Source: a virus. Taken from it: 55,982 bases of DNA. Each line of letters starts with the position of its first letter. Within the stretch, counting starts at the first letter, position 1. The notes beneath the pieces were generated by a model, which was given only the letters and a program-made list of their open reading frames with translations, was not told the origin of the DNA and searched no databases. Both the position numbers and the translations under genes were made by a program. Below are positions 1-55,982 of the stretch, in pieces. The DNA lies in the IMG/VR virus record IMGVR_UViG_3300034071_001545, positions 1-55,982 of that record. One strand, written 5' to 3'.

Positions 1-2319
1 TGGATTGCTTTTTACATATGCCCATTTGATTTTTCCGCCACTCATAATGGGCTCTGTTTCTGTAAGATTATATCTCTTTAGCATATCGTTATATGCGAGA
101 GCAGCCTTGCACTGAGCAGTAGAACCACCAACGAAGTGAAACAGTTCTCTGTCCTTGGGGTTGAAATCTGTCTTGGCGTCGGTATTGGCGATGAAACGAA
201 CAGAAGTATTCTTGGCAATGTCTTCAAGGTTGAACGACTTCATAGACGACTTGAAGTCCAGAATCTTCTTGTCCAGTTGCTTCTTGTCTGTGCCACGCAG
301 TATGTCTTCCAGCACCGAACTCATAAAATCTCTGAACTTCTTGGGGTAACTTGAACGCACAACGTCCAGACCCTTGATTTCAATGTCGTTGGTGTCCTTA
401 CCCAGTTCCATATTATACACCTTGAGCATGGCATAACGCTTCTTGACGATCCAAAATGCGGCTTGAGCAACAACGTCGGGAGCAATCTTGATGCGATTGT
501 CTGTACTGTTGAACATCTTTACCATCATCACCTTGTAAAAGTCATTCAAGCCGTCAGCAACTTCATTGATGGTATTGATAGCATATGGCTTGATATCTGT
601 TATCTTCTCGTGCTTGGCAAGAGAGTTGATGTCAAGATACAGCGAGTCAGTATCAATATAGATTACATAGTCCTTGTCTTTTGTATCGCAGCGTTTGTTG
701 AAGCGGGCATTTACAAACTTGGCACTGGTCTTGATGATTTCCTGACCAGTAAGTGTAACAGCGGATGCATTATCAAGATCATAGAATCTGAAAATCGGCA
801 GACCAAGAACACCATACAGTGAGTTGAGCAGAATCTTCTGCACTTGCTGACGACGCTTCCAAAATGCAGTAGCAGCCTTGTCGCCACTATCAGACGCTTC
901 TTTCATCTTGTTCTTGTATTCCACACGTTCAGCAAACCACTTCTTTAGAATATCTGGAATACAACCAATCTTTTTCTGATCATACACCACTCCGTTGGCA
1001 CTTACAGACAGATTGTTTTCCGCAAAGAACGTATTGAGTTGCTTGTATGTATATTTGTCGTCGGCAAAATCAACAACATCTTCTGTCTGCTTGGCAAACT
1101 TCTCTGCACTCCAGTTATTGATTACTGCCATCTTGGTCTCTGGAGAGATGTTGATGCTCATAATCACGCTGGGATACAGCGAGTTGATGTCGGCAGAACA
1201 TACCCAATCATATCGACCAGGCACAGGATCTTTTACATACGCACCGACAAATCCTTCTTCACTATCATCGTCGTCATCTCCAGCAGAGTCTTCGTCATCT
1301 TTCTGTTGTGGCTTGTTTGGAGCAACAAGTTTCTTGCGGCGAAGATATGTAAGCAACGCACCTTCAAGAATCTTGCTGGAAATGCTGAATTCTTCATAAC
1401 CCGTGTGACAAACGTGGCAGATGCTCTGTGCAAGGTCGATAAACTGCAACTTGTCATTCATCTTGCGAACAAGCACAATGTCGTGCAAGTTATACTCAAT
1501 GAACTTGTTGATGTCGGTCTTCTTCAAGTTGTCAAGAGAACCATCATAATCAACCTTACCAACACCAAGTTCTTCCTTGGCAACCGTATCCAGTCGATAG
1601 TTGGGCAAGTTCTTCTGACTGTATTTCTTATACAGCAAGATATAGTCCAGCGTATTCACGCCAGCGATGGTCATCTTGTTCTTGAACTTGTTGAAATAGC
1701 AAACTCCAATAGGAGACAACTGCCCAGCAGTTTCTTCATCAAACACCTTGAGCAGTCGAGCGTGAAGATATGGAAAGTCAAAGCCGTCAATGTTCCATCC
1801 GGTAGCAATAGTAGGATTGACTTCTCTCCACTTGGTCAAGAATGCCTTTAGCAAATCTTGTTCGTGCAGATACGCAGTTACTTCTGCACCGTGCATTACG
1901 CCATCTTTTACAACACCATCTTCATCAAGAACAAAGCAATAGTATTTGTTATTTGCCACATCGCACAACGCAATAGCAGTAATCTTCTGCACAGGATTCT
2001 CTACATTAGGATATCCACCAGTAGAATCCACTTCAATGTCAAGCACCGCAAGACGATGATTGGTAGATGCGTCGTCGCTGCTTCCATAAACATCTATCAG
2101 AAAACGAGTTTCAACAGGAACATCCGACTCAAGCAGTGAAGAATCTCGCGGATTGAACTTCTCAACACGCTCAAGTTCTTGACCATAAATAGACTTATAT
2201 TTTCCGCCCTTCTTCTTTTTATACGCATATGGCACATACTTCACTCTGGCATAACCATTTTGGTCATCCCAAACGTGCACAAAGTTGGCCTTGCGATCAT
2301 AGAATATGGCTTGATACAT
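1..2319 (-). CDS. Family B DNA polymerase (T4 gp43-like), C-terminus cut by window edge
   Basis: Replicative DNA polymerase with 3'-5' proofreading; 773 codons are present and the frame is still open at base 1. Visible motifs in order: Exo I LDIEVD (about residue 90), Exo II GWNIDGFDFPYL (about 165), Exo III YNLHDIV (about 245), polymerase motif A DINSLYPSVIM (about 350), motif B KILLNSLYG (about 450) and motif C YIDTDSLYLD (about 500). All catalytic acidic residues are present. The ATG at 2319 is preceded by no Shine-Dalgarno site; a TTGACA/TAGATT promoter ends six bases before it. It ends the minus-strand order of this window, after the glycosylation operon. A second polymerase, of family A, lies at 29331-30698. 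Confidence 0.96.
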   Translation of the reverse strand, partial: MYQAIFYDRKANFVHVWDDQNGYARVKYVPYAYKKKKGGKYKSIYGQELERVEKFNPRDSSLLESDVPVETRFLIDVYGSSDDASTNHRLAVLDIEVDSTGGYPNVENPVQKITAIALCDVANNKYYCFVLDEDGVVKDGVMHGAEVTAYLHEQDLLKAFLTKWREVNPTIATGWNIDGFDFPYLHARLLKVFDEETAGQLSPIGVCYFNKFKNKMTIAGVNTLDYILLYKKYSQKNLPNYRLDTVAKEELGVGKVDYDGSLDNLKKTDINKFIEYNLHDIVLVRKMNDKLQFIDLAQSICHVCHTGYEEFSISSKILEGALLTYLRRKKLVAPNKPQQKDDEDSAGDDDDDSEEGFVGAYVKDPVPGRYDWVCSADINSLYPSVIMSINISPETKMAVINNWSAEKFAKQTEDVVDFADDKYTYKQLNTFFAENNLSVSANGVVYDQKKIGCIPDILKKWFAERVEYKNKMKEASDSGDKAATAFWKRRQQVQKILLNSLYGVLGLPIFRFYDLDNASAVTLTGQEIIKTSAKFVNARFNKRCDTKDKDYVIYIDTDSLYLDINSLAKHEKITDIKPYAINTINEVADGLNDFYKVMMVKMFNSTDNRIKIAPDVVAQAAFWIVKKRYAMLKVYNMELGKDTNDIEIKGLDVVRSSYPKKFRDFMSSVLEDILRGTDKKQLDKKILDFKSSMKSFNLEDIAKNTSVRFIANTDAKTDFNPKDRELFHFVGGSTAQCKAALAYNDMLKRYNLTETEPIMSGGKIKWAYVKSNP

Positions 2320-2325
2320 AATACT

Positions 2326-2353
2326 AATCTAACATACGATGTGCGTATGTCAA
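2326..2353 (-). promoter_or_regulatory. Sigma70-like promoter for DNA polymerase B
   Basis: On the minus strand TTGACA (2353-2348), a 16-base spacer, then TAGATT (2331-2326). The -10 box ends six bases before the ATG at 2319, so the predicted transcript would start at or next to the start codon (leaderless). Confidence 0.6.
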
Positions 2354-2364
2354 GAACAGTAATC

Positions 2365-2922
2365 TTATTTTATTGCTTCAATGTTTAAGCTCATCAACAT
2401 ACCATTTTTATCTTTATGCGGAATATAAGCTTTACTATAATCGTCTATTGCGTAGATAGAATTATCCCACGTTCCTACGTGCGAAAATCCAAGCGATTTT
2501 AAATCTTTCTCTAAAGATATATAATCAAAACCAACATAGTGAAAGTTTTGGTCATAATCTTGCCCACCATACAAAAGTCCCATTAATGCATTAATGTTCT
2601 TATACTTAGTATAGTGCTCACAAATAGCTTCAAAATTTGGAACAGATAGTCTTAATATTCCATTAGGTATAAGAAGCTCATACCATCTGCGTAAAACATT
2701 ATTATAATCCCATCTACTGAAGTGTTCTAAAACGTGACACGCATATATCTCGTTTATACTTTCATTTTCGTAATTTCTTAAAAATTTTACATTATTTATC
2801 TCATCTACGCCAGGCAAATATCTGATGTCTATATTGATGTATCCGTCGAGGTGTTTTGTTCCACATCCAAGATGTAAACGCTTCATATCAGTATTTGATT
2901 TCATTGTATTTTGTGTATCCAT
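2365..2922 (-). CDS. SAM-dependent methyltransferase, class I
   Basis: 185 residues. Motif I is LHLGCGTKHLDGYINIDI near residue 15 (SAM-binding glycine loop followed by the acidic ribose ligand). CHVLEHFSRWD near residue 65 is the usual motif II region of Methyltransf_11-type enzymes found in glycan clusters. The acceptor is unknown; the neighbours (another FkbM-type methyltransferase, two glycosyltransferases) suggest a sugar or lipid-linked glycan rather than DNA. It overlaps the end of the upstream FkbM gene by 22 bases. An AGGAG site sits about eight bases before the ATG, one of the few clear Shine-Dalgarno sites here. Last gene of the operon. Confidence 0.82.
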   Translation of the reverse strand: MDTQNTMKSNTDMKRLHLGCGTKHLDGYINIDIRYLPGVDEINNVKFLRNYENESINEIYACHVLEHFSRWDYNNVLRRWYELLIPNGILRLSVPNFEAICEHYTKYKNINALMGLLYGGQDYDQNFHYVGFDYISLEKDLKSLGFSHVGTWDNSIYAIDDYSKAYIPHKDKNGMLMSLNIEAIK

Positions 2923-3527
2923 AATGCATCTCCTGCAATTTTTTCTTTTAATTCATATCCCATATCGGTCAATTTTTCAGAAGTGGACACGTCTGAGTTT
3001 TCATAACATTTTTCATTTTCTAAAGAAATTTCTAAAAATATCATTTTTGGTCTAAGTTCGCCAAGACCAATCAACGCTTTATATTCTGCCGATTGAATAT
3101 CCATATGAATTATGTCTATGTTAGATATATTCAAAATTTTACATAAAGTATCTATTCTAATAGATTTTACTTTTACCGGTGCATCGAATTTCATCCCCGC
3201 CCAACTTTTATATATTTTTTCACACGGCTTGTGTATAGATCCGGAACCTAGGAATTTAGAATCAATCGAGTTTGCATAAAAATCAATATAACCATCTTCA
3301 TCACATATTGCAAAATTATAAATTTCTAAGTTGTCTCTAAGTTCTTTTTTTTGAAGCATCTTGTTATATAATTTTACATCGGCTTCTATTGATACTACTC
3401 TGGCATTGCTTTGTGCACGTTTAATTTTCAACCCATCTCGTCCGTTATGACTTCCTATGTCAAAAACGGTGCCAATTTTGTTGTCACCAAAATATTCAGA
3501 TATCCATTTAATATCAAATTTACTCAT
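2901..3527 (-). CDS. FkbM-family methyltransferase
   Basis: 208 residues. VFDIGSHNGRDG (about residue 20) is the SAM-binding motif I, and IDIIHMDIQSAEYKAL (about residue 140) matches the FkbM signature in which an acidic pair follows an aromatic or methionine position. FkbM enzymes O-methylate sugars or small molecules, commonly in surface polysaccharide loci. The start overlaps the stop of the upstream PP-loop gene by four bases (ATGA), so it is probably translated by coupling. Composition is as AT-rich as its neighbours and visibly richer than the replication genes. Confidence 0.85.
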   Translation of the reverse strand: MSKFDIKWISEYFGDNKIGTVFDIGSHNGRDGLKIKRAQSNARVVSIEADVKLYNKMLQKKELRDNLEIYNFAICDEDGYIDFYANSIDSKFLGSGSIHKPCEKIYKSWAGMKFDAPVKVKSIRIDTLCKILNISNIDIIHMDIQSAEYKALIGLGELRPKMIFLEISLENEKCYENSDVSTSEKLTDMGYELKEKIAGDALWIHKIQ

Positions 3528-4576
3528 ATATCAATAGTTTTATTTTCATACATAGACGCCAAGTCAAAGTTTTTTATTTCTTCTCCATCATAAGCAGCAG
3601 AATATTTATCCAATTCATTTTTTATATAATTTCTATATTTTATATGAACACTTTCGAGAGCGGGGTAGTAATAGTTCTCTAGCCATGGAAAACTTATATT
3701 TTTATATTCTAATAATTCCGGAATGTCCAGTCCGTATTTGTTCATAGCGTGTATTAAACTGGCACCTTGTTTCAAAGGTCTAGCCGTCAGATAATGTGAT
3801 ATTTCATTGTTTCTATAATTAATGCCGTCTTTTATATTTGATATGCATAATTTTCTAAAGCATTTGTAACATTTTCCGCACGGAGACCCTTTCCCTCTAA
3901 CACAAGATATAGCTAGTTTTTTGTTATCAGTAACTATCTTTGAATTTAGGTATTCTGAGCAGGGTGCTGTTGCAAACACTAAACTCAACCCAGCGTTTTC
4001 AAACAGATTAAACCAAAAATTCCAATGACGATCTTCTGAAAAATTTCTATATTTATTTCCTTTATGGAGATATGTTGATTCCAACATCGTACCCGTTGCT
4101 ATATATCCAATATCCCAATAGTCGGCGAGTAGAATCAGTGCTGCGGATGGGGCCATGTCCGTACTAAATCCCAAAATTTCTCCATATCCGGTACGAATTT
4201 CCTCGTGACTTGACTCTATAATCCTGACATCCAGCCCATTTTCCTTAAAAACTTGTAGCGGATTATCTGCTCGCATAGCTGTTGGCAATGTTACATTTCT
4301 TTTATGAAAAAATAAAATTGTATCTTTTGGCAACAAACAATATGCCGCCATAGAATCTACCCCTCCACTAAAACATAGCGCGGCTCGATCTCGTTTTTTT
4401 CTTGAAAATTTATAATTTTTTAAATTTTTTTCCCATGGATAAAATAATACCAATTCGGCCAATCTTATTAAGTCTGGATGTACCTCTTGGAGTTTAAAAT
4501 AGTCTGGCATCAAAAAGAAAAATTCTCTTTGATTGTATTCAACTATTATTTTATTTTCTTCTTGTCTCCAATTCAT
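3524..4576 (-). CDS. QueC-like PP-loop ATPase/ligase
   Basis: 350 residues from the ATG at 4576, chosen because it lies one base after the upstream stop (TAATATG junction); an upstream in-frame extension to 4618 would overlap that gene. The PP-loop SGGVDSMAAY (about residue 77) binds ATP. Near residue 230 the pattern C-x7-C-x2-C-x2-C (CVRGKGSPCGKCYKC) matches the zinc site of QueC (7-cyano-7-deazaguanine synthase). The rest is not close enough to call QueC, and no other queuosine or archaeosine genes are present. The glycosylation neighbours suggest an adenylate-forming tailoring step on a sugar or side chain. Function is inferred only at fold level. Confidence 0.75.
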   Translation of the reverse strand: MNWRQEENKIIVEYNQREFFFLMPDYFKLQEVHPDLIRLAELVLFYPWEKNLKNYKFSRKKRDRAALCFSGGVDSMAAYCLLPKDTILFFHKRNVTLPTAMRADNPLQVFKENGLDVRIIESSHEEIRTGYGEILGFSTDMAPSAALILLADYWDIGYIATGTMLESTYLHKGNKYRNFSEDRHWNFWFNLFENAGLSLVFATAPCSEYLNSKIVTDNKKLAISCVRGKGSPCGKCYKCFRKLCISNIKDGINYRNNEISHYLTARPLKQGASLIHAMNKYGLDIPELLEYKNISFPWLENYYYPALESVHIKYRNYIKNELDKYSAAYDGEEIKNFDLASMYENKTIDI

Positions 4577-4577
4577 A

Positions 4578-5291
4578 TTAATTATAATAATTTTTCCAAC
4601 GTGTCTTATCTTCGGCATTTAAATAAGATGGATTAAAATTTGTTAATTCTTCTACGTCCAATATTTCGGGAAAGTTTATTTTTTTTATTAAATCATTTCT
4701 TAGAAACCATATGTTTTGTGACGTTTGTCCGATGAATCGATATCCTTTTGCTTTTGCAGTTTTATACATAGGACCAAATCCCGTCAAATTTTGAGGAGGA
4801 TTTGTCGAACGATTGCCATTTGGGTTATGCCAAATGTCATCGAGTGGATAATACCTCGGTTCTATCTCGGCCACAAAAAACTTAGGCAACCGATCAATAT
4901 CCATCAATACCCACGGATCGATGGAATCTATATCTAAACTCATAAATTCTATATCTTTAGGAACATTCATTTTTTCTAAAATAGAATTAATGTGATTGGG
5001 CGAACTTTTGTCTGCATCAACCCTGACCTGATAGGGATGTAGGTTTGGAAAACTTTTCTTTAATTCTAACATTTTTTTGGCATTATCGCTCGCTTCTATT
5101 GCATATACATCAAACCCAAGTGTCAATAACGTGTAAGTGTTGCTGTGCCATTCCCCATCGGCGGCTCCGATATCTAATACGTTCCCAGTAGTTATATTCA
5201 ATCTTCTTAATAATTCTTCGACAACACCGTCTTCTCCGCACTGAGAAGTGTTGTTTTTTTTAAAGTTTGCTAAATAGTTTGTAGTTTTCAT
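4578..5291 (-). CDS. SAM methyltransferase (FkbM-like)
   Basis: 237 residues. SQCGEDGVVEELL followed by NVLDIGAADGEWHSNTYTLL (about residues 17-60) is the N-terminal signature of a bacterial and phage methyltransferase group related to FkbM. The acidic IEFMSLDIDSIDPW (about residue 115) is the motif IV position. It is the third methyltransferase of the operon and not a recent duplicate of the others. Its start overlaps the stop of the fucosyltransferase-like gene upstream (ATGA). Substrate unknown; a glycan is the best guess from context. Confidence 0.75.
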   Translation of the reverse strand: MKTTNYLANFKKNNTSQCGEDGVVEELLRRLNITTGNVLDIGAADGEWHSNTYTLLTLGFDVYAIEASDNAKKMLELKKSFPNLHPYQVRVDADKSSPNHINSILEKMNVPKDIEFMSLDIDSIDPWVLMDIDRLPKFFVAEIEPRYYPLDDIWHNPNGNRSTNPPQNLTGFGPMYKTAKAKGYRFIGQTSQNIWFLRNDLIKKINFPEILDVEELTNFNPSYLNAEDKTRWKNYYN

Positions 5292-6235
5292 GCTTTGTTG
5301 CTTTTATAAAATTTTATAAATTTAATCAATCGCGAGGTCAAATCTTTACAATATTTTCTATAATTACCATGTGCCAGTTTCCTGAACTGTCTTGCGTTTA
5401 TTAGTATAGAATCATATTCATCTTGAGTCATTGTTTTTAATCTGTTACTTAGTGCATCCATATTAATATTTCCCGTACTATTATCATAATACGGTCTTAA
5501 ATCGACAAAACAATTTGTAGGGATATGATTTTCTATTCTAGGATCTCCCAGATATAAAGTAACTTTATCAGATGCGATACCGTCCCATATTTTTTCTGTT
5601 ATATAATTTGGCTGTATTGTATTTTCTAGCGCCAAAATAAAATCTATATTGGGATTTTTTAATAACTCTGTTTTTTCTTTTCTCCAATAATCACTTTTAG
5701 ATTGTTGGTTGTTCCAACCCAAGCCAATAATTTGGCTACCTTCGTGATGTTGTAAAAAATATGTTCCCATAATTTTTCTTAGATGGCAAATATTTTTGTA
5801 TCCAGACGGCAGCGATTCCGAAAATGAATTTTCTGGTCGTAATATATTTCCAGCAAAAAATACCCCACGTTTATTTATCGTTGTTATTTCTCTGGTAATA
5901 TACTCGTATGGGTCCGCGTAAGTTGGGTACCACTGAAAAGCATCATCTGTACAAAACGAGATTTGATTTTCTTTTGAAATATCTGGATCGTATGCTACAA
6001 CTAAAAGCATTTTATCAAAATTATTGTAGCACCATTGACGGTGGTTTGATATGGGAGGTTCATACGCGATATATATCGTTTTATGTAAAAGTTCTGGATA
6101 TTTGATTGACGATTGCGAAATTATGATATCAGCATCATTTTTATCTGACACAATATCAATTCCATTTCGAGCGTTAAACATGGAAATGTCCAAGTTCATT
6201 CTTCCAGTAATGTATACTTTTGATTTACCGGTCAT
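5288..6235 (-). CDS. GT10-type alpha-1,3-fucosyltransferase-like glycosyltransferase
   Basis: 315 residues. ALENTIQPNYITEKIWDGI (about residues 203-221) followed by LYLGDPRIENHIPTNCFVD is the conserved donor-binding region of family GT10 fucosyltransferases (canonical form FENS-x-x-x-DYVTEK and YxGAPxIxxxxP). GT10 enzymes transfer fucose from GDP-fucose to an acceptor sugar. The N-terminal half (acceptor side) is divergent. No signal peptide or membrane anchor is seen, so it should act in the cytoplasm of the infected cell. ATGA overlap with the upstream dehydrogenase-like gene. Confidence 0.86.
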   Translation of the reverse strand: MTGKSKVYITGRMNLDISMFNARNGIDIVSDKNDADIIISQSSIKYPELLHKTIYIAYEPPISNHRQWCYNNFDKMLLVVAYDPDISKENQISFCTDDAFQWYPTYADPYEYITREITTINKRGVFFAGNILRPENSFSESLPSGYKNICHLRKIMGTYFLQHHEGSQIIGLGWNNQQSKSDYWRKEKTELLKNPNIDFILALENTIQPNYITEKIWDGIASDKVTLYLGDPRIENHIPTNCFVDLRPYYDNSTGNINMDALSNRLKTMTQDEYDSILINARQFRKLAHGNYRKYCKDLTSRLIKFIKFYKSNKA

Positions 6236-6927
6236 GTTTTGCTGTTTTGCTTGATTATAAATTTGGCAATATCAGTTTTAAGCAAATCGCAGTTTGGTAT
6301 AACACAATGCCCGCCAATCTTTCCATCTACGTGTTTTAAATTATATCTCGCATATTGCGGAAATCCTATCTTTTCATATCCCTCGTTGTATGTTTGATTT
6401 GATTTTGAGTATACCATATCAAAATCAAGATCATGCTTCTTACAGAAGTTGTATATTTCCTTTTCTGCGATTATATTCAATCCATATAAAGTTGTGCAAT
6501 ACAACTTCATAACTTCAAGCGATTCTTGGCTATCGTGTTCTTCGACGGATATACCAACTTCGTTGAAGTATTTTACCAAGTATTCACATCTTGGGGCTAA
6601 ATATTTGACAAATGTCTTTAAGCTCTGTTCTAAATGCGGATGTATTCCTCGCACCGGAGAGTAATATGATTTGCATTTCTTGGCGGTTTTCATCGGAACC
6701 GTACTATGAATAACAATATACTTTGGCTTATACAACTTCTTGTATCTTTTAACTTCACGCACAAACTCCTTGCTGTACGGGAAGCAGATATGCATTACTT
6801 CGCATTTATTGACAGTGCTGCTGGTGTTAATATCAACCGCTTCTACGGTATATTTTTCCTTTAGTACATTATATAAAGATTTTCCAATCTCGCCAAATCC
6901 TATTATTAGGTCTACTTTATTTTTCAT
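6232..6927 (-). CDS. NAD-binding nucleotide-sugar-dehydrogenase-like protein
   Basis: 231 residues from the ATG at 6927, chosen because it overlaps the upstream stop (ATGA); a five-codon extension to 6942 is possible. The Rossmann glycine motif is LIIGFGEIGKS at the N-terminus. IHSTVP and GIHPHLEQSLKTF follow in the middle, and GGHCVIPNC near the C-terminus resembles the GGHCIPVDP motif of UDP-glucose/GDP-mannose dehydrogenases. It is about half their usual length (around 430) and lacks the catalytic cysteine segment in the usual place, so an oxidoreductase or a divergent sugar-binding protein are both possible. Sits between the two glycosyltransferases. Confidence 0.68.
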   Translation of the reverse strand: MKNKVDLIIGFGEIGKSLYNVLKEKYTVEAVDINTSSTVNKCEVMHICFPYSKEFVREVKRYKKLYKPKYIVIHSTVPMKTAKKCKSYYSPVRGIHPHLEQSLKTFVKYLAPRCEYLVKYFNEVGISVEEHDSQESLEVMKLYCTTLYGLNIIAEKEIYNFCKKHDLDFDMVYSKSNQTYNEGYEKIGFPQYARYNLKHVDGKIGGHCVIPNCDLLKTDIAKFIIKQNSKT

Positions 6928-7682
6928 ATTATTCGGGAACAATTAGATATTGACATATGCAATGGAGAATTCCAAGATTTATTTTTTCTTTTTTCCAAAA
7001 TTATTTCTTTTATTTTTTTTCTTTCATCAGATTCCAATGAAGTTTCTGGAGACTTTGTTATATTACTATCGTGATATCTCCTGTAAAAAAATGGCACATC
7101 TATCTTGGACGTAAAATTTCCCACCGCTTCAAACCGTTCTGAAAATTCCGTATCTGCCCCGCACCGCCAAGGAAAAAATCCACGCATATCAAAAAAGCTA
7201 TACTTTTTTATTAAAAAAACTCCGTGCGCAAATATCGGAGATAGCATTAAATTTTCTATATCGTGGTATCCTCTTATATTTTCAAAGTTGTAAAATTTAA
7301 ATTTTAAAATTTTTTTATCATTAAATTTACTCAATAATGTTTCAATCATATCTTCCATCATTATATCGTCGGAGTCAAAAAATAATATATTATCGTATTT
7401 TGCGTACCGGGTCAGTGTGTTTCTTATTACATATGGCCCCACATTTTTTGAAAAAAAGAAAACTTTTATATTTTTATCCAATAACCACGAATTACTAGAG
7501 ATGAATTTCAGCGTGTCATAGCAGTTGTCTATTCCCAATAATATCTCAAAATTGCTACATTTTTTTGCGGAGTGTATTGCCGATTTGATGCATTCCTCCA
7601 AAAATTTTGTATTTTTATAAGTGGGAATTACGATAGATATATCGTATCTTTTTTTCACAAAAGCATATAACCGTTTAAACAT
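6924..7682 (-). CDS. Family 2 (GT-A) glycosyltransferase
   Basis: 252 residues. SIVIPTYKNTKFLEECIKSA near residue 15 is the GT2 N-terminal strand-loop, and ILFFDSDDIM (about residue 97) supplies the DxD metal/nucleotide-sugar motif. FFPWRCGADTEFSERFE (about residue 170) resembles the acceptor-side ED region. It starts three bases after the stop of the Pro/Thr-repeat gene, the tightest link between that protein and the glycan enzymes. Strongly AT-rich with lysine- and phenylalanine-rich coding. Confidence 0.87.
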   Translation of the reverse strand: MFKRLYAFVKKRYDISIVIPTYKNTKFLEECIKSAIHSAKKCSNFEILLGIDNCYDTLKFISSNSWLLDKNIKVFFFSKNVGPYVIRNTLTRYAKYDNILFFDSDDIMMEDMIETLLSKFNDKKILKFKFYNFENIRGYHDIENLMLSPIFAHGVFLIKKYSFFDMRGFFPWRCGADTEFSERFEAVGNFTSKIDVPFFYRRYHDSNITKSPETSLESDERKKIKEIILEKRKNKSWNSPLHMSISNCSRII

Positions 7683-7685
7683 ATT

Positions 7686-8498
7686 TTATATTGAAAATTC
7701 CGGCGTCGAAGTAGGTGTCGATGTAGGAGTATTTGTTGGCGTAGCTGTAGCAGGTACTGGTGTAGGTGTCGATGTAGGAGTATTTGTTGGCGTAGGTGTA
7801 GCAGGTACTGGTGTAGGTGTCGTTGTAGGAGTATTTGTTGGCGTAGGTGTAGCAGGTACTGGTGTAGGTGTCGTTGTAGGAGTATTTGTTGGCGTAGGTG
7901 TAGCAGGTACTGGTGTAGACGTTGGAGATACCGGCGTTGAGGTAGGTACTGGTGTAGGTGTGGCAGGTACTGGAGTTGACGTAAGAGTTGGAGAAATCGT
8001 CGGACTTGGAGATATAGTCGGGGTCGGCGTATTAGTAGGAGTCGGCGTTGGAGTAGGACTGGTTGTCGGGGTCGGCGTATTAGTAGGAGTCGGCGTTGGA
8101 GTAGGACTGGTTGTCGGGGTCGGGCTGGTTGTTGGGCTCGGGGATGGAGTAGGAGTCGGACTGGGGGTTGGAGTTGCGGTAGGAGGAAGAAGCATCAACG
8201 GGCGTTTATTACTAACAAACTTCCACCCAGTATTTGAAACTTCCGATGTATTTTTTACATAAAAAAATGAACCAGTTTCTATATTTCTCAGCAAACCAAT
8301 ATCCTGTAATGTCTTGTATATAAAATTTGTTGTGGTTCTTTGAAAAAATACGTTTTCCCAAACACCATTAGGTTTTGATCCAGAGTAGTTAATTTTATAA
8401 AATGAGCCACTTTTAAAGAATAATGCACCCTGTGGAGCATATATAATGCCATTCGGATTACCGTCTGGTGGCGGGTTTCTTTTTATAAATAGACTCAT
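7686..8498 (-). CDS. Pro/Thr-repeat (mucin-like) protein with small N-terminal domain
   Basis: 270 residues. The first about 100 residues look globular (aromatic-rich, with [11 protein letters not shown] and [11 protein letters not shown]). The rest is a low-complexity stalk of Pro-Thr-Ser repeats with units such as [17 protein letters not shown] (17 residues) and [16 protein letters not shown] (16 residues). Thr and Ser next to Pro are classic O-glycan acceptors in other systems; here that is inference from the glycosyltransferases encoded immediately downstream. It could be a fibre stalk, a decoration protein or a secreted protein. No signal peptide is seen. Upstream neighbours are a zinc ribbon and a one-helix membrane protein. 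Confidence 0.85.
7711..7914. repeat. Four tandem 51-bp repeats inside the Pro/Thr protein gene
   Basis: Near-identical 51-base units begin at 7711, 7762, 7813 and 7864 and encode 17-residue Pro/Thr units. Units differ by only a few bases (for example cgatg versus cgttg), which indicates recent slippage or unequal recombination. In frame throughout. Confidence 0.9.
8017..8112. repeat. Two tandem 48-bp repeats plus a partial third in the same gene
   Basis: Units start at 8017 and 8065, and a shortened copy begins at 8113. They encode 16-residue Pro/Thr/Ser units and form a second, separate repeat family in the same protein. Confidence 0.88.
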
Positions 8499-8517
8499 TC
8501 TTGTATTATTATAACTA

Positions 8518-8766
8518 TCAGGAGATGGTCAAAAAACGCCGTTCTTTTACCCCCATAGTATATAAATTTAGTCTATTCCATTTGCCGCAGTGAGGACAAT
8601 TTGATATATACCTATTTTTATCTGGCATATAGTTGTTTGTTGCAAATGTTAAATTACAGCTTCCACATACCACATTTATTTTTGTGCGTGGATATAATGA
8701 TACTATTGGCTTATCTATATACTTTGCCAAACAGGTATCGTCGGAATTGATGATGATTTTAATCAT
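8518..8766 (-). CDS. Small zinc-ribbon protein
   Basis: 82 residues. CGSC (about residue 34) and CPHC (about residue 57) form a two-knuckle zinc ribbon with a 20-odd residue spacer. The N-terminus ([10 protein letters not shown]) and C-terminus are unrecognised. It overlaps the end of the upstream membrane-protein gene by eight bases, so the two are probably co-translated. Role unknown; it lies between the membrane protein and the Pro/Thr-repeat protein. Confidence 0.7.
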
Positions 8767-8971
8767 CGTCTTTCTCTGATTCTTTCTCTTCAGACAAATG
8801 TTGCGGCGGATATCCTCTTAATAGTATCGGCAATGTATTATTGAAAAAGGATGATACTAAATCTATCAATGATACATTTACTACCATAAACAAGAATGCT
8901 GTGCCGAATAGGAACACAAACTGCCAAGCACCGTGCCAAGATTTAATTATTTCTGTTATTGCGTCTATCAT
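8759..8971 (-). CDS. Small single-pass membrane protein
   Basis: 70 residues from the ATG at 8971; the frame extends to a TTG at 8977 but ATG is preferred. One hydrophobic segment, about residues 17-40 (WQFVFLFGTAFLFMVVNVSL), is followed by a charged acidic tail ([10 protein letters not shown]). First gene of the glycosylation operon, 50 bases after a late-type AT-rich motif and a terminator. It could be a membrane anchor or a holin-like protein; no lysis genes lie nearby, so no function is assigned. Confidence 0.66.
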   Translation of the reverse strand: MIDAITEIIKSWHGAWQFVFLFGTAFLFMVVNVSLIDLVSSFFNNTLPILLRGYPPQHLSEEKESEKDDD

Positions 8972-9021
8972 ATACAACCTATATTAGATACAAAAATTAC
9001 TTTTGACCAGTCTTTTATGCA

Positions 9022-9029
9022 TATAAATA
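9022..9029 (-). promoter_or_regulatory. ATATTTATA-type element (variant) before the glycosylation operon
   Basis: Minus strand reads CTATTTATATGC here, a near match to the element found before many virion genes. It lies about 50 bases before the ATG at 8971 and directly after a terminator, the expected place for the operon promoter. Confidence 0.42.
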
Positions 9030-9030
9030 G

Positions 9031-9061
9031 AAAACCGTTGAGGTTTTTTGCCTCAACGGTT
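9031..9061 (-). terminator. Rho-independent terminator after the 9086-9448 gene
   Basis: Perfect 11-bp stem (9033-9043 with 9051-9061) around a 7-base loop. On the minus strand it runs into GGTTTTCTATTT. It separates the rII region transcripts from the glycosylation operon. Confidence 0.8.
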
Positions 9062-9085
9062 CTCGCATATAACCTTTGTTATTTA

Positions 9086-9448
9086 TTAACTAGCGGCAAC
9101 ATTGACCGCAGGAACAGAGGCCGGTGTAGCCTTGGTCTTCTTTTCAGACTTGACCTCGGCAACAGTAATAGCAGCCTTGGGCTCGTCGTTGAAGATAACA
9201 CCAGCAGCCTTGGCAGCATCAAGGACTTCCTTAGAAGGATTTGCCGAAGCAAACACCATCTTAGGACGACCAATAGCGGGCTTGATCTTGCCGATAGCAA
9301 CGATCTGCTTGCTTTCAACTGCCTTATTCACTCTGAAACGAAGAGTGATGTTCACAGCATCCGGATACAAGTTCTGGATGTCGTCGATAGTAAAGTGGCG
9401 GTTTGTGGGCCACTCGATGTTTATTGTATTCTTCTTTTTATTAGACAT
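9086..9448 (-). CDS. Small hypothetical protein with alanine-rich C-terminal tail
   Basis: 120 residues. A globular first part (INIEWPTNRHFTIDDIQNLY, then RFRVNKAVESKQIVAIGKI and GRPKMVFAS) is followed by a Lys/Ala/Val/Pro-rich tail (about residues 85-120). The mixed beta-rich N-domain with a flexible tail could bind nucleic acid or another protein, but I do not recognise the family. It lies directly after rIIB and before a strong terminator. The 13-base sequence upstream of its start is shared exactly with the SSB gene, which suggests high or co-regulated expression. Confidence 0.7.
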   Translation of the reverse strand: MSNKKKNTINIEWPTNRHFTIDDIQNLYPDAVNITLRFRVNKAVESKQIVAIGKIKPAIGRPKMVFASANPSKEVLDAAKAAGVIFNDEPKAAITVAEVKSEKKTKATPASVPAVNVAAS

Positions 9449-9459
9449 AAGTTTAATAT

Positions 9460-9472
9460 GTTAATTGTTAAT
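9460..9472 (-). promoter_or_regulatory. ATTAACAATTAAC element upstream of the 9086-9448 gene
   Basis: Minus-strand ATTAACAATTAAC ends 11 bases before the ATG at 9448. The identical 13-mer ends 12 bases before the SSB start (26414). Candidate operator, translational enhancer or protein-binding site. Confidence 0.45.
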
Positions 9473-9511
9473 TATGTTATTTGTTTTTTAGTTAGTTTAC
9501 CTTACCAAATT

Positions 9512-10555
9512 TTAGCTCATATAATAGCCGTCAAAATATCCGTTGTGATAATCCATACTGGATTCAGAACGCATATTTGTGCCATAGTCAAGACCAGAAG
9601 AACGATCATTCTTTCCGTCCTTGGTTCCAGCAATATACTCTTGTTCAACAACGTCGCAATCATTCTGCTCAGAAGAGCAACTGCACGCACTATTGTCGCA
9701 CAAGTCGTCGTTGGAATCGCTGTAATCTTCATCATAGTCATAATCATTATTGTCGGGCTGGATTTCTTCAGCCTTACTGGTATACACAACCTTGTCCAGT
9801 TCTTTGATTACGTCGTTGATTTCCGACACGACAGTGTATTCACACACACGCATCTTGGTATGGCCCTCGTACTTAGGAACGCTGACTACGTCCTTGGGAT
9901 TAACCTTGACGATAAGCAGGCGATTACCACCAGCAACAGGAGCCTCGCCCTTCTTGAAGTGTCCATACTGAACAACATAGTCAAGAGCACCAACGTGCAG
10001 ACCATTGCTACAATCAATACCATAGTTGTCGTCCACCATATTGCGAGGCATAGAAACGACACCACCAATGCCATTGAAAAACTTACCACTATAAATGTCT
10101 GTATAGTCATTACGAACCGCCTTATAGGCAAGGAAGCAACCATCGTCGGTAATAGGCAGACCATAATTCTCGAGGAACCAGTAGGTCTCATCCACGGCAC
10201 GCTTGCTGGGATTCTGCATCAGGTTCTCAAGGAACTTGACCATATGGTCAAACTTGAAACCATCAGCCATCATCTTGAGAATACGAGTGGTAAGCGTATT
10301 ATGAATAGCAAAGCCATTATAGAAAACCTCGCCGCTGACAACCGAGATTTGGCCAGAAGTATAAGAAACTACAGCCTTGGCAACATTGACAAGATTATCA
10401 ATATTAGAGAAATCGCCAGCCTTGATGCTCTCAATAATCTTATTATAGTTGGGATGGTCAGTAGCAACGGTCAGACACTCGTTGTTTAGATAAAGTGTCA
10501 CGGAGCCATTTGTCTTGATGACATATGGAATAGTAGTGTTGGTAGTAGTACTCAT
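9512..10555 (-). CDS. rIIB: rIIB-like protein
   Basis: 347 residues. It matches the rIIB-like family of large phages: an N-terminal region with DHPNYNKIIESIKAG, a middle GCFLAYKAVRNDYTDIYSGK and the cysteine/histidine pattern CSNGLHVGALDYV (about residue 195). An acidic Asp/Ser/Asn-rich, cysteine-containing tail fills about residues 265-347. In T4, rIIA and rIIB act together at the membrane and protect against host exclusion (RexAB); the biochemical role is unknown. The gene directly follows rIIA, as in T4, but has its own TTGACA-type promoter. Confidence 0.85.
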   Translation of the reverse strand: MSTTTNTTIPYVIKTNGSVTLYLNNECLTVATDHPNYNKIIESIKAGDFSNIDNLVNVAKAVVSYTSGQISVVSGEVFYNGFAIHNTLTTRILKMMADGFKFDHMVKFLENLMQNPSKRAVDETYWFLENYGLPITDDGCFLAYKAVRNDYTDIYSGKFFNGIGGVVSMPRNMVDDNYGIDCSNGLHVGALDYVVQYGHFKKGEAPVAGGNRLLIVKVNPKDVVSVPKYEGHTKMRVCEYTVVSEINDVIKELDKVVYTSKAEEIQPDNNDYDYDEDYSDSNDDLCDNSACSCSSEQNDCDVVEQEYIAGTKDGKNDRSSGLDYGTNMRSESSMDYHNGYFDGYYMS

Positions 10556-10579
10556 GATAGTTTTTATTTAACGGATATT

Positions 10580-10608
10580 ATATTATGTGGATTTTATTAT
10601 TTTGTCAA
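10580..10608 (-). promoter_or_regulatory. Sigma70-like promoter for rIIB-like gene
   Basis: Minus strand TTGACA (10608-10603), 17-base spacer, TAATAT (10585-10580). The leader to the ATG at 10555 is about 18-24 bases. Confidence 0.65.
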
Positions 10609-10614
10609 TAGATA

Positions 10615-12819
10615 TTATGACTTCTCATCAATAAAGTTGATGATGTTATATAAAGTCGCGATTTGGTTAGAATAAGCCGGAATAGCATCAAGGATATTGA
10701 AATACTTGTCATTGATGACAGTCTTGAACTCTTCAAGATTCATTGGCATAGCAGCGTGCTGCTTTTTCTTGACTCCAAGGAAATGAAGAAATGATGGGGA
10801 AGGCGAGGTATTATACATCTTATGAAGATTGGTATATGTACGAACAAACGTCATAAGCATATCACGAGTTTTTTCATTCTTGATATTTTGAATGATTGAC
10901 GGATGTGAGGACAGCTTTGCGTGTAGATTCTGAAGTACTTGGTAACTTTCCATCTCTCCGTTCAAATAACGCTTATGCTCGTATGTAGCAATATCCTTGG
11001 TCACAACACTCTTGGCGGCATCAACGATATTGATCCACTTGCCAACAGAAAGCATATGCTTGTTCTTGACATTGATGCCATAGATATGGGTTCCCAGATT
11101 CACATTGTTCTGGATTAGAATATCTACAAATTCATCGACGTGCATGGAAATATCCTGCGGCTCACCACCATTATTTACAATGCTGGGATTGTTGTAATGA
11201 AAATTGAAATAATAGTAAATATTGTTGGGATCAAAATCATGTGCGGTGCGGCTCCAAGAAACATTCACTCTGTTTGTCTTAGAGGCGCGAGAAATGTTGG
11301 CAATATGAACTTCATCGGTGCGGGCAGTTGTAATGGCCTTGCGAGCAGCAACAACACGCGGCATAGCATCAATATCGACCAACGTTGCATATGGCGTGTT
11401 GTCCCAGCCAAAATAATTGACCAAAGTAGAATATACCTTCTTGCCAGCAGTATTATCAACAATAGCAAACACCGTGCAGTTCTTCTTGGTATCATCGTCA
11501 AGTTTGTTGAGATAATCCAAGACCTTGGACTTGTTGAATATATTCTTTGTGGTATGAAATACATACAACTTCCTACCAGACAATGCGATTGTATTCGCAT
11601 CGCTAACAACCTTCCAAATAGCCGACTTTGTATAATTTACACTATACATCTTGAAATTTTTAGATGCATCGTCGTTCTTGAAAGCATTATTGATAATTCT
11701 ACGAGCGTTATCGTTGCTAGAATTTACAGAATTTCCGTTATAAGAAACTTCAATGTCGCCAAGAATATTGGTCAAAACTTTATGCTCGCTGGTGTGCGAA
11801 TTGTACTTGTTATAAGTACACATAGCATCCCAAAAAGAAACGGGGACTTCCATATTCTTTTTTACATACTCCGACATTTCGACAAACATACGACGAAGTG
11901 CGTGCAGAATAGCATTAGCGGTCTTGCTATTAGTGTCATCATACTGAAGTTGTTCCTTGTTGGGAGCAACCTCCAGTTCACCAATATCAAAATACAAATC
12001 AATGGCACCAGTGTCGAGCATACGCCTTGCAACAGCAGACGAAATCAGATTACTATTAGACGCGGCTCGGGTGATAACATCTGCACTGATGGGATAAGAA
12101 TAGTTACCCATATAAGCATTACACGGATTTCCGTAACTATAGCCACGATCAACCTTTCTAAGTGCCCAATAGTTATTGCGAATAATATACTGGTGCTCAG
12201 TATACTGGATATTAGCACCAACAATAACAGGGCGATAGCGAAAGACGCTATATGCACGCTGAATATTGGTGTGCCACATATTGATGTCGGCAATCTTTAC
12301 AGAGAACTTGACTTCAAGACCGCTATGCTCATTGCTGTCTTGAGTAGAAATGTGCATGATGTTGGGCGAGCCAGTTTCATCAATAAAGCAGTTATATACA
12401 TGCTTCTTGCCCTTATGCCAAGAAACAACATTGAAGTTGTCGGTATAGTTGAAGGGAGTCTTGCTGCCCAGTCCCATGCAACCATCGCTGTCATTATCAC
12501 CAGTCTTGGTGGACTCAAAGTAGGTAGTATAGATAGAGTCAATATCATCCGCACTAAGCCCCGTGCCATAATCACGAATAGCAAACCAAGGCTCCAGCGT
12601 GTTAGGAGCATGAACCTCAAACATCTTGTTTGTATTACTAGCCTTTACGTGGCTATCCCAAGCATTAGCACCAAGTTCACGCGGAATAGCAAGAATAGGC
12701 TCGCTATAGAATCCAGAGAGGATCTTGAACGCCTTGGCACTAGCCTTGATCTTGAAGCGGCTGGGCGCAGCAAGAACATTGCTAAGAACAGGAGAAGATA
12801 CGGCTTCGTTGATAATCAT
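10615..12819 (-). CDS. rIIA: rIIA-like GHKL ATPase
   Basis: 734 residues, close to T4 rIIA (725). The N-terminal GHKL ATPase is intact: N-box RELGANAWDSH (about residue 47), G1 box DYGTGLS (about 83) and G2 box GLGSKTPF (about 118), preceded by TTYFESTKT. The rest is divergent, as in other rIIA proteins. It presumably acts with the adjacent rIIB-like protein, and the order rIIA then rIIB is the T4 order. It has its own TTGACT/CATAAT promoter and follows a MoxR/VWA pair. Confidence 0.9.
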   Translation of the reverse strand: MIINEAVSSPVLSNVLAAPSRFKIKASAKAFKILSGFYSEPILAIPRELGANAWDSHVKASNTNKMFEVHAPNTLEPWFAIRDYGTGLSADDIDSIYTTYFESTKTGDNDSDGCMGLGSKTPFNYTDNFNVVSWHKGKKHVYNCFIDETGSPNIMHISTQDSNEHSGLEVKFSVKIADINMWHTNIQRAYSVFRYRPVIVGANIQYTEHQYIIRNNYWALRKVDRGYSYGNPCNAYMGNYSYPISADVITRAASNSNLISSAVARRMLDTGAIDLYFDIGELEVAPNKEQLQYDDTNSKTANAILHALRRMFVEMSEYVKKNMEVPVSFWDAMCTYNKYNSHTSEHKVLTNILGDIEVSYNGNSVNSSNDNARRIINNAFKNDDASKNFKMYSVNYTKSAIWKVVSDANTIALSGRKLYVFHTTKNIFNKSKVLDYLNKLDDDTKKNCTVFAIVDNTAGKKVYSTLVNYFGWDNTPYATLVDIDAMPRVVAARKAITTARTDEVHIANISRASKTNRVNVSWSRTAHDFDPNNIYYYFNFHYNNPSIVNNGGEPQDISMHVDEFVDILIQNNVNLGTHIYGINVKNKHMLSVGKWINIVDAAKSVVTKDIATYEHKRYLNGEMESYQVLQNLHAKLSSHPSIIQNIKNEKTRDMLMTFVRTYTNLHKMYNTSPSPSFLHFLGVKKKQHAAMPMNLEEFKTVINDKYFNILDAIPAYSNQIATLYNIINFIDEKS

Positions 12820-12843
12820 AGGTATTGCTTAATTATGTACCTA

Positions 12844-12871
12844 TTATGGAGACATAATATATAAAGTCAAA
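12844..12871 (-). promoter_or_regulatory. Sigma70-like promoter for rIIA-like gene
   Basis: Minus strand TTGACT (12871-12866), 16-base spacer, CATAAT (12849-12844), 24 bases before the ATG at 12819. Confidence 0.6.
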
Positions 12872-12888
12872 TACTTTTTATTATAACA

Positions 12889-14952
12889 TTAGGCAGTTGC
12901 CTTAGACAAAAACTTCTTGTTGAGCGTATGAGCAATCTGTACAACATTCTTTACATCAATGAAATGCGAATCTTTACCATACATGCTCTTGAAATTCTTT
13001 ACATTATTGTCCATAGCATATCTATCCGCTTCGACATAATAACTGATTACTTCTGTGCCCTTCTCCATCATCTTACGGATTTGCTTGCGTGTATGATTGG
13101 ACGCAATCGTATCAACATAAACAATATTGCCAACATTGAACGCAGGCTCGCCGTCAGAAATATTCACAAAGTACGAGTCAGATTCATACGTAGATTGCGG
13201 AATATGATCCAGAATGGCCTGAAACGCCAAACCTTCTGGGGTAGAACCCGAAGGAAAAAGAAGTGGAAATAGGCTGGTGATCTTGGTGAACTTATCTTTT
13301 CTGGAATCATATGCGATTACAACATACGGCAGTTCAGTCTGCCTAGTACTCAGTCTGACTCCACTTCTAAAAGAAATACATACAGAGACGTTGTTGATCA
13401 TACTAGCAGCCTTGGCAATAGCAACGAGCGTAGAGATTGTGTTTTCCCACTTGCTGCTCATTGAACTAGAAGCATCAACGGAAATATGTAAATGGACATT
13501 CTTGTACTTATCTACGCTGGTCTGATAGAACAGGTTTTCGTTCTGATAGCCAATAGAAGCAATCAGTCGCTTGTCAATTCTACCACTATCCTGTCGGGTA
13601 AACTTTGTAGTCTTGACTTCGTTTCGGATTTGTAGGCGGCGACCAAGCATTGTACCAATAGCAATTCCACTACGCACTCCGCGAGTCCCCATCATATTTT
13701 CTTGTAAGGACGTATAGCCGTTGGTATACGGAAACTCGTTGGAGTTCATAAGTTCCTTTGTAAGATTAGTAACAACGATACACTCAACGGGAGGAATACC
13801 ATCTTCTCCGCCAACGACTTCAATATTGACGCCACTCTTTTCGAGTGTATTCAACTTACTGATAACCTTGTTCTTGAACGGAGACACAGCGGCGGTTCTG
13901 TTGATAAACGCCTCTTGCTTCTTGATGATCTTTTCAATAGCAGCCAACTTCTTTTCGGTCAGAACATTTTTCTCTGCCTTGGCGGGCTTATCTGCCTTTT
14001 CATTATCACTACCCTCTTTGTCTCCATCACCCGCGTTGTCGGCGTCATCCGAGACATCTTCGCTGTTAGTATCATCGCCGTTATCCGAATTGTCGGAGTC
14101 TGGAATACTATCTACTGAATCCTCGGTTCCGCCAAGAAAATCAGAAGAAGAATCATCACCATCTTCCGACTTGGTGCCACTCTTTTGAGAAGAGTTGGAG
14201 TTATTCTGATTATCAATCACATTCTTGATGATCTCTTCAGCAATCTCCATAGAAAGATCTCGCCTGCTGGCGGCAGTAGAAAGTTCGTTTCTAAGAATAT
14301 TCTTAACATCCAGCATCTCCGTAATCTTGCGAAGACCAGGCAAAGCATCTGGGTTATAGTTCTTATTTACGAGGTTTGTAAAATGAAACTTATAGTTGGC
14401 AAGAGTAGGAGTACGATAGTTGTCGGACTGGATGGCCTGACCAATCTCAGGAAGATTGAAATATCTATCATACAAAGCGTGATAATAACCACGATAGCCG
14501 GGAGCAATCTGATATGCCCAAGCATCAATGTATCTATCTTCAACGACGTTGAGAATATACTTACAAAGTTCTCCGATATCATTATGGTTCATCAAACCAT
14601 TGGCGGTTTTGAGAAGATGGTTGGGAATTTTTCCCCACAGCGTCTTGATAAGAGAAAAGTCAGACTTTACGATGTGTGCGGCTTCGTGCAGAGCAATACC
14701 AACGGTAGGGTCAAACTCACCCTTGGAGATTTCGCCACCAATATACACAACCTTGCCATCAGTCATTGATGTACTCTTTTCGGCAAAACGAACAGGAATG
14801 TTCTTGCCGGTAAGAATGTACACAAAGTTACTGACCGCACGGCGGTACTCAGACAACTTGATAAGTCCGTATGTAGTATCTACATCCAGCTTTTCTTTGG
14901 AAAAGTCCTCACCAAGCCAGAACTTGGAATACTCTGCGTATTTCTTTTTCAT
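12889..14952 (-). CDS. VWA-domain protein with N-terminal HExxH metalloprotease-like domain
   Basis: 687 residues. The N-terminal part carries GIALHEAAHIV (HEAAH at about residues 89-93), a zinc-metallopeptidase motif. A long acidic Asp/Ser/Gly linker follows (about 250-330), then a Lys-rich helical segment. The C-terminal von Willebrand A domain has an intact MIDAS: DASSSM (about 490), SGSTPEG and ISDGEP. This layout resembles CobT/BatA-like partners of MoxR AAA+ ATPases, and the ATPase gene ends two bases upstream (TAATAATG junction). Inferred role: a metal-dependent remodelling or assembly machine acting on an unknown phage or host target. Confidence 0.85.
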   Translation of the reverse strand: MKKKYAEYSKFWLGEDFSKEKLDVDTTYGLIKLSEYRRAVSNFVYILTGKNIPVRFAEKSTSMTDGKVVYIGGEISKGEFDPTVGIALHEAAHIVKSDFSLIKTLWGKIPNHLLKTANGLMNHNDIGELCKYILNVVEDRYIDAWAYQIAPGYRGYYHALYDRYFNLPEIGQAIQSDNYRTPTLANYKFHFTNLVNKNYNPDALPGLRKITEMLDVKNILRNELSTAASRRDLSMEIAEEIIKNVIDNQNNSNSSQKSGTKSEDGDDSSSDFLGGTEDSVDSIPDSDNSDNGDDTNSEDVSDDADNAGDGDKEGSDNEKADKPAKAEKNVLTEKKLAAIEKIIKKQEAFINRTAAVSPFKNKVISKLNTLEKSGVNIEVVGGEDGIPPVECIVVTNLTKELMNSNEFPYTNGYTSLQENMMGTRGVRSGIAIGTMLGRRLQIRNEVKTTKFTRQDSGRIDKRLIASIGYQNENLFYQTSVDKYKNVHLHISVDASSSMSSKWENTISTLVAIAKAASMINNVSVCISFRSGVRLSTRQTELPYVVIAYDSRKDKFTKITSLFPLLFPSGSTPEGLAFQAILDHIPQSTYESDSYFVNISDGEPAFNVGNIVYVDTIASNHTRKQIRKMMEKGTEVISYYVEADRYAMDNNVKNFKSMYGKDSHFIDVKNVVQIAHTLNKKFLSKATA

Positions 14953-14954
14953 TA

Positions 14955-15761
14955 TTAGAAGGGGGTGCTGCCGTCAGGAGTATTAGCGGTGGCGGTATAA
15001 AGATTGTTGTTGGTCTCGGTGCTGATATACTTCTGCACAACCTGCTTTACCAGAGTGCGTTCAGAGTCAAGTCCGCCGTCGTCTGGATAATCGGGATAAA
15101 TAACCATATCAGCAAGTTCGGTAAGATTGAATCCGTCAACGGTAAGTTCAGCCATTTCCTTGACGCTACGAGTAGAAATGAACTTGCTCAACTTGCCCTG
15201 CGAAGCAAACTCACGGGTAGCAGCAGCAATCTCCGTGACCGCCAGCATGGTGTTCATATTGGCATCGGGGCAATGGGTCTTGATAAGATCCATCTCTGTA
15301 TTCTGCGAGAGAATATCAACTTCAATCTTGACGGTGAAACGATCAAGTAAAGCCTTGTCCATCACGCGGGTAGCGGTATATTCGTTGCCAATGTTGGTGG
15401 TTGCGATAAAACATACCCCATCAGCAACTCTCACAACTTTTCCACCCGATTCGTCCAGTCGCAAATACTTTTGATTGTCGAGCACTGGCATTAAAATATT
15501 CATAGCGTCGGGATGGGCTCTGCTCAACTCGTCGAGTAGAATAATTGAATTCGGTGTAGAGATGGCCTTCACAAATGGAGATTCTTGGAAGAATGTCCCA
15601 GTTTCTTTGGAGAATTGAGTATTTCCAATTAGCGTAGCTCGGGCATCTTGCGTACTCCCAAGGTTAATGGCCATAAATGGCCGATGTTTCTTATAAGTTA
15701 CTTTGTATGTTTTGTTTTTCACGACGATATATTTCCCATCTTTTTTTTGTTGCTTCTGCAA
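14955..15761 (-). CDS. MoxR-type AAA+ ATPase, C-terminal part (gene interrupted)
   Basis: 268 codons are open from a TTG at 15761; an internal ATG gives MAINLGSTQD. It has the MoxR-family core after the Walker A: GSTQDARATLIGNTQF, Walker B IILLDELSRAHPDAMNI, sensor 1 FIATTNIG, arginine finger region ALLDRFTVKIE and a lid. There is no Walker A here; that motif is in the gene fragment at 16336-16635. The GIY-YIG gene between them overlaps this frame by 71 bases. Either the pieces are rejoined by splicing or two polypeptides assemble into one ATPase. The VWA partner lies directly downstream. The first about 25 residues (Lys-rich) are probably junk from the insertion. Confidence 0.85.
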   Translation of the reverse strand: MQKQQKKDGKYIVVKNKTYKVTYKKHRPFMAINLGSTQDARATLIGNTQFSKETGTFFQESPFVKAISTPNSIILLDELSRAHPDAMNILMPVLDNQKYLRLDESGGKVVRVADGVCFIATTNIGNEYTATRVMDKALLDRFTVKIEVDILSQNTEMDLIKTHCPDANMNTMLAVTEIAAATREFASQGKLSKFISTRSVKEMAELTVDGFNLTELADMVIYPDYPDDGGLDSERTLVKQVVQKYISTETNNNLYTATANTPDGSTPF

Positions 15762-16296
15762 TATTTTTTTTACCTTCTTTTGTCAAGAATGATTTTCCTT
15801 TTCTTGCATCACTAATTTTTTGTCTTGTCTTTTTTGAATAAACTTTTCCTTTATTTGCTTCACTTGCTCGTTTTTTTTGATATTCGGATTGAGATTTTCC
15901 GAACATTGGATTTGACTCTCCTTGATTGTGTTCTGTTATTTTTTTTCTATATTCTTCGTTTTTAAATGCTCGCTTAACTGCTCGGCTTATTTTTTTTCGT
16001 GTTTCTTCTTTGGTGACTATCTTTGGTCGTAAACCACTGTTTCTTTGTAAATTGTATGAGTTTTGGTCATTTATCGCATTGTATTTATCAATCCAGTATA
16101 TCTCTCGTTCCAATAGGTTTGATAAATCTTTACCCACCACAACTTCCAGAGTTTCTTTTACGAAGTTATTTTTGCCGTATTTTTTTATCGCGGATTTAAG
16201 AGCAAGTCCAGACCCGTAATAATGTGGGTTGTTTCTGCTGTCTTTTCCGATGTAATAGTTTCCATTAAGAATATTAGTAGTTTTGTATATTATCAT
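15691..16296 (-). CDS. GIY-YIG homing endonuclease
   Basis: 201 residues. The GIY-YIG nuclease domain is at the N-terminus: IIYKTTNILNGNYYIGKDS, then YYGSGLALKSAIKKYG and a catalytic Glu in LLEREIYWIDKYN. C-terminal NUMOD3-like repeats (about residues 105-190, such as NPMFGKSQSEYQKK and GKVYSKKTRQKISDARKGK) would bind DNA. It sits exactly where the MoxR ATPase should run from its Walker A to GSTQD, so it invaded that gene. An ATATTTATA element six bases before its ATG suggests late expression, as for T4 intron endonucleases. Confidence 0.93.
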   Translation of the reverse strand: MIIYKTTNILNGNYYIGKDSRNNPHYYGSGLALKSAIKKYGKNNFVKETLEVVVGKDLSNLLEREIYWIDKYNAINDQNSYNLQRNSGLRPKIVTKEETRKKISRAVKRAFKNEEYRKKITEHNQGESNPMFGKSQSEYQKKRASEANKGKVYSKKTRQKISDARKGKSFLTKEGKKNIAEATKKRWEIYRREKQNIQSNL

Positions 16297-16302
16297 GACA
16301 TA

Positions 16303-16311
16303 TATAAATAT
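16303..16311 (-). promoter_or_regulatory. ATATTTATA element before the GIY-YIG gene
   Basis: Minus strand ATATTTATA ends six bases before the ATG at 16296. It gives the mobile gene an expression signal of the same kind as the virion genes. Confidence 0.5.
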
Positions 16312-16335
16312 AAGTCAGTAGAATATTCCACGCCA

Positions 16336-16635
16336 TTATTTTAGTTCTTCTGTTTTTATAATAGTGATATTTTCTGTAGCCTTGAGTTCGTTAAGGCGTT
16401 CTTCCGTAACCTCTTCTTCAATAGTTTCAGAAAGGGCTTCAACCAAGCATTGGACCGCGAAGGTTTTCCCATGTCCTGTTGGACCAACAATAAGAATATT
16501 CTTGCCACGCAGAGCACTGCGAACAAGATACTTCCACTTGATGTCTTTCATATACAGCTTGCTGGGCTTGATGTCGGCAGACTGTTCAATAAACGTCTTG
16601 GTGTCGGTGGGCATATTCTTTTTGGTCTTATTCAT
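16336..16635 (-). CDS. MoxR-type AAA+ ATPase, N-terminal part with Walker A
   Basis: 99 residues. WKYLVRSALRGKNILIVGPT is followed by GHGKT, completing Walker A (GPTGHGKT, about residue 53). AVQCLVEALS then runs up to the point where homologues continue with RPF-x-x-NLGSTQD, which is found in frame only at 15690-15660, beyond the endonuclease. After that point about 30 Glu/Lys-rich residues (ETIEEEVTEERLNELKATEN) lead to a stop. This is the 5' piece of the interrupted ATPase. Own TTGACT/CATAGT promoter. The tail could be a new C-terminus or intron sequence. Confidence 0.82.
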   Translation of the reverse strand: MNKTKKNMPTDTKTFIEQSADIKPSKLYMKDIKWKYLVRSALRGKNILIVGPTGHGKTFAVQCLVEALSETIEEEVTEERLNELKATENITIIKTEELK

Positions 16636-16643
16636 ATGTATGT

Positions 16644-16672
16644 ACTATGGTACACTTTTTATATGAAGTCAA
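16644..16672 (-). promoter_or_regulatory. Sigma70-like promoter for the MoxR ATPase / VWA unit
   Basis: Minus strand TTGACT (16672-16667), 17-base spacer, CATAGT (16649-16644), eight bases before the ATG at 16635. It starts right after a terminator. Confidence 0.58.
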
Positions 16673-16673
16673 T

Positions 16674-16700
16674 AAAAAACCCCACATTTTTGTGTGGGGT
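16674..16700 (-). terminator. Rho-independent terminator after the 16735-17718 gene
   Basis: Eight-bp GC-rich stem (16679-16686 with 16693-16700). On the minus strand it is followed by six T residues. Confidence 0.9.
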
Positions 16701-16734
16701 CTGTAAGTCGTTGACGTCGATTTTTTTAACAAAA

Positions 16735-17718
16735 TTATATAGATACAGATCCCTGTCGTTCCATGAATGCGTCAAGTCTAGAAAATTCCTCATCCTTCAT
16801 TTTTCCTTGAAGGAGTTTTAGAAGATATTGTTTAACTTTATGTTGATTTAAATCTTCGGGTTCCAAAGCGTTGTCTGGATCGTCTACCCACTTTTTCCAC
16901 TGTTCAATTTTATCTTCCTTGCTTTTTAGATGTGGATACTCTGGATCTTTTCTATGTTTATAAATCATGTCAAAAGTATTTTTTCCATCCGGTTGCGTTT
17001 CTAAAAATTTTATTAAAGATGGTATAGCGGCGGTAGCGGTTCCCGCTGCTCCTGCGATAGAAGACCCGATACCAGTCAACCCCGCAGTGGTTATTCCTGC
17101 TGCCAATCCTTGTCCCGCTCCTTTGAGCGTATCCATTCCAACATCTTTCCAATCTATATTTTTCAAAGATCCTTTTGAAGATTGCTTGTAAATAGAACCT
17201 GTGGCTCCAAGGAGCGCTCCTCCCAAAGTCCCTCCGACGCCTCCTATCTGTATTTTTGGCCAATAAAGCATCATAAATTCCGCAGGATTTCCGTGAGCAC
17301 GAATAAGACCTATGATAGTCATCATCAACCCAAGCGCCGTATAAGCCGTTACAACTTTATGGGTTTTTATCCAATTTACTATTTTAGTTATAACATTCCC
17401 CACACCTTCGGACAGCAACTCGTTAGATATTTCTTTTTCTTGATCTTTAACTTTTGGATCATTGAAAATGGCATTCAGTGTATCCTTGTCTTTTTCTTTT
17501 ACAGCTTTATTTATCTTGTCAAAAGTTTCTGGGCTCACTTTCTTTAACATACCGGCCAGCCAAGAAAAAACTTTAAGTGCAGCGGTATCCATCAATCCTT
17601 CATTTAAAGACTTGGCTTCAGATTGATATCTGGATCTAAGTTCGTTCGACCGTAAGCGATGAAGATTTTCTTCTTCATACACTTCCAATATGAGACTTTT
17701 TATGTCTTTATAATTCAT
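16735..17718 (-). CDS. Tagged protein with glycine-rich hydrophobic core
   Basis: 327 residues, family not recognised. It begins MNYKDIKSLILEVYEEEN, an instance of the recurrent N-terminal amphipathic tag, with an L/I-x-E site (ILE). The middle has a membrane-length hydrophobic stretch (VVTAYTALGLMMTIIGLI, about 122-139). Long glycine/alanine zipper-like segments follow (GGVGGTLGGALLGATGS and AGQGLAAGITTAGLTGIGSS, about 155-225). The C-terminus is charged. Such glycine zippers occur in membrane-inserting and pore-forming proteins, so an ejected or internal virion protein is a reasonable guess. Paired with the tagged gene upstream, 38 bases away. Confidence 0.7.
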   Translation of the reverse strand: MNYKDIKSLILEVYEEENLHRLRSNELRSRYQSEAKSLNEGLMDTAALKVFSWLAGMLKKVSPETFDKINKAVKEKDKDTLNAIFNDPKVKDQEKEISNELLSEGVGNVITKIVNWIKTHKVVTAYTALGLMMTIIGLIRAHGNPAEFMMLYWPKIQIGGVGGTLGGALLGATGSIYKQSSKGSLKNIDWKDVGMDTLKGAGQGLAAGITTAGLTGIGSSIAGAAGTATAAIPSLIKFLETQPDGKNTFDMIYKHRKDPEYPHLKSKEDKIEQWKKWVDDPDNALEPEDLNQHKVKQYLLKLLQGKMKDEEFSRLDAFMERQGSVSI

Positions 17719-17756
17719 ATTGATTATGTCCGCCAGTTTCTTACAACTTCAGCATA

Positions 17757-18458
17757 TTATTTTCCTTTTAATGCCGGTGTATCTTTCAACTTTGTAGTAA
17801 GTTTGTCTGGGCTTTCTGTACTTTTATCGTGTTTTAGATATGCAGACTTGGCGTCTGCTTTATCTTTCAGTACCTTATCTACAATCTTTTCAATCTTATC
17901 GACGATGCTTCCGCCAAGTGCAGGAGCAACTTCTTTGTTGATAGGAGCATTTTCTTTATCTACTTTCTCTTCCGCCTTTACCGTAGTATCATCTGCTATT
18001 TCAACTTGAGTTTCTTCATCGGCATCATCCATCTTGTCGGCTTCATTGGCTTCTTCTTTTTCGGATGGCTTCTTACCAAATCCTTTTAGGCTCTTGTCAT
18101 ATGCTTTTTGGACATATGTCTTATCTGAACTTTCAGCGTGTTGTTTTACAAGTTCCATTGCTGCTTCAAGAGAAATGCCGCGAGCAATCTTTCTTTCAGA
18201 TTCATTTGTAATGGACACAACGTCATAACAATGATCGCAGTTTTTGCTTAGTTGAACTTCTTGATTGCCTTTCATTCCTGCGGTTTTTCCTGTGCCACGA
18301 ATTTTCATTACGTTGGCATCCTTGCCCATTGCCTTGGTTAGTGCTTCTTCGCCAGTCAAATCCTTTTTATCCGACTGAATAGGTGTACCAAACTGATTAT
18401 TGGTGATTTCTTGCAATACTAACTTTTTGATGGCTTTTTTTAGAAGTTCACGATTCAT
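17757..18458 (-). CDS. Tagged, charged, low-complexity protein
   Basis: 233 residues, not recognised. It begins MNRELLKKAIKKLVLQEITNN, a clear recurrent tag with LQE near residue 17. A small domain with CDHCYDVVSI (one CxxC) and SERKIARGISLEAAMELV follows, then a long Lys/Glu/Asp/Ala-rich tail. It is under an ATATTTATA element and between two terminators, so with the next gene it forms a two-gene late-type unit placed among replication genes. Probable internal virion protein by analogy with the other tagged proteins. Confidence 0.7.
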   Translation of the reverse strand: MNRELLKKAIKKLVLQEITNNQFGTPIQSDKKDLTGEEALTKAMGKDANVMKIRGTGKTAGMKGNQEVQLSKNCDHCYDVVSITNESERKIARGISLEAAMELVKQHAESSDKTYVQKAYDKSLKGFGKKPSEKEEANEADKMDDADEETQVEIADDTTVKAEEKVDKENAPINKEVAPALGGSIVDKIEKIVDKVLKDKADAKSAYLKHDKSTESPDKLTTKLKDTPALKGK

Positions 18459-18479
18459 AAATGTATATATGGTTTAGTA

Positions 18480-18488
18480 TATAAATAT
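18480..18488 (-). promoter_or_regulatory. ATATTTATA element before the tagged gene pair
   Basis: Minus strand ATATTTATA, 21 bases before the ATG at 18458, directly after a terminator. Confidence 0.5.
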
Positions 18489-18497
18489 TATTATATA

Positions 18498-18525
18498 ACA
18501 AAAAACCGCCGTATTATTGGCGGTT
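18498..18525 (-). terminator. Rho-independent terminator after nrdA
   Basis: Seven-bp stem AACCGCC/GGCGGTT (18504-18510 with 18519-18525). On the minus strand the hairpin runs into a T-rich tail. Confidence 0.88.
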
Positions 18526-18543
18526 ATGTGTGTTTTTATAATA

Positions 18544-20193
18544 TTATGCTTCGCAACTCTTGCATTCTAGGATGCTTCTACCCAGTTCTTGGGCAGGATT
18601 TGTGCCTCGTTGGTAATAAAGGCACTTTATACCCTGTTCCCAAGCGAATATAACCAATTGATTTACATCTTTGACTGGAGTCTTGGGATGAATCATTAGA
18701 TTGAGAGATTGACCTTGATCAATATACTTTTGGCGTGCAGCAGCCTGAATAATGACTTCCTTCTGACTAATCTCACCAAACGTCTTGAATACATCCTTTT
18801 CGTGTTCTGACAGGAACTCAAGGTGTTGAACACTGCCACCCTTGAGAAGAATGCTCTTCCAAGTATCTGCATTATTCTTGCCGTGCTTTTCAAGTACTGC
18901 TTCAAGATATGGGTTGCGATAAGTGAACTTACCTTTAGCCAAGTCCTTTGTATAATAATTGCTATTCAGCGGCTCGATACTTGGCGAAACTTGACCAAGG
19001 ATGAATGAACTGCTTGTAGTAGGAGCAATCGCCATTGTAGTAACATTACGACGACCATATCCCTTTAGCAGCGGTGGCTCACCATATTCCTTGGCCATTT
19101 CCTTACTGGCAGCATAACTCTTGTCACGAATGACCTTATGAATTTGAGTATTCAGAAGTTTGGCTTCCAAGCTCTCAAACGGAATCATTTTGCTTTGTAG
19201 GAACGAATGCCATCCAAGCACACCAATACCAAGTGCTCGCTGATTCTTGGCGAATGTATGAGCAGCCTTGAGGAACGGAATATTTTCAGTTGCCTGAATA
19301 TAATCTTCCATAACCGCATCAAGGAAGTATGTCATTGTCTCGACCGCGTCCGTGCTCTTCCAATCTTCATAATGAAGTAGATTCATAGAAGATAGATTGC
19401 ACACGAATGTTTCTTCGGCAGAAGAACTCAGGCAGATTTCAGAACATAGATTAGAAGCGTGAATCTTCATCTTCTTGTCCTTATATACTTCTGGAGCATT
19501 ATCATTTACATTATCACTAAAGAAAATATAAGGATAGCCGCTTTCAAAACGCTTCTTGAGCACCTTTGCCCAAACGGCACGGGCATCCTTATCACCCTCA
19601 ATCATCTTCTTCATGAACTTGTTACTAACACAAACACCAATACTCAAGTCTTGAATAGCGTGACCTTCTTCACGAATGCCAAGGAACTCCATAATATCTG
19701 GATGTTCAATTGGAAGATATGCGGCAAAACTGCCACGGCGTACATTTGACTGCGATACTACGCGAGTAACCGCATCAAACATTTCCATAAAATGGACAGG
19801 ACCAGAACTTGTGCCGCCTACGCTAATAGGCGTACCTCTGCTACGAAGGTCACCAAAATAACCAGATGTGCCAGCACCATATTTGGTAAGCATACCAACT
19901 TCAGCAGTCTTTTCAAGAATGGCATTCATAGTGTCAGACACATATGAACCGTTGCAAGAAATAGACAGTCCGCGTCCATTGCCAAAGTTTGCCCAAACAG
20001 GAGATGACAATGAATACCATCCTTTGTGCATATAGGACTCGAACTTTTCAGCGAATCCTTTCTTTTTTAGGATCTTTTCCGCAGCCTTGGAAATCTCGTG
20101 GATTCTTTCTTCTGCGGTCTGCCCTTTTGGCAAATATCCTCTTTCAAGGAATGTGATGCTGTCCTTGTTCAGCCAATAAATGTCCTTACTCAT
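18544..20193 (-). CDS. nrdA: Class I ribonucleotide reductase large subunit
   Basis: Reduces ribonucleoside diphosphates to the deoxy form for phage DNA synthesis, with NrdB. 549 residues, shorter than E. coli NrdA (761): the N-terminal ATP-cone is missing, so dATP inhibition through that domain should be lost. Active-site features are intact: first redox cysteine ISCNGSYVSD (about 80), YGAGTSGYFGDLRSRG, the thiyl-radical cysteine in NLCSEIC (about 250), VCNLSSMNL for the second redox cysteine, and the C-terminal CKSC pair for thioredoxin exchange. It starts five bases after the nrdB stop. Terminator downstream. Confidence 0.96.
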   Translation of the reverse strand: MSKDIYWLNKDSITFLERGYLPKGQTAEERIHEISKAAEKILKKKGFAEKFESYMHKGWYSLSSPVWANFGNGRGLSISCNGSYVSDTMNAILEKTAEVGMLTKYGAGTSGYFGDLRSRGTPISVGGTSSGPVHFMEMFDAVTRVVSQSNVRRGSFAAYLPIEHPDIMEFLGIREEGHAIQDLSIGVCVSNKFMKKMIEGDKDARAVWAKVLKKRFESGYPYIFFSDNVNDNAPEVYKDKKMKIHASNLCSEICLSSSAEETFVCNLSSMNLLHYEDWKSTDAVETMTYFLDAVMEDYIQATENIPFLKAAHTFAKNQRALGIGVLGWHSFLQSKMIPFESLEAKLLNTQIHKVIRDKSYAASKEMAKEYGEPPLLKGYGRRNVTTMAIAPTTSSSFILGQVSPSIEPLNSNYYTKDLAKGKFTYRNPYLEAVLEKHGKNNADTWKSILLKGGSVQHLEFLSEHEKDVFKTFGEISQKEVIIQAAARQKYIDQGQSLNLMIHPKTPVKDVNQLVIFAWEQGIKCLYYQRGTNPAQELGRSILECKSCEA

Positions 20194-20198
20194 ATATA

Positions 20199-21173
20199 TT
20201 AAAATAGGTCGTCTGCTTGTATAGACTGTGTTTTCTTTGCATATTCGACCGGTCTCTTATGGAAGAAATCAGTCATAGTATTACCCATTACATCCTCATC
20301 CATCCAAGTAGTCAACTCAATAATGCTTTGCGGCACATCAAATATTTTTCTGAAGCCAATCATCTCAAGCGAATCATTTAGACGACGCTGAACATATCCC
20401 TTTAGAATATCTGCACTAATCTTTTCATCAGCATAATCACCGATCATCCAATCAATGAGTTTGCATTCAGCATTATATGATTCCTGTGCTTCGTGGATAA
20501 TTTTTTCTTCAAGTTCAGCATCAAACAACTCCGGTAGTTCTTGGCGAATAGTATTTACAATCTTTCCACCAGCCAGACCGTGTAGTGTTTCTTCTTTTGC
20601 CGTATATGCAACCTGCTGGGCAGTATCCTTCAATAATCCTTTATAACGATTGAACCAGTTGATAATATAAAACTGGCTAAATAGAGACACGTTTTCTACA
20701 TAAAGTGTAAAAAGAATCAGCGAGTATATATACTGCTTACGATTGTCTGTATATACCTTATCAAGATATTTACGAAGATACTTTACTCGACCTTGAATAA
20801 TGTCAAGTTTTAGGTTTTCTTCAAACACATCCTGCATTTGTAGCACATCCAATAGTTTTTCATATGCATTGTTATGAATAACTTCAATATTGCCCATAGT
20901 AATGCCAAGATCAGATAATGCTGGATGTGGCAATGTATCACCAAGTTTCGTCCAAAATTTCTTTACAGATATTTCTATCTGTCCGATTGCACTCAAAGCA
21001 TTCTTGATAATGACCTGCTCTTGCGGAGTTAGTTCAGTTTTGTATTGCTGTAAGTCGGATGTGAATGTGAACTCGTTTGGAGTCCAGTGCCCAGCCCACA
21101 TGGCATCAATATATTCTTGTGCCCAGGGATAGCGATTTGGCTTACGAGCGATTTGTTCGTCAAAGATTGTCAT
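20199..21173 (-). CDS. nrdB: Class I ribonucleotide reductase small subunit
   Basis: 324 residues. Ferritin-like radical-generating subunit. Metal ligands can be placed: a first acidic ligand in IGQIEISVKKFW (Glu rather than the Asp of E. coli NrdB), E-x-x-H in NIEVIHNNAY with the tyrosine four residues after the histidine (the radical Tyr position), a Glu in YVENVSLFSQF, and E-x-x-H in KEETLHGLAG. The C-terminal tail (SIQADDLF) is the expected NrdA-docking peptide. GGAGGAAA precedes the ATG, one of the strongest Shine-Dalgarno sites in the window. Confidence 0.96.
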   Translation of the reverse strand: MTIFDEQIARKPNRYPWAQEYIDAMWAGHWTPNEFTFTSDLQQYKTELTPQEQVIIKNALSAIGQIEISVKKFWTKLGDTLPHPALSDLGITMGNIEVIHNNAYEKLLDVLQMQDVFEENLKLDIIQGRVKYLRKYLDKVYTDNRKQYIYSLILFTLYVENVSLFSQFYIINWFNRYKGLLKDTAQQVAYTAKEETLHGLAGGKIVNTIRQELPELFDAELEEKIIHEAQESYNAECKLIDWMIGDYADEKISADILKGYVQRRLNDSLEMIGFRKIFDVPQSIIELTTWMDEDVMGNTMTDFFHKRPVEYAKKTQSIQADDLF

Positions 21174-21261
21174 AAAAATTTCCTCCGCTTGGTATTATTG
21201 TGTGGAAGATAAATACGTGTTATAAAAAATAAATTATGCAAAAAAATTTTACAAAATTTTC

Positions 21262-22659
21262 TCACAAATTGACGTTTTCGCCATTTTGATTTTGGCGAGA
21301 ACTATTCCATTTATTCTTCAACATCGTCTTCATAGAAGACTCGTCATCTTCCATACCGGACTGAATAGCCATTGCTTCTTTTGACTTAGAATCATAGATC
21401 TCAATCTCGCCGTTGCCGGTATTCATTTTGGCATACAAAGTGATGCCATCAGGACCAAAGCGGTTCTTGATTACGTGACAACGAGCAGTATTGTTGGCTT
21501 TGTCTTGCATGTTTCGTGTTACGCTGAACACAAAATCGGCAGTCATGATCTTACGATACGAGTCAGCAATATTATGTGCCTGAACAACGTCTTCCTGACC
21601 GCCGCTTCGGTTTGTTTGTGAAGCAGTCCATACAGGAATCTGTAGTTCTCCTGCAACTTGCCGCAGTTCTTCATAGATGTTTCCCGCCTCGCTATAACTG
21701 TTGCTGTTCTTTTCCTTTTCCTGCGGACGAAGAATGTCGGCATAATCAACAATCATTTCATTGATTTTGACATTCTCAAGTGCCTGAATGCGTTCAATAT
21801 GAAACTTGAGCGATTGAGCACTAACCGTCTTTAGCGGAAAATACTTCACAAACAACTTACCATCAATCTTCTTGATGACATCTTCAACTTCGCCTTGGCG
21901 ATGCTTGATTTCCTGAAAGTCAATATGTGTAAAGCAGCAGTCGTATCGCAGTCCAACATAGTTTTCATTCAGTTCAAGCGTAAAGTGTGCGATGTTCTTG
22001 CCACGCTTCATTGCCTTGGCACCAAGGCTGCACAGCAGCCAACTCTTGCCAATGCCAGCAGGGGCAACGACAATACCCAGTTCACCAGGCCCAAGACCGC
22101 CGTCCATAAGAGAGTCAATGACATCCCAGCCGGTAGGAATCGTGTTGCGGCACATTTCACTCATACGAGTAGCAACGTCCTTGTGATAGTTATGACCTAG
22201 GTTGCGTTCCATACCCGCCTTCATTGCCTTATCAACAAGACCCTTGATCTTGTCATATTCACCTGTCTTGAGATGGTCAACGGACTCAATGATAGCATTC
22301 TTGAGCTTCTGATTCTTACAGAACTCCAAGAACTGCTCACGCACGAACTGTAGATCCTTTTCACTGATCTTGAGATATACATTCTTTAGGTGATCTGTCA
22401 CCGTTGCCTTGAAGTCGGCATTTTCAATAGTATCAACACGCACCTTGAAAACTTGCATAGTAGGCAAGTCCTTATATTCCGCGTGATATTGAATGATTTC
22501 CTTTACAATCCAGCGATGTGCCTCGTTTTCAAAGGCATCAATCTCTATGATGTCAACAACACGTTCAAGAAACGTCTTGTCGGTAAGAATGCTTGCGATG
22601 ATCTTGACTTGGAATTCAAGACCATATTTGTGTAGATTGTCGATGATTACTGGAGCCAT
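21262..22659 (-). CDS. Replicative DnaB-family helicase (T4 gp41-like)
   Basis: 465 residues. An N-terminal helical domain is followed by a RecA-fold ATPase: IPTGWDVIDSLMDGGLGPGE, Walker A APAGIGKS (about 200), a DnaB-type TLELNENYVGLRYD segment (H1a), Walker B MIVDYADIL (about 300), H3-like VWTASQTNRSG and KNRFGP near the C-terminus, where the arginine finger lies. It should unwind DNA ahead of the polymerase. No separate primase gene is visible in the window. Own TTGACG/TAATAT promoter. The next gene downstream is nrdB. Confidence 0.93.
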   Translation of the reverse strand: MAPVIIDNLHKYGLEFQVKIIASILTDKTFLERVVDIIEIDAFENEAHRWIVKEIIQYHAEYKDLPTMQVFKVRVDTIENADFKATVTDHLKNVYLKISEKDLQFVREQFLEFCKNQKLKNAIIESVDHLKTGEYDKIKGLVDKAMKAGMERNLGHNYHKDVATRMSEMCRNTIPTGWDVIDSLMDGGLGPGELGIVVAPAGIGKSWLLCSLGAKAMKRGKNIAHFTLELNENYVGLRYDCCFTHIDFQEIKHRQGEVEDVIKKIDGKLFVKYFPLKTVSAQSLKFHIERIQALENVKINEMIVDYADILRPQEKEKNSNSYSEAGNIYEELRQVAGELQIPVWTASQTNRSGGQEDVVQAHNIADSYRKIMTADFVFSVTRNMQDKANNTARCHVIKNRFGPDGITLYAKMNTGNGEIEIYDSKSKEAMAIQSGMEDDESSMKTMLKNKWNSSRQNQNGENVNL

Positions 22660-22676
22660 AAATGATGATGTTTAGA

Positions 22677-22705
22677 ATATTACGACGCATTTGGAGTTTC
22701 GTCAA
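22677..22705 (-). promoter_or_regulatory. Sigma70-like promoter for the helicase
   Basis: Minus strand TTGACG (22705-22700), 17-base spacer, TAATAT (22682-22677), 17 bases before the ATG at 22659. Confidence 0.6.
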
Positions 22706-22720
22706 TTTGATTTAGAAAAA

Positions 22721-23788
22721 TTATTCAGTTTTTGCCATAACGTGCAAAGGATAGAATACTTCCTGCAACCATACATGATAGTTTGGTATAGTGGAGTGCA
22801 TACCGTGTGCTGTAAGTTTTTGTATAAAATGAAACTTGTTGTAGTCATATACATTCTCTACAGCATCAGATATTTTCATTTGCAACGAACCTGCAAAACT
22901 CGGGTTCTTTAGTTGCATAAGCATATAGTTTCTATTCAATATCTTGGAATGTTCCACGATGCTTGAATATATCTTCTTTTCGTTTATACAATCCTTGGCA
23001 CGAAGCAACAGTTCTTCAACCGAAGTTTCCTTGTTTTCTGTAAGCATAGGAAAGCATTTGATGGCAGTTTTGAGTCCAACTCCCTTGACGCCATCGATAT
23101 TATCAGAACTATCGCCTTCTAATATACGATAGTAAATAAAGTTGGTAGGATGAACGCCATATTCATTGATTACATCCTGCACGCCGTATATCTTCTTTTT
23201 GATAGGACTCCAGATACACACTCTATCGTTGATAAGTTGAATAAAGTCCTTATCACCACTCATTATGGTAATCTTGGATGTTGGATACATCTGTGTGGCA
23301 ATATAAGCAATAGCGTCGTCTGCTTCTATATAATCAATAGAAATCACACTCACAGGCAGGCTGCGAAGAAAATCAATAAGTTTTACCATTTGATTTATCA
23401 TCGCTTCCTGTTCTGTCTTAGGATCACTCATTTCTTCATATGCTCTATTTACACGAACAGATACTTTACGATTATTTTTGTATTCTGGATATATGTCTCG
23501 GCGGCGTTGACTTCCGCCTTTGCCGTCAAATACTACAATAACTCTTGTAGGACGTAATAGTTTTATAGCATATCCAAGACTGGTAAGAAATCCAGTTACT
23601 CCGCCAACGTGGTCGCCATTATCACTTAGTGTAGGAACAACAGTCCAACAACGAATGAAGTTATTGGTTCCATCCACAATAAGTATGTCGCTGTTCTTTT
23701 CCTTCTTGGTATTTACGGGCAAGTTGGCGTGCTCAGACTTTATCTGAGAAAATATAGAAGCAAATTTCTTTTTAGTATCTTCTTGCAT
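22721..23788 (-). CDS. 5'-3' exonuclease / RNase H-like flap nuclease (T4 rnh-like)
   Basis: 355 residues. PIN/FEN-type nuclease: ILIVDGTNNFIR (about 28), VVFDGKGGSQRRRDIYP (about 85), YIEADDAIAYIA (about 155), MSGDKDFIQLI (about 178), and a helix-hairpin-helix DNA-binding element GDSSDNIDGVKGVGLKTA (about 225). These are the metal-binding acidic clusters of the family. It should remove RNA primers from lagging-strand fragments. The start is 11 bases after a conserved-loop hairpin. The last residues stop shortly before the helicase promoter. Confidence 0.92.
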   Translation of the reverse strand: MQEDTKKKFASIFSQIKSEHANLPVNTKKEKNSDILIVDGTNNFIRCWTVVPTLSDNGDHVGGVTGFLTSLGYAIKLLRPTRVIVVFDGKGGSQRRRDIYPEYKNNRKVSVRVNRAYEEMSDPKTEQEAMINQMVKLIDFLRSLPVSVISIDYIEADDAIAYIATQMYPTSKITIMSGDKDFIQLINDRVCIWSPIKKKIYGVQDVINEYGVHPTNFIYYRILEGDSSDNIDGVKGVGLKTAIKCFPMLTENKETSVEELLLRAKDCINEKKIYSSIVEHSKILNRNYMLMQLKNPSFAGSLQMKISDAVENVYDYNKFHFIQKLTAHGMHSTIPNYHVWLQEVFYPLHVMAKTE

Positions 23789-23798
23789 TTGTTTGAAC

Positions 23799-23824
23799 CA
23801 TATGGAGGTATTTCACTCCATATG
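23799..23824 (-). other. Hairpin with conserved octaloop before the exonuclease start
   Basis: Nine-bp stem (23799-23807 with 23816-23824) with loop TGAAATAC on the minus strand. Loop and closing GGAG/CTCC are identical to the hairpin at 24251-24276 while the outer stem pairs differ by compensating changes. No T-run follows on the minus strand, so it looks like an RNA-protein site or translational operator rather than a terminator. Confidence 0.6.
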
Positions 23825-23831
23825 ATTATTT

Positions 23832-24224
23832 TTATATGTCTTCTTCTCTTGGACCCCAGAGCCCATCCAACAGTTCTTGTTCGGCCATTCGGATGCAACT
23901 GGGCAGATCATACGTCGGACCTCCACGGTCTTGTTCACGCCAAATCCATTCGCCGTGTTCTCGGATTTCGTCTGCATACATTTCAAATACACCATCTTCG
24001 CCCTTTTCTGCCAGAAGCTTTTCAAAGTCTTCGTAGGACATTTCAGTCAAAGGAGTCAACTTTACTTTTGGAGCTTTTGCAACCTTTGTCTTTTTAGCTT
24101 TTGGCTTTTTTTCTGTTTTGGCCTTTTTTGCCTTCTTCGGCTTTTCTTCTTTTATTTCTTCGGTCATTTTAATGACTTTTGCTTTTTCTATCTGGTTGTT
24201 TATATCGTGTACATCTTCGCTCAT
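23832..24224 (-). CDS. Small Lys-rich basic/acidic protein
   Basis: 130 residues from the ATG at 24224, chosen because AAAGGA lies six bases before it and a longer frame to 24326 would run through the recA terminator. A histone-like Lys/Ala/Pro segment (EEKPKKAKKAKTEKKPKAKK, about residues 25-55) precedes an acidic globular part (TEMSYEDFEKLLAEKGEDG to the end) with two Trp-rich turns (HGEWIWREQDRGGPTYDLP). Not recognised. It lies between recA and the exonuclease and could be a recombination or replication accessory protein binding nucleic acid through its basic arm. Confidence 0.72.
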   Translation of the reverse strand: MSEDVHDINNQIEKAKVIKMTEEIKEEKPKKAKKAKTEKKPKAKKTKVAKAPKVKLTPLTEMSYEDFEKLLAEKGEDGVFEMYADEIREHGEWIWREQDRGGPTYDLPSCIRMAEQELLDGLWGPREEDI

Positions 24225-24244
24225 ATATTTCCTTTCGTAGTAAT

Positions 24245-24276
24245 AAAAACCGTGTGGAGGTATTTCACTCCACACG
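24245..24276 (-). terminator. Rho-independent terminator after recA/uvsX, with octaloop
   Basis: Nine-bp stem CGTGTGGAG/CTCCACACG (24251-24259 with 24268-24276). On the minus strand it runs into GGTTTTTATT. It shares its eight-base loop with the hairpin at 23799-23824. Confidence 0.85.
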
Positions 24277-24282
24277 ATCATT

Positions 24283-25503
24283 TTAGTCGTCTGCTCCTTC
24301 TGATGCTTCGTCGTATTCAACGTCATCAGCCATTTCAGAGTTAGGAGCCTTATACTTCATAACAAAGTTCTCAACGAGCTTGTTATAAAGATAATCTCTG
24401 CATTCTGGTCTGTCTTTGAGCAGCTTCGGTAAGTCCTTCTTTTCAAATACAACTGTCTCGGGTTCTTTACCTTCAACAGGCATAATGAATTGTAGGTTCT
24501 TTGCCTTCTTATCTTCTTCCTTTTCTTCTTCCAACTGCTTCTTTGTCTTCTTTTCACCTGCAACCTTTGGCTTCTTGGCATTGGTTACAATATCCCATTC
24601 AATGAGATGTTCCAACCAATTGCTGAAGTTGTCGATACCTCGGTCAAAGTAGATGTCAAATTCAGCACTGCGCATAGGTGGTCCCATACGATTTTTGACA
24701 ACAGTGCACTTGGTACGAATACCAACCGTCTGTTTATCAGCGTTCTTGATTTGATTCAACTGCTTTAGACGTAGGCGAAGCGAAGCGTGGAACGCAATAG
24801 CTTTACCACCGCTGGTTGTCCAAGGATCGCCAAGTCCAACAAATCCTACCTTTTGACGAAGTTGATTGGTAAAGCACAAGCATACACGCTGTTTAGCAAT
24901 AAGTCCTGTGATCTTTCTCATCGCCTTGCTGATGGCAATGGCTTTGCCGGTGGCATAACCATCCGCACCGTGATCGCTTGCCAGTTCCTTCTTTGTAGAA
25001 GCAGCGGCAACAGAGTCAACCAGAATGGTCACAAGACGATTCTTGCTGCTCTTGCGAACAAGAGTGATGATTTCTTCAACCTTATCAAAAACATCTTCTA
25101 CTGTATCAACATTGATGTATAGCATCTTTGGAACGTCTACACCAATGGCTGTTAGAAAATCCGTAGATACGGAAGTTTCTGTATCGATGAATACTGCCAG
25201 TCCACCCTTCTTCTGGGTCTCGGCAAGCAGGTGAGCGCCCATAAGGCTCTTACCAGATGCTTCAAGACCAGTTAGTTCAGTAATTCTACCTACAGGCAAT
25301 CCACCATTTGGTCGATTGGCAATAGTCAAGTCAACGAGACTATTTCCGGTAGAAACCCAGTCAGTAATTTGCGAAGGATCATCTTCTGCATCAAGGAAAA
25401 AAGCAACTTTGCCGTCGCTGTTCTTATTGATGGAGTCAGCCAATGCTTCTGCCAGTTCATCGCGAGACGATTCAATCTCGTGTTCAATAGTTTTCTTTTT
25501 CAT
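24283..25503 (-). CDS. RecA/UvsX-type recombinase
   Basis: 406 residues. Strand-exchange ATPase: GGLPVGRITELTGLEASGKS (Walker A at about 79-86), VTILVDSVAAAS (Walker B, about 155), CFTNQLRQKVG (L2-side sensor) and TSGGKAIAFHASLRLRL. The motif set is closer to bacterial RecA than to T4 UvsX. A Lys/Glu-rich linker (about 305-330) and a strongly acidic C-terminus (YDEASEGADD) suggest regulation of filament formation by the tail, as in RecA. Downstream of SSB, separated from it by a long hairpin. Confidence 0.93.
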   Translation of the reverse strand: MKKKTIEHEIESSRDELAEALADSINKNSDGKVAFFLDAEDDPSQITDWVSTGNSLVDLTIANRPNGGLPVGRITELTGLEASGKSLMGAHLLAETQKKGGLAVFIDTETSVSTDFLTAIGVDVPKMLYINVDTVEDVFDKVEEIITLVRKSSKNRLVTILVDSVAAASTKKELASDHGADGYATGKAIAISKAMRKITGLIAKQRVCLCFTNQLRQKVGFVGLGDPWTTSGGKAIAFHASLRLRLKQLNQIKNADKQTVGIRTKCTVVKNRMGPPMRSAEFDIYFDRGIDNFSNWLEHLIEWDIVTNAKKPKVAGEKKTKKQLEEEKEEDKKAKNLQFIMPVEGKEPETVVFEKKDLPKLLKDRPECRDYLYNKLVENFVMKYKAPNSEMADDVEYDEASEGADD

Positions 25504-25524
25504 ATATGATAGTATGTTTGAGTA

Positions 25525-25556
25525 ATGGTGCGCCAGTACTCCATCTGGCGCACCAT
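25525..25556 (-). other. Perfect 12-bp hairpin between SSB and recA genes
   Basis: ATGGTGCGCCAG (25525-25536) pairs with CTGGCGCACCAT (25545-25556) around an eight-base loop. No T-run follows on the minus strand. It may be a pause, RNA-processing or mRNA-stability element that sets the SSB to RecA ratio. Confidence 0.65.
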
Positions 25557-25589
25557 CTTCTCATCATTTATTCTACTACTATGTTCAAC

Positions 25590-26414
25590 TTACGAGTTGA
25601 ACAAATTGTTGAATTCGTCAGCAATTTCCTTGGTGCTGGAAGGAGCCTTGACCGCAGCTTTAGTCGTAGCACTCTTTGGTGCAGGAACATCGGCAGGTTC
25701 TGCTTCAGTAGTAGCAGCAGTGGCGGAAACAGTCTCGCCATCTTCAGCAGCTTCCTGCGAAGAGTTCAACCAAGTATCCATTACAGCGGCCAGTTCTTCG
25801 TAAGACAGTTCCGGAAACAGTTCTGTCACGTTCTTCTGGTTCTTGACCTTCTCCTTGATGGCGGCATCAGAAGGGTCAAACGCGGGAGTCTGATTTGGCT
25901 TTACGCGAATTGTGGTCTCGGGGAAGCTCTTGCCAGTTTCTTCGGCAGTCTTGAACTCCACGACAATGTCACGACCTGCACGCAGATCAGTAATATCGCC
26001 ATAGTCAGCATCAGCAATAATGCTCAAGATTTCCTGATACACCTGCTTGCCCATACCCCAGAACTTCACACCTTCGTGCTCTGCTCCACGAACGAGAACA
26101 GGTACATATGTACGAAGCTTGGGCTCAAGCGAGCGACCAGTCTTCCACTCTTCCTTGTCTCCGCTCTTCTTGAGCTTGTTGGCAAACTCAACGATAGGAT
26201 CGGGGCGACCAAATGAAGCAGGAGACAGATATGTCTTACCGTTCATATTATAGTGGAAAAGCAGTTCAATGAACGGATTTTCAGGATTGTGAGCATAAGG
26301 AACGATTCGGATTACGTTCTTGCCCGGTGTTGGCTTCCACACGGCGGTGGTCTTGTTTTGTGTGCTCTTGAGCGAATCAAGACGCGACTTAATTTTGTTA
26401 AGGTCTAATGACAT
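25590..26414 (-). CDS. Single-stranded DNA-binding protein (T4 gp32-like)
   Basis: 274 residues. The N-terminus MSLDLNKIKSRLDSLKS and the core AVWKPTPGKNVIRIVPYAHN, FGRPDPIVEFANKLKKSGD, WGMGKQVYQEIL and GRDIVVEFKT match the gp32 family of T4-like phages. The zinc-finger cysteines of T4 gp32 are absent, as in many marine and freshwater relatives. The tail is Ala/Pro/Glu-rich and ends KEIADEFNNLFNS, the acidic partner-binding tail. It has a TTGACG/CATAGT promoter and a shared 13-base element upstream. RecA follows. Confidence 0.92.
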   Translation of the reverse strand: MSLDLNKIKSRLDSLKSTQNKTTAVWKPTPGKNVIRIVPYAHNPENPFIELLFHYNMNGKTYLSPASFGRPDPIVEFANKLKKSGDKEEWKTGRSLEPKLRTYVPVLVRGAEHEGVKFWGMGKQVYQEILSIIADADYGDITDLRAGRDIVVEFKTAEETGKSFPETTIRVKPNQTPAFDPSDAAIKEKVKNQKNVTELFPELSYEELAAVMDTWLNSSQEAAEDGETVSATAATTEAEPADVPAPKSATTKAAVKAPSSTKEIADEFNNLFNS

Positions 26415-26426
26415 AATTATTTATTC

Positions 26427-26439
26427 GTTAATTGTTAAT
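26427..26439 (-). promoter_or_regulatory. ATTAACAATTAAC element upstream of SSB
   Basis: Exact copy of the 13-mer at 9460-9472, here ending 12 bases before the ATG at 26414. A possible SSB autoregulation site, by analogy with the known T4 gp32 translational operator; the sequence itself is not the T4 one. Confidence 0.45.
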
Positions 26440-26484
26440 GTGTTTTGACCAATTTGAAAATACTCAACTCGGTCAATGTTGAAT

Positions 26485-26513
26485 ACTATGACTCAATAAA
26501 TGATAATCGTCAA
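26485..26513 (-). promoter_or_regulatory. Sigma70-like promoter for SSB
   Basis: Minus strand TTGACG (26513-26508), 17-base spacer, CATAGT (26490-26485). The leader is about 65-70 bases, the longest in the window. The rest of the 185-base gap 26415-26599 holds only AT-rich sequence with repeated TCGTTAA-like words. Confidence 0.55.
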
Positions 26514-26599
26514 TCTATAAGAAGCCGTTGGCTATTTTTTCAATCGTTAATCAGTCATTCGTTAAGTATCTATAACTATAAACTAAAGAAAGTTTATGC

Positions 26600-26998
26600 T
26601 TAACTTATCTGATAAATTTTCATCAACCGTGTTGGCGTGACTTTTATTTTGCCTTCTCTGGCAGTAATGAATGAGTTCTTATATTGTTCCCAGTTTATCT
26701 GAAATGTATTTGATACTATACCATTATTCTGCTCTTTGATAAGTTCATTCAGAGCATTGATGCTGTATATAATATTATGTTCTTTTTTACGATGAACTGA
26801 AATGGTGTTGGTATAAAACTGACTGCCGTTTTTTTCGGCGTTATATGTAAGAAATATTTCGTCTTTGTTGGCGACGTTTTGTAATACATACACTTTCTTT
26901 TCAAGTATGTTGTAATACTCAGACAACGCATCTATTTCGTTTTGATATGTATTATACTTTGCAAAAGTGCAAAGAAGTTGTGCGTTGCTTCCTGCCAT
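26600..26998 (-). CDS. Hypothetical protein, found near phage recombination genes
   Basis: 132 residues. An N-terminal heptad-like helix (NEIDALSEYYNILEKKVYVL) is followed by a beta-rich domain with TNTISVHRKKEHNIIYSINA and SFITAREGKIKVTPTRLMKI. The pattern reminds me of uncharacterised T4-like phage proteins, but I cannot name a family. It starts one base after the stop of the upstream gene (TAATATG) and so is the distal gene of the transcript from 29284. Confidence 0.68.
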   Translation of the reverse strand: MAGSNAQLLCTFAKYNTYQNEIDALSEYYNILEKKVYVLQNVANKDEIFLTYNAEKNGSQFYTNTISVHRKKEHNIIYSINALNELIKEQNNGIVSNTFQINWEQYKNSFITAREGKIKVTPTRLMKIYQIS

Positions 26999-26999
26999 A

Positions 27000-27887
27000 T
27001 TATGTCATGTTCTTTTCTGCAAAGATTTTGTATTCATCTCTGTCAACACTCTTGATCGGCACAACTTCGCCACTCAATCCAACAACAGCCACAGTGCTGC
27101 CTTCAGCATCTCTATATTCACCATATGGTTCGGACTTCCATCCTTTTTTATCCGCAAACTTCTTTGATACAGAAGAGTATTGTTCGGGTGGAGTTGTTAC
27201 TACAGGAACGTCTATAGCGGGAGCTTCGGCTGAGGCTGGTGCGGCGGGGGCGGCTGGTGCTTCCGAACTTGGTTCTTGTGAATACTTTCCTTTATAAGTA
27301 GGTCCAAGTTTTTTTGCGGCATATTTCAATAGCGCGTCACTTCTTGAATCTACATCCAAATCTTCTTCGGGAGCTTGCGACTTTGGCTTAGAATCTTTTG
27401 GAACATCCGAGGGAGTTCCTGTTTGTGCAGTTTTTTGATTTATCGGTTGCGCAACTGATGCCGGTTGTTTTACTGTCTGACCGGTATTAACTTGTTGATC
27501 TACGGAGGTTGTTGCCTGTGCAGTCTGTCTTTTTTGTTTTCCCTTGCGTTTATAGTAAAGATTCATACCGCCCTTACCATGAGTTGGATCTGATATAGCG
27601 TGTGTTCCTTTTTTTATTGCAGCGTCGCGATATTCTTTAGATGGAAATGTAACCAACCATCCTTCCTTGTTATAAGCTTGGCGGTCTGGATGTTTTCCTT
27701 CGGCAAACATTGCCGTGTCGAGTAGATTTTCTGCTATTTCCTCGGTCAACCCAAATCGCACAGAGCGTTCTACAAAAACAGCCAAGTGATCGGCGTTGTG
27801 TATATCAAATACTCCGGACGATATTCTATCGTCAGATTCGCAGTCAAGTATTACGTTTTCTATTAATTTTTCAATTTCGTTTTTCAT
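27000..27887 (-). CDS. Tagged hypothetical protein with Pro/Ala/Gln-rich linker
   Basis: 295 residues. The N-terminus MKNEIEKLIENVILDCES is a variant of the recurrent tag (LIE site). A small domain with AYNKEGWLVTFPSKEYRDAA and THGKGGMNLYYKRKGKQKRQ (about 70-125) ends in a basic patch. A long Gln/Thr/Pro/Ala linker with an Ala-Pro run (about 215-235) leads to a C-terminal domain (KFADKKGWKSEPYGEYRDAE). Its start overlaps the upstream stop (ATGA), tying it to the 466-residue tagged protein. Unknown function; likely a virion or internal protein. Confidence 0.7.
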   Translation of the reverse strand: MKNEIEKLIENVILDCESDDRISSGVFDIHNADHLAVFVERSVRFGLTEEIAENLLDTAMFAEGKHPDRQAYNKEGWLVTFPSKEYRDAAIKKGTHAISDPTHGKGGMNLYYKRKGKQKRQTAQATTSVDQQVNTGQTVKQPASVAQPINQKTAQTGTPSDVPKDSKPKSQAPEEDLDVDSRSDALLKYAAKKLGPTYKGKYSQEPSSEAPAAPAAPASAEAPAIDVPVVTTPPEQYSSVSKKFADKKGWKSEPYGEYRDAEGSTVAVVGLSGEVVPIKSVDRDEYKIFAEKNMT

Positions 27888-29284
27888 TGTACATCTCCAC
27901 TACTTTTTCGTTTGATGAGAACCGGTCCACTCTGTGCGTAGCTATAAAACATCCAGTCTCCAAACCAGTTTTCTAGATTTGATTCATATTCAAATGTGTT
28001 ATTTTCTTTGTATAAAATAATTCCGCCAGTATAACTTCCTCCCGATGAGGATACGGCCTTGAGCATTTCACTCGCAACTTTAACTGGATCGTAGATGTCT
28101 TTATCAACTTGCGGATGATATTTGAAAAACTCAAGTCTTTTTATTTGTGGAATTATTATTTCCATTTTTCTTGCTTGTTTTTCAATCGGAGATACTTTTA
28201 TTTGAACCGTTGATCCTTCTGGTGCTGGTTCTTTTATCTTTTTTTCATTCTCTGCATCAAGGTCTTTCAATTTAAGAACTTTTGTGCTATCGTCTAAATC
28301 AAATTCTACCTTCTCGGTACCAGTAACCGTTCCATATTCTTTTTCTGAAAGTCCTCTTACATATAGTCGTAAAGTTTCTAAACCATATATTACAGAAACT
28401 CCCAAACTAAATAATGAAGGATTTTTTATAAAATCTTCGGTTGCAGTATAATCGCTTCTTTTCTTCCCTAACGAGCCTAAACCGTCTTCTGCACCAGATT
28501 CCTTTAAAAGATCAATCAATGCTTCCTGATATTCATCTTTCCTGCAATATTCCATGAGTTCTGTGAGTGCTCGTATGTAGGGAACTTTATCAAATCCTCC
28601 TTTACCGAATGCTGCAACGGTTATTCTAAAAATGTCAGAACCTTCTTTTACATCTATTTTTCTACCATCGGGTAGCAAAATATCACCAGACTTCGTTCCT
28701 GCACTTTTTGCGTCTTTGATCAACAATACAATTATATATTCTCCACGACCCGCAGAACCAGTAGAATCTGCTTTTTTTGCCGACGATCTTGCACCGTCCA
28801 ATGCTTTCATAAAGTTCAAGAAGTCCGATTGTTTTATTTTCTCGTTTATATAACTTACGGCACTTTCCGGCGTTTCATTATCTAAGTGTTCAAGAAAATC
28901 CATTTTATTCTGTGCAGAAAGTTCATCCAATGCATCAATAATTTTTTCTGCGGAGTTTTGATTAAAACCTTTTTCTTGCGTAAGAAAATTTACATCCCAT
29001 TTTGCCTTTGCGCCAAAAGTTTTATGCCATTTTTTAGCCGCTTGCCCCGACTTTATCATTTCTATGCTTGTTCCGTCTTGATAGAGCGGATGATTTTTTG
29101 CGACTAACAATCCTCCTTTCTTTTCAAAATATTTAGAAGCAAGTGGGTTGATCTCATCTCGTTCTGCCAGTATTTCATTTAATATAGAAATATTTTCTGG
29201 GGTGTCATGTCCACTCGCCAAACCATCTGGCGAACGCATCGCCCATTCATTGAGAACATACTCTATAATCTTACTTTTTTCCAT
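27884..29284 (-). CDS. Tagged protein with possible PD-(D/E)xK-like nuclease core
   Basis: 466 residues. It begins MEKSKIIEYVLNEWAMRSPDG, a tag variant with an LNE site. The middle has GRGEYIIVLLIKDAKSA followed by GDILLPDGRKIDVKEGSD (about 195-225). The order Glu...Asp-x(n)-Asp-x-Lys resembles the PD-(D/E)xK nuclease core with an acidic-x-Lys strand. The rest is unrecognised: a helical N-half and a C-half ending in an aromatic-rich WFGDWMFYSYAQSG. It could be a DNA-cleaving protein packaged in the virion. The nuclease reading is weak evidence only. The gene has two ATATTTATA elements upstream, one of them four bases from the ATG. Confidence 0.6.
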   Translation of the reverse strand: MEKSKIIEYVLNEWAMRSPDGLASGHDTPENISILNEILAERDEINPLASKYFEKKGGLLVAKNHPLYQDGTSIEMIKSGQAAKKWHKTFGAKAKWDVNFLTQEKGFNQNSAEKIIDALDELSAQNKMDFLEHLDNETPESAVSYINEKIKQSDFLNFMKALDGARSSAKKADSTGSAGRGEYIIVLLIKDAKSAGTKSGDILLPDGRKIDVKEGSDIFRITVAAFGKGGFDKVPYIRALTELMEYCRKDEYQEALIDLLKESGAEDGLGSLGKKRSDYTATEDFIKNPSLFSLGVSVIYGLETLRLYVRGLSEKEYGTVTGTEKVEFDLDDSTKVLKLKDLDAENEKKIKEPAPEGSTVQIKVSPIEKQARKMEIIIPQIKRLEFFKYHPQVDKDIYDPVKVASEMLKAVSSSGGSYTGGIILYKENNTFEYESNLENWFGDWMFYSYAQSGPVLIKRKSSGDVQ

Positions 29285-29288
29285 GATA

Positions 29289-29331
29289 TATAAATATTCG
29301 TATATATGAGATATACGCTTATTATAAATAT
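29289..29331 (-). promoter_or_regulatory. Two ATATTTATA elements before the 466-residue tagged gene
   Basis: Copies at 29297-29289 (four bases before the ATG) and at 29331-29323. In the nearer copy the hexamer TATTTA is exactly six bases from the start codon. Confidence 0.52.
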
Positions 29332-30698
29332 TATATAGAGATCTGTTTCATATCACCATAATTCTTGCCTGCATATACTTTTACCGGAAACTTATCGCGT
29401 TCCATTATGCTCTTTATTCTTTTTATAACAGGCATCTTGTCGCTTTTATGAGCATCAAACAAGATACTATCGTATGTATATAGCACAGGCTTGGTTTGTT
29501 TATCATTTAGATAGTTCATTAGTTCGCCAAGCACATCTACTGCCATTTCTGTCTCAAATGCCTGTAGTATATAGTTGAATAGTTTATTGGGAGTGGGGTC
29601 TTGAATATGACAATGTTTGATTTTTCTGCCATACTTTGGCGTTTCTATATATCCATTTTCCTCAAAGAACTTCCAACGATGGTCAATATATTCTTGGACC
29701 TTCTTTAGATATGGAATATGTATCCATTTCTTATCAATGCCGCCATATATCTGTGTAAATGTGAATCCTTTAGCGACGGCAATATCTTCGTCGGTTATAT
29801 TGGACTTGTTGAAATAATACTTGGATAGATATGCATATGGATTTTCAGCAGCGTCCATTTGGAAGTTGGATAGATGAGCAATAAGACGAGGATGAAACGC
29901 ATTATAGTCCATCATCACAAGCATACCATCGTCGCCATATCTGCTTACAAAGCAGTTTCTGCTGCCATCATTTTTGTTTAGAGCAGCATAGTTTACGCCG
30001 CCAAATCTATTAGAAGGTCTGCCAGTTGATGTAAGCAGGTTGTATTGAGAGAATACAAGATTGTTCTTGATATGGCGATTTTGTTCCTCGCCGAAAATAT
30101 CAGTAAAATCTTCATTCACGCACAACCCATTTGACTCTAACTTGGCAAACAAGTCAGTCATAACATTGTTGGTGAATACAAATCCCTTCTCGCGAATATT
30201 AGACAAGTATATGTTCTTTATCATCTGAACATTATTGGTGAATACTTTGGCGTGCTTATATACCGGCACGCACTTGTTCAGATCAAACATATTCTTAAAA
30301 TGAAAATCAATGAAACTATGCGAGTTGGTCGTTTCAACTTCAGATGGCAGTTGGCCATTCTCAAGAAATCTAAACACATCTATGTCTATGAAGTTATAAT
30401 CCTCGCCAAACAACTGAACAATGTTCTTCTTGTCTGAAACTATCTTGTTATGAAACTTGGCATTACGCAATACAACCTTGATGTTCTCAAGAATATTATC
30501 CAAGCAGATACACTCGTTGTGATCTATAGGCAAACACCAATAGTCGTCGCTGACATAAAAGTAGAAGAATAATAGTGATATGTTGTTGTTGGACACATGC
30601 TTTTGGTTATCCAAACAAACAGCACTGATATAAACGTGTTCAGAGTTTATGATTGAACACAGGTTGTTATAGTCTTCGGTTGTTTCTACAATATGCAC
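29331..30698 (-). CDS. Family A DNA polymerase, compact
   Basis: 455 residues from a GTG at 30698; no in-frame ATG lies upstream before a stop. Polymerase A motifs are clear: TSTGRPSNRFGGVNYAALNK before motif A, motif A MMDYNAFHPRLIAHLS (catalytic Asp), motif B AKGFTFTQIYGG (O-helix with Lys and Tyr) and motif C YTYDSILFDA (HDE changed to YDS, Asp kept). The N-terminal 180 residues are too short and divergent to be a full exonuclease domain. A gap-filling or repair role next to the family B replicase is likely. It sits at the border of the tail genes with its own TTGACA promoter. Confidence 0.88.
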   Translation of the reverse strand: MHIVETTEDYNNLCSIINSEHVYISAVCLDNQKHVSNNNISLLFFYFYVSDDYWCLPIDHNECICLDNILENIKVVLRNAKFHNKIVSDKKNIVQLFGEDYNFIDIDVFRFLENGQLPSEVETTNSHSFIDFHFKNMFDLNKCVPVYKHAKVFTNNVQMIKNIYLSNIREKGFVFTNNVMTDLFAKLESNGLCVNEDFTDIFGEEQNRHIKNNLVFSQYNLLTSTGRPSNRFGGVNYAALNKNDGSRNCFVSRYGDDGMLVMMDYNAFHPRLIAHLSNFQMDAAENPYAYLSKYYFNKSNITDEDIAVAKGFTFTQIYGGIDKKWIHIPYLKKVQEYIDHRWKFFEENGYIETPKYGRKIKHCHIQDPTPNKLFNYILQAFETEMAVDVLGELMNYLNDKQTKPVLYTYDSILFDAHKSDKMPVIKRIKSIMERDKFPVKVYAGKNYGDMKQISI

Positions 30699-30704
30699 AT
30701 GAGC

Positions 30705-30732
30705 AATATGGCATATCTGCGAACAATGTCAA
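30705..30732 (-). promoter_or_regulatory. Sigma70-like promoter for the family A polymerase
   Basis: Minus strand TTGACA (30732-30727), 16-base spacer, CATATT (30710-30705). The -10 box ends six bases before the GTG start: predicted leaderless transcript. Confidence 0.6.
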
Positions 30733-30738
30733 CTTATT

Positions 30739-31128
30739 TTAGTTGCCTCTCCAGTATTCGAGTTTGTTTGCCAACACAGAAGATAAATCCACGCCTTCTT
30801 CTTTTTTTATTCTATCTATTTCAAAAGTATTTTGATCAATGACGCCCGCTTTGTCAAGAATGTTGCCTTTGTATATATTGTTTCGCGGTCCAGTAATTTT
30901 CCACCTTACTTGCACGCTCTTATACAAATTTATATTAATATTATTTCGGGTTACATACGGTATTTCGTGTATAATATTTTCATTTATTTTTTTAATAAAA
31001 ATCCTAGTTATATATCCACTTTCATAATCCTGCGCAGAAGGTGTAGGCTTAGATATTACAATGTTTGTTGCATTACCGATGTCTGCAAATGATCCATACT
31101 GAGAAGATAATGTTTCGTTGTATATCAT
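30739..31128 (-). CDS. Small hypothetical baseplate-region protein
   Basis: 129 residues from the ATG at 31128, chosen because it overlaps the stop of the upstream gene (ATGA); a longer frame to 31215 would overlap that gene by 91 bases. Beta-rich, with TNIVISKPTPSAQDYESGYI and VQVRWKITGPRNNIYKG. The last gene of the tail transcript. Not recognised; position suggests a small baseplate component. Confidence 0.66.
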   Translation of the reverse strand: MIYNETLSSQYGSFADIGNATNIVISKPTPSAQDYESGYITRIFIKKINENIIHEIPYVTRNNININLYKSVQVRWKITGPRNNIYKGNILDKAGVIDQNTFEIDRIKKEEGVDLSSVLANKLEYWRGN

Positions 31129-33524
31129 AATGTCGTCAACGGTCTTACTTGTGCGGTGAGTGTAGTCGTCCAATTTTTGTCTTCTATATTCTGCTTTACG
31201 TCGGTAATTTGCCACACTGCATTTTCAAAATTATATGGTTCTGGTGCGTGGTCTATCAAAAACTGAGAAAGATAATTTATACCCGATATTCCCGGCAATT
31301 CCAAAGTCAGTGTAGTTCCTGGCATTATTGCATTGTTTAAATATGGAGAGTTTTTGTTGGGAAGTTTTAATATATAGTTCAAAAAACTCGCATCTTTTTC
31401 ACATATAAAATATCTTAAATTTTTTCCCGGATTATTTGGGTCTTGTTTGTAATATATAACAAACGTACTACTATTCTTATCACTTCTAGACTGCAATTTT
31501 CTATCTTGCTCCCTCAGTTGTCTTTTAGCTGCTGCCGTTCTTTCTCTTGCTGCTCTATCCCGTTCTCGTTGTGTCAATTTTGGAGTATTTTCTGCTACAA
31601 CTACGGTTTTTATTATTCCCTTTTCATATAACCTGTCTCCATTAGAGTATCTACTAACGATTGGATTTGCCGCAACATTCTTGGTCTGCGTAGAACCATC
31701 CGGATCTCTTTCTGGATTTGCACTTTGCATCACCAACTGATTCATCATCTCGGAACTCATTTTTACGTCAAACGATGCAGCTTTTATAAAAGAGGAATCT
31801 ATTGCTCCCAAAGTTATAATTGGTAAATTTCTTGCATCAACTTTTGCTGATATACCCGGTAAATTGCCATCATACACAGAATATTTACTGTTTCCATATT
31901 CGGCAGGTATAAGTCTTAATTGGCATATTTGACACAAAGCTTGATTTATCCCCTGCAAAAGTTCTTCTATCAATTTTAATATTGAATCGTGTTTCAATAC
32001 AAGCTTTCTAAAATATTCCTCGTCCACAAATAAGTCTTTCAAAAATCCCCAATATCCCGATTTAAATTTTTGTGCAGTATTTCCATCTCCATCTTTTAAC
32101 TCATCATCCTTATATACTGGAAACGATTCTCCTTTTGGATTTATTGCTTCTTGCAAATTGTCAAAATTTGTACTGTCCAAAAAATAATCTTTTGCAACAT
32201 TTTGTATTTTTTCTTGAAACAGCGAGGTGTATATTCCATCTTCCGGCTGATATCCTTCATTTGTACCAACGTCCGTTGATAATTCATATGCAAATCTTGG
32301 CGCAAATTTATTAGGAACAAGTACGTTGGTGTTAGAAGATTTTAGAAAAGGATTTCCACACATTCTCGTCTCCATAATATCAAGTTCGCGTATTACTGCC
32401 GATTTTTCTCCGGTCATGTTCAACTTGAAAAATGCATTTATGATATCTTGAATCAAGTCCATTCTCAGCCAAAGTTTTTTTGTTTTATTTTGTGATGGAA
32501 CATTTGTTATACGAAATACTCTTTCACTAATATTATCTTTTACCTCGTCCAATTCTACTCGCTCCTCTTGCCCATAATCATCAACTATCGTTTCATATGA
32601 TCGTTTTCCAATTCTCAAATCTTGTCTTATTTGTTTGTATTGTTCTTCATTAGAATCTATGTTTTTCATATTTTCTTTAGCAAAAGAATAAAAACTTTGT
32701 ACCGACAAATAATCTGATCCTTTCTTGATTGTAACTTCCTTAGTTGCAATCTGTTCTCCCTCTAAAAGCTTATTTGCATTTATCAGTGTAGTATGACAAT
32801 CATATCCACCATAATCATTCATTTTGTACCCAAAATCCACAATAAATCCAAGACCGGCATCATAATTTCCTTTTGATTTTTTAAGATACTCTAGTGTGTA
32901 ACTTGGATCAACAAACATGCGGTTTATCCAATCCCTATCGGACAAATCTACCAAAGATATACGATCATAATTATTCCATCCCCATTCAACTAAGCAAGTT
33001 ATTCTCGGAGTTAAGAAATATGGAATCAGATAATTAAGTTGTGCGAGAGAATAGCATTTCCAATTTATTGTAATCTTTCTGCATAAATTTGGAAAACTTG
33101 AGTTTGACCCATTTAATTCGCAAGACACAGATTCTACGTTTGGTGGTGGACGATATGCAAAGTCTGTTCTAGTAGCTTGACCAGCTCGGTTTATTGCCAA
33201 GCTCACCGAATTTTCTTTTTCTATCTCGTGGGGATATCCTTTTGCGTCCACTCCGATTGTTATTTTTCCATTTTGATTAAATCCGTAGCTTTCGTTAAAT
33301 CCATATGTTCCGCCTAAAACAAATCCATCCTTTCCCTCTGCTGTGGGGAGTGTCGATTTTCCGTTTGAAAAAAATCTAACCCAAGCAGTTCTTGGTCCAC
33401 TATATGGACTATTTTCGGTGGGCGACGGATTTTGACCATATTCTTTTGCCCTATTTTTAAGTTCCTCAAACACCCAAGGTGATAATGGATGTAATCCCCA
33501 CGGTACTACAGTTATATTACTCAT
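31125..33524 (-). CDS. Large baseplate or baseplate-hub protein
   Basis: 799 residues. It lies downstream of the tape measure and the LysM protein, where hub proteins are found in contractile phages. A segment around 150-200 (ITINWKCYSLAQLNYLIPYF, then ITCLVEWGWNNYDRISL) resembles an LEWGW motif seen in structural proteins of T4-like marine phages. Asn/Asp-rich beta regions and a basic helical stretch (about 660-690, RERDRAARERTAAAKRQLRE) follow. The C-terminus (WQITDVKQNIEDKNWTTTLT) looks like a hub or wedge beta domain. The exact T4 counterpart cannot be named. Confidence 0.7.
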   Translation of the reverse strand: MSNITVVPWGLHPLSPWVFEELKNRAKEYGQNPSPTENSPYSGPRTAWVRFFSNGKSTLPTAEGKDGFVLGGTYGFNESYGFNQNGKITIGVDAKGYPHEIEKENSVSLAINRAGQATRTDFAYRPPPNVESVSCELNGSNSSFPNLCRKITINWKCYSLAQLNYLIPYFLTPRITCLVEWGWNNYDRISLVDLSDRDWINRMFVDPSYTLEYLKKSKGNYDAGLGFIVDFGYKMNDYGGYDCHTTLINANKLLEGEQIATKEVTIKKGSDYLSVQSFYSFAKENMKNIDSNEEQYKQIRQDLRIGKRSYETIVDDYGQEERVELDEVKDNISERVFRITNVPSQNKTKKLWLRMDLIQDIINAFFKLNMTGEKSAVIRELDIMETRMCGNPFLKSSNTNVLVPNKFAPRFAYELSTDVGTNEGYQPEDGIYTSLFQEKIQNVAKDYFLDSTNFDNLQEAINPKGESFPVYKDDELKDGDGNTAQKFKSGYWGFLKDLFVDEEYFRKLVLKHDSILKLIEELLQGINQALCQICQLRLIPAEYGNSKYSVYDGNLPGISAKVDARNLPIITLGAIDSSFIKAASFDVKMSSEMMNQLVMQSANPERDPDGSTQTKNVAANPIVSRYSNGDRLYEKGIIKTVVVAENTPKLTQRERDRAARERTAAAKRQLREQDRKLQSRSDKNSSTFVIYYKQDPNNPGKNLRYFICEKDASFLNYILKLPNKNSPYLNNAIMPGTTLTLELPGISGINYLSQFLIDHAPEPYNFENAVWQITDVKQNIEDKNWTTTLTAQVRPLTTL

Positions 33525-33529
33525 AACAA

Positions 33530-33832
33530 TTATATATTATTTTCTCTTCTAAAATTTAAAATTATATTTTCTATATCTTGTGGAATTCTCAGTTGTTGTC
33601 CGTTAGGTGCTTTTAATGTCGCTTTTATACCATTTGCCTGCGCAATGATCCACCATAAAGTACTATCTTTATAAAATTTGTAAGCCAAACTATCGAGATA
33701 ATCGGTTTCATTTGCTACAATATAAATATCATTTGAAGCTATTGGTATTTTTGGATATCTAGTTGTTCTAAATACCCGCTTACCATCGTATCGCCTAAAA
33801 ACATTTGTTTCATTTTGAACGTATCTATTCAT
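33530..33832 (-). CDS. LysM-type baseplate protein (T4 gp53-like / tail protein X-like)
   Basis: 100 residues. DYLDSLAYKFYKDSTLWWII followed by AQANGI and LRIPQDIENIIL is a LysM fold as in T4 gp53 and P2 gpX, which connects hub and wedge or binds peptidoglycan-like surfaces at the tail tip. Located between the 704- and 799-residue baseplate proteins, six to seven bases from each. Confidence 0.82.
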   Translation of the reverse strand: MNRYVQNETNVFRRYDGKRVFRTTRYPKIPIASNDIYIVANETDYLDSLAYKFYKDSTLWWIIAQANGIKATLKAPNGQQLRIPQDIENIILNFRRENNI

Positions 33833-33838
33833 AGTAAA

Positions 33839-35953
33839 TTATAAGTTTTTCCATCCTTCTTCTACATTTGGACCAAAATGATAATTTTTAGTTTTAGATT
33901 GTGCTTTCTCGATCATACCCAATTGCACCGACACGTCAATTATTGTTGGAAGTTGTCTCGATTTCCCCTTTATCTGCTTTATAACTTTTTCGTCACTTGC
34001 TCCATAAATATATGTATAATCTTCTGCTCGTAAAGTTTCCCAGTGCGCGTCGTCTGGAACTGTCACACCAACATTTCTTAATACGGCAGGTTGGTCCACA
34101 TATAAATCGCCAATTCTGAATTCTATCATCGGAGGATATATAAATCCACTTTCTCTTCCGGTAGAATTCGTGTCTTCTCCAGTAAATCCACCGTCTTGTT
34201 CGGCTGTTTGAAATGCTCTATCTGTATACTTACTCGGTCTCGTTAATCCTACCAAATAATTAACTCTTTCCCAGTTAGGAACTAGTTCGTATATACTATT
34301 TGCATATACTCTGAAATTAAAACTCACATCTCTGCTAAACCCCTTATACACAAAAAGTTTATCTGCACGACCCATATACTTAATATCCTCCCAATCAGCA
34401 GTATTATTGTCTTGTATACTACCAAGCGTTGCTCTGAATGGAATATACGTTTCGTGGATTAAATCATAAAAATAAAAGAATATAATGTCCTTCGATTGGT
34501 TCTCTGAGTATCCTTTTATGTTGTCTGGCAAAGTTCCTCTTTTTTGTTTCAATCCATACCCCGAATCATATGGGGTTAGTTTGTTGTATTCATCCGCAGC
34601 TCCTACGTCTTTTATTTTTCTTGCTGCTTTTGCGAATCCACGGTTGTCCATAGTAAATCCATATTGTACTTCGCCTTTTTCTCTTATGTATTTTACGAAT
34701 GGACCTTCCGATACAGTAGAAAATGAAACATCGCGAGATGTACCAGGTATATCGTTATATACCGGTAGTGCATTGTTGTTTTGATCTACAAGGCGATTAT
34801 ATCGTTCGGCTGATGTTCTAAGTTGAACTGGATCACTGGCGTTAAAGGATTCTAATGCCGAAAACATTTTTTCATATTTTGTTATTATATTGTTTCCAGA
34901 AAATCCGACAGTTTTTTGAACTATGTCTGTTTTGTCCGCATATGAATTATCTTGTACTTCGCTTGCCGCTGGACTAACCTTTGTCTGATATTCTGGGTAA
35001 TATTTATGAAATTTTGTTACCCGTTTGTCTTCTGGATTTGTATTTTGTATTTTTCCGTTATAAAATTCCGAAGTTGCGACTGTTTTTACGGTCATAAACC
35101 CGTTTCCATCTTGTAAAAATTTGTAATATATTCCTTCAAGTCCGGTAGGATATTCTGGTCTAAATTCCCATTTAGTTCCTGGACTTCCTCCAAATGCTCC
35201 CATGGGATTTGTACTAGGTATTAAACTACGAAGTCTATTTATTAATCCTCTCCCCAAATTTGCTAAAAATCCTCCGCCAGCACCAGTAGAATTGTTACTG
35301 TTTACCCAAAATGTATCAAAAGTGGACAAAGACAAAGTTCCAGTTTTGTACCGTAATAATCCGGCTCTGGCTCCGCCCCGTTTGTTTGCATACGTAGAAT
35401 ATGCCAAACTTCCTTGCGTGCCCGTCGCCGTTCCTTCTATCGGCGCGTTTGTAGTATTTTTCGACTGCATTCCCAGTGTACTAAGTAGTGCGTCTTTGAA
35501 AAAATTCAATAGACCACCGCTTGTCTCTAAATGTCTTTGCGGATAATCAATTAATCCAAGTGCACCGGGACGGGCTGTTGCTTTTAGCAAACTTAACGGA
35601 TTATATACTCTAGTTTCATTAAATGCATTTTGCTGTTGAAGTAAAAGTTGTTTTCCTGTGTATAATAATCCAGTACCGCTAACAGAAAATTTTGTCATTC
35701 TTATAACATCTCTGACCGTAGAACCTACGGGAAATGCCGGTGTGTCGTATCTCGTTAAACTTTTTTGAAAATTTGAGTCAGTAAGTTTAGTGTATATATA
35801 TGGTTGATCTGGTCCTATGTCTCCACCCGCTTGATCATATGGACTAAACTTATTATATATGTTACGCTCGTTCCGTTGGAACGAAATAAGATTTTCGGCA
35901 GGCGTACTTCGTCGTAAAGGTGCTAATGGAGCTAAAAATGTGTTGTCTTCCAT
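33839..35953 (-). CDS. Large baseplate/tail protein downstream of the tape measure
   Basis: 704 residues. N-terminal PPL/arginine-rich start, a long Gly/Asn/Ser-rich middle and a C-terminal domain (about 500-704). The C-terminal domain includes RDVSFNFRVYANSIYELVPN, YPPMIEFRIGDLYVDQPAVL and TIIDVSVQLGMIEKAQSKT. The order tape measure, this gene, LysM gene, hub matches contractile-tail gene order, so a tube-initiator or hub-side role (like T4 gp48/gp54) is plausible, but no family is recognised. An ATATTTATA element lies four bases before its ATG. Confidence 0.72.
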   Translation of the reverse strand: MEDNTFLAPLAPLRRSTPAENLISFQRNERNIYNKFSPYDQAGGDIGPDQPYIYTKLTDSNFQKSLTRYDTPAFPVGSTVRDVIRMTKFSVSGTGLLYTGKQLLLQQQNAFNETRVYNPLSLLKATARPGALGLIDYPQRHLETSGGLLNFFKDALLSTLGMQSKNTTNAPIEGTATGTQGSLAYSTYANKRGGARAGLLRYKTGTLSLSTFDTFWVNSNNSTGAGGGFLANLGRGLINRLRSLIPSTNPMGAFGGSPGTKWEFRPEYPTGLEGIYYKFLQDGNGFMTVKTVATSEFYNGKIQNTNPEDKRVTKFHKYYPEYQTKVSPAASEVQDNSYADKTDIVQKTVGFSGNNIITKYEKMFSALESFNASDPVQLRTSAERYNRLVDQNNNALPVYNDIPGTSRDVSFSTVSEGPFVKYIREKGEVQYGFTMDNRGFAKAARKIKDVGAADEYNKLTPYDSGYGLKQKRGTLPDNIKGYSENQSKDIIFFYFYDLIHETYIPFRATLGSIQDNNTADWEDIKYMGRADKLFVYKGFSRDVSFNFRVYANSIYELVPNWERVNYLVGLTRPSKYTDRAFQTAEQDGGFTGEDTNSTGRESGFIYPPMIEFRIGDLYVDQPAVLRNVGVTVPDDAHWETLRAEDYTYIYGASDEKVIKQIKGKSRQLPTIIDVSVQLGMIEKAQSKTKNYHFGPNVEEGWKNL

Positions 35954-35957
35954 AAGT

Positions 35958-35966
35958 TATAAATAT
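35958..35966 (-). promoter_or_regulatory. ATATTTATA element before the 704-residue tail gene
   Basis: Minus strand ATATTTATA; TATTTA lies exactly six bases before the ATG at 35953. It overlaps the stop of the tape-measure gene. Confidence 0.5.
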
Positions 35967-38900
35967 TACGTTACCTTGGCCAGTGTTCTAGAAACTTGTA
36001 TACCGTCCATATTAACCGCGATTGCGCCATCTTTTAGTAGACCAATAAGTTCATCTAATTTTTCAATCATTGCATTTTGATTATTGTTTACATTAACAAC
36101 CGGAGATGCTCCGCCCGCCGTACCTCCAAGTTTTGATATAGCTTCCGTAAGTTTGTCCACCGTTTCTTTGAGTTCATTGATATTCTTGACTTCAACTGCC
36201 ATAGCAACTTGCTTTTCTACATCCGCTTTTGCTTCGGCGCTTAAGGTGGCCGTCGCGTCTCCTCCCCCAAACAATTTACCTACAAAGGGGAGTTTTTTAA
36301 TAACTTCGAATGCATTTTTGAACGGAGAGACCAGTAAGTCAAATACTCCACCCATAACACTCTTTATTCCATTTATTATAGTTTCTCCGATAGAACCATC
36401 TCCACCAAATATACCAGATATGAAATTTATTACAGTTTTAAACGGAGAAATTAAAATATCTACAATAGAAGATCCGACCGATTTGAGTCCGTCCAAAATA
36501 CTTCCCAATATTCCCGAGTCTCCTCCCGAAAACAAGTCGAAGACAAAATCCCACATCCTCCGGAATGGCCACGCCAAGAAGTCGTACACGGTAGAGGCGA
36601 CGGACTTGACTCCGTTGGCTATGGTACCCACGATGCTACTACCTCCTCCCGAAAACAAGTCGAAGACAAAATCCCACATCCTCCGGAATGGCCACGCCAA
36701 GAAGTCGTATACGGTCGCCGCTGTAGACTTAATTCCGCCAAGAATGGTGCCTAGGATTCCCGATCCTCCCCCCGAGAACAGTTCCGACACAAAATCCCAG
36801 AGCTTTCGGTGTGGCCAGGTCAAGAAGTCAAATACCGTTCCGGCAATATTTTTTACAGAATCTACTATCATCGTACCCAAAGTGCCTCCGAGGCCAAATA
36901 TACCAGAAACAAAATTTACTACAGTTCTAAATGGCCAAGTAAGTGCGCTCAATAACATACCTCCGATAGATTTTATTCCATCAACTATTCCGAGTCCTAT
37001 TTCTGATGGAGACGATCCCATCAATTTTTCTTTTATCCAATCGTATACATCTACAAAAGGTTGTATTAATGTATCATATAAGGCACCTCCTATTGCTTTT
37101 ATACCAAGCCATATCCGTTCATACCAACGCGCATTTACAAATTCGTCGCTCGCAAACAAATTACTAAATCGTTTCCACAAAGAAACAACCAATTGAATTG
37201 CACTTATTATTAATCCAATTGGTCCAAGGAATCTTGCAAATGTTCCCAAAAATTTTACAAAGCCTGCGACTCCTTGTAATATTGGTTTAAATGCTTTCCC
37301 TATTCCACTAAGACCGTTAGAAAAAGTACGTACCCTTTCAGCAATCTTTTCAAAAAACTCAGCTATAGCCACAAATGGTTTTGCTCCAGCGGCTCCTTTT
37401 CCGATCATTACTGCCAAGAACGCAAACGCATTAACTGCATATCCTGCCACTTCTGCGAGTTTTTCTACATACGGAACTATGCTTTGCACTCCTCCCAAGA
37501 TGGCAGTCATCACTTTTTCCAACATCAATCCTCCGTCTGTACCGGATCTTAAAGAACTTCCGATTCTATCAAATGGAGTCAAAAACCCACGAATTACAGC
37601 ACCTATAATTTTAAATATCCCCCCTAATAATCTTGCTGCAATTATTATTGGTGGCATTATATTATTTGCAATAGCAAGCAATGAATCTGATATATCTGTC
37701 CAAATTGCATCAAATGCACTGGTCAGTTTATTCATTTCAGATTGCATTAATTGCCGTTTTGCCATTTCTTCCGCCTGTTTTTCCAAATCCTCCGCAGCAG
37801 CTTTTTCGTTTTCTTTTATTTTTTCCTGCATTTCCATGTATTTTTTATACAATTCTGGTTTTGTCTGCTCTAGTTTTGCAAGAAGTTTTTGTTGATTTTG
37901 TTGTTTGATTATTTCGCCCGTTGTCATTCCGGCTGCTTTAGCGAGCGCTTCTTGTTGATATACATTTAATTCTGTAAAGTCTCCAGCTTTTTCGATCTGC
38001 TTAAGCGCAAGCTCTCTAGACTTTACTACATCTCCAGCATATGCTGCTGCTCTGGCTTCTTGGAAATTGAGCGATTTTCCAATCAACGCGGAAGCTTCCA
38101 GTTCGCTCGTAATAGAATCTTGATAATTAAGAAATCCTCTCGCAGATTTTGATAACGAATTTACTGTGGTTCCTAATCGTCTCGCTTCTACGGTAGCACG
38201 CATCAGTGCCATAGGACTCTTGGCAAGAAAGGCAAGAGTTTCTTCCGATGCGTTTGCCATATCATTTAGAACTGCCCTCGGTGCTACTCCACCCATTTCG
38301 GCCAATGCTGCGGCAGATTTTATCATCGAATCGCCAGAACTTCCCGCTTCTTGTGAAATAGACTCAAATAAACCTTTAAATTTTGCTGCGTCTTGGACAT
38401 TCAACCCAAGGTTCGCGGCCATCATGGCAGTATTTGCAATTGCTTCTTTTGTTACAAGTCCAATAACTTGGAATTCATTAGTAAGCGCGGATGCTGCCGC
38501 ATATGCATCTCCGATAGTCACGCCTAAATTTGCCATTTGTACATTAACTTCTCTGACGGCCTTGTCTAACTCTTTAGTTTGACTGACCAAAAATCCCGTG
38601 TTTTGCCTGAAATTTAGCGCCGCTTTATCCAATTCTTTCCAACGATCCAGAGATGCTTTTATGAGTGCCAACCAAGCGGTTAGTCCGCCCTTGGCAATAT
38701 CTGTCACCAGTCCTTTTATCTTTCCGTATCCTACGGATTCACTCAAAAGGTTACTTTCAATAAATTTTCCAATTTGAGCTATGCGTTCGTTTAGATCTTT
38801 TGTTTTCGTGCGTTCTTCTTGCTGCTTTTTTAGAAGTGCTAACGCTTTTTCGTCATTATAAAGACCTGTCTTTTCTAAATTTAATTTATGTTCAATTTGA

Positions 38901-39469
38901 TCGACTAAAATTTTTTGTTGACCTGCTGCTATTAACCCACCCGCAATTTTTTTATTTAATATAGATTGTATATATTCTTCTTGCTTACCTTCTCGCTCTT
39001 TTGCTTTAATTATATCTTTAATAGAACCAATTTCTCTTCGTCTGGCTGCTGCTGTTCTTTCTGTAATTTTTCCGGAAGCTATTTCTTGCTGAAATTGTGC
39101 TTGCTTTTGAGCCAGCATTATATTTTGCTGTTTTATTTGGTCTTTTATAATATCACTTTTATATTCAGAATTTGCCAGTTTACTTTCGTTTTCTGCTATA
39201 TTTTTTTGAATTTTTTGATATACGCCAAGTTCTTTCGCCAAACTACCTTCTAACTGAAGAATTTTTTGTTTTCTAGTTTCAATTTTCTTTGTTAAATCAA
39301 GTATTTCTTCCGTAGATCGTGTTTCTTGTTCCGCCAGTTCTTGTTTTTGTTTTGTGACGCCGCGAGTTCTATCCACTGTTTCCTCTATTTTTTCAAAAAG
39401 CTCTGCCATCGCTTTTGCGCGATCCACGTCTTTAGGATCTATAGAAACATTCTTTTTTTCTTCAGCCAT
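35966..39469 (-). CDS. Tail length tape-measure protein
   Basis: 1167 residues, the largest protein in the window. Residues 1-270 are coiled coil (Glu/Lys/Gln heptads such as EEYIQSILNKKIAGGLIAAG). A helical Ala-rich region and hydrophobic segments (about 600-780) follow. Six tandem 41-residue repeats with a WPFRRMWDFVFDLF core fill about residues 820-1060. The C-terminal coiled coil ends near AVNMDGIQVSRTLAKVT. It spans the tail lumen and sets tail length: at about 0.15 nm per residue the upper limit is about 175 nm. It lies downstream of the gp26/gp51-like pair, the usual chaperone position. An ATATTTATA element lies 20 bases upstream. Confidence 0.9.
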   Translation of the reverse strand: MAEEKKNVSIDPKDVDRAKAMAELFEKIEETVDRTRGVTKQKQELAEQETRSTEEILDLTKKIETRKQKILQLEGSLAKELGVYQKIQKNIAENESKLANSEYKSDIIKDQIKQQNIMLAQKQAQFQQEIASGKITERTAAARRREIGSIKDIIKAKEREGKQEEYIQSILNKKIAGGLIAAGQQKILVDQIEHKLNLEKTGLYNDEKALALLKKQQEERTKTKDLNERIAQIGKFIESNLLSESVGYGKIKGLVTDIAKGGLTAWLALIKASLDRWKELDKAALNFRQNTGFLVSQTKELDKAVREVNVQMANLGVTIGDAYAAASALTNEFQVIGLVTKEAIANTAMMAANLGLNVQDAAKFKGLFESISQEAGSSGDSMIKSAAALAEMGGVAPRAVLNDMANASEETLAFLAKSPMALMRATVEARRLGTTVNSLSKSARGFLNYQDSITSELEASALIGKSLNFQEARAAAYAGDVVKSRELALKQIEKAGDFTELNVYQQEALAKAAGMTTGEIIKQQNQQKLLAKLEQTKPELYKKYMEMQEKIKENEKAAAEDLEKQAEEMAKRQLMQSEMNKLTSAFDAIWTDISDSLLAIANNIMPPIIIAARLLGGIFKIIGAVIRGFLTPFDRIGSSLRSGTDGGLMLEKVMTAILGGVQSIVPYVEKLAEVAGYAVNAFAFLAVMIGKGAAGAKPFVAIAEFFEKIAERVRTFSNGLSGIGKAFKPILQGVAGFVKFLGTFARFLGPIGLIISAIQLVVSLWKRFSNLFASDEFVNARWYERIWLGIKAIGGALYDTLIQPFVDVYDWIKEKLMGSSPSEIGLGIVDGIKSIGGMLLSALTWPFRTVVNFVSGIFGLGGTLGTMIVDSVKNIAGTVFDFLTWPHRKLWDFVSELFSGGGSGILGTILGGIKSTAATVYDFLAWPFRRMWDFVFDLFSGGGSSIVGTIANGVKSVASTVYDFLAWPFRRMWDFVFDLFSGGDSGILGSILDGLKSVGSSIVDILISPFKTVINFISGIFGGDGSIGETIINGIKSVMGGVFDLLVSPFKNAFEVIKKLPFVGKLFGGGDATATLSAEAKADVEKQVAMAVEVKNINELKETVDKLTEAISKLGGTAGGASPVVNVNNNQNAMIEKLDELIGLLKDGAIAVNMDGIQVSRTLAKVT
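36290..37000. repeat. Six tandem 123-bp (41-residue) repeats in the tape measure
   Basis: Matching positions recur every 123 bases at about 36295, 36418, 36541, 36664, 36787 and 36910. The copies at 36541 and 36664 are almost identical over 60 or more bases, while the outer copies have diverged. Unit core: TVYDFLAWPFRRMWDFV. Confidence 0.88.
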
Positions 39470-39489
39470 TTATGTAATAGGTTATCTTA

Positions 39490-39498
39490 TATAAATAT
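39490..39498 (-). promoter_or_regulatory. ATATTTATA element before the tape measure gene
   Basis: Minus strand ATATTTATA, 20 bases before the ATG at 39469, just after the gp51-like gene. Confidence 0.5.
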
Positions 39499-39514
39499 AT
39501 AATAACCACCCTTT

Positions 39515-39817
39515 TTACCTACGTATTCCCGGTCTATCTATCTTTGGCCCACTCGATTTTGGACCTTTAGTGGCATTTTCGTGCTGGTCCGCCTCTTGTT
39601 TTTTGGTATCTACAAGCTTTCTTATATAAAATCTACGTAAATGTATAGGCAAAGCATATACTTCAGTGTGACTAAATGCCCCATTGCTGTAATAACACAG
39701 CGTAAATATCTCTTCGTGTAAACTTACCTTATACTCAGGTGGAAGGCCAAAAGAAGTCAACACCCAGTGGCATTGCCATCCTTTCGTTATGCCCACAGGC
39801 ACTGCAAGTAAAATCAA
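39515..39817 (-). CDS. gp51-like tail/baseplate assembly protein, out-of-frame overlap with gp26-like gene
   Basis: Up to 100 residues. The recognisable part begins at PPEYKVSLHEEIFTLCYYSN and continues with EVYALPIHLRRFYIRKL and a charged tail ending GIRR; this matches the small T4-like gp51 proteins of marine phages. The first about 25 codons overlap the gp26-like gene in another frame (83 bases) and are probably not conserved. No ATG lies close to the conserved part, so the protein may start from the distant ATG at 39817, from a GTG/TTG, or be made by +1 frameshifting from the gp26-like gene. Confidence 0.7.
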   Translation of the reverse strand: MILLAVPVGITKGWQCHWVLTSFGLPPEYKVSLHEEIFTLCYYSNGAFSHTEVYALPIHLRRFYIRKLVDTKKQEADQHENATKGPKSSGPKIDRPGIRR

Positions 39818-40571
39818 ACGTCATGTCTAGGTCGGGAGTATTTTCTCGGATATGTTTACGCAGTGATATACTATCTTTAGCAAGCATGTTATCTACAAAT
39901 TTTTTGACCACCCCCCTGTCGTTACTTCCGTCAACAGACACAATACTATATTTCAATCTGGTTGTCATTTCTGGTGCATTTGCTTTTGATATTTTTGCAA
40001 GACCTTTCAATTCTGCGTCAATATCTCCTTCGTCTTTGTGGGTCAATAGTCTATAAACTACAGTCTTTTTTGAGACAGGTAGCTCAAACAAAAATGCATT
40101 TTCTCCCCTTGTATATTTGCTAAAATCAAACTCCTTAGACTTCAATTCTGCCAAGTTTATTTTTACTTCGTTTTCTTCACCGCACTTTGGACAAGTAATT
40201 TTTGCAGGATATTCATCTCCATAAGCAAGTCTGCGGGCTGCTACAAATATGGCATTTTTATCTCCTATAAGAATATCGTCGAGTTTAACGTTTGGTGTGA
40301 CAATCAATGCCTTTAACAATTCATCCAATACTACACCCTTCTTAATAAGATTTTGATTGGTAAGAATATCTTCTTCACGAGCAGTCATATACTTCAATTG
40401 TATACGACCAGAACTAAGTGGAGAAGAAAGCGGATAAAAATAACCCTCCGATGGCAAATCAATATATTCCGTTGGAAAATCGAGCTTCTGTTCTGCTTGT
40501 ACAGGTGGAGCTACTTGTGGTGCTGCTGGTTGTGTATTTTGCTTTGTAACAGGTATTGTATTATTATCCAT
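39735..40571 (-). CDS. T4 gp26-like baseplate hub / tail assembly protein
   Basis: 278 residues. FPTEYIDLPSEGYFYPLSSP (about 30) and QLKYMTAREEDILTNQNLI are the signature of the gp26 family of T4-like phages. CPKCGEE (about 135) and CSACGHN near the C-terminus form a zinc site. It ends GVDFFWPST. T4 gp26 takes part in baseplate hub assembly. Here it lies between tail tube and tape measure, the place of tail assembly chaperones in simpler phages, and overlaps a gp51-like gene out of frame. Confidence 0.85.
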   Translation of the reverse strand: MDNNTIPVTKQNTQPAAPQVAPPVQAEQKLDFPTEYIDLPSEGYFYPLSSPLSSGRIQLKYMTAREEDILTNQNLIKKGVVLDELLKALIVTPNVKLDDILIGDKNAIFVAARRLAYGDEYPAKITCPKCGEENEVKINLAELKSKEFDFSKYTRGENAFLFELPVSKKTVVYRLLTHKDEGDIDAELKGLAKISKANAPEMTTRLKYSIVSVDGSNDRGVVKKFVDNMLAKDSISLRKHIRENTPDLDMTFDFTCSACGHNERMAMPLGVDFFWPST

Positions 40572-40630
40572 ATGTAGTATAACGTTTGTTTATTCATATA
40601 TATGAACTAAAATTAGTTTTTGTATATATA

Positions 40631-40660
40631 AAAAGTTTCTGCCGCTAAAAAGCGGCAGAA
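40631..40660 (-). terminator. Rho-independent terminator after the 40686-41903 gene
   Basis: Ten-bp stem TTCTGCCGCT/AGCGGCAGAA with a four-base loop. On the minus strand it is followed by AACTTTTTATAT. Confidence 0.88.
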
Positions 40661-40685
40661 CGAGGAGGTTATTTATATATTTTAA

Positions 40686-41903
40686 TTATTTTAATCCTTT
40701 TTTCTTCAACAGATATTGACGTAGCCGGTTCATCTTTGCTTGTTTGGCAGCTTTTTCAGATGCAGCAAGGTTTGCAATATCTGGTTCGGATGTATCTGTT
40801 TCTGTTCCTGCGTCCGCTTTTGCTTTTTCTATTGCGGTCTGAATTACCTTGGCATCCATACTTAGCGGAGTTTCTTCGCTATTTTTTTCAGCAATAGCGT
40901 CAATAACTTCCTGCTCTGTTGCATTTGGATTATACTTTACAAATTCCGCGACGGCTTCTTCTGTTCTGACAATTTCAGCCTGTGATCCTGTTCCAGTTGA
41001 TACAACCGGAGATGTTTTTGGACGACCCAGATTTGGATTGGTTCCTGTTTTTTGATATGAACCTTTTGGAGCCTCTGTTGGTGTGCCATCTGGTATTGTC
41101 TTGTGTCCTTTAACGGCCCACCCTGTTGGCGAGTTTGGATCTTCTACTTTAAACTTGTTACCAACCGCACCTTTTACGCGAGCCATTTCGTCAATTTCTT
41201 CACGTATCATTGACAGTATTTCTTCCTTTAGACTACCAACTTTTTGTGGGTTGGCTGGTTTCTTAACCACGGGAAGTTTTTTACCTTCTTTCTTTTCTTT
41301 TGGTTCTGACGTTGGAGTTAATGACTTTGAGTCAGCAACGGCTTCAGTGTGATCGGTTGACTCCTTTGCTTTCTTAAAGCCAGACAATCCTTTTGTTTCG
41401 TCCAGTTTTGACTTTTTGATAGCAATCACTTCTTCTGCGATTACTTTGAGCAGTTCTTTTAGTTCTGATTTTTTCATAGTGTTGTGAGGTATTTTATTTG
41501 AAGTTTCTATCCACTTTTTAATGCCATCTAAACTCGCGTCGTTAGAATCGACGCTGTATAATTTTCCGTCTGGACCGACTGCCGAATATAGTGTTCCAGT
41601 ACTATCCCTGTCGCTATCATCTTGCCATATCAGTCTGAACTTTCCTTTTGATGTTTCTATATCATAATGCTCGTCGTCTCCGTGCATTTCTTTTATAATG
41701 TCTTTTATCAACGTTTTTAGTTCTGATTTTTTCATAGTGTTTTCTTTGAGGTTAATTCTTCTGGCGTAATCTTCTGCCGCTTTAGTTGATGTATCTATTA
41801 TGTTCTTGATATATTGTTCTCTCTTTTTTGGATCGCGTTCTAGATCTTGCAGACTAGCTTCTAGTTGGCCGATTTTGAAAAGATGTTTCGGTGAGTTGTC
41901 CAT
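40686..41903 (-). CDS. Modular tagged protein with two internal tag copies
   Basis: 405 residues from the ATG at 41903, one base after the upstream stop (TAATATG); a longer frame to 42032 would lie wholly inside the upstream gene. The recurrent tag appears twice inside: MKKSELKTLIKDIIKEM (Met at about 41731) and MKKSELKELLKVIAEEV (Met at about 41477), each preceded by the same AACACT-ATG context. A third tag-like helix without Met is LKEEILSMIREEIDEM. Between them are small domains, including one with KGKFRLIWQDDSDRDSTGTL. The C-terminus is Lys/Ala-rich. It looks like several tagged genes fused in one frame. Function unknown; probable virion component. Confidence 0.72.
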   Translation of the reverse strand: MDNSPKHLFKIGQLEASLQDLERDPKKREQYIKNIIDTSTKAAEDYARRINLKENTMKKSELKTLIKDIIKEMHGDDEHYDIETSKGKFRLIWQDDSDRDSTGTLYSAVGPDGKLYSVDSNDASLDGIKKWIETSNKIPHNTMKKSELKELLKVIAEEVIAIKKSKLDETKGLSGFKKAKESTDHTEAVADSKSLTPTSEPKEKKEGKKLPVVKKPANPQKVGSLKEEILSMIREEIDEMARVKGAVGNKFKVEDPNSPTGWAVKGHKTIPDGTPTEAPKGSYQKTGTNPNLGRPKTSPVVSTGTGSQAEIVRTEEAVAEFVKYNPNATEQEVIDAIAEKNSEETPLSMDAKVIQTAIEKAKADAGTETDTSEPDIANLAASEKAAKQAKMNRLRQYLLKKKGLK

Positions 41904-41904
41904 A

Positions 41905-43854
41905 TTACCACTTTCTGCAACTCCAGTAGCGTGCTTTTGTGCGTGGTCCTGGATTTGCACAATTATGACGTGCTCTGAAACTCTTGCGACGTTTTGGATT
42001 GCTCTTTTTAATACGCATCTTCTTGTCGCCAAAATTTACCTTCTTTACTTTACCGGTTGTTGGATTACGAACAAACACTTTGAATTTTTTTACATCACCT
42101 CTCATCGGCTTTCCAAGTTTCACTTTACGGCCACGATACTCTGCTTCTTCTAGATTCCCCTTAGCGTCAGCATTGATATCTCCATAAATCTCATAAAACT
42201 CGTCGCCTTCGCAAGTATGTTCTTCACCTTCTGGTACCATTTCCCAGTTGGTCTTACGATAGCATTCTTCATAAGCTTCGTTGGTACCTTCTTCCATAGC
42301 AGCTTCATAACATTCCAAGCACTCATCTTGCATCTGGTCTTGTTCATTATACATTTCTTCTATCATTTCTCTGATTATATTCTTTAGTCGTTCTTCTTTC
42401 ATAAGTGTTTCCTCGTTCTTTTTTCTTCCTTGGCAATGTGCTTTTTGGCTGAATCCTTTTGGATGGCTGCAATCAATGCTACGCTTGTATTTTTCACTCC
42501 ATTTTTCATTTAACGAAAAATCGGATCGATCAGGTGTTTGTGCTTGCAAATATTTTTTAACAAATTGAAACATTTTCACTGCCGGTTTTTTTAATACGCG
42601 CAATTTTATTATTTTTGCAATATCTCCAAACGGTATTACCGACACAGAACTTATCGCTGCATTTAGTAGATGTTTTTTAGTTTCATCTTTTTCGTCGGCC
42701 AAAGCTGCTCTGAACAAACTGATTGCTGCATTACTTCCGTCAGCAAATGCACCTACCGTTTGTTCTAATCCAATTACATCCAACAAGTATTGAATTCCGT
42801 CGAGAATATTGTCAATATCTTTTTTGTTATAATCTTTATAAAGTTGCTCTTCCAGTTGCTCTATTTGTTCCGACTTAGTTCCCCAGTTCTTTGCTCCTTT
42901 TTTACGGCATTTTACTAATGCACCAGAAGCATATGCGCTCGGCCATACCTTGTATCTTGATTTGACCTTGTAATAACAAGCATCTTTCTTTTCATTCATC
43001 AATAGTTCTGACACAAGTTCTCCGCCACAAATAGGGCACATATGATTTTCTGTTATATTATCCATAGTAGATTCCTCTGTTATAGTTTGAGTCAATGCTT
43101 GAAGCAACGCACTCGCTACAACACGATCCTTTTCTTTTTCGGCATCGTTTAGTTGGTTGTAGTCAATATTCATCAATTTTTTTCTTTGTTGTACCTTACT
43201 ATCCAGTTTACCAGACTGACGTAGTTTTTCAGTATCGTCAAATTGATCTGGATTTTCAACGAACTTTTTTGCCGTGACATTCCATCCTTTGTGAATAGCA
43301 TTCGCAATTTTTTCAATGTCAGTAATACCCATATCAATTACTTCTTTAGCATATGTTGCAGACATTATATTAGCCTGCCACCCAAAAGTATTACCCGGCG
43401 TACTGCGACCATATCCATATGCTTGATCCAGTGCTTCATCGCTAATGGTTGCCAGTTGTTCAATAGACAAATTGGAAGATTCTTTTATAGATTCCTCTGT
43501 TTTCTTTTTACAACTTCCTGGTGCACCAGCAGGTACGCCCTGTACTCTGGTATACCCTTTCCAACATTTTAGTTCATCCATCCGGTCGGATTCTGTTTTT
43601 ACATTTTTTGCTTTACCACTTCTATCTGGATTTGGGTCTTCTCGACGTTTTCTGCGTGCCGCTTTTGCTCTACCCTTCTTTCCCATTGCCTGTGCAGACT
43701 TTAGTGGACGACACTTTGGTTTACCTTCGCTTGATTTTTCTCTGGCACATTGACCACGTATCTTACCGTCTGGACCAAATCTTACCCATTTCTCTTTAAA
43801 CCATTTATGCAGGTTCTCTTCAATCTCTAGAAGTTGTTTCTCAACATCGTCCAT
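41905..43854 (-). CDS. Modular Cys/Lys-rich protein (phage-specific motifs, internal tag)
   Basis: 649 residues. Distinct basic Cys modules follow each other: WVRFGPDGKIRGQCARE/KPKCRPL, CWKGYTRVQGVPAGAPGSC, a CPICGG zinc knuckle, KYKRSIDCSHPKGFSQKAHC and a C-terminal RRKSFRARHNCANPGPRTKA with CRKW. I recall similar modules from uncharacterised proteins of large marine phages. Met-containing restarts with good Shine-Dalgarno sites occur in frame at MDNITENHMC (AGAGGA) and MKEERLKNIIREMIEEM (GAGGAAA, a tag copy near 42402). Nucleic-acid or metal binding is plausible. Function unknown. Confidence 0.75.
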   Translation of the reverse strand: MDDVEKQLLEIEENLHKWFKEKWVRFGPDGKIRGQCAREKSSEGKPKCRPLKSAQAMGKKGRAKAARRKRREDPNPDRSGKAKNVKTESDRMDELKCWKGYTRVQGVPAGAPGSCKKKTEESIKESSNLSIEQLATISDEALDQAYGYGRSTPGNTFGWQANIMSATYAKEVIDMGITDIEKIANAIHKGWNVTAKKFVENPDQFDDTEKLRQSGKLDSKVQQRKKLMNIDYNQLNDAEKEKDRVVASALLQALTQTITEESTMDNITENHMCPICGGELVSELLMNEKKDACYYKVKSRYKVWPSAYASGALVKCRKKGAKNWGTKSEQIEQLEEQLYKDYNKKDIDNILDGIQYLLDVIGLEQTVGAFADGSNAAISLFRAALADEKDETKKHLLNAAISSVSVIPFGDIAKIIKLRVLKKPAVKMFQFVKKYLQAQTPDRSDFSLNEKWSEKYKRSIDCSHPKGFSQKAHCQGRKKNEETLMKEERLKNIIREMIEEMYNEQDQMQDECLECYEAAMEEGTNEAYEECYRKTNWEMVPEGEEHTCEGDEFYEIYGDINADAKGNLEEAEYRGRKVKLGKPMRGDVKKFKVFVRNPTTGKVKKVNFGDKKMRIKKSNPKRRKSFRARHNCANPGPRTKARYWSCRKW

Positions 43855-43860
43855 AATATA

Positions 43861-44424
43861 TCAAGCTCTATCTTGTATAGACTGTTGTTTACGAATGACA
43901 TCCGACTGCTGTTTTTGCAACTTTGCTTTTGTGCGTTCTGCTCTTTGTATCTTTGGCTGAATAGTTTGTTGTAACTTAGCCATATCACCTTCTACTTTTT
44001 TAATATTAGCAGTTAGTTTGTCACTCTGAGCTTTTAGATTCGCTAGTTCTTTTTTATCCGCGTCAGTCAATCCAGTTTCAGCAGCAGATGAATCGAGTGT
44101 GGTATCAAGTTCATTAAGATCTTTTTCGTATATTTCGTTCATCATATTGACTGCGAGATTGAATACACTACTTTGCTTCATAAAGTATACCGCCGCATTC
44201 CAGTCTTCGGCTTTAATTCTCTTCTTCAACTCGTCGGCGTATCCGTCAAGTTTTTTTTGCCAATAACTTTTTGGCATATTACCATAACCTATTAACTGAA
44301 GGTGCGGATCGTTGGTGTCTTTTCCGGAAATAATATATCCATACTTTGACGCATCACCGTTGGTTTCCGCCAGTTTATGAGCAACCACATTTTGAATTAC
44401 TTCTTTGAGTGTAGACTTATTCAT
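43861..44424 (-). CDS. Tagged coiled-coil protein
   Basis: 187 residues. The tag MNKSTLKEVIQNVVAHKLAE (LAE site) is followed by a small domain (KYGYIISGKDTNDPHLQLIG) and a long C-terminal coiled coil (about 115-185, Leu/Gln/Lys heptads such as ANLKAQSDKLTANIKKVEGD). The start overlaps the previous stop (TAATG). No recognised family. Member of the tagged-gene cluster between tail tube and gp26-like gene. Confidence 0.72.
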   Translation of the reverse strand: MNKSTLKEVIQNVVAHKLAETNGDASKYGYIISGKDTNDPHLQLIGYGNMPKSYWQKKLDGYADELKKRIKAEDWNAAVYFMKQSSVFNLAVNMMNEIYEKDLNELDTTLDSSAAETGLTDADKKELANLKAQSDKLTANIKKVEGDMAKLQQTIQPKIQRAERTKAKLQKQQSDVIRKQQSIQDRA

Positions 44425-44969
44425 TATTTTCCGTGCATTTTTAAGATTTCTTCGGCAGCAGCTTTTGCTTTCTTGGCCAGTTCAACTTCACGTTTTTCTT
44501 CTGGATTATTCATATCAGTTTCATCGTGATTTTGATTTTTACTTTCCAATGACCATCCTCTTTTACGATCCGCCTCATCTTCTAAATCTTCCAACGATGG
44601 TTTCTTTTTATTTTTATTGGCCATGTACTGTCTGTGCACTTTATCGGACATATCAGGACTTATTGTAGGAATTTCAATCTTACTGGTTGTTTTTGTTACT
44701 TCATAATCACTTTCAAATACTTTCCACATTTCATTTATCTTTTTATTACCATCTTTCTTGGCATAAAAAATCTTCCACATAGTAGCATATGCTTTACCTT
44801 CATCGTCCTTATACTGTTTCAGCAGTTTGTCGTGAAGTTTCTTTGGAAAATCCGGTGGAGCTTTTTCATCTAGTCTCCATTCTTGTGCTACACCAAGTGG
44901 AGCAAAATCATCTTTCATGACTTCTTCAACTACTTCACGTATAATTTTTTTAAGTTCTGATTTATTCAT
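44424..44969 (-). CDS. Tagged charged protein
   Basis: 181 residues. It opens with MNKSELKKIIREVVEEVMKD, the best example of the recurrent tag. Then PPDFPKKLHDKLLKQYKDDE and AYATMWKIFYAKKDGNKK (about 40-75) form a small helical domain found in other phage proteins, followed by Lys/Glu/Asp-rich sequence to the end. No enzyme motifs. Weak AGGAT before the ATG. Confidence 0.72.
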   Translation of the reverse strand: MNKSELKKIIREVVEEVMKDDFAPLGVAQEWRLDEKAPPDFPKKLHDKLLKQYKDDEGKAYATMWKIFYAKKDGNKKINEMWKVFESDYEVTKTTSKIEIPTISPDMSDKVHRQYMANKNKKKPSLEDLEDEADRKRGWSLESKNQNHDETDMNNPEEKREVELAKKAKAAAEEILKMHGK

Positions 44970-44973
44970 AATA

Positions 44974-45204
44974 TTAATCCTGTTTAGTTGGTTTTATGTT
45001 AAACTCTTGTTGTAGCGTTTTTAGTATTTTTTCACGCATATCTTCCGTTTCATCCATATCAGAACCAGACACAGTTATATTAATATACAATGTTGGATTA
45101 GTTTCTGTTGGTGAAGTTATATATGACGCAGCAGTGCGAGTGTTCTTGGCTTTTGCCTTTTTAACAGCCTCAACTATTATTTTTCTTAGTTCTGCTTTAG
45201 TCAT
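44974..45204 (-). CDS. Small tagged protein
   Basis: 76 residues. Tag MTKAELRKIIVEAVKKAKAK, in which IVE-A is an exact match to the I-x-E|A form cut by T4-type prohead protease. The rest is one small beta-alpha unit (PTLYINITVSGSDMDETEDM, then ILKTLQQEFNIKP). First gene of the tagged cluster. It follows a terminator, a TTGACA/TATAAC promoter and an ATATTTATA element. Confidence 0.72.
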   Translation of the reverse strand: MTKAELRKIIVEAVKKAKAKNTRTAASYITSPTETNPTLYINITVSGSDMDETEDMREKILKTLQQEFNIKPTKQD

Positions 45205-45220
45205 TATTTTTTTAGGTATA

Positions 45221-45229
45221 TATAAATAT
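45221..45229 (-). promoter_or_regulatory. ATATTTATA element before the tagged cluster
   Basis: Minus strand ATATTTATA, 16 bases before the ATG at 45204, downstream of a sigma70-like promoter, so this cluster may have two kinds of start. Confidence 0.5.
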
Positions 45230-45284
45230 CAACTTAACTATAAAAAAGTATATTGAAATGTGTTTCACTCAGGTCATATCCGGG

Positions 45285-45313
45285 GTTATAGGGGGTAGAT
45301 CAAAACTTGTCAA
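45285..45313 (-). promoter_or_regulatory. Strong sigma70-like promoter before the tagged cluster
   Basis: Minus strand TTGACA (45313-45308), 17-base spacer, TATAAC (45290-45285), directly after the tail-tube terminator. The best consensus match in the window. Confidence 0.65.
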
Positions 45314-45321
45314 GATAAAAT

Positions 45322-45352
45322 AAAAAACCCTCACTTTTTACAGTGAGGGTTT
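45322..45352 (-). terminator. Rho-independent terminator after the tail tube gene
   Basis: Eight- to nine-bp stem ACCCTCAC/GTGAGGGT with a short loop. On the minus strand it is followed by six T residues. Confidence 0.9.
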
Positions 45353-45374
45353 AGTATAGAACACTATAATAATA

Positions 45375-45863
45375 TTAGAACTGGAGGATGCAGTAATCCA
45401 TCGACAATGTAACTTCGATAGTCATTGCTTCGGCGTTTGCCCAATCCATGCTTTGGAAATTTACCGAAGTAGGAAATGCACCTTTGATGTCCCACTTTTC
45501 AACAATGTCACCGACAGGACCAAGAACTTGAATTTGTACGTCCTTTTTATACATATCGGCATACCCGTTACGACCAGTAACAGATTCGTGAGCAAGGCGC
45601 ACCCATTCCATTACAGCCTGTGCACCGGATGGCACAATTGGGTCATATAATGTAATAGAAAGATCTTGCCATTCACTTTTACCCTTGAGTTTGCGTTTCA
45701 AGTTGATGTGATCTAATGTGATCGTTCCTACAGTGAGAGATGGCCGAGCGGCGGCTTTGATTAGGTACGAAGGAATACCGTCAATATTCATAACGAAACG
45801 GTTCTGCACCTTTGGCTCGAAGGCCGTAAAAAATATTTGATTCTGATCTAGTAGTTCTGCCAT
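45375..45863 (-). CDS. Tail tube protein (T4 gp19-like)
   Basis: 162 residues, the same length as T4 gp19 (163). RFVMNIDGIPSYLIKAAARP near residue 23, then DITLYDPIVPSGA-like LYDPIVPSGAQAVMEWVRL and VNFQSMDWANAEAMTIEVTL are the standard gp19 signatures. It forms the inner tube around the tape measure, inside the sheath. Expressed from its own element (TATTTATAAATA, 45893-45904) and closed by a terminator, fitting high-level single-gene expression. Confidence 0.93.
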   Translation of the reverse strand: MAELLDQNQIFFTAFEPKVQNRFVMNIDGIPSYLIKAAARPSLTVGTITLDHINLKRKLKGKSEWQDLSITLYDPIVPSGAQAVMEWVRLAHESVTGRNGYADMYKKDVQIQVLGPVGDIVEKWDIKGAFPTSVNFQSMDWANAEAMTIEVTLSMDYCILQF

Positions 45864-45892
45864 AGTATTTTATTGGTTAAGTGTTCTTTTTC

Positions 45893-45905
45893 TATTTATA
45901 AATAT
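45893..45905 (-). promoter_or_regulatory. Late-type element before the tail tube gene (palindromic)
   Basis: TATTTATAAATAT reads TATAAATA on both strands, so this one site also carries the T4 late-promoter sequence in the coding direction, about 30 bases before the ATG at 45863. Confidence 0.6.
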
Positions 45906-45985
45906 AGCACAAAATATAAAATGCTGCATTTTTTGGTACTTTTTTTTAACAAGGTATTCCAATAATGCTCACTTTTTATATACAC

Positions 45986-45994
45986 TATAAATAT
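45986..45994 (-). promoter_or_regulatory. Second ATATTTATA element between the moron and tail tube genes
   Basis: Minus strand ATATTTATA about 120 bases before the tail tube ATG and just past the stop at 46006. The rest of 45864-46005 shows no gene. Confidence 0.42.
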
Positions 45995-46005
45995 AGACCA
46001 ACGAA

Positions 46006-46695
46006 TCAAATTTTCTCGATAAAAACTTCCAAATGATCTTTGGATATTCCCACATAAGGATTTTTGTTGGACTTCGGTAGTCCTTTTTTGGAACTGTATT
46101 CGCACTGTGTCCTGCGACCAGCGTGCATGTTTTTTTGTAATGCTTTTGCGTATTCGTCAAACGGCGAAAGAGTCCAACCGCCTTTCTGCTTCAGTGCACC
46201 AGAAGGTCCAAGATAGCAGGTCAAATGATGCCAGATATTTCCTTTGTACTCAAAGATTCTGGGCGAAGGCTTTTGAGCCAACACCCACTTGGGCTTATCT
46301 CCGTGATTTGTTTCCCAATCAATACAATGTGCCTCCAACTTAGCATCATATTCGGGGTCTTCATATTCAGGATGTTTCTTATGATGAAAATACCATTCTT
46401 TGGTGGGAATGCTCCAATACTTTCCTGTGCTGGAAAAGTATTCATGATCAGGATGATTTTCGTCAATGATATTACCCTTGGCGTCTTTTAAGTAAATGAA
46501 CTTGGTGCCTATTGACCAAGGATAGTTTGTCCATAATCCACCGCTGAGAAGAAAGAACTCATAATACGGCCAAAGAAACGCATAAAAGCCACGCTTGGCG
46601 GGAGGAGAATGATAGCCATCACAGTTCGAATCATATCCCTTTTGATTGACTGAACTAAGCCCACCAAACCGGGCAAACTTGATATTCTTTAGCAT
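46006..46695 (-). CDS. Hypothetical 'moron'-like protein with early promoter
   Basis: 229 residues, not recognised. It is rich in aromatic residues (KRGFYAFLWPYYEFFLLSGG about 35-54, WYFHHKKHPEYEDPEYD about 100). Near the C-terminus it has HAGRRTQCEYSSKKGLPKSN. A soluble protein; the aromatic segment is too interrupted to be a clear membrane helix. It stands alone between tail genes, with a TTGACA/TAATAT promoter and a compositionally different, less Lys-rich reading frame. Probably an accessory early gene inserted into the tail module. Confidence 0.72.
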   Translation of the reverse strand: MLKNIKFARFGGLSSVNQKGYDSNCDGYHSPPAKRGFYAFLWPYYEFFLLSGGLWTNYPWSIGTKFIYLKDAKGNIIDENHPDHEYFSSTGKYWSIPTKEWYFHHKKHPEYEDPEYDAKLEAHCIDWETNHGDKPKWVLAQKPSPRIFEYKGNIWHHLTCYLGPSGALKQKGGWTLSPFDEYAKALQKNMHAGRRTQCEYSSKKGLPKSNKNPYVGISKDHLEVFIEKI

Positions 46696-46701
46696 ACCGA
46701 C

Positions 46702-46729
46702 ATATTATCACGCCGATATATTATGTCAA
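46702..46729 (-). promoter_or_regulatory. Sigma70-like promoter for the moron-like gene
   Basis: Minus strand TTGACA (46729-46724), 16-base spacer, TAATAT (46707-46702). The -10 box ends six bases before the ATG at 46695: predicted leaderless. It overlaps the end of the upstream gene (stop at 46726). Confidence 0.63.
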
Positions 46730-47820
46730 GATGTTTTTATTTGTTGTTTTCTAAGCTTTGAAAATGCCCTTGCGATGTCTATATGCACATCGTCCGAATA
46801 CTTCTTGTATTTTAATGATATCTTTTTGATATATGGTTCAATATCTGGATATACTTTTAACGCTTTTGCAATCGCATATATATCATCTGCCGCGTCTTGA
46901 ACATCCTTCTCATAATAACTATTGTTCATGGCGATTTCATCCACACCCATCTTCTTGTCTAAGTGAGCCATCATCTTCTTCAGTCCAAGTTGGTCCAAAT
47001 CATCCAAATGTTCTTTACCGGTAATACGCTTTGTTAACTTTAAAAAGCTTGGTTCATTGTCCCATTTGATTCCTTTTTTGTCTGCTAACTTGTGTATATC
47101 TGAAATGTTGATTTTTTCACTTTCATCCACGCTCATCTTGTCATCATACATACTTGCTACAGTGTCTTTGATTTTATCAAGATATCCCTTGGCACGCAGC
47201 ATTTTGAACACAATGTTTTCTTCACTTAGTTCACCACCTTTGTCTAAACCAGATTGGCGAAACTTATACAACTTATCCAACAGATCTTTAAGTGGCTTTT
47301 CGCTGCCTCCTTTAGATAGACTGTCAATCTTGTTCTTATACTCCTTATACTTCTTTTTTATAAGAGCCTTATTGAAGTTTGGACTTTCTTTCTTTGGTTC
47401 TTTTATCCATTCGTTTCTCAGAACACTGTACTTTGACGCAGACACTTGTTCTGCGCCTATATCTTCAACATATAACTCAACATCAAAGTTTTTCATCACA
47501 ATGTCGTGCTTGTTATTCCAACCGGCTTTAATCGCATCAAACATAGCCTGTGCTTGCTCTTTGGTCATATCGAGTTTGGAAAAATCAGTTGATATATGTA
47601 GATCAATATCTGAATATGGCGTCCAGTTGTAGTTTGTGATAGAACCAATAAGAAGTATATCTTCTATTTTGATGTTTATATCTTGGTTCTTTTTTAAGTC
47701 CTGCACAAAGTCCATCGCAATCTTGATAAGTGATTTTCTTACTTCGTCATCAAGTCTCGCGCCATCTTCATTGATGTTCCATATAGGAGCAAGTTTGTCG
47801 TTGTATAAAGGATAATTCAT
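46726..47820 (-). CDS. Nucleotidyltransferase-fold protein
   Basis: 364 residues from the ATG at 47820 (ATGA overlap with the upstream stop; a longer frame to 47853 lies inside that gene). LIGSITNYNWTPYSDIDLHI (about 58-77) is the G-S-x(n)-D-x-D metal/nucleotide motif of the Pol-beta nucleotidyltransferase fold, and NFDVELYVED (about 115) supplies the third acidic residue. The C-terminal 230 residues are helical and Lys-rich, with YYEKDVQDAADDIYAIAKAL. Substrate (RNA end, protein or small molecule) unknown. In operon with a HAD hydrolase between sheath and tube genes. Confidence 0.8.
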   Translation of the reverse strand: MNYPLYNDKLAPIWNINEDGARLDDEVRKSLIKIAMDFVQDLKKNQDINIKIEDILLIGSITNYNWTPYSDIDLHISTDFSKLDMTKEQAQAMFDAIKAGWNNKHDIVMKNFDVELYVEDIGAEQVSASKYSVLRNEWIKEPKKESPNFNKALIKKKYKEYKNKIDSLSKGGSEKPLKDLLDKLYKFRQSGLDKGGELSEENIVFKMLRAKGYLDKIKDTVASMYDDKMSVDESEKINISDIHKLADKKGIKWDNEPSFLKLTKRITGKEHLDDLDQLGLKKMMAHLDKKMGVDEIAMNNSYYEKDVQDAADDIYAIAKALKVYPDIEPYIKKISLKYKKYSDDVHIDIARAFSKLRKQQIKTS

Positions 47821-48065
47821 CTGCCACCTCGTCTGTTTGCTACATCCATCCATTTGATTACTTCATTGCGAACAACTTCTGCTATATCTTCTGAATATTG
47901 AGATATAGGAGTATCTGCCGCTGTGAGGTCTTTGTGATAATGTGCTACAATGTTGTTTTTTATTAGAGTGTCCGCAAAAGCCTTGCAAGCTTTTTCTAAC
48001 ACAACCATATCAGATACATGAAATTGTTCTTTTAGCAAAAGAGATTTTAGAGAAACGTGATTCAT
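47817..48065 (-). CDS. Small tag-like protein
   Basis: 82 residues. The N-terminus MNHVSLKSLLLKEQFHV is a divergent tag (LKE site). The rest is helical (MVVLEKACKAFADTLIKNNI, then YSEDIAEVVRNEVIKWMDVA). Joined by ATGA overlaps to both neighbours (HAD hydrolase upstream, nucleotidyltransferase downstream), so the three are one translational unit. No known family. Confidence 0.7.
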   Translation of the reverse strand: MNHVSLKSLLLKEQFHVSDMVVLEKACKAFADTLIKNNIVAHYHKDLTAADTPISQYSEDIAEVVRNEVIKWMDVANRRGGR

Positions 48066-48625
48066 ACAGATACAATTTGCTTGATTTTATTTATGCTACT
48101 CGCCGCATCTTTATGTAAAATAGCAATTCTATTTTGACCGGAATTTTCCCAAGCAGTTATATTCTTGTCTGTATCATCAAGTAGTATATGAGTAAGTCTG
48201 ACATTTGCTCTATCAATAATATATTGTGGCTTTTGTACTCCCGACGCCGCAATAATAACTTGAACACTGGGGTCTATATGCTTACGTATCCACGCAGTTT
48301 TCTGTTCTTTTATTCTATTTCCTTGCCCAGCACTCAATATAACCGCAGGAGGAGTTTTAAATGTATCATGAATATAATCCCATAAAACTTTGGCATCTGG
48401 TAATGGTTCCAACTCAAGCCAGAAATTAGGATTTTTATTTACTACTTTCCAAAAAGTATTTTTGCCATTTTTTGCTTCATACTCTTGGGGAGATAATCCG
48501 CCAGAAACTGCTCTGAATCCTTTATCAAGATTTACAAGAACTCCGTCCATATCACAATAAAATTGATATTTTAGCGGAGAATCTTCTTGTACTTCTTTTA
48601 ATAAAGTTTTTAGTAGTATATGCAT
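48062..48625 (-). CDS. HAD-superfamily hydrolase with N-terminal tag
   Basis: 187 residues. FYCDMDGVLVNLDKGF (about 23-38) gives the HAD nucleophile/acid pair D-x-D-x-V, VILSAGQGN (about 95) is motif II, a lysine in KEQKTAWIRKH is motif III, and HILLDDTDKNI (about 150) is the acidic motif IV. Closest in look to 5'(3')-deoxyribonucleotidase-like or polynucleotide phosphatase-like phage HADs. It starts MHILLKTLLKEVQED, a tag variant, unusual for a cytoplasmic enzyme. Located between sheath and tube genes with a nucleotidyltransferase; late-type element four bases upstream. Confidence 0.85.
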   Translation of the reverse strand: MHILLKTLLKEVQEDSPLKYQFYCDMDGVLVNLDKGFRAVSGGLSPQEYEAKNGKNTFWKVVNKNPNFWLELEPLPDAKVLWDYIHDTFKTPPAVILSAGQGNRIKEQKTAWIRKHIDPSVQVIIAASGVQKPQYIIDRANVRLTHILLDDTDKNITAWENSGQNRIAILHKDAASSINKIKQIVSV

Positions 48626-48629
48626 ATTT

Positions 48630-48638
48630 TATAAATAT
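48630..48638 (-). promoter_or_regulatory. ATATTTATA element before the HAD gene
   Basis: Minus strand ATATTTATA; TATTTA lies exactly six bases before the ATG at 48625. It follows the sheath terminator. Confidence 0.52.
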
Positions 48639-48662
48639 AGTAGATATCCATCAAATAGCAAT

Positions 48663-48692
48663 AAAAAAGCCCACTCTTTCGAGTGGGCTTTT
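48663..48692 (-). terminator. Rho-independent terminator after the tail sheath gene
   Basis: Nine-bp stem AGCCCACTC/GAGTGGGCT closed on the minus strand by a GAAA tetraloop and followed by a T-run. Confidence 0.92.
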
Positions 48693-48711
48693 GACTTTAA
48701 CTTTTTATATA

Positions 48712-51702
48712 TTAGGCTCCTGGAAATGTAGCACCTGTTGGTAGTACATTGAAGTCCAATACGATCATTTCGGCGGTGCGTGTTGGCTGAATATAGATCT
48801 GACCATACAATATACCACGGTCAACTAGATCAGGTGTATTGTTGCTGTCATCCATAACAACCTTGAAGGCATATACGCCTGAACGCTGCTGTACACTTTC
48901 CAAATATGGATTTACGATGTTTAAGAAGCGCTGGCGGGTTGTTGCTACGTTCTGTTCAAATACTAGGAATCTTGAAGAAGAAGCAATGAACTTCTTCAAC
49001 GCGATCAATAGACGGCGAACATTTACGCGATCCAAGGCACTTGGATTACGTTGTAGTGTCTTCTGACCCCAAGCCACAACACCTTGGCCAGGAAATGCGG
49101 CAATTGGGTTTACGTGACCTTCGTATAGAGTGTCACGTTCAGTGTGTGTCAATCTGTCAGCTACGGACACGGCGGTTGGAATTCCACCACGGTTTAGACC
49201 GGCTGGAGCAAACCATTCGGCAGCAACTTTATCGTTTGCAGCATAAACACTCATCATAACAACCGAAGGAGGAACGGCCATTATTTTGTTACTGTTTGGT
49301 TCAGTGACTTTAACCCAAGGATAATAGGTCGCGGCATAGTTTGTATCAAACTGACCGGCCATATCAACTACGTTTTGGATCGCGGATGCGCCAGCGGTTT
49401 GATTTGGGGCAATATCCATGATATAGAATGAATCACCGCGACGTTCGCACATATCTACAATAGAAGTTGCTACGTATGCGTGATCTTCATAATTAATACC
49501 AGGAACAGTGATGAGGTTAAAATCAAACTCATCCGCATTGCTTAGAGCAGCAATTGCCTGTTTATAAGCATACGTTCCACGGCTTGTTGTAGTTGAACAA
49601 TCCAATCCTTGTTGATTTGTTGGCAATATGTCATTACCAATCAATACTGGAACCGATGGCGATTGTCCATCAAATCCACCTTGGAACCCTAGAACAAAAC
49701 GACGTTTCTTAACGTTTGTGTTTTCTTGAGAAGCAACATACAACGGAGATACTCCACAGAATGTTTCTAGGTCAAACGCAACGTTGGCACCAGCGGCAGC
49801 ACCTTGTGGTACTGGAGCAAAATATTGCTTGTTGTCTAGTTCTGGTCCAATACTGGAACCATTTGGATATAATGCTGCAAGAGCGTCATCAGCTTGCGAT
49901 GGTGCTGGATGGAATACAACGCCAGAAGCATATCTTCCAGGTTGCAATAAGTATGCCGAAGCAGAACAATATTGCATTGCAGGAATCTTGCCCAAGCGAG
50001 CATAATCTCCGCCAATTGGTGTAGCATATGGACCAAACCCGTATGGAATTGAGTCCACAGGCCATGGAGCCGTCGCCATTTCAATGCGAACGTACTTACT
50101 CTTCTGTGGGAAGTCGCCGAATTCTAGTACCTTGCCGTTGAAGTCGATATAGTTGTATGTATCGCCAATACGACGAGCAATATAATTTGAACTATTGACA
50201 TCCAAGTTCAGATTATCAAAACGTTCCAGATATACTGGTCTCGAATCCGTATCACTATAGCTGCGAACAGCCAATGTGAATGAACCGTATGAAGATCCTG
50301 GTACAGAACCTGGAGATTTTACGTTTGATATTTCGACTTTGTATGATGTATTTGCAGCAGTTCCGTCTGTCAAGGTGTGTACCTTAAATAGATCGTATGC
50401 GGCACTTGAAGATACTCCGCTGCCAGTGAATGCAGCAATCAATTGAGAACGAATGAATGGCGTATATGCATTTGTTAAGTCAAATGTAGAAGTACCTTCC
50501 GAAGGTTCTATTCCATCTTGAAATTCAAGCGCATCGCGTGTGGAAACAGTAATTTTCCAGCTACCAGAAGTAAGCATTTGATTTACAACTGTTTTGGTAC
50601 GATTCTTGAAATTCTTGTAAGTGTAAGCTGCTTCAATCTTTTGACCGGCAGCAACAGGAACATAGCCAGCTTTTGGATCGGTACCAAACACGTTTGTAAT
50701 ATATTTGTTTGATTCTTCGTCCAAAGAGAACTGATATGTACCATAAGAAGAACTTGCCGTATTTCCACTTCCATCTGTATAGATAGTGTTTAACGCCAAA
50801 GAGAAGTCGGCGGTGACAGAGGCGACGGACGATGTTGATAGCAAAGATCCGCTGAATCCATATAGGTTTTGGCCACGATCATATGCAGTGTTGGCCAGTA
50901 CAGCCAATACAACGCTGTCACTGCCGGATGCGTATGAAGCACTTCCACAACCATCTTCTGTCAATCCAGGAGTTGGAGTAAATGAAGCTGGATTGAATGC
51001 GCCGTATGACCCATAAAACTCACCTTCAACTTCCAATTCAAAATCACACGCGCCAGCTACTCTACGAATTGTAAGAGGGAATATTGCGGTTCCATTCCAA
51101 GGACTGCTGCCAGTAATAATTACTGGTGCATTGGCGGTGAAAGTAACCAAGCAACCATCGGAAGCAGTTACAGTTGTATTATTAGTTGTTGCAAGTTGGA
51201 ATGTACCAAGTTCCAGAGTTTCTCCAGCATAAAATCCTTCATCAAACGTAACGCTTACACTACCGGTAATCTTAAATATACCGTTATTTGTGGAATTTGG
51301 AAACAACGTTGCATCCAACAGAGAACCTGATGCGGACGATGTCTCTGCAAAGCGTGCATATTGACCAGGTATTGCAGTAACCAACAATGCTTTCTTTTGA
51401 TTATATCCAGCGAGCCCGCCAACGCGGACAACTGTGACTTGTCCTTGCTGACGAAGATATTGTTGAGCTGTGATTGGGCCGTATAGTGTGCCGTCCGCGT
51501 CACCAAAGATGGTGCTCAAGTCACCTTCACTGGTAATCACGGTTGGTGAAAAACCCGGTCCTTTTGGGAATGGGGCTACTACCACACCGCCGATTGATGC
51601 TACACCCTGTGCAAGAAACGATTGATCTACTTCTCTGGTGAATACACCAGGCGAAACGATTCGTTCTGAAGGGCTATATGTTCCATTTTGTTCGATTGCC
51701 AT
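48712..51702 (-). CDS. Tail sheath protein (T4 gp18-like)
   Basis: 996 residues against 659 in T4. N-terminal SERIVSPGVFTREVDQSFLA and GGVVVAPFPKGPGFSPTVIT are typical. The C-terminal third holds the conserved sheath core: WFAPAGLNRGGIPTA, LTHTERDTLYEGHVNPIAAF, GVVAWGQKTLQRNPSALDRV, NVRRLLIALKKFIASSSRF, FEQN and the terminal VVMDDSNNTPDLVDRGILYG. About 340 extra residues in the middle (beta-rich, Ser/Thr/Gly) are probably surface-exposed protrusion domains. An AGGAG Shine-Dalgarno site precedes the ATG and a strong terminator follows. Confidence 0.95.
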   Translation of the reverse strand: MAIEQNGTYSPSERIVSPGVFTREVDQSFLAQGVASIGGVVVAPFPKGPGFSPTVITSEGDLSTIFGDADGTLYGPITAQQYLRQQGQVTVVRVGGLAGYNQKKALLVTAIPGQYARFAETSSASGSLLDATLFPNSTNNGIFKITGSVSVTFDEGFYAGETLELGTFQLATTNNTTVTASDGCLVTFTANAPVIITGSSPWNGTAIFPLTIRRVAGACDFELEVEGEFYGSYGAFNPASFTPTPGLTEDGCGSASYASGSDSVVLAVLANTAYDRGQNLYGFSGSLLSTSSVASVTADFSLALNTIYTDGSGNTASSSYGTYQFSLDEESNKYITNVFGTDPKAGYVPVAAGQKIEAAYTYKNFKNRTKTVVNQMLTSGSWKITVSTRDALEFQDGIEPSEGTSTFDLTNAYTPFIRSQLIAAFTGSGVSSSAAYDLFKVHTLTDGTAANTSYKVEISNVKSPGSVPGSSYGSFTLAVRSYSDTDSRPVYLERFDNLNLDVNSSNYIARRIGDTYNYIDFNGKVLEFGDFPQKSKYVRIEMATAPWPVDSIPYGFGPYATPIGGDYARLGKIPAMQYCSASAYLLQPGRYASGVVFHPAPSQADDALAALYPNGSSIGPELDNKQYFAPVPQGAAAGANVAFDLETFCGVSPLYVASQENTNVKKRRFVLGFQGGFDGQSPSVPVLIGNDILPTNQQGLDCSTTTSRGTYAYKQAIAALSNADEFDFNLITVPGINYEDHAYVATSIVDMCERRGDSFYIMDIAPNQTAGASAIQNVVDMAGQFDTNYAATYYPWVKVTEPNSNKIMAVPPSVVMMSVYAANDKVAAEWFAPAGLNRGGIPTAVSVADRLTHTERDTLYEGHVNPIAAFPGQGVVAWGQKTLQRNPSALDRVNVRRLLIALKKFIASSSRFLVFEQNVATTRQRFLNIVNPYLESVQQRSGVYAFKVVMDDSNNTPDLVDRGILYGQIYIQPTRTAEMIVLDFNVLPTGATFPGA

Positions 51703-51734
51703 AGTTTTTTAACTCCTATATAAAAAGTTGTAAA

Positions 51735-51743
51735 TATAAATAT
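51735..51743 (-). promoter_or_regulatory. ATATTTATA element before the sheath gene
   Basis: Minus strand ATATTTATA, 32 bases before the ATG at 51702, leaving room for a leader with the AGGAG ribosome site. Confidence 0.52.
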
Positions 51744-51763
51744 GGCTCTAATTTTTCAAACAA

Positions 51764-51795
51764 TAAAAAATCCTCCACTAATATGGAGGATTTTG
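51764..51795 (-). terminator. Rho-independent terminator after the 51818-52111 gene
   Basis: Stem AAAATCCTCCA/TGGAGGATTTT with a six-base loop. On the minus strand it ends in a T-run. Confidence 0.9.
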
Positions 51796-51817
51796 TCTAT
51801 TATAATAAATATCTCTA

Positions 51818-52111
51818 TTATTGAGATTTTGGCGTGAATATTCCTGTGTTAATATCAAATGTACCTTCGCCATACTTTGCTACAATCTTATCCAAGAATA
51901 CTTTTTCTTGTGCTTCTATAGCAGTTAGTCGCTCGTTAACTCGCTTTTCGGTTTTGATTAATTCGCGCTTTTGCATTTCCAATTGACCAAGCGAAACAGT
52001 AGCTTGTTCATATGCTTCACGAATAGCAGTTAGTTCTTGTAGTTCTGCCGCATCAAATACTCTTGGACCAGTTGGTGCGGATTGTTGTGTGTTTGGTTGA
52101 TTTAATTCCAT
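51818..52111 (-). CDS. Small coiled-coil protein of the tail region
   Basis: 97 residues. Central coiled coil (LQELTAIREAYEQATVSLGQ, then LEMQKRELIKTEKRV, about 27-75) and a conserved-looking end YGEGTFDINTGIFTPKSQ. Short proteins with this ending occur upstream of sheath genes in T4-like phages as far as I recall; function unknown, perhaps a tail chaperone. It stands alone between a fibre gene and a terminator. Confidence 0.72.
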   Translation of the reverse strand: MELNQPNTQQSAPTGPRVFDAAELQELTAIREAYEQATVSLGQLEMQKRELIKTEKRVNERLTAIEAQEKVFLDKIVAKYGEGTFDINTGIFTPKSQ

Positions 52112-52173
52112 AATGTTTTATAACAGTTTATTTGTATATATATGAATGTAAAGTTATAATAAATAAAAATACT

Positions 52174-52581
52174 TTAGTCTATGCTACCCGAATATATGCT
52201 ACCAGAAGGCTCAACATACCACCAGCATTGAGATTCACTGAATACAAGCGACCCACTTCCAAGTGGAGGAGGCGTTGGCATCGGAGGTATAAAAGCATCG
52301 CGATTATAATCGTATATAAATCCGGCATCTGCATAATTTTTTCGCAAAGGAATGCCGTCGTTAACATGCACACCTCTGCGAGTATTATAACTTGTTTTTA
52401 TCCATGTACCGCCAAGTCCAAGTGTAGAACTTAAAAATTCTTCACCGTAAGATTCACGCTCATCAGCAACAACAAGAGTACGCACCACATAAGCACCAGA
52501 TATTGGTGTAAACAATGATGCATTAGAACCTGTTATTTGAGATATGAATACACTGCCCGATATTTCTGCAAAATGTGCCAT
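52174..52581 (-). CDS. Phage tail/fibre-associated protein
   Basis: 135 residues. The sequence GTWIKTSYNTRRGVHVNDG, then IPLRKNYADAGFIYDYNRDA and FIPPMP, matches a common small tail protein of T4-like phages (usual form IQTSYNTxGGVH ... RKNYAGIGYTYD ... FIPPKPYPSW). MAHFAEI at the start is also typical. GGAG precedes the ATG by ten bases. Lies after the two glycine-rich fibres and before the small coiled-coil gene. Confidence 0.8.
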   Translation of the reverse strand: MAHFAEISGSVFISQITGSNASLFTPISGAYVVRTLVVADERESYGEEFLSSTLGLGGTWIKTSYNTRRGVHVNDGIPLRKNYADAGFIYDYNRDAFIPPMPTPPPLGSGSLVFSESQCWWYVEPSGSIYSGSID

Positions 52582-52588
52582 AATATTT

Positions 52589-53584
52589 TTACTCCTGAAA
52601 TTTGTATACGATAAAAACTATTCCACTGCCACCGGTACCTCCGGTACCCGGCGTTGCATCACTGGGACCGGAAGACATGCCAGCAATACATTCGGTAATA
52701 TTATTACAATACTCTCCGTCTTCACGCCCACCACCACCACCACCGCCTACTCCGCTGTTTGCTTGACCGTTTCCTCCATTACTGACAGGATAGCCGCCGT
52801 TGCCTCCGTTTGGAGCACCTCCACCACCGCTATATCCACCACCTCCACCACCACCTCCTCCTTGTCCATAAGCAAAATTTGTATATGTTGGTCCACCATA
52901 TGGTCCACCAAACACAAGGGTTGGATCTGCCACCCCTCCGCCTCCTTGTCCACCAGCTGTTGCGACATCTCCACCACACTGCTCACAGTTTGTTGTGCAT
53001 ACAGCGGTCTGTCCACAGAGATCTCCTCGATCACAGCAACAGCCCGGATCTTCGCTAGGATCGCATTGATTCGCATCGCAACAAGTTACACCGTCATTAT
53101 TAGAATCATAACAACAACATATATCTTCGATTACAACGTCCCCCGTACAACCCGGACTTGATGTGTCAGGTGATCCACCAAAACCAGCGCCGCCAATAAC
53201 AGACCCCGCGCTGCTTATTGATGTAGAATTTGTTGCAATTGTAGAATGCGACCCCGCTCCACCAACAGTTACGGTATATCCTGCGTGCAGATTAAATCTA
53301 TTAAGATTCTCTCCCACGGCAGATCTGTACGAACCAGATCCCCCATTACCCCCTTGCCCACCACTACCAGCAAATCCGTTCGATGCACCGGCAACTACCA
53401 AATAGTTAAAAGTTGATCCAGTAGCTCTAAAAAATAATCTAAACGAATCCGTTGATTTAAAAACATGATGTTTGTAATCTCCGTTTATAAAAACTTCTCC
53501 ACCAACAGCAGATACCAACAACTTTTTTCTTGGTTGAAAAACTATGTTTTGGCTAGAACGTCTGCTTGATAAACTGTATGGCAT
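52589..53584 (-). CDS. Glycine-rich, cysteine-rich tail fibre/adhesin (copy 1)
   Basis: 331 residues. The N-domain (LVSAVGGEVFINGDYKHHVF, then STDSFRLFF and NYLVVAGASN) is followed by polyglycine tracts (GGQGGNGGSGS, GGGGGGGGG, GVGGGGGGG) of the type that pack as polyglycine-II helices in phage S16 gp38 adhesin. A Cys-dense block (about 165-220; CCCYDSNNDGVTCC and DPGCCCDRGDLCG) is unusual. The C-terminal GGTGGSGIVFIVYKF is shared with the next gene. A likely receptor-binding fibre tip. Partner copy at 53591-54484. Confidence 0.8.
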   Translation of the reverse strand: MPYSLSSRRSSQNIVFQPRKKLLVSAVGGEVFINGDYKHHVFKSTDSFRLFFRATGSTFNYLVVAGASNGFAGSGGQGGNGGSGSYRSAVGENLNRFNLHAGYTVTVGGAGSHSTIATNSTSISSAGSVIGGAGFGGSPDTSSPGCTGDVVIEDICCCYDSNNDGVTCCDANQCDPSEDPGCCCDRGDLCGQTAVCTTNCEQCGGDVATAGGQGGGGVADPTLVFGGPYGGPTYTNFAYGQGGGGGGGGGYSGGGGAPNGGNGGYPVSNGGNGQANSGVGGGGGGGREDGEYCNNITECIAGMSSGPSDATPGTGGTGGSGIVFIVYKFQE

Positions 53585-53590
53585 ATAAAA

Positions 53591-54484
53591 TTATTGCTCA
53601 AATAAATATCTGATATAAACTATTCCGCTACCACCCAATCCCGGTGCCCCGCCAAATTTAGTGGTATTACAAATGTTATCGGCGGTACAAGGTCCGGTAT
53701 TATTACAACACGGATCTCCACCGCCGCCCCCACATCCTCCGTCTCCGCTATTTGGTAAACCATTAGCACCCGCGCTACCGGGATCTCCGCCCGTTCCACC
53801 AATTCCCCTTGATGATGAACCTCCGGTGGCACCTCCGGTGTTTCCACCAGCACCACCGCCTCCACCACCACCAGCCGCATAAGAACTCGACGGTCCACCA
53901 AAAATTATACTACCAGAAAAAGGAAGTTGTCCATTTGATCCGTTACTGCCAGGATCTCCCGCACATTGATAACAGTCTGATGGGCAGGAACACTCAGGGT
54001 CACAGATTTCCTCAACTGTACATGTTGGATTACTAGTTTCTCCATTTCCGCCAGTACCACCTGTTCGTGATACTCCACCGGCGCTTGTAATCGTAGTAGA
54101 ATTTGTAGCAATTGTAGAATGTGAACCAGCACCCCCGACGGTTACAGTATATGGCACATCTAAGTTGAATAAATTAAAACTTTGCGACGTTGCTGTTTTA
54201 TAAGAACCGGATCCACCATTTCCGCCACTGCCCCCTTGTCCCCCGTTATATTCTCCATTGCTGCCACTGGTTCCCGTTTGACCACCGCCGACAACAAGAT
54301 AATCAAAAAATAAACTTCCTGTTTTTTTGTAAAAAATTTTGAATGATTCTGTGGATGTAAAAACGTGATACTTGAAACTCCCGCTTATGAATGTCCTCCC
54401 ACCACCAGCAGAAATTAATACCTTTTTTGGTACAGAGCCAACTTTCTTCTGACTAGCTCTACGGTCTATAAGTCTCGTAGACAT
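53591..54484 (-). CDS. Glycine-rich, cysteine-containing tail fibre/adhesin (copy 2)
   Basis: 297 residues from the ATG at 54484 (the frame reaches a TTG at 54490). Same layout as copy 1: VLISAGGGRTFISGSFKYHV, VTVGGAGSHSTIATNS, polyglycine tracts and a terminal GLGGSGIVYIRYLF. The Cys block is shorter (CTVEEICDPECSCPSDCYQC), with a second one near the end (GDPCCNNTGPC). Tandem duplication followed by divergence of the middle, as expected for receptor-binding proteins under selection. Confidence 0.8.
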   Translation of the reverse strand: MSTRLIDRRASQKKVGSVPKKVLISAGGGRTFISGSFKYHVFTSTESFKIFYKKTGSLFFDYLVVGGGQTGTSGSNGEYNGGQGGSGGNGGSGSYKTATSQSFNLFNLDVPYTVTVGGAGSHSTIATNSTTITSAGGVSRTGGTGGNGETSNPTCTVEEICDPECSCPSDCYQCAGDPGSNGSNGQLPFSGSIIFGGPSSSYAAGGGGGGGAGGNTGGATGGSSSRGIGGTGGDPGSAGANGLPNSGDGGCGGGGGDPCCNNTGPCTADNICNTTKFGGAPGLGGSGIVYIRYLFEQ

Positions 54485-54496
54485 AACCAAAAAATA

Positions 54497-54835
54497 TTAT
54501 GTGATTTCTGTACCAAACGCAGTAAAGATAACGTCTCCAAACCCTGTTCCACTTCCGCTCGCAGAAACACGTATTACGTTTCCCGGTCCAAGAGTCAAAC
54601 CGGCACTAAGCACAACAGAGTCGTATGCAAGCACTGGGGTATTAAATGAAATAGATCCGGTGAGTGTTGGAGATGAAGCAACAAAAATACTAAACAGTCT
54701 GTCCGCGCTACCTGTATTAGAAATTATAATACTTGAAACTACACTCGATGTTACTGGACTTACGCCGGGTACATATAAATTAGTGAGTGTATTGCCTGGT
54801 ATAACTTGACCTAGTATTCTGTATGTTGTTGGCAT
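54497..54835 (-). CDS. Small tail-associated structural protein
   Basis: 112 residues, beta-rich (YRILGQVIPGNTLTNLYVPG, VVSSIIISNTGSADRLFSIF, GPGNVIRVSASGSGTGFGD). This is the pattern of small tail fibre or decoration domains. No family named. Between two fibre-type genes. Confidence 0.7.
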   Translation of the reverse strand: MPTTYRILGQVIPGNTLTNLYVPGVSPVTSSVVSSIIISNTGSADRLFSIFVASSPTLTGSISFNTPVLAYDSVVLSAGLTLGPGNVIRVSASGSGTGFGDVIFTAFGTEIT

Positions 54836-54866
54836 AATGTTTGTCTATATATATAAATGTATTGTT

Positions 54867-55310
54867 TTATAAAAACGTTATAAATAAAAATGGATGTAAT
54901 ACATTGTTTGCAACTACATTTGGTACGTTTAGATCGCCGGTCATATTTAACGAGCCTGTTATAAATACACTACCACTTATATCCAACGCGGCATTATGTA
55001 ATGGAGATTTTCTTACACCAACGCTGCTGCCAGTAACAACCAGAGCATTTGTATTATATCGTCCCATTACTACTCTGTCATCGCTGAATACTTCTAAAAT
55101 AGGCAATCCAGAAATATCACTTACTGCCATCAAGCTGCCAGAAAGATTGTCTGATATGCTAAACAAACTTCCTGAATTACCAAGAAACGCAATACTGCCT
55201 GAAGTTAATACTTCTAATCTTATTGTATTAGCCTGACTGCCGCTGAATTGTATAACAGGAGCAGCAGTTGTAGAACTTCTATTTGGAATTATAAGAATAT
55301 CAGAGGGCAT
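54867..55310 (-). CDS. Tail fibre-like structural protein
   Basis: 147 residues of Ser/Gly/Ile-rich beta repeats. The segment NLSGSLMAVSDISGLPILEV followed by FSDDRVVMG is frequent in fibre proteins of marine T4-like phages. ISGSVFITGSLNMTGDLNVP near the C-terminus looks like a trimeric beta-helix stalk. An ATATTTATA element is ten bases upstream. Length is short for a full fibre, so perhaps one segment of a multi-protein fibre. Confidence 0.75.
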   Translation of the reverse strand: MPSDILIIPNRSSTTAAPVIQFSGSQANTIRLEVLTSGSIAFLGNSGSLFSISDNLSGSLMAVSDISGLPILEVFSDDRVVMGRYNTNALVVTGSSVGVRKSPLHNAALDISGSVFITGSLNMTGDLNVPNVVANNVLHPFLFITFL

Positions 55311-55319
55311 ATCTTTTTA

Positions 55320-55328
55320 TATAAATAT
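55320..55328 (-). promoter_or_regulatory. ATATTTATA element before the fibre-like gene
   Basis: Minus strand ATATTTATA, nine bases before the ATG at 55310. Nothing else is seen in 55329-55371. Confidence 0.5.
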
Positions 55329-55371
55329 ACACCACAGAGTATATTATATTATTATAATATGCCTTATGATG

Positions 55372-55982
55372 CTATGTATTCAATTTTGGCGATGGATTCG
55401 ACGCTAAACCAAGTGAAACTCTTTTGTCATCAATCATGGTTACTCTATATTCTGTACCATTATAAATAAACGTTTTTGGCCCGCTTGGATCTTTCATTTG
55501 TTGCGCCATATCATATAACGCTTTTCTTTGTTCTTCTGTCATATGACTCGTAATAGATCGTTGTTTGCCACTTGGAGAACTAGTGAATATTTTATATTCA
55601 CCAGAATTTCCGGATTTATATTGAGCCCTATAGTTCATTGATTTATGAACAAACATTCCTTTATTTTTTTGTAAGGCATCTTCTGCAAGCGTTTTCATTT
55701 CCGCCGCGTCTTCCGCCGACAGTTTTGACAAATCAATTTCTAAAGCGGCGGGCGCATAACTATCCATTTGCGCTTGTGTAAGCATCACTTGCAGTTCTGG
55801 TCCCCATTTGTTTATTGGGCAAGTTGCCAATTCAACGTGCGCCTTTTTCTCCATAAAACAGCCACACTTGAGACATCTTGAGTCTTTAAAGAATTCGCAA
55901 GTTTTACAAATTTCAAGACGAGCATATGCTTTTTCGGCAGTTGTTAAAAATGCTTTGCCTTGTAATACACCAGTTCCGCTTA
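55372..55982 (-). CDS. Cys-rich zinc-binding phage protein, N-terminus cut by window edge
   Basis: The frame is open past base 55982; an internal ATG at 55854 is not the real start because the conserved part lies before it. The pattern C-x2-C...C-x2-C-x-C (ICKTCEFFKDSRCLKCGC), then FMEKKAHVELATCPINKWGP, is a common zinc-binding unit in large-phage proteins. The C-terminal region has SGNSGEYKIFTSSPSGKQRS and ends near SNPSPKLN. Role unknown. Confidence 0.75.
   Translation of the reverse strand, partial: SGTGVLQGKAFLTTAEKAYARLEICKTCEFFKDSRCLKCGCFMEKKAHVELATCPINKWGPELQVMLTQAQMDSYAPAALEIDLSKLSAEDAAEMKTLAEDALQKNKGMFVHKSMNYRAQYKSGNSGEYKIFTSSPSGKQRSITSHMTEEQRKALYDMAQQMKDPSGPKTFIYNGTEYRVTMIDDKRVSLGLASNPSPKLNT

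Follow-up and report, generated by a model that had tools for sequence, protein, structure and literature searches.

A candidate mRNA 3′-end hairpin with a GNRA-type octaloop downstream of uvsX and other phage genes

Two minus-strand hairpins with the common core GGAG-UGAAAUAC-CUCC are found in the replication gene block of a 55,982-base virus record (the whole stretch of DNA analyzed here, hereafter the window). Judged from its sequence, the hairpin is a selected RNA element, since its loop is conserved and its stem covaries in the sense RNA far beyond these two copies, and it looks like a previously unlisted type of phage mRNA-end hairpin. The reading that we favor, with a probability that we place close to one half, is that of an intercistronic mRNA 3′-end hairpin with a GNRA-type octaloop cap, U-G-N-R-A-Y-A-Y, which would end or protect transcripts; it is preferred to recognition of the loop by a protein, which we consider possible but less probable.

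The block runs in the order gp32-like SSB, UvsX, gene X, 5′–3′ exonuclease, DnaB-like helicase, and ribonucleotide reductase subunits. The UvsX/RecA-type recombinase (24283–25503, minus strand; PF00154, 1e-55; phrog_97 UvsX-like, 1.6e-63) is upstream of hairpin 1, gene X (23832–24224, minus; 130 aa with a Lys-rich N-terminus) lies between both hairpins, and the exonuclease (22721–23788, minus; PF02739, 3.8e-31; PF01367, 3.6e-11) is downstream of hairpin 2. No match to gene X was found in Pfam or PHROG; its N-terminal tail is Lys/Ala-rich and varies in length among relatives. A family A polymerase piece (29331–30698, minus), with a weak PF00476 match below the cut-off, is separate from the exonuclease gene and about 5.5 kb away from it. 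The dnaB–nrdB gap contains, at about 21208–21216 (minus), a GTATTTAT stretch that recurs in the dnaB 3′ flanks of many relatives and could be a promoter element. Only eight of the 47 long ORFs of the window have an upstream Shine–Dalgarno (SD)-like motif, and most ORF starts are preceded by AT-rich stretches, perhaps a hint that the host makes little use of SD sequences.

Hairpin 1 (24251–24276, minus) reads CGTGTGGAG-TGAAATAC-CTCCACACG and hairpin 2 (23799–23824, minus) reads CATATGGAG-TGAAATAC-CTCCATATG. The minus-strand sequence thus bears out the initial annotation, which had described an identical core and outer stems with compensating changes: the stems differ by two replacements of G-C by A-U, each compensated opposite. 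Counting G-U pairs, both stems extend to 12 bp (24248–24279 and 23796–23827). Hairpin 1 lies 3 nt past the uvsX stop, and hairpin 2 is 3′ of gene X and 7 nt ahead of the exonuclease ATG at 23788 (10 nt if a 9-bp stem is counted), close to the 11 bases originally given. A run of five T (24245–24249, minus), a possible leaky intrinsic terminator restricted to the window's subclade, follows hairpin 1, and hairpin 2 has none, again as first described. Both fold strongly, with minimum free energies of −18.5 and −14.8 kcal/mol and z of about −5, far below shuffles, and the 16-mer core, with up to three mismatches, has two matches in the whole window vs. 0.27 expected. Neither had a match in Rfam release 15 at E up to 5, nor did the hairpin loci of eight relatives at the gathering score. 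GTATTTCA, a possible kissing partner of the loop, has two sense-strand copies in the window (11562 and 10705). The initial annotation had made its proposal depend on further copies in the genome or in relatives; a covariance-model search of the window yielded no third hairpin, though relatives do carry it.

These relatives were collected through the UvsX protein and not through the hairpin, which gave 62 loci, 58 of them reaching the uvsX 3′ end. All 58 have the hairpin, with a stem mismatch in two (L252 and L260). The loop is UGAAAUAC in 53 of them, UGGAAUAC in three, and UGAAACAU and UGAAAUAU in one each, and the inner stems vary (GGAG/CUCC, GAGG/CCUC, GAAG/CUUC, CAGAG/CUCUG). Two hairpin sets were used, A1 (45 of the 64 distinct hairpins plus the hairpin of L293) and A2 (27 of the 32 distinct uvsX flanks, near-duplicates being left out). 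Eight of 12 pairs change on both sides, which was matched in none of 500 shuffles, and 99.4% of stem cells are paired in the 27 uvsX flanks. Two stem pairs are often G-U and would be mismatches in the other strand; together with the sense-only orientation of the loop, these pairs favor RNA over a signal at the DNA level.

From the uvsX stop to the hairpin the distance is 1–14 nt throughout, whereas the next ATG is 3–30 nt off and the following gene varies, which assigns the hairpin to the uvsX side of the transcript. Genes between the uvsX hairpin and exo were read by eye from ORF sequences. Relatives have nothing in this interval (one-hairpin relatives such as L027 lack gene X), or a second hairpin together with either gene X or a gene of 225 or 216 aa; other inserts, namely X-like and 118-aa genes or a 354-aa gene, come without one. 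The idea of an operator of the exonuclease is weakened by the constant association of the hairpin with uvsX, irrespective of the gene downstream, and the protein site acting on the exonuclease that had been envisaged at first does not fit the at least six related phages in which genes are inserted and no hairpin precedes exo.

The loop is held more tightly at uvsX than at neighboring hairpins: 36 uvsX hairpins have three loops (33 UGAAAUAC, two, and one), vs. 18 loops in 32 gp32-3′ hairpins from the same pool. Seven nrdA-3′ hairpins of this pool have six loops, two of the seven flanks being from distant phages. L293 (UGAAAUAU; removed by the filter) and L252 (stem mismatch) were left out of the comparison. 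A strong hairpin is present in all 32 distinct gp32 3′ flanks; in the window it lies between the gp32-like SSB gene and uvsX (25524–25557, minus; 13 bp, octaloop AUGGAGUA), and its position is kept while its loop is variable. The window's nrdA 3′ end has a terminator-like hairpin (18504–18525, minus), AACCGCC-AAUAAUAC-GGCGGTT followed by a T-run; in relatives CCGCC/GGCGG is retained and the loop becomes GAUAAUAC, AAUAACAU, or GAUAACUC. These nrdA variants are rather like the gp43 operator loop.

Well beyond uvsX, the exact 16-mer core was found in 115 IMG/VR contigs, and two control loops, set on an identical stem and matched in base composition, gave five and four matches. The 115 loci hold 130 occurrences, 113 of which are post-stop, with UGAAAUAC on the mRNA-sense strand (by post-stop we mean that an open frame of 100 codons or more ends no further than 30 nt upstream). 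A stop on the other strand is near five of the 130, all five also being sense, and 17 have a stop on neither strand. Control-loop matches were post-stop in sense in none of nine cases and in antisense in one. The core is inside ORFs at some loci (L014, L028, L039, L045, L077, L083, L088, and L103), and several such matches were read by eye as tail genes in which it codes for GGISL. Once 16 loci had been set aside (coding, truncated, or without post-stop placement), 116 upstream proteins fell into 16 unrelated clusters and 86 downstream proteins into 19. Two cultured phages are among the carriers: in Rhizobium phage RHph_TM30 the hairpin, at 141982–142009, is flanked by a TROVE-domain gene and a tRNA-Leu gene, and in Sinorhizobium phage Phosso it is at 308521–308548, ahead of the RecA gene, with the loop UGAAACAC, downstream of a gene that by eye looks like a gp32-type SSB. 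When 20 large records were searched with the covariance model, 15 had a strong match (E below 1e-5), three had weak matches only, and two had none. There was one strong match per genome in 14 of these 15 (G004 has two), which points to a dedicated site and led us to reject a dispersed repeat.

The 18-mer GGGAG-UGAAAUAC-CUCCC is present in 49 of the 115 IMG/VR loci and in eight stretches of the bacterial and archaeal contigs searched (257 Gb), figures that are given as counts and not as a density ratio because IMG/VR contigs are redundant. One of the eight cellular matches is post-stop with a T-run (Marinifilum). This hairpin form is clearly viral rather than cellular. On the longer stem GGGGGAG-N8-CTCCCCC, TGAAATAC is one cap among many: it appeared once among the matches listed (at least 120 stretches), as did TGAAATAT, other loops being commoner. 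A second recurrent cap, GGGGGAG-GGTAAAAC-CTCCCCC, has at least six copies among the matches listed (L149, L161, L175, L185, L191, and L229). No description of this hairpin element was found in the open-licence PMC literature, and no title on phage hairpins appeared among the matches listed for open-licence PMC papers with the string UGAAAUAC.

Two other gene ends show how the cap may change. The first is that of Hsp20 in marine T4-like phages (80 of 168 relatives, 56 distinct flanks), where the stop is always followed by a GC-rich hairpin, mostly on GGGGGAG/CUCCCCC, with 33 loops over the 56 flanks. Its caps include UGAAAUAC, UGAAAUAU, UGAAACAU, UGCAAUAU, UGGAAUAU, UGAGAUAU, and UGUAACAA; among the others are the 7-nt UGUAAUA and plain GCAA, GUAA, and UUCG. 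GNRA is present at 40 of the 56 apexes, vs. 13.8 expected from shuffled apexes, and UUCG at two. The second is that of a capsid-like gene in another phage group (80 of 597 relatives, 39 distinct flanks), whose product matches the virion structural protein family phrog_1623 (1.2e-10) and, among cultured phages, is closest to Nonlabens phages (25%). In 22 of the 39 flanks, counted by eye from the sequences, UGAAAUAY or UGCAAUAY is carried on differing stems; the remaining loops are GUAAAA (six), CCUAAAAA(A) (nine), AUAAAA (one), and UUCAUC (one). Most of these hairpins are followed by runs of four to seven T, and some are capped by the same loop as at uvsX. The uvsX, Hsp20, and capsid-like sets differ in depth and divergence and their loop counts are only roughly comparable; the within-genome comparison of loops is firmer.

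The UGNRAYAY pattern, its replacement by plain GNRA and UUCG caps at an equivalent position, and its occurrence on T-tailed terminators suggest a GNRA-type cap. The loop would fold as a GNRA-like cap with a U-A closing pair and extruded pyrimidines, which could let the hairpin form fast and stay closed; Vienna folding, which predicts a plain 8-nt loop, counts against this. Such a hairpin would block 3′ exonucleases, so that upstream messages (uvsX, hsp20, capsid) survive after processing or termination, and with a U-run downstream it would double as an intrinsic terminator. Copy 1 of the window, with its T5 tail, is a plausible leaky terminator or stabilizer after uvsX, and copy 2 may be the same end element carried by gene X. 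Termination does not appear to be its general role, since a T-rich tail follows the hairpin in only three of the 36 distinct uvsX flanks, those of the window's subclade, and in five of the 56 Hsp20 flanks.

The post-stop placement in sense, the presence at all complete uvsX 3′ ends, the covariation, and the 16 upstream clusters argue for an end element, as do the Hsp20 hairpin kept with varying caps, the T-tailed capsid-like hairpins, and the single copy per genome. The closest known analogue is the class of CUUCGG hairpins of T4 and other phages, a precedent which the excerpt of PMC8948821 (citing Tuerk et al., 1988) describes as predominantly intergenic and tied to mRNA stability and to stops of reverse transcriptase. 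As far as that excerpt goes, the likeness lies in a special loop on variable stems, mostly intergenic and in many phages. Here, by contrast, the loop is UGAAAUAC, an octaloop of the type UGNRAYAY in place of a UUCG loop closed by C-G, and it has one copy per genome, a strict post-stop sense position, and a near-fixed sequence at uvsX. The last property is the strongest fact against an end element, as the other hairpins of the same genomes vary: if the loop were purely a cap, other GNRA loops should be accepted, as they are at Hsp20, and a structural cap does not fully account for the added constraint on the uvsX loop. Moreover, stable caps should profit cells too, and the 18-mer is not enriched there.

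This constraint is what recognition of the loop would account for. A phage or host RNA-binding protein would read UGAAAUAC and control translation or decay of the neighboring message, in the manner of gp43, a reading that we hold to be possible although unlikely. The RNA–protein recognition site proposed by the initial annotation retains several arguments: the loop is fixed while the stem covaries, neighboring hairpins of the same genomes have looser loops, the orientation is sense only, and the single copy per genome is as for a dedicated operator. The closest analogue in that case is the gp43 operator, for which the available portion of PMC3014915 gives -UAAC- and -UAAA- loops in T4, RB69, and RB49. 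The T4/RB69 operator is likewise a small conserved-loop hairpin in the replication gene region, and its loop is loosely like the N-A-A-Y center here; according to the same portion it is upstream of its own gene's start, whereas our hairpin follows uvsX, and no fixed position before the start of one gene was found. Since the polymerase piece of the window matches family A only, gp43 itself would not be the reader. The strongest facts against loop recognition are the exchange of caps, free at Hsp20 and partial at the capsid-like gene, and the lack of a common neighbor gene, with 19 clusters downstream; in addition, the hairpin does not keep to exo where genes have been inserted. The variable next gene, the exchangeable Hsp20 caps, and the T-tailed capsid-like hairpins fit an end-of-message role at least equally well. 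A bolder proposal, to which we give somewhat lower credence, is that the post-stop hairpin with UGAAAUAC is an RNA signal specific to viruses, which cells lack as a class and unrelated tailed phages share, and that its loop is read by a common factor that fixes the fate of the upstream message; host RNA-binding proteins or nucleases and phage proteins are candidates for this factor.

It is improbable that the hairpin is a plain rho-independent terminator whose loop was conserved by chance or slow drift. Like phage intrinsic terminators, it is a post-stop GC-rich hairpin with U-runs at some copies, namely T5 at copy 1 and T4–T7 at most hairpins of the capsid-like group, and at more distantly related uvsX genes, those of Microcystis phage Mel-JY01 (44% identity) and of an uncultured phage (49%), different hairpins precede a T4 or T7 run. 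Unlike them, copy 2 and most uvsX and Hsp20 copies have no U-run, and the loop at uvsX is constrained beyond that of neighboring hairpins, while control loops on the same stem were never post-stop in sense. Chance or slow drift is rejected by these control loops, by the within-genome comparison, and by the covariation. Less probable still is a translational coupler, in which the hairpin would shield the next start until a ribosome finishing at the upstream stop melts the stem. The 1–14 nt between stop and hairpin, the many gaps of 7–15 nt to the ATG, mostly without an SD, and the scarcity of SD-like motifs in the window (8 of 47 ORFs) are in its favor. However, the ATG is 16–30 nt away in other relatives, some with an SD, the next ribosome-binding site is clear of the hairpin in the Hsp20 and capsid groups, and coupling needs no fixed loop.

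Very improbable is a cassette boundary, where the hairpin would provide short homology for gain or loss of genes such as X, as has been proposed for the PeSLs of phages of the T4 type (Arbiol, 2010; Comeau, 2014; both as cited in the excerpt of PMC4503421). In its favor, X is flanked by two copies, a single hairpin goes with the absence of X in L027 and others, and L250 and L251 have another gene with a second hairpin. Against it, the inserts of L265–L276, L266–L267, L285, and L252 have no second hairpin, and exchange would be a by-product and not the reason for the loop. PeSLs, in which a stem-loop is combined with an early promoter, are similar in having stem-loops at the boundaries of exchanged genes. 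A T-loop (UGNRA) is not favored either, as Hsp20 variants, read by eye, swap the U-A closing pair for A-U, C-G, or G-C.

A mimic of the ribosomal protein L1 site was also rejected. The L1-site strands of 23S rRNA are joined through a further helix. In Escherichia coli 23S, this site carries GGTGGGAG ... TTGAAATACCACC and shares GGAG and UGAAAUACC with the hairpin, a real likeness (although a first pattern search for it in five genomes found nothing), but the fold does not match: the covarying stem runs up to the loop with no second helix, so that GGAG and UGAAAUACC do not face each other between two helices, and the capsid-group loops (UGAAAUAU on UGU/ACA stems) lack the GGAG/UGAAAUACC match.

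The stable-loop hairpins known from phage messages are mainly of the UUCG type. To these the present hairpin adds a recurrent octaloop in a sense-specific post-stop position, in at least 16 upstream gene contexts, which covaries strongly in its stem and lacks a match among Rfam models. If a factor reads the loop, it would offer a compact handle on how phages control message ends and lifetimes; if the loop is a structural cap, UGNRAYAY would be a loop class with a directly solvable three-dimensional fold. For annotators, the hairpin is a searchable marker of the 3′ ends of phage genes.
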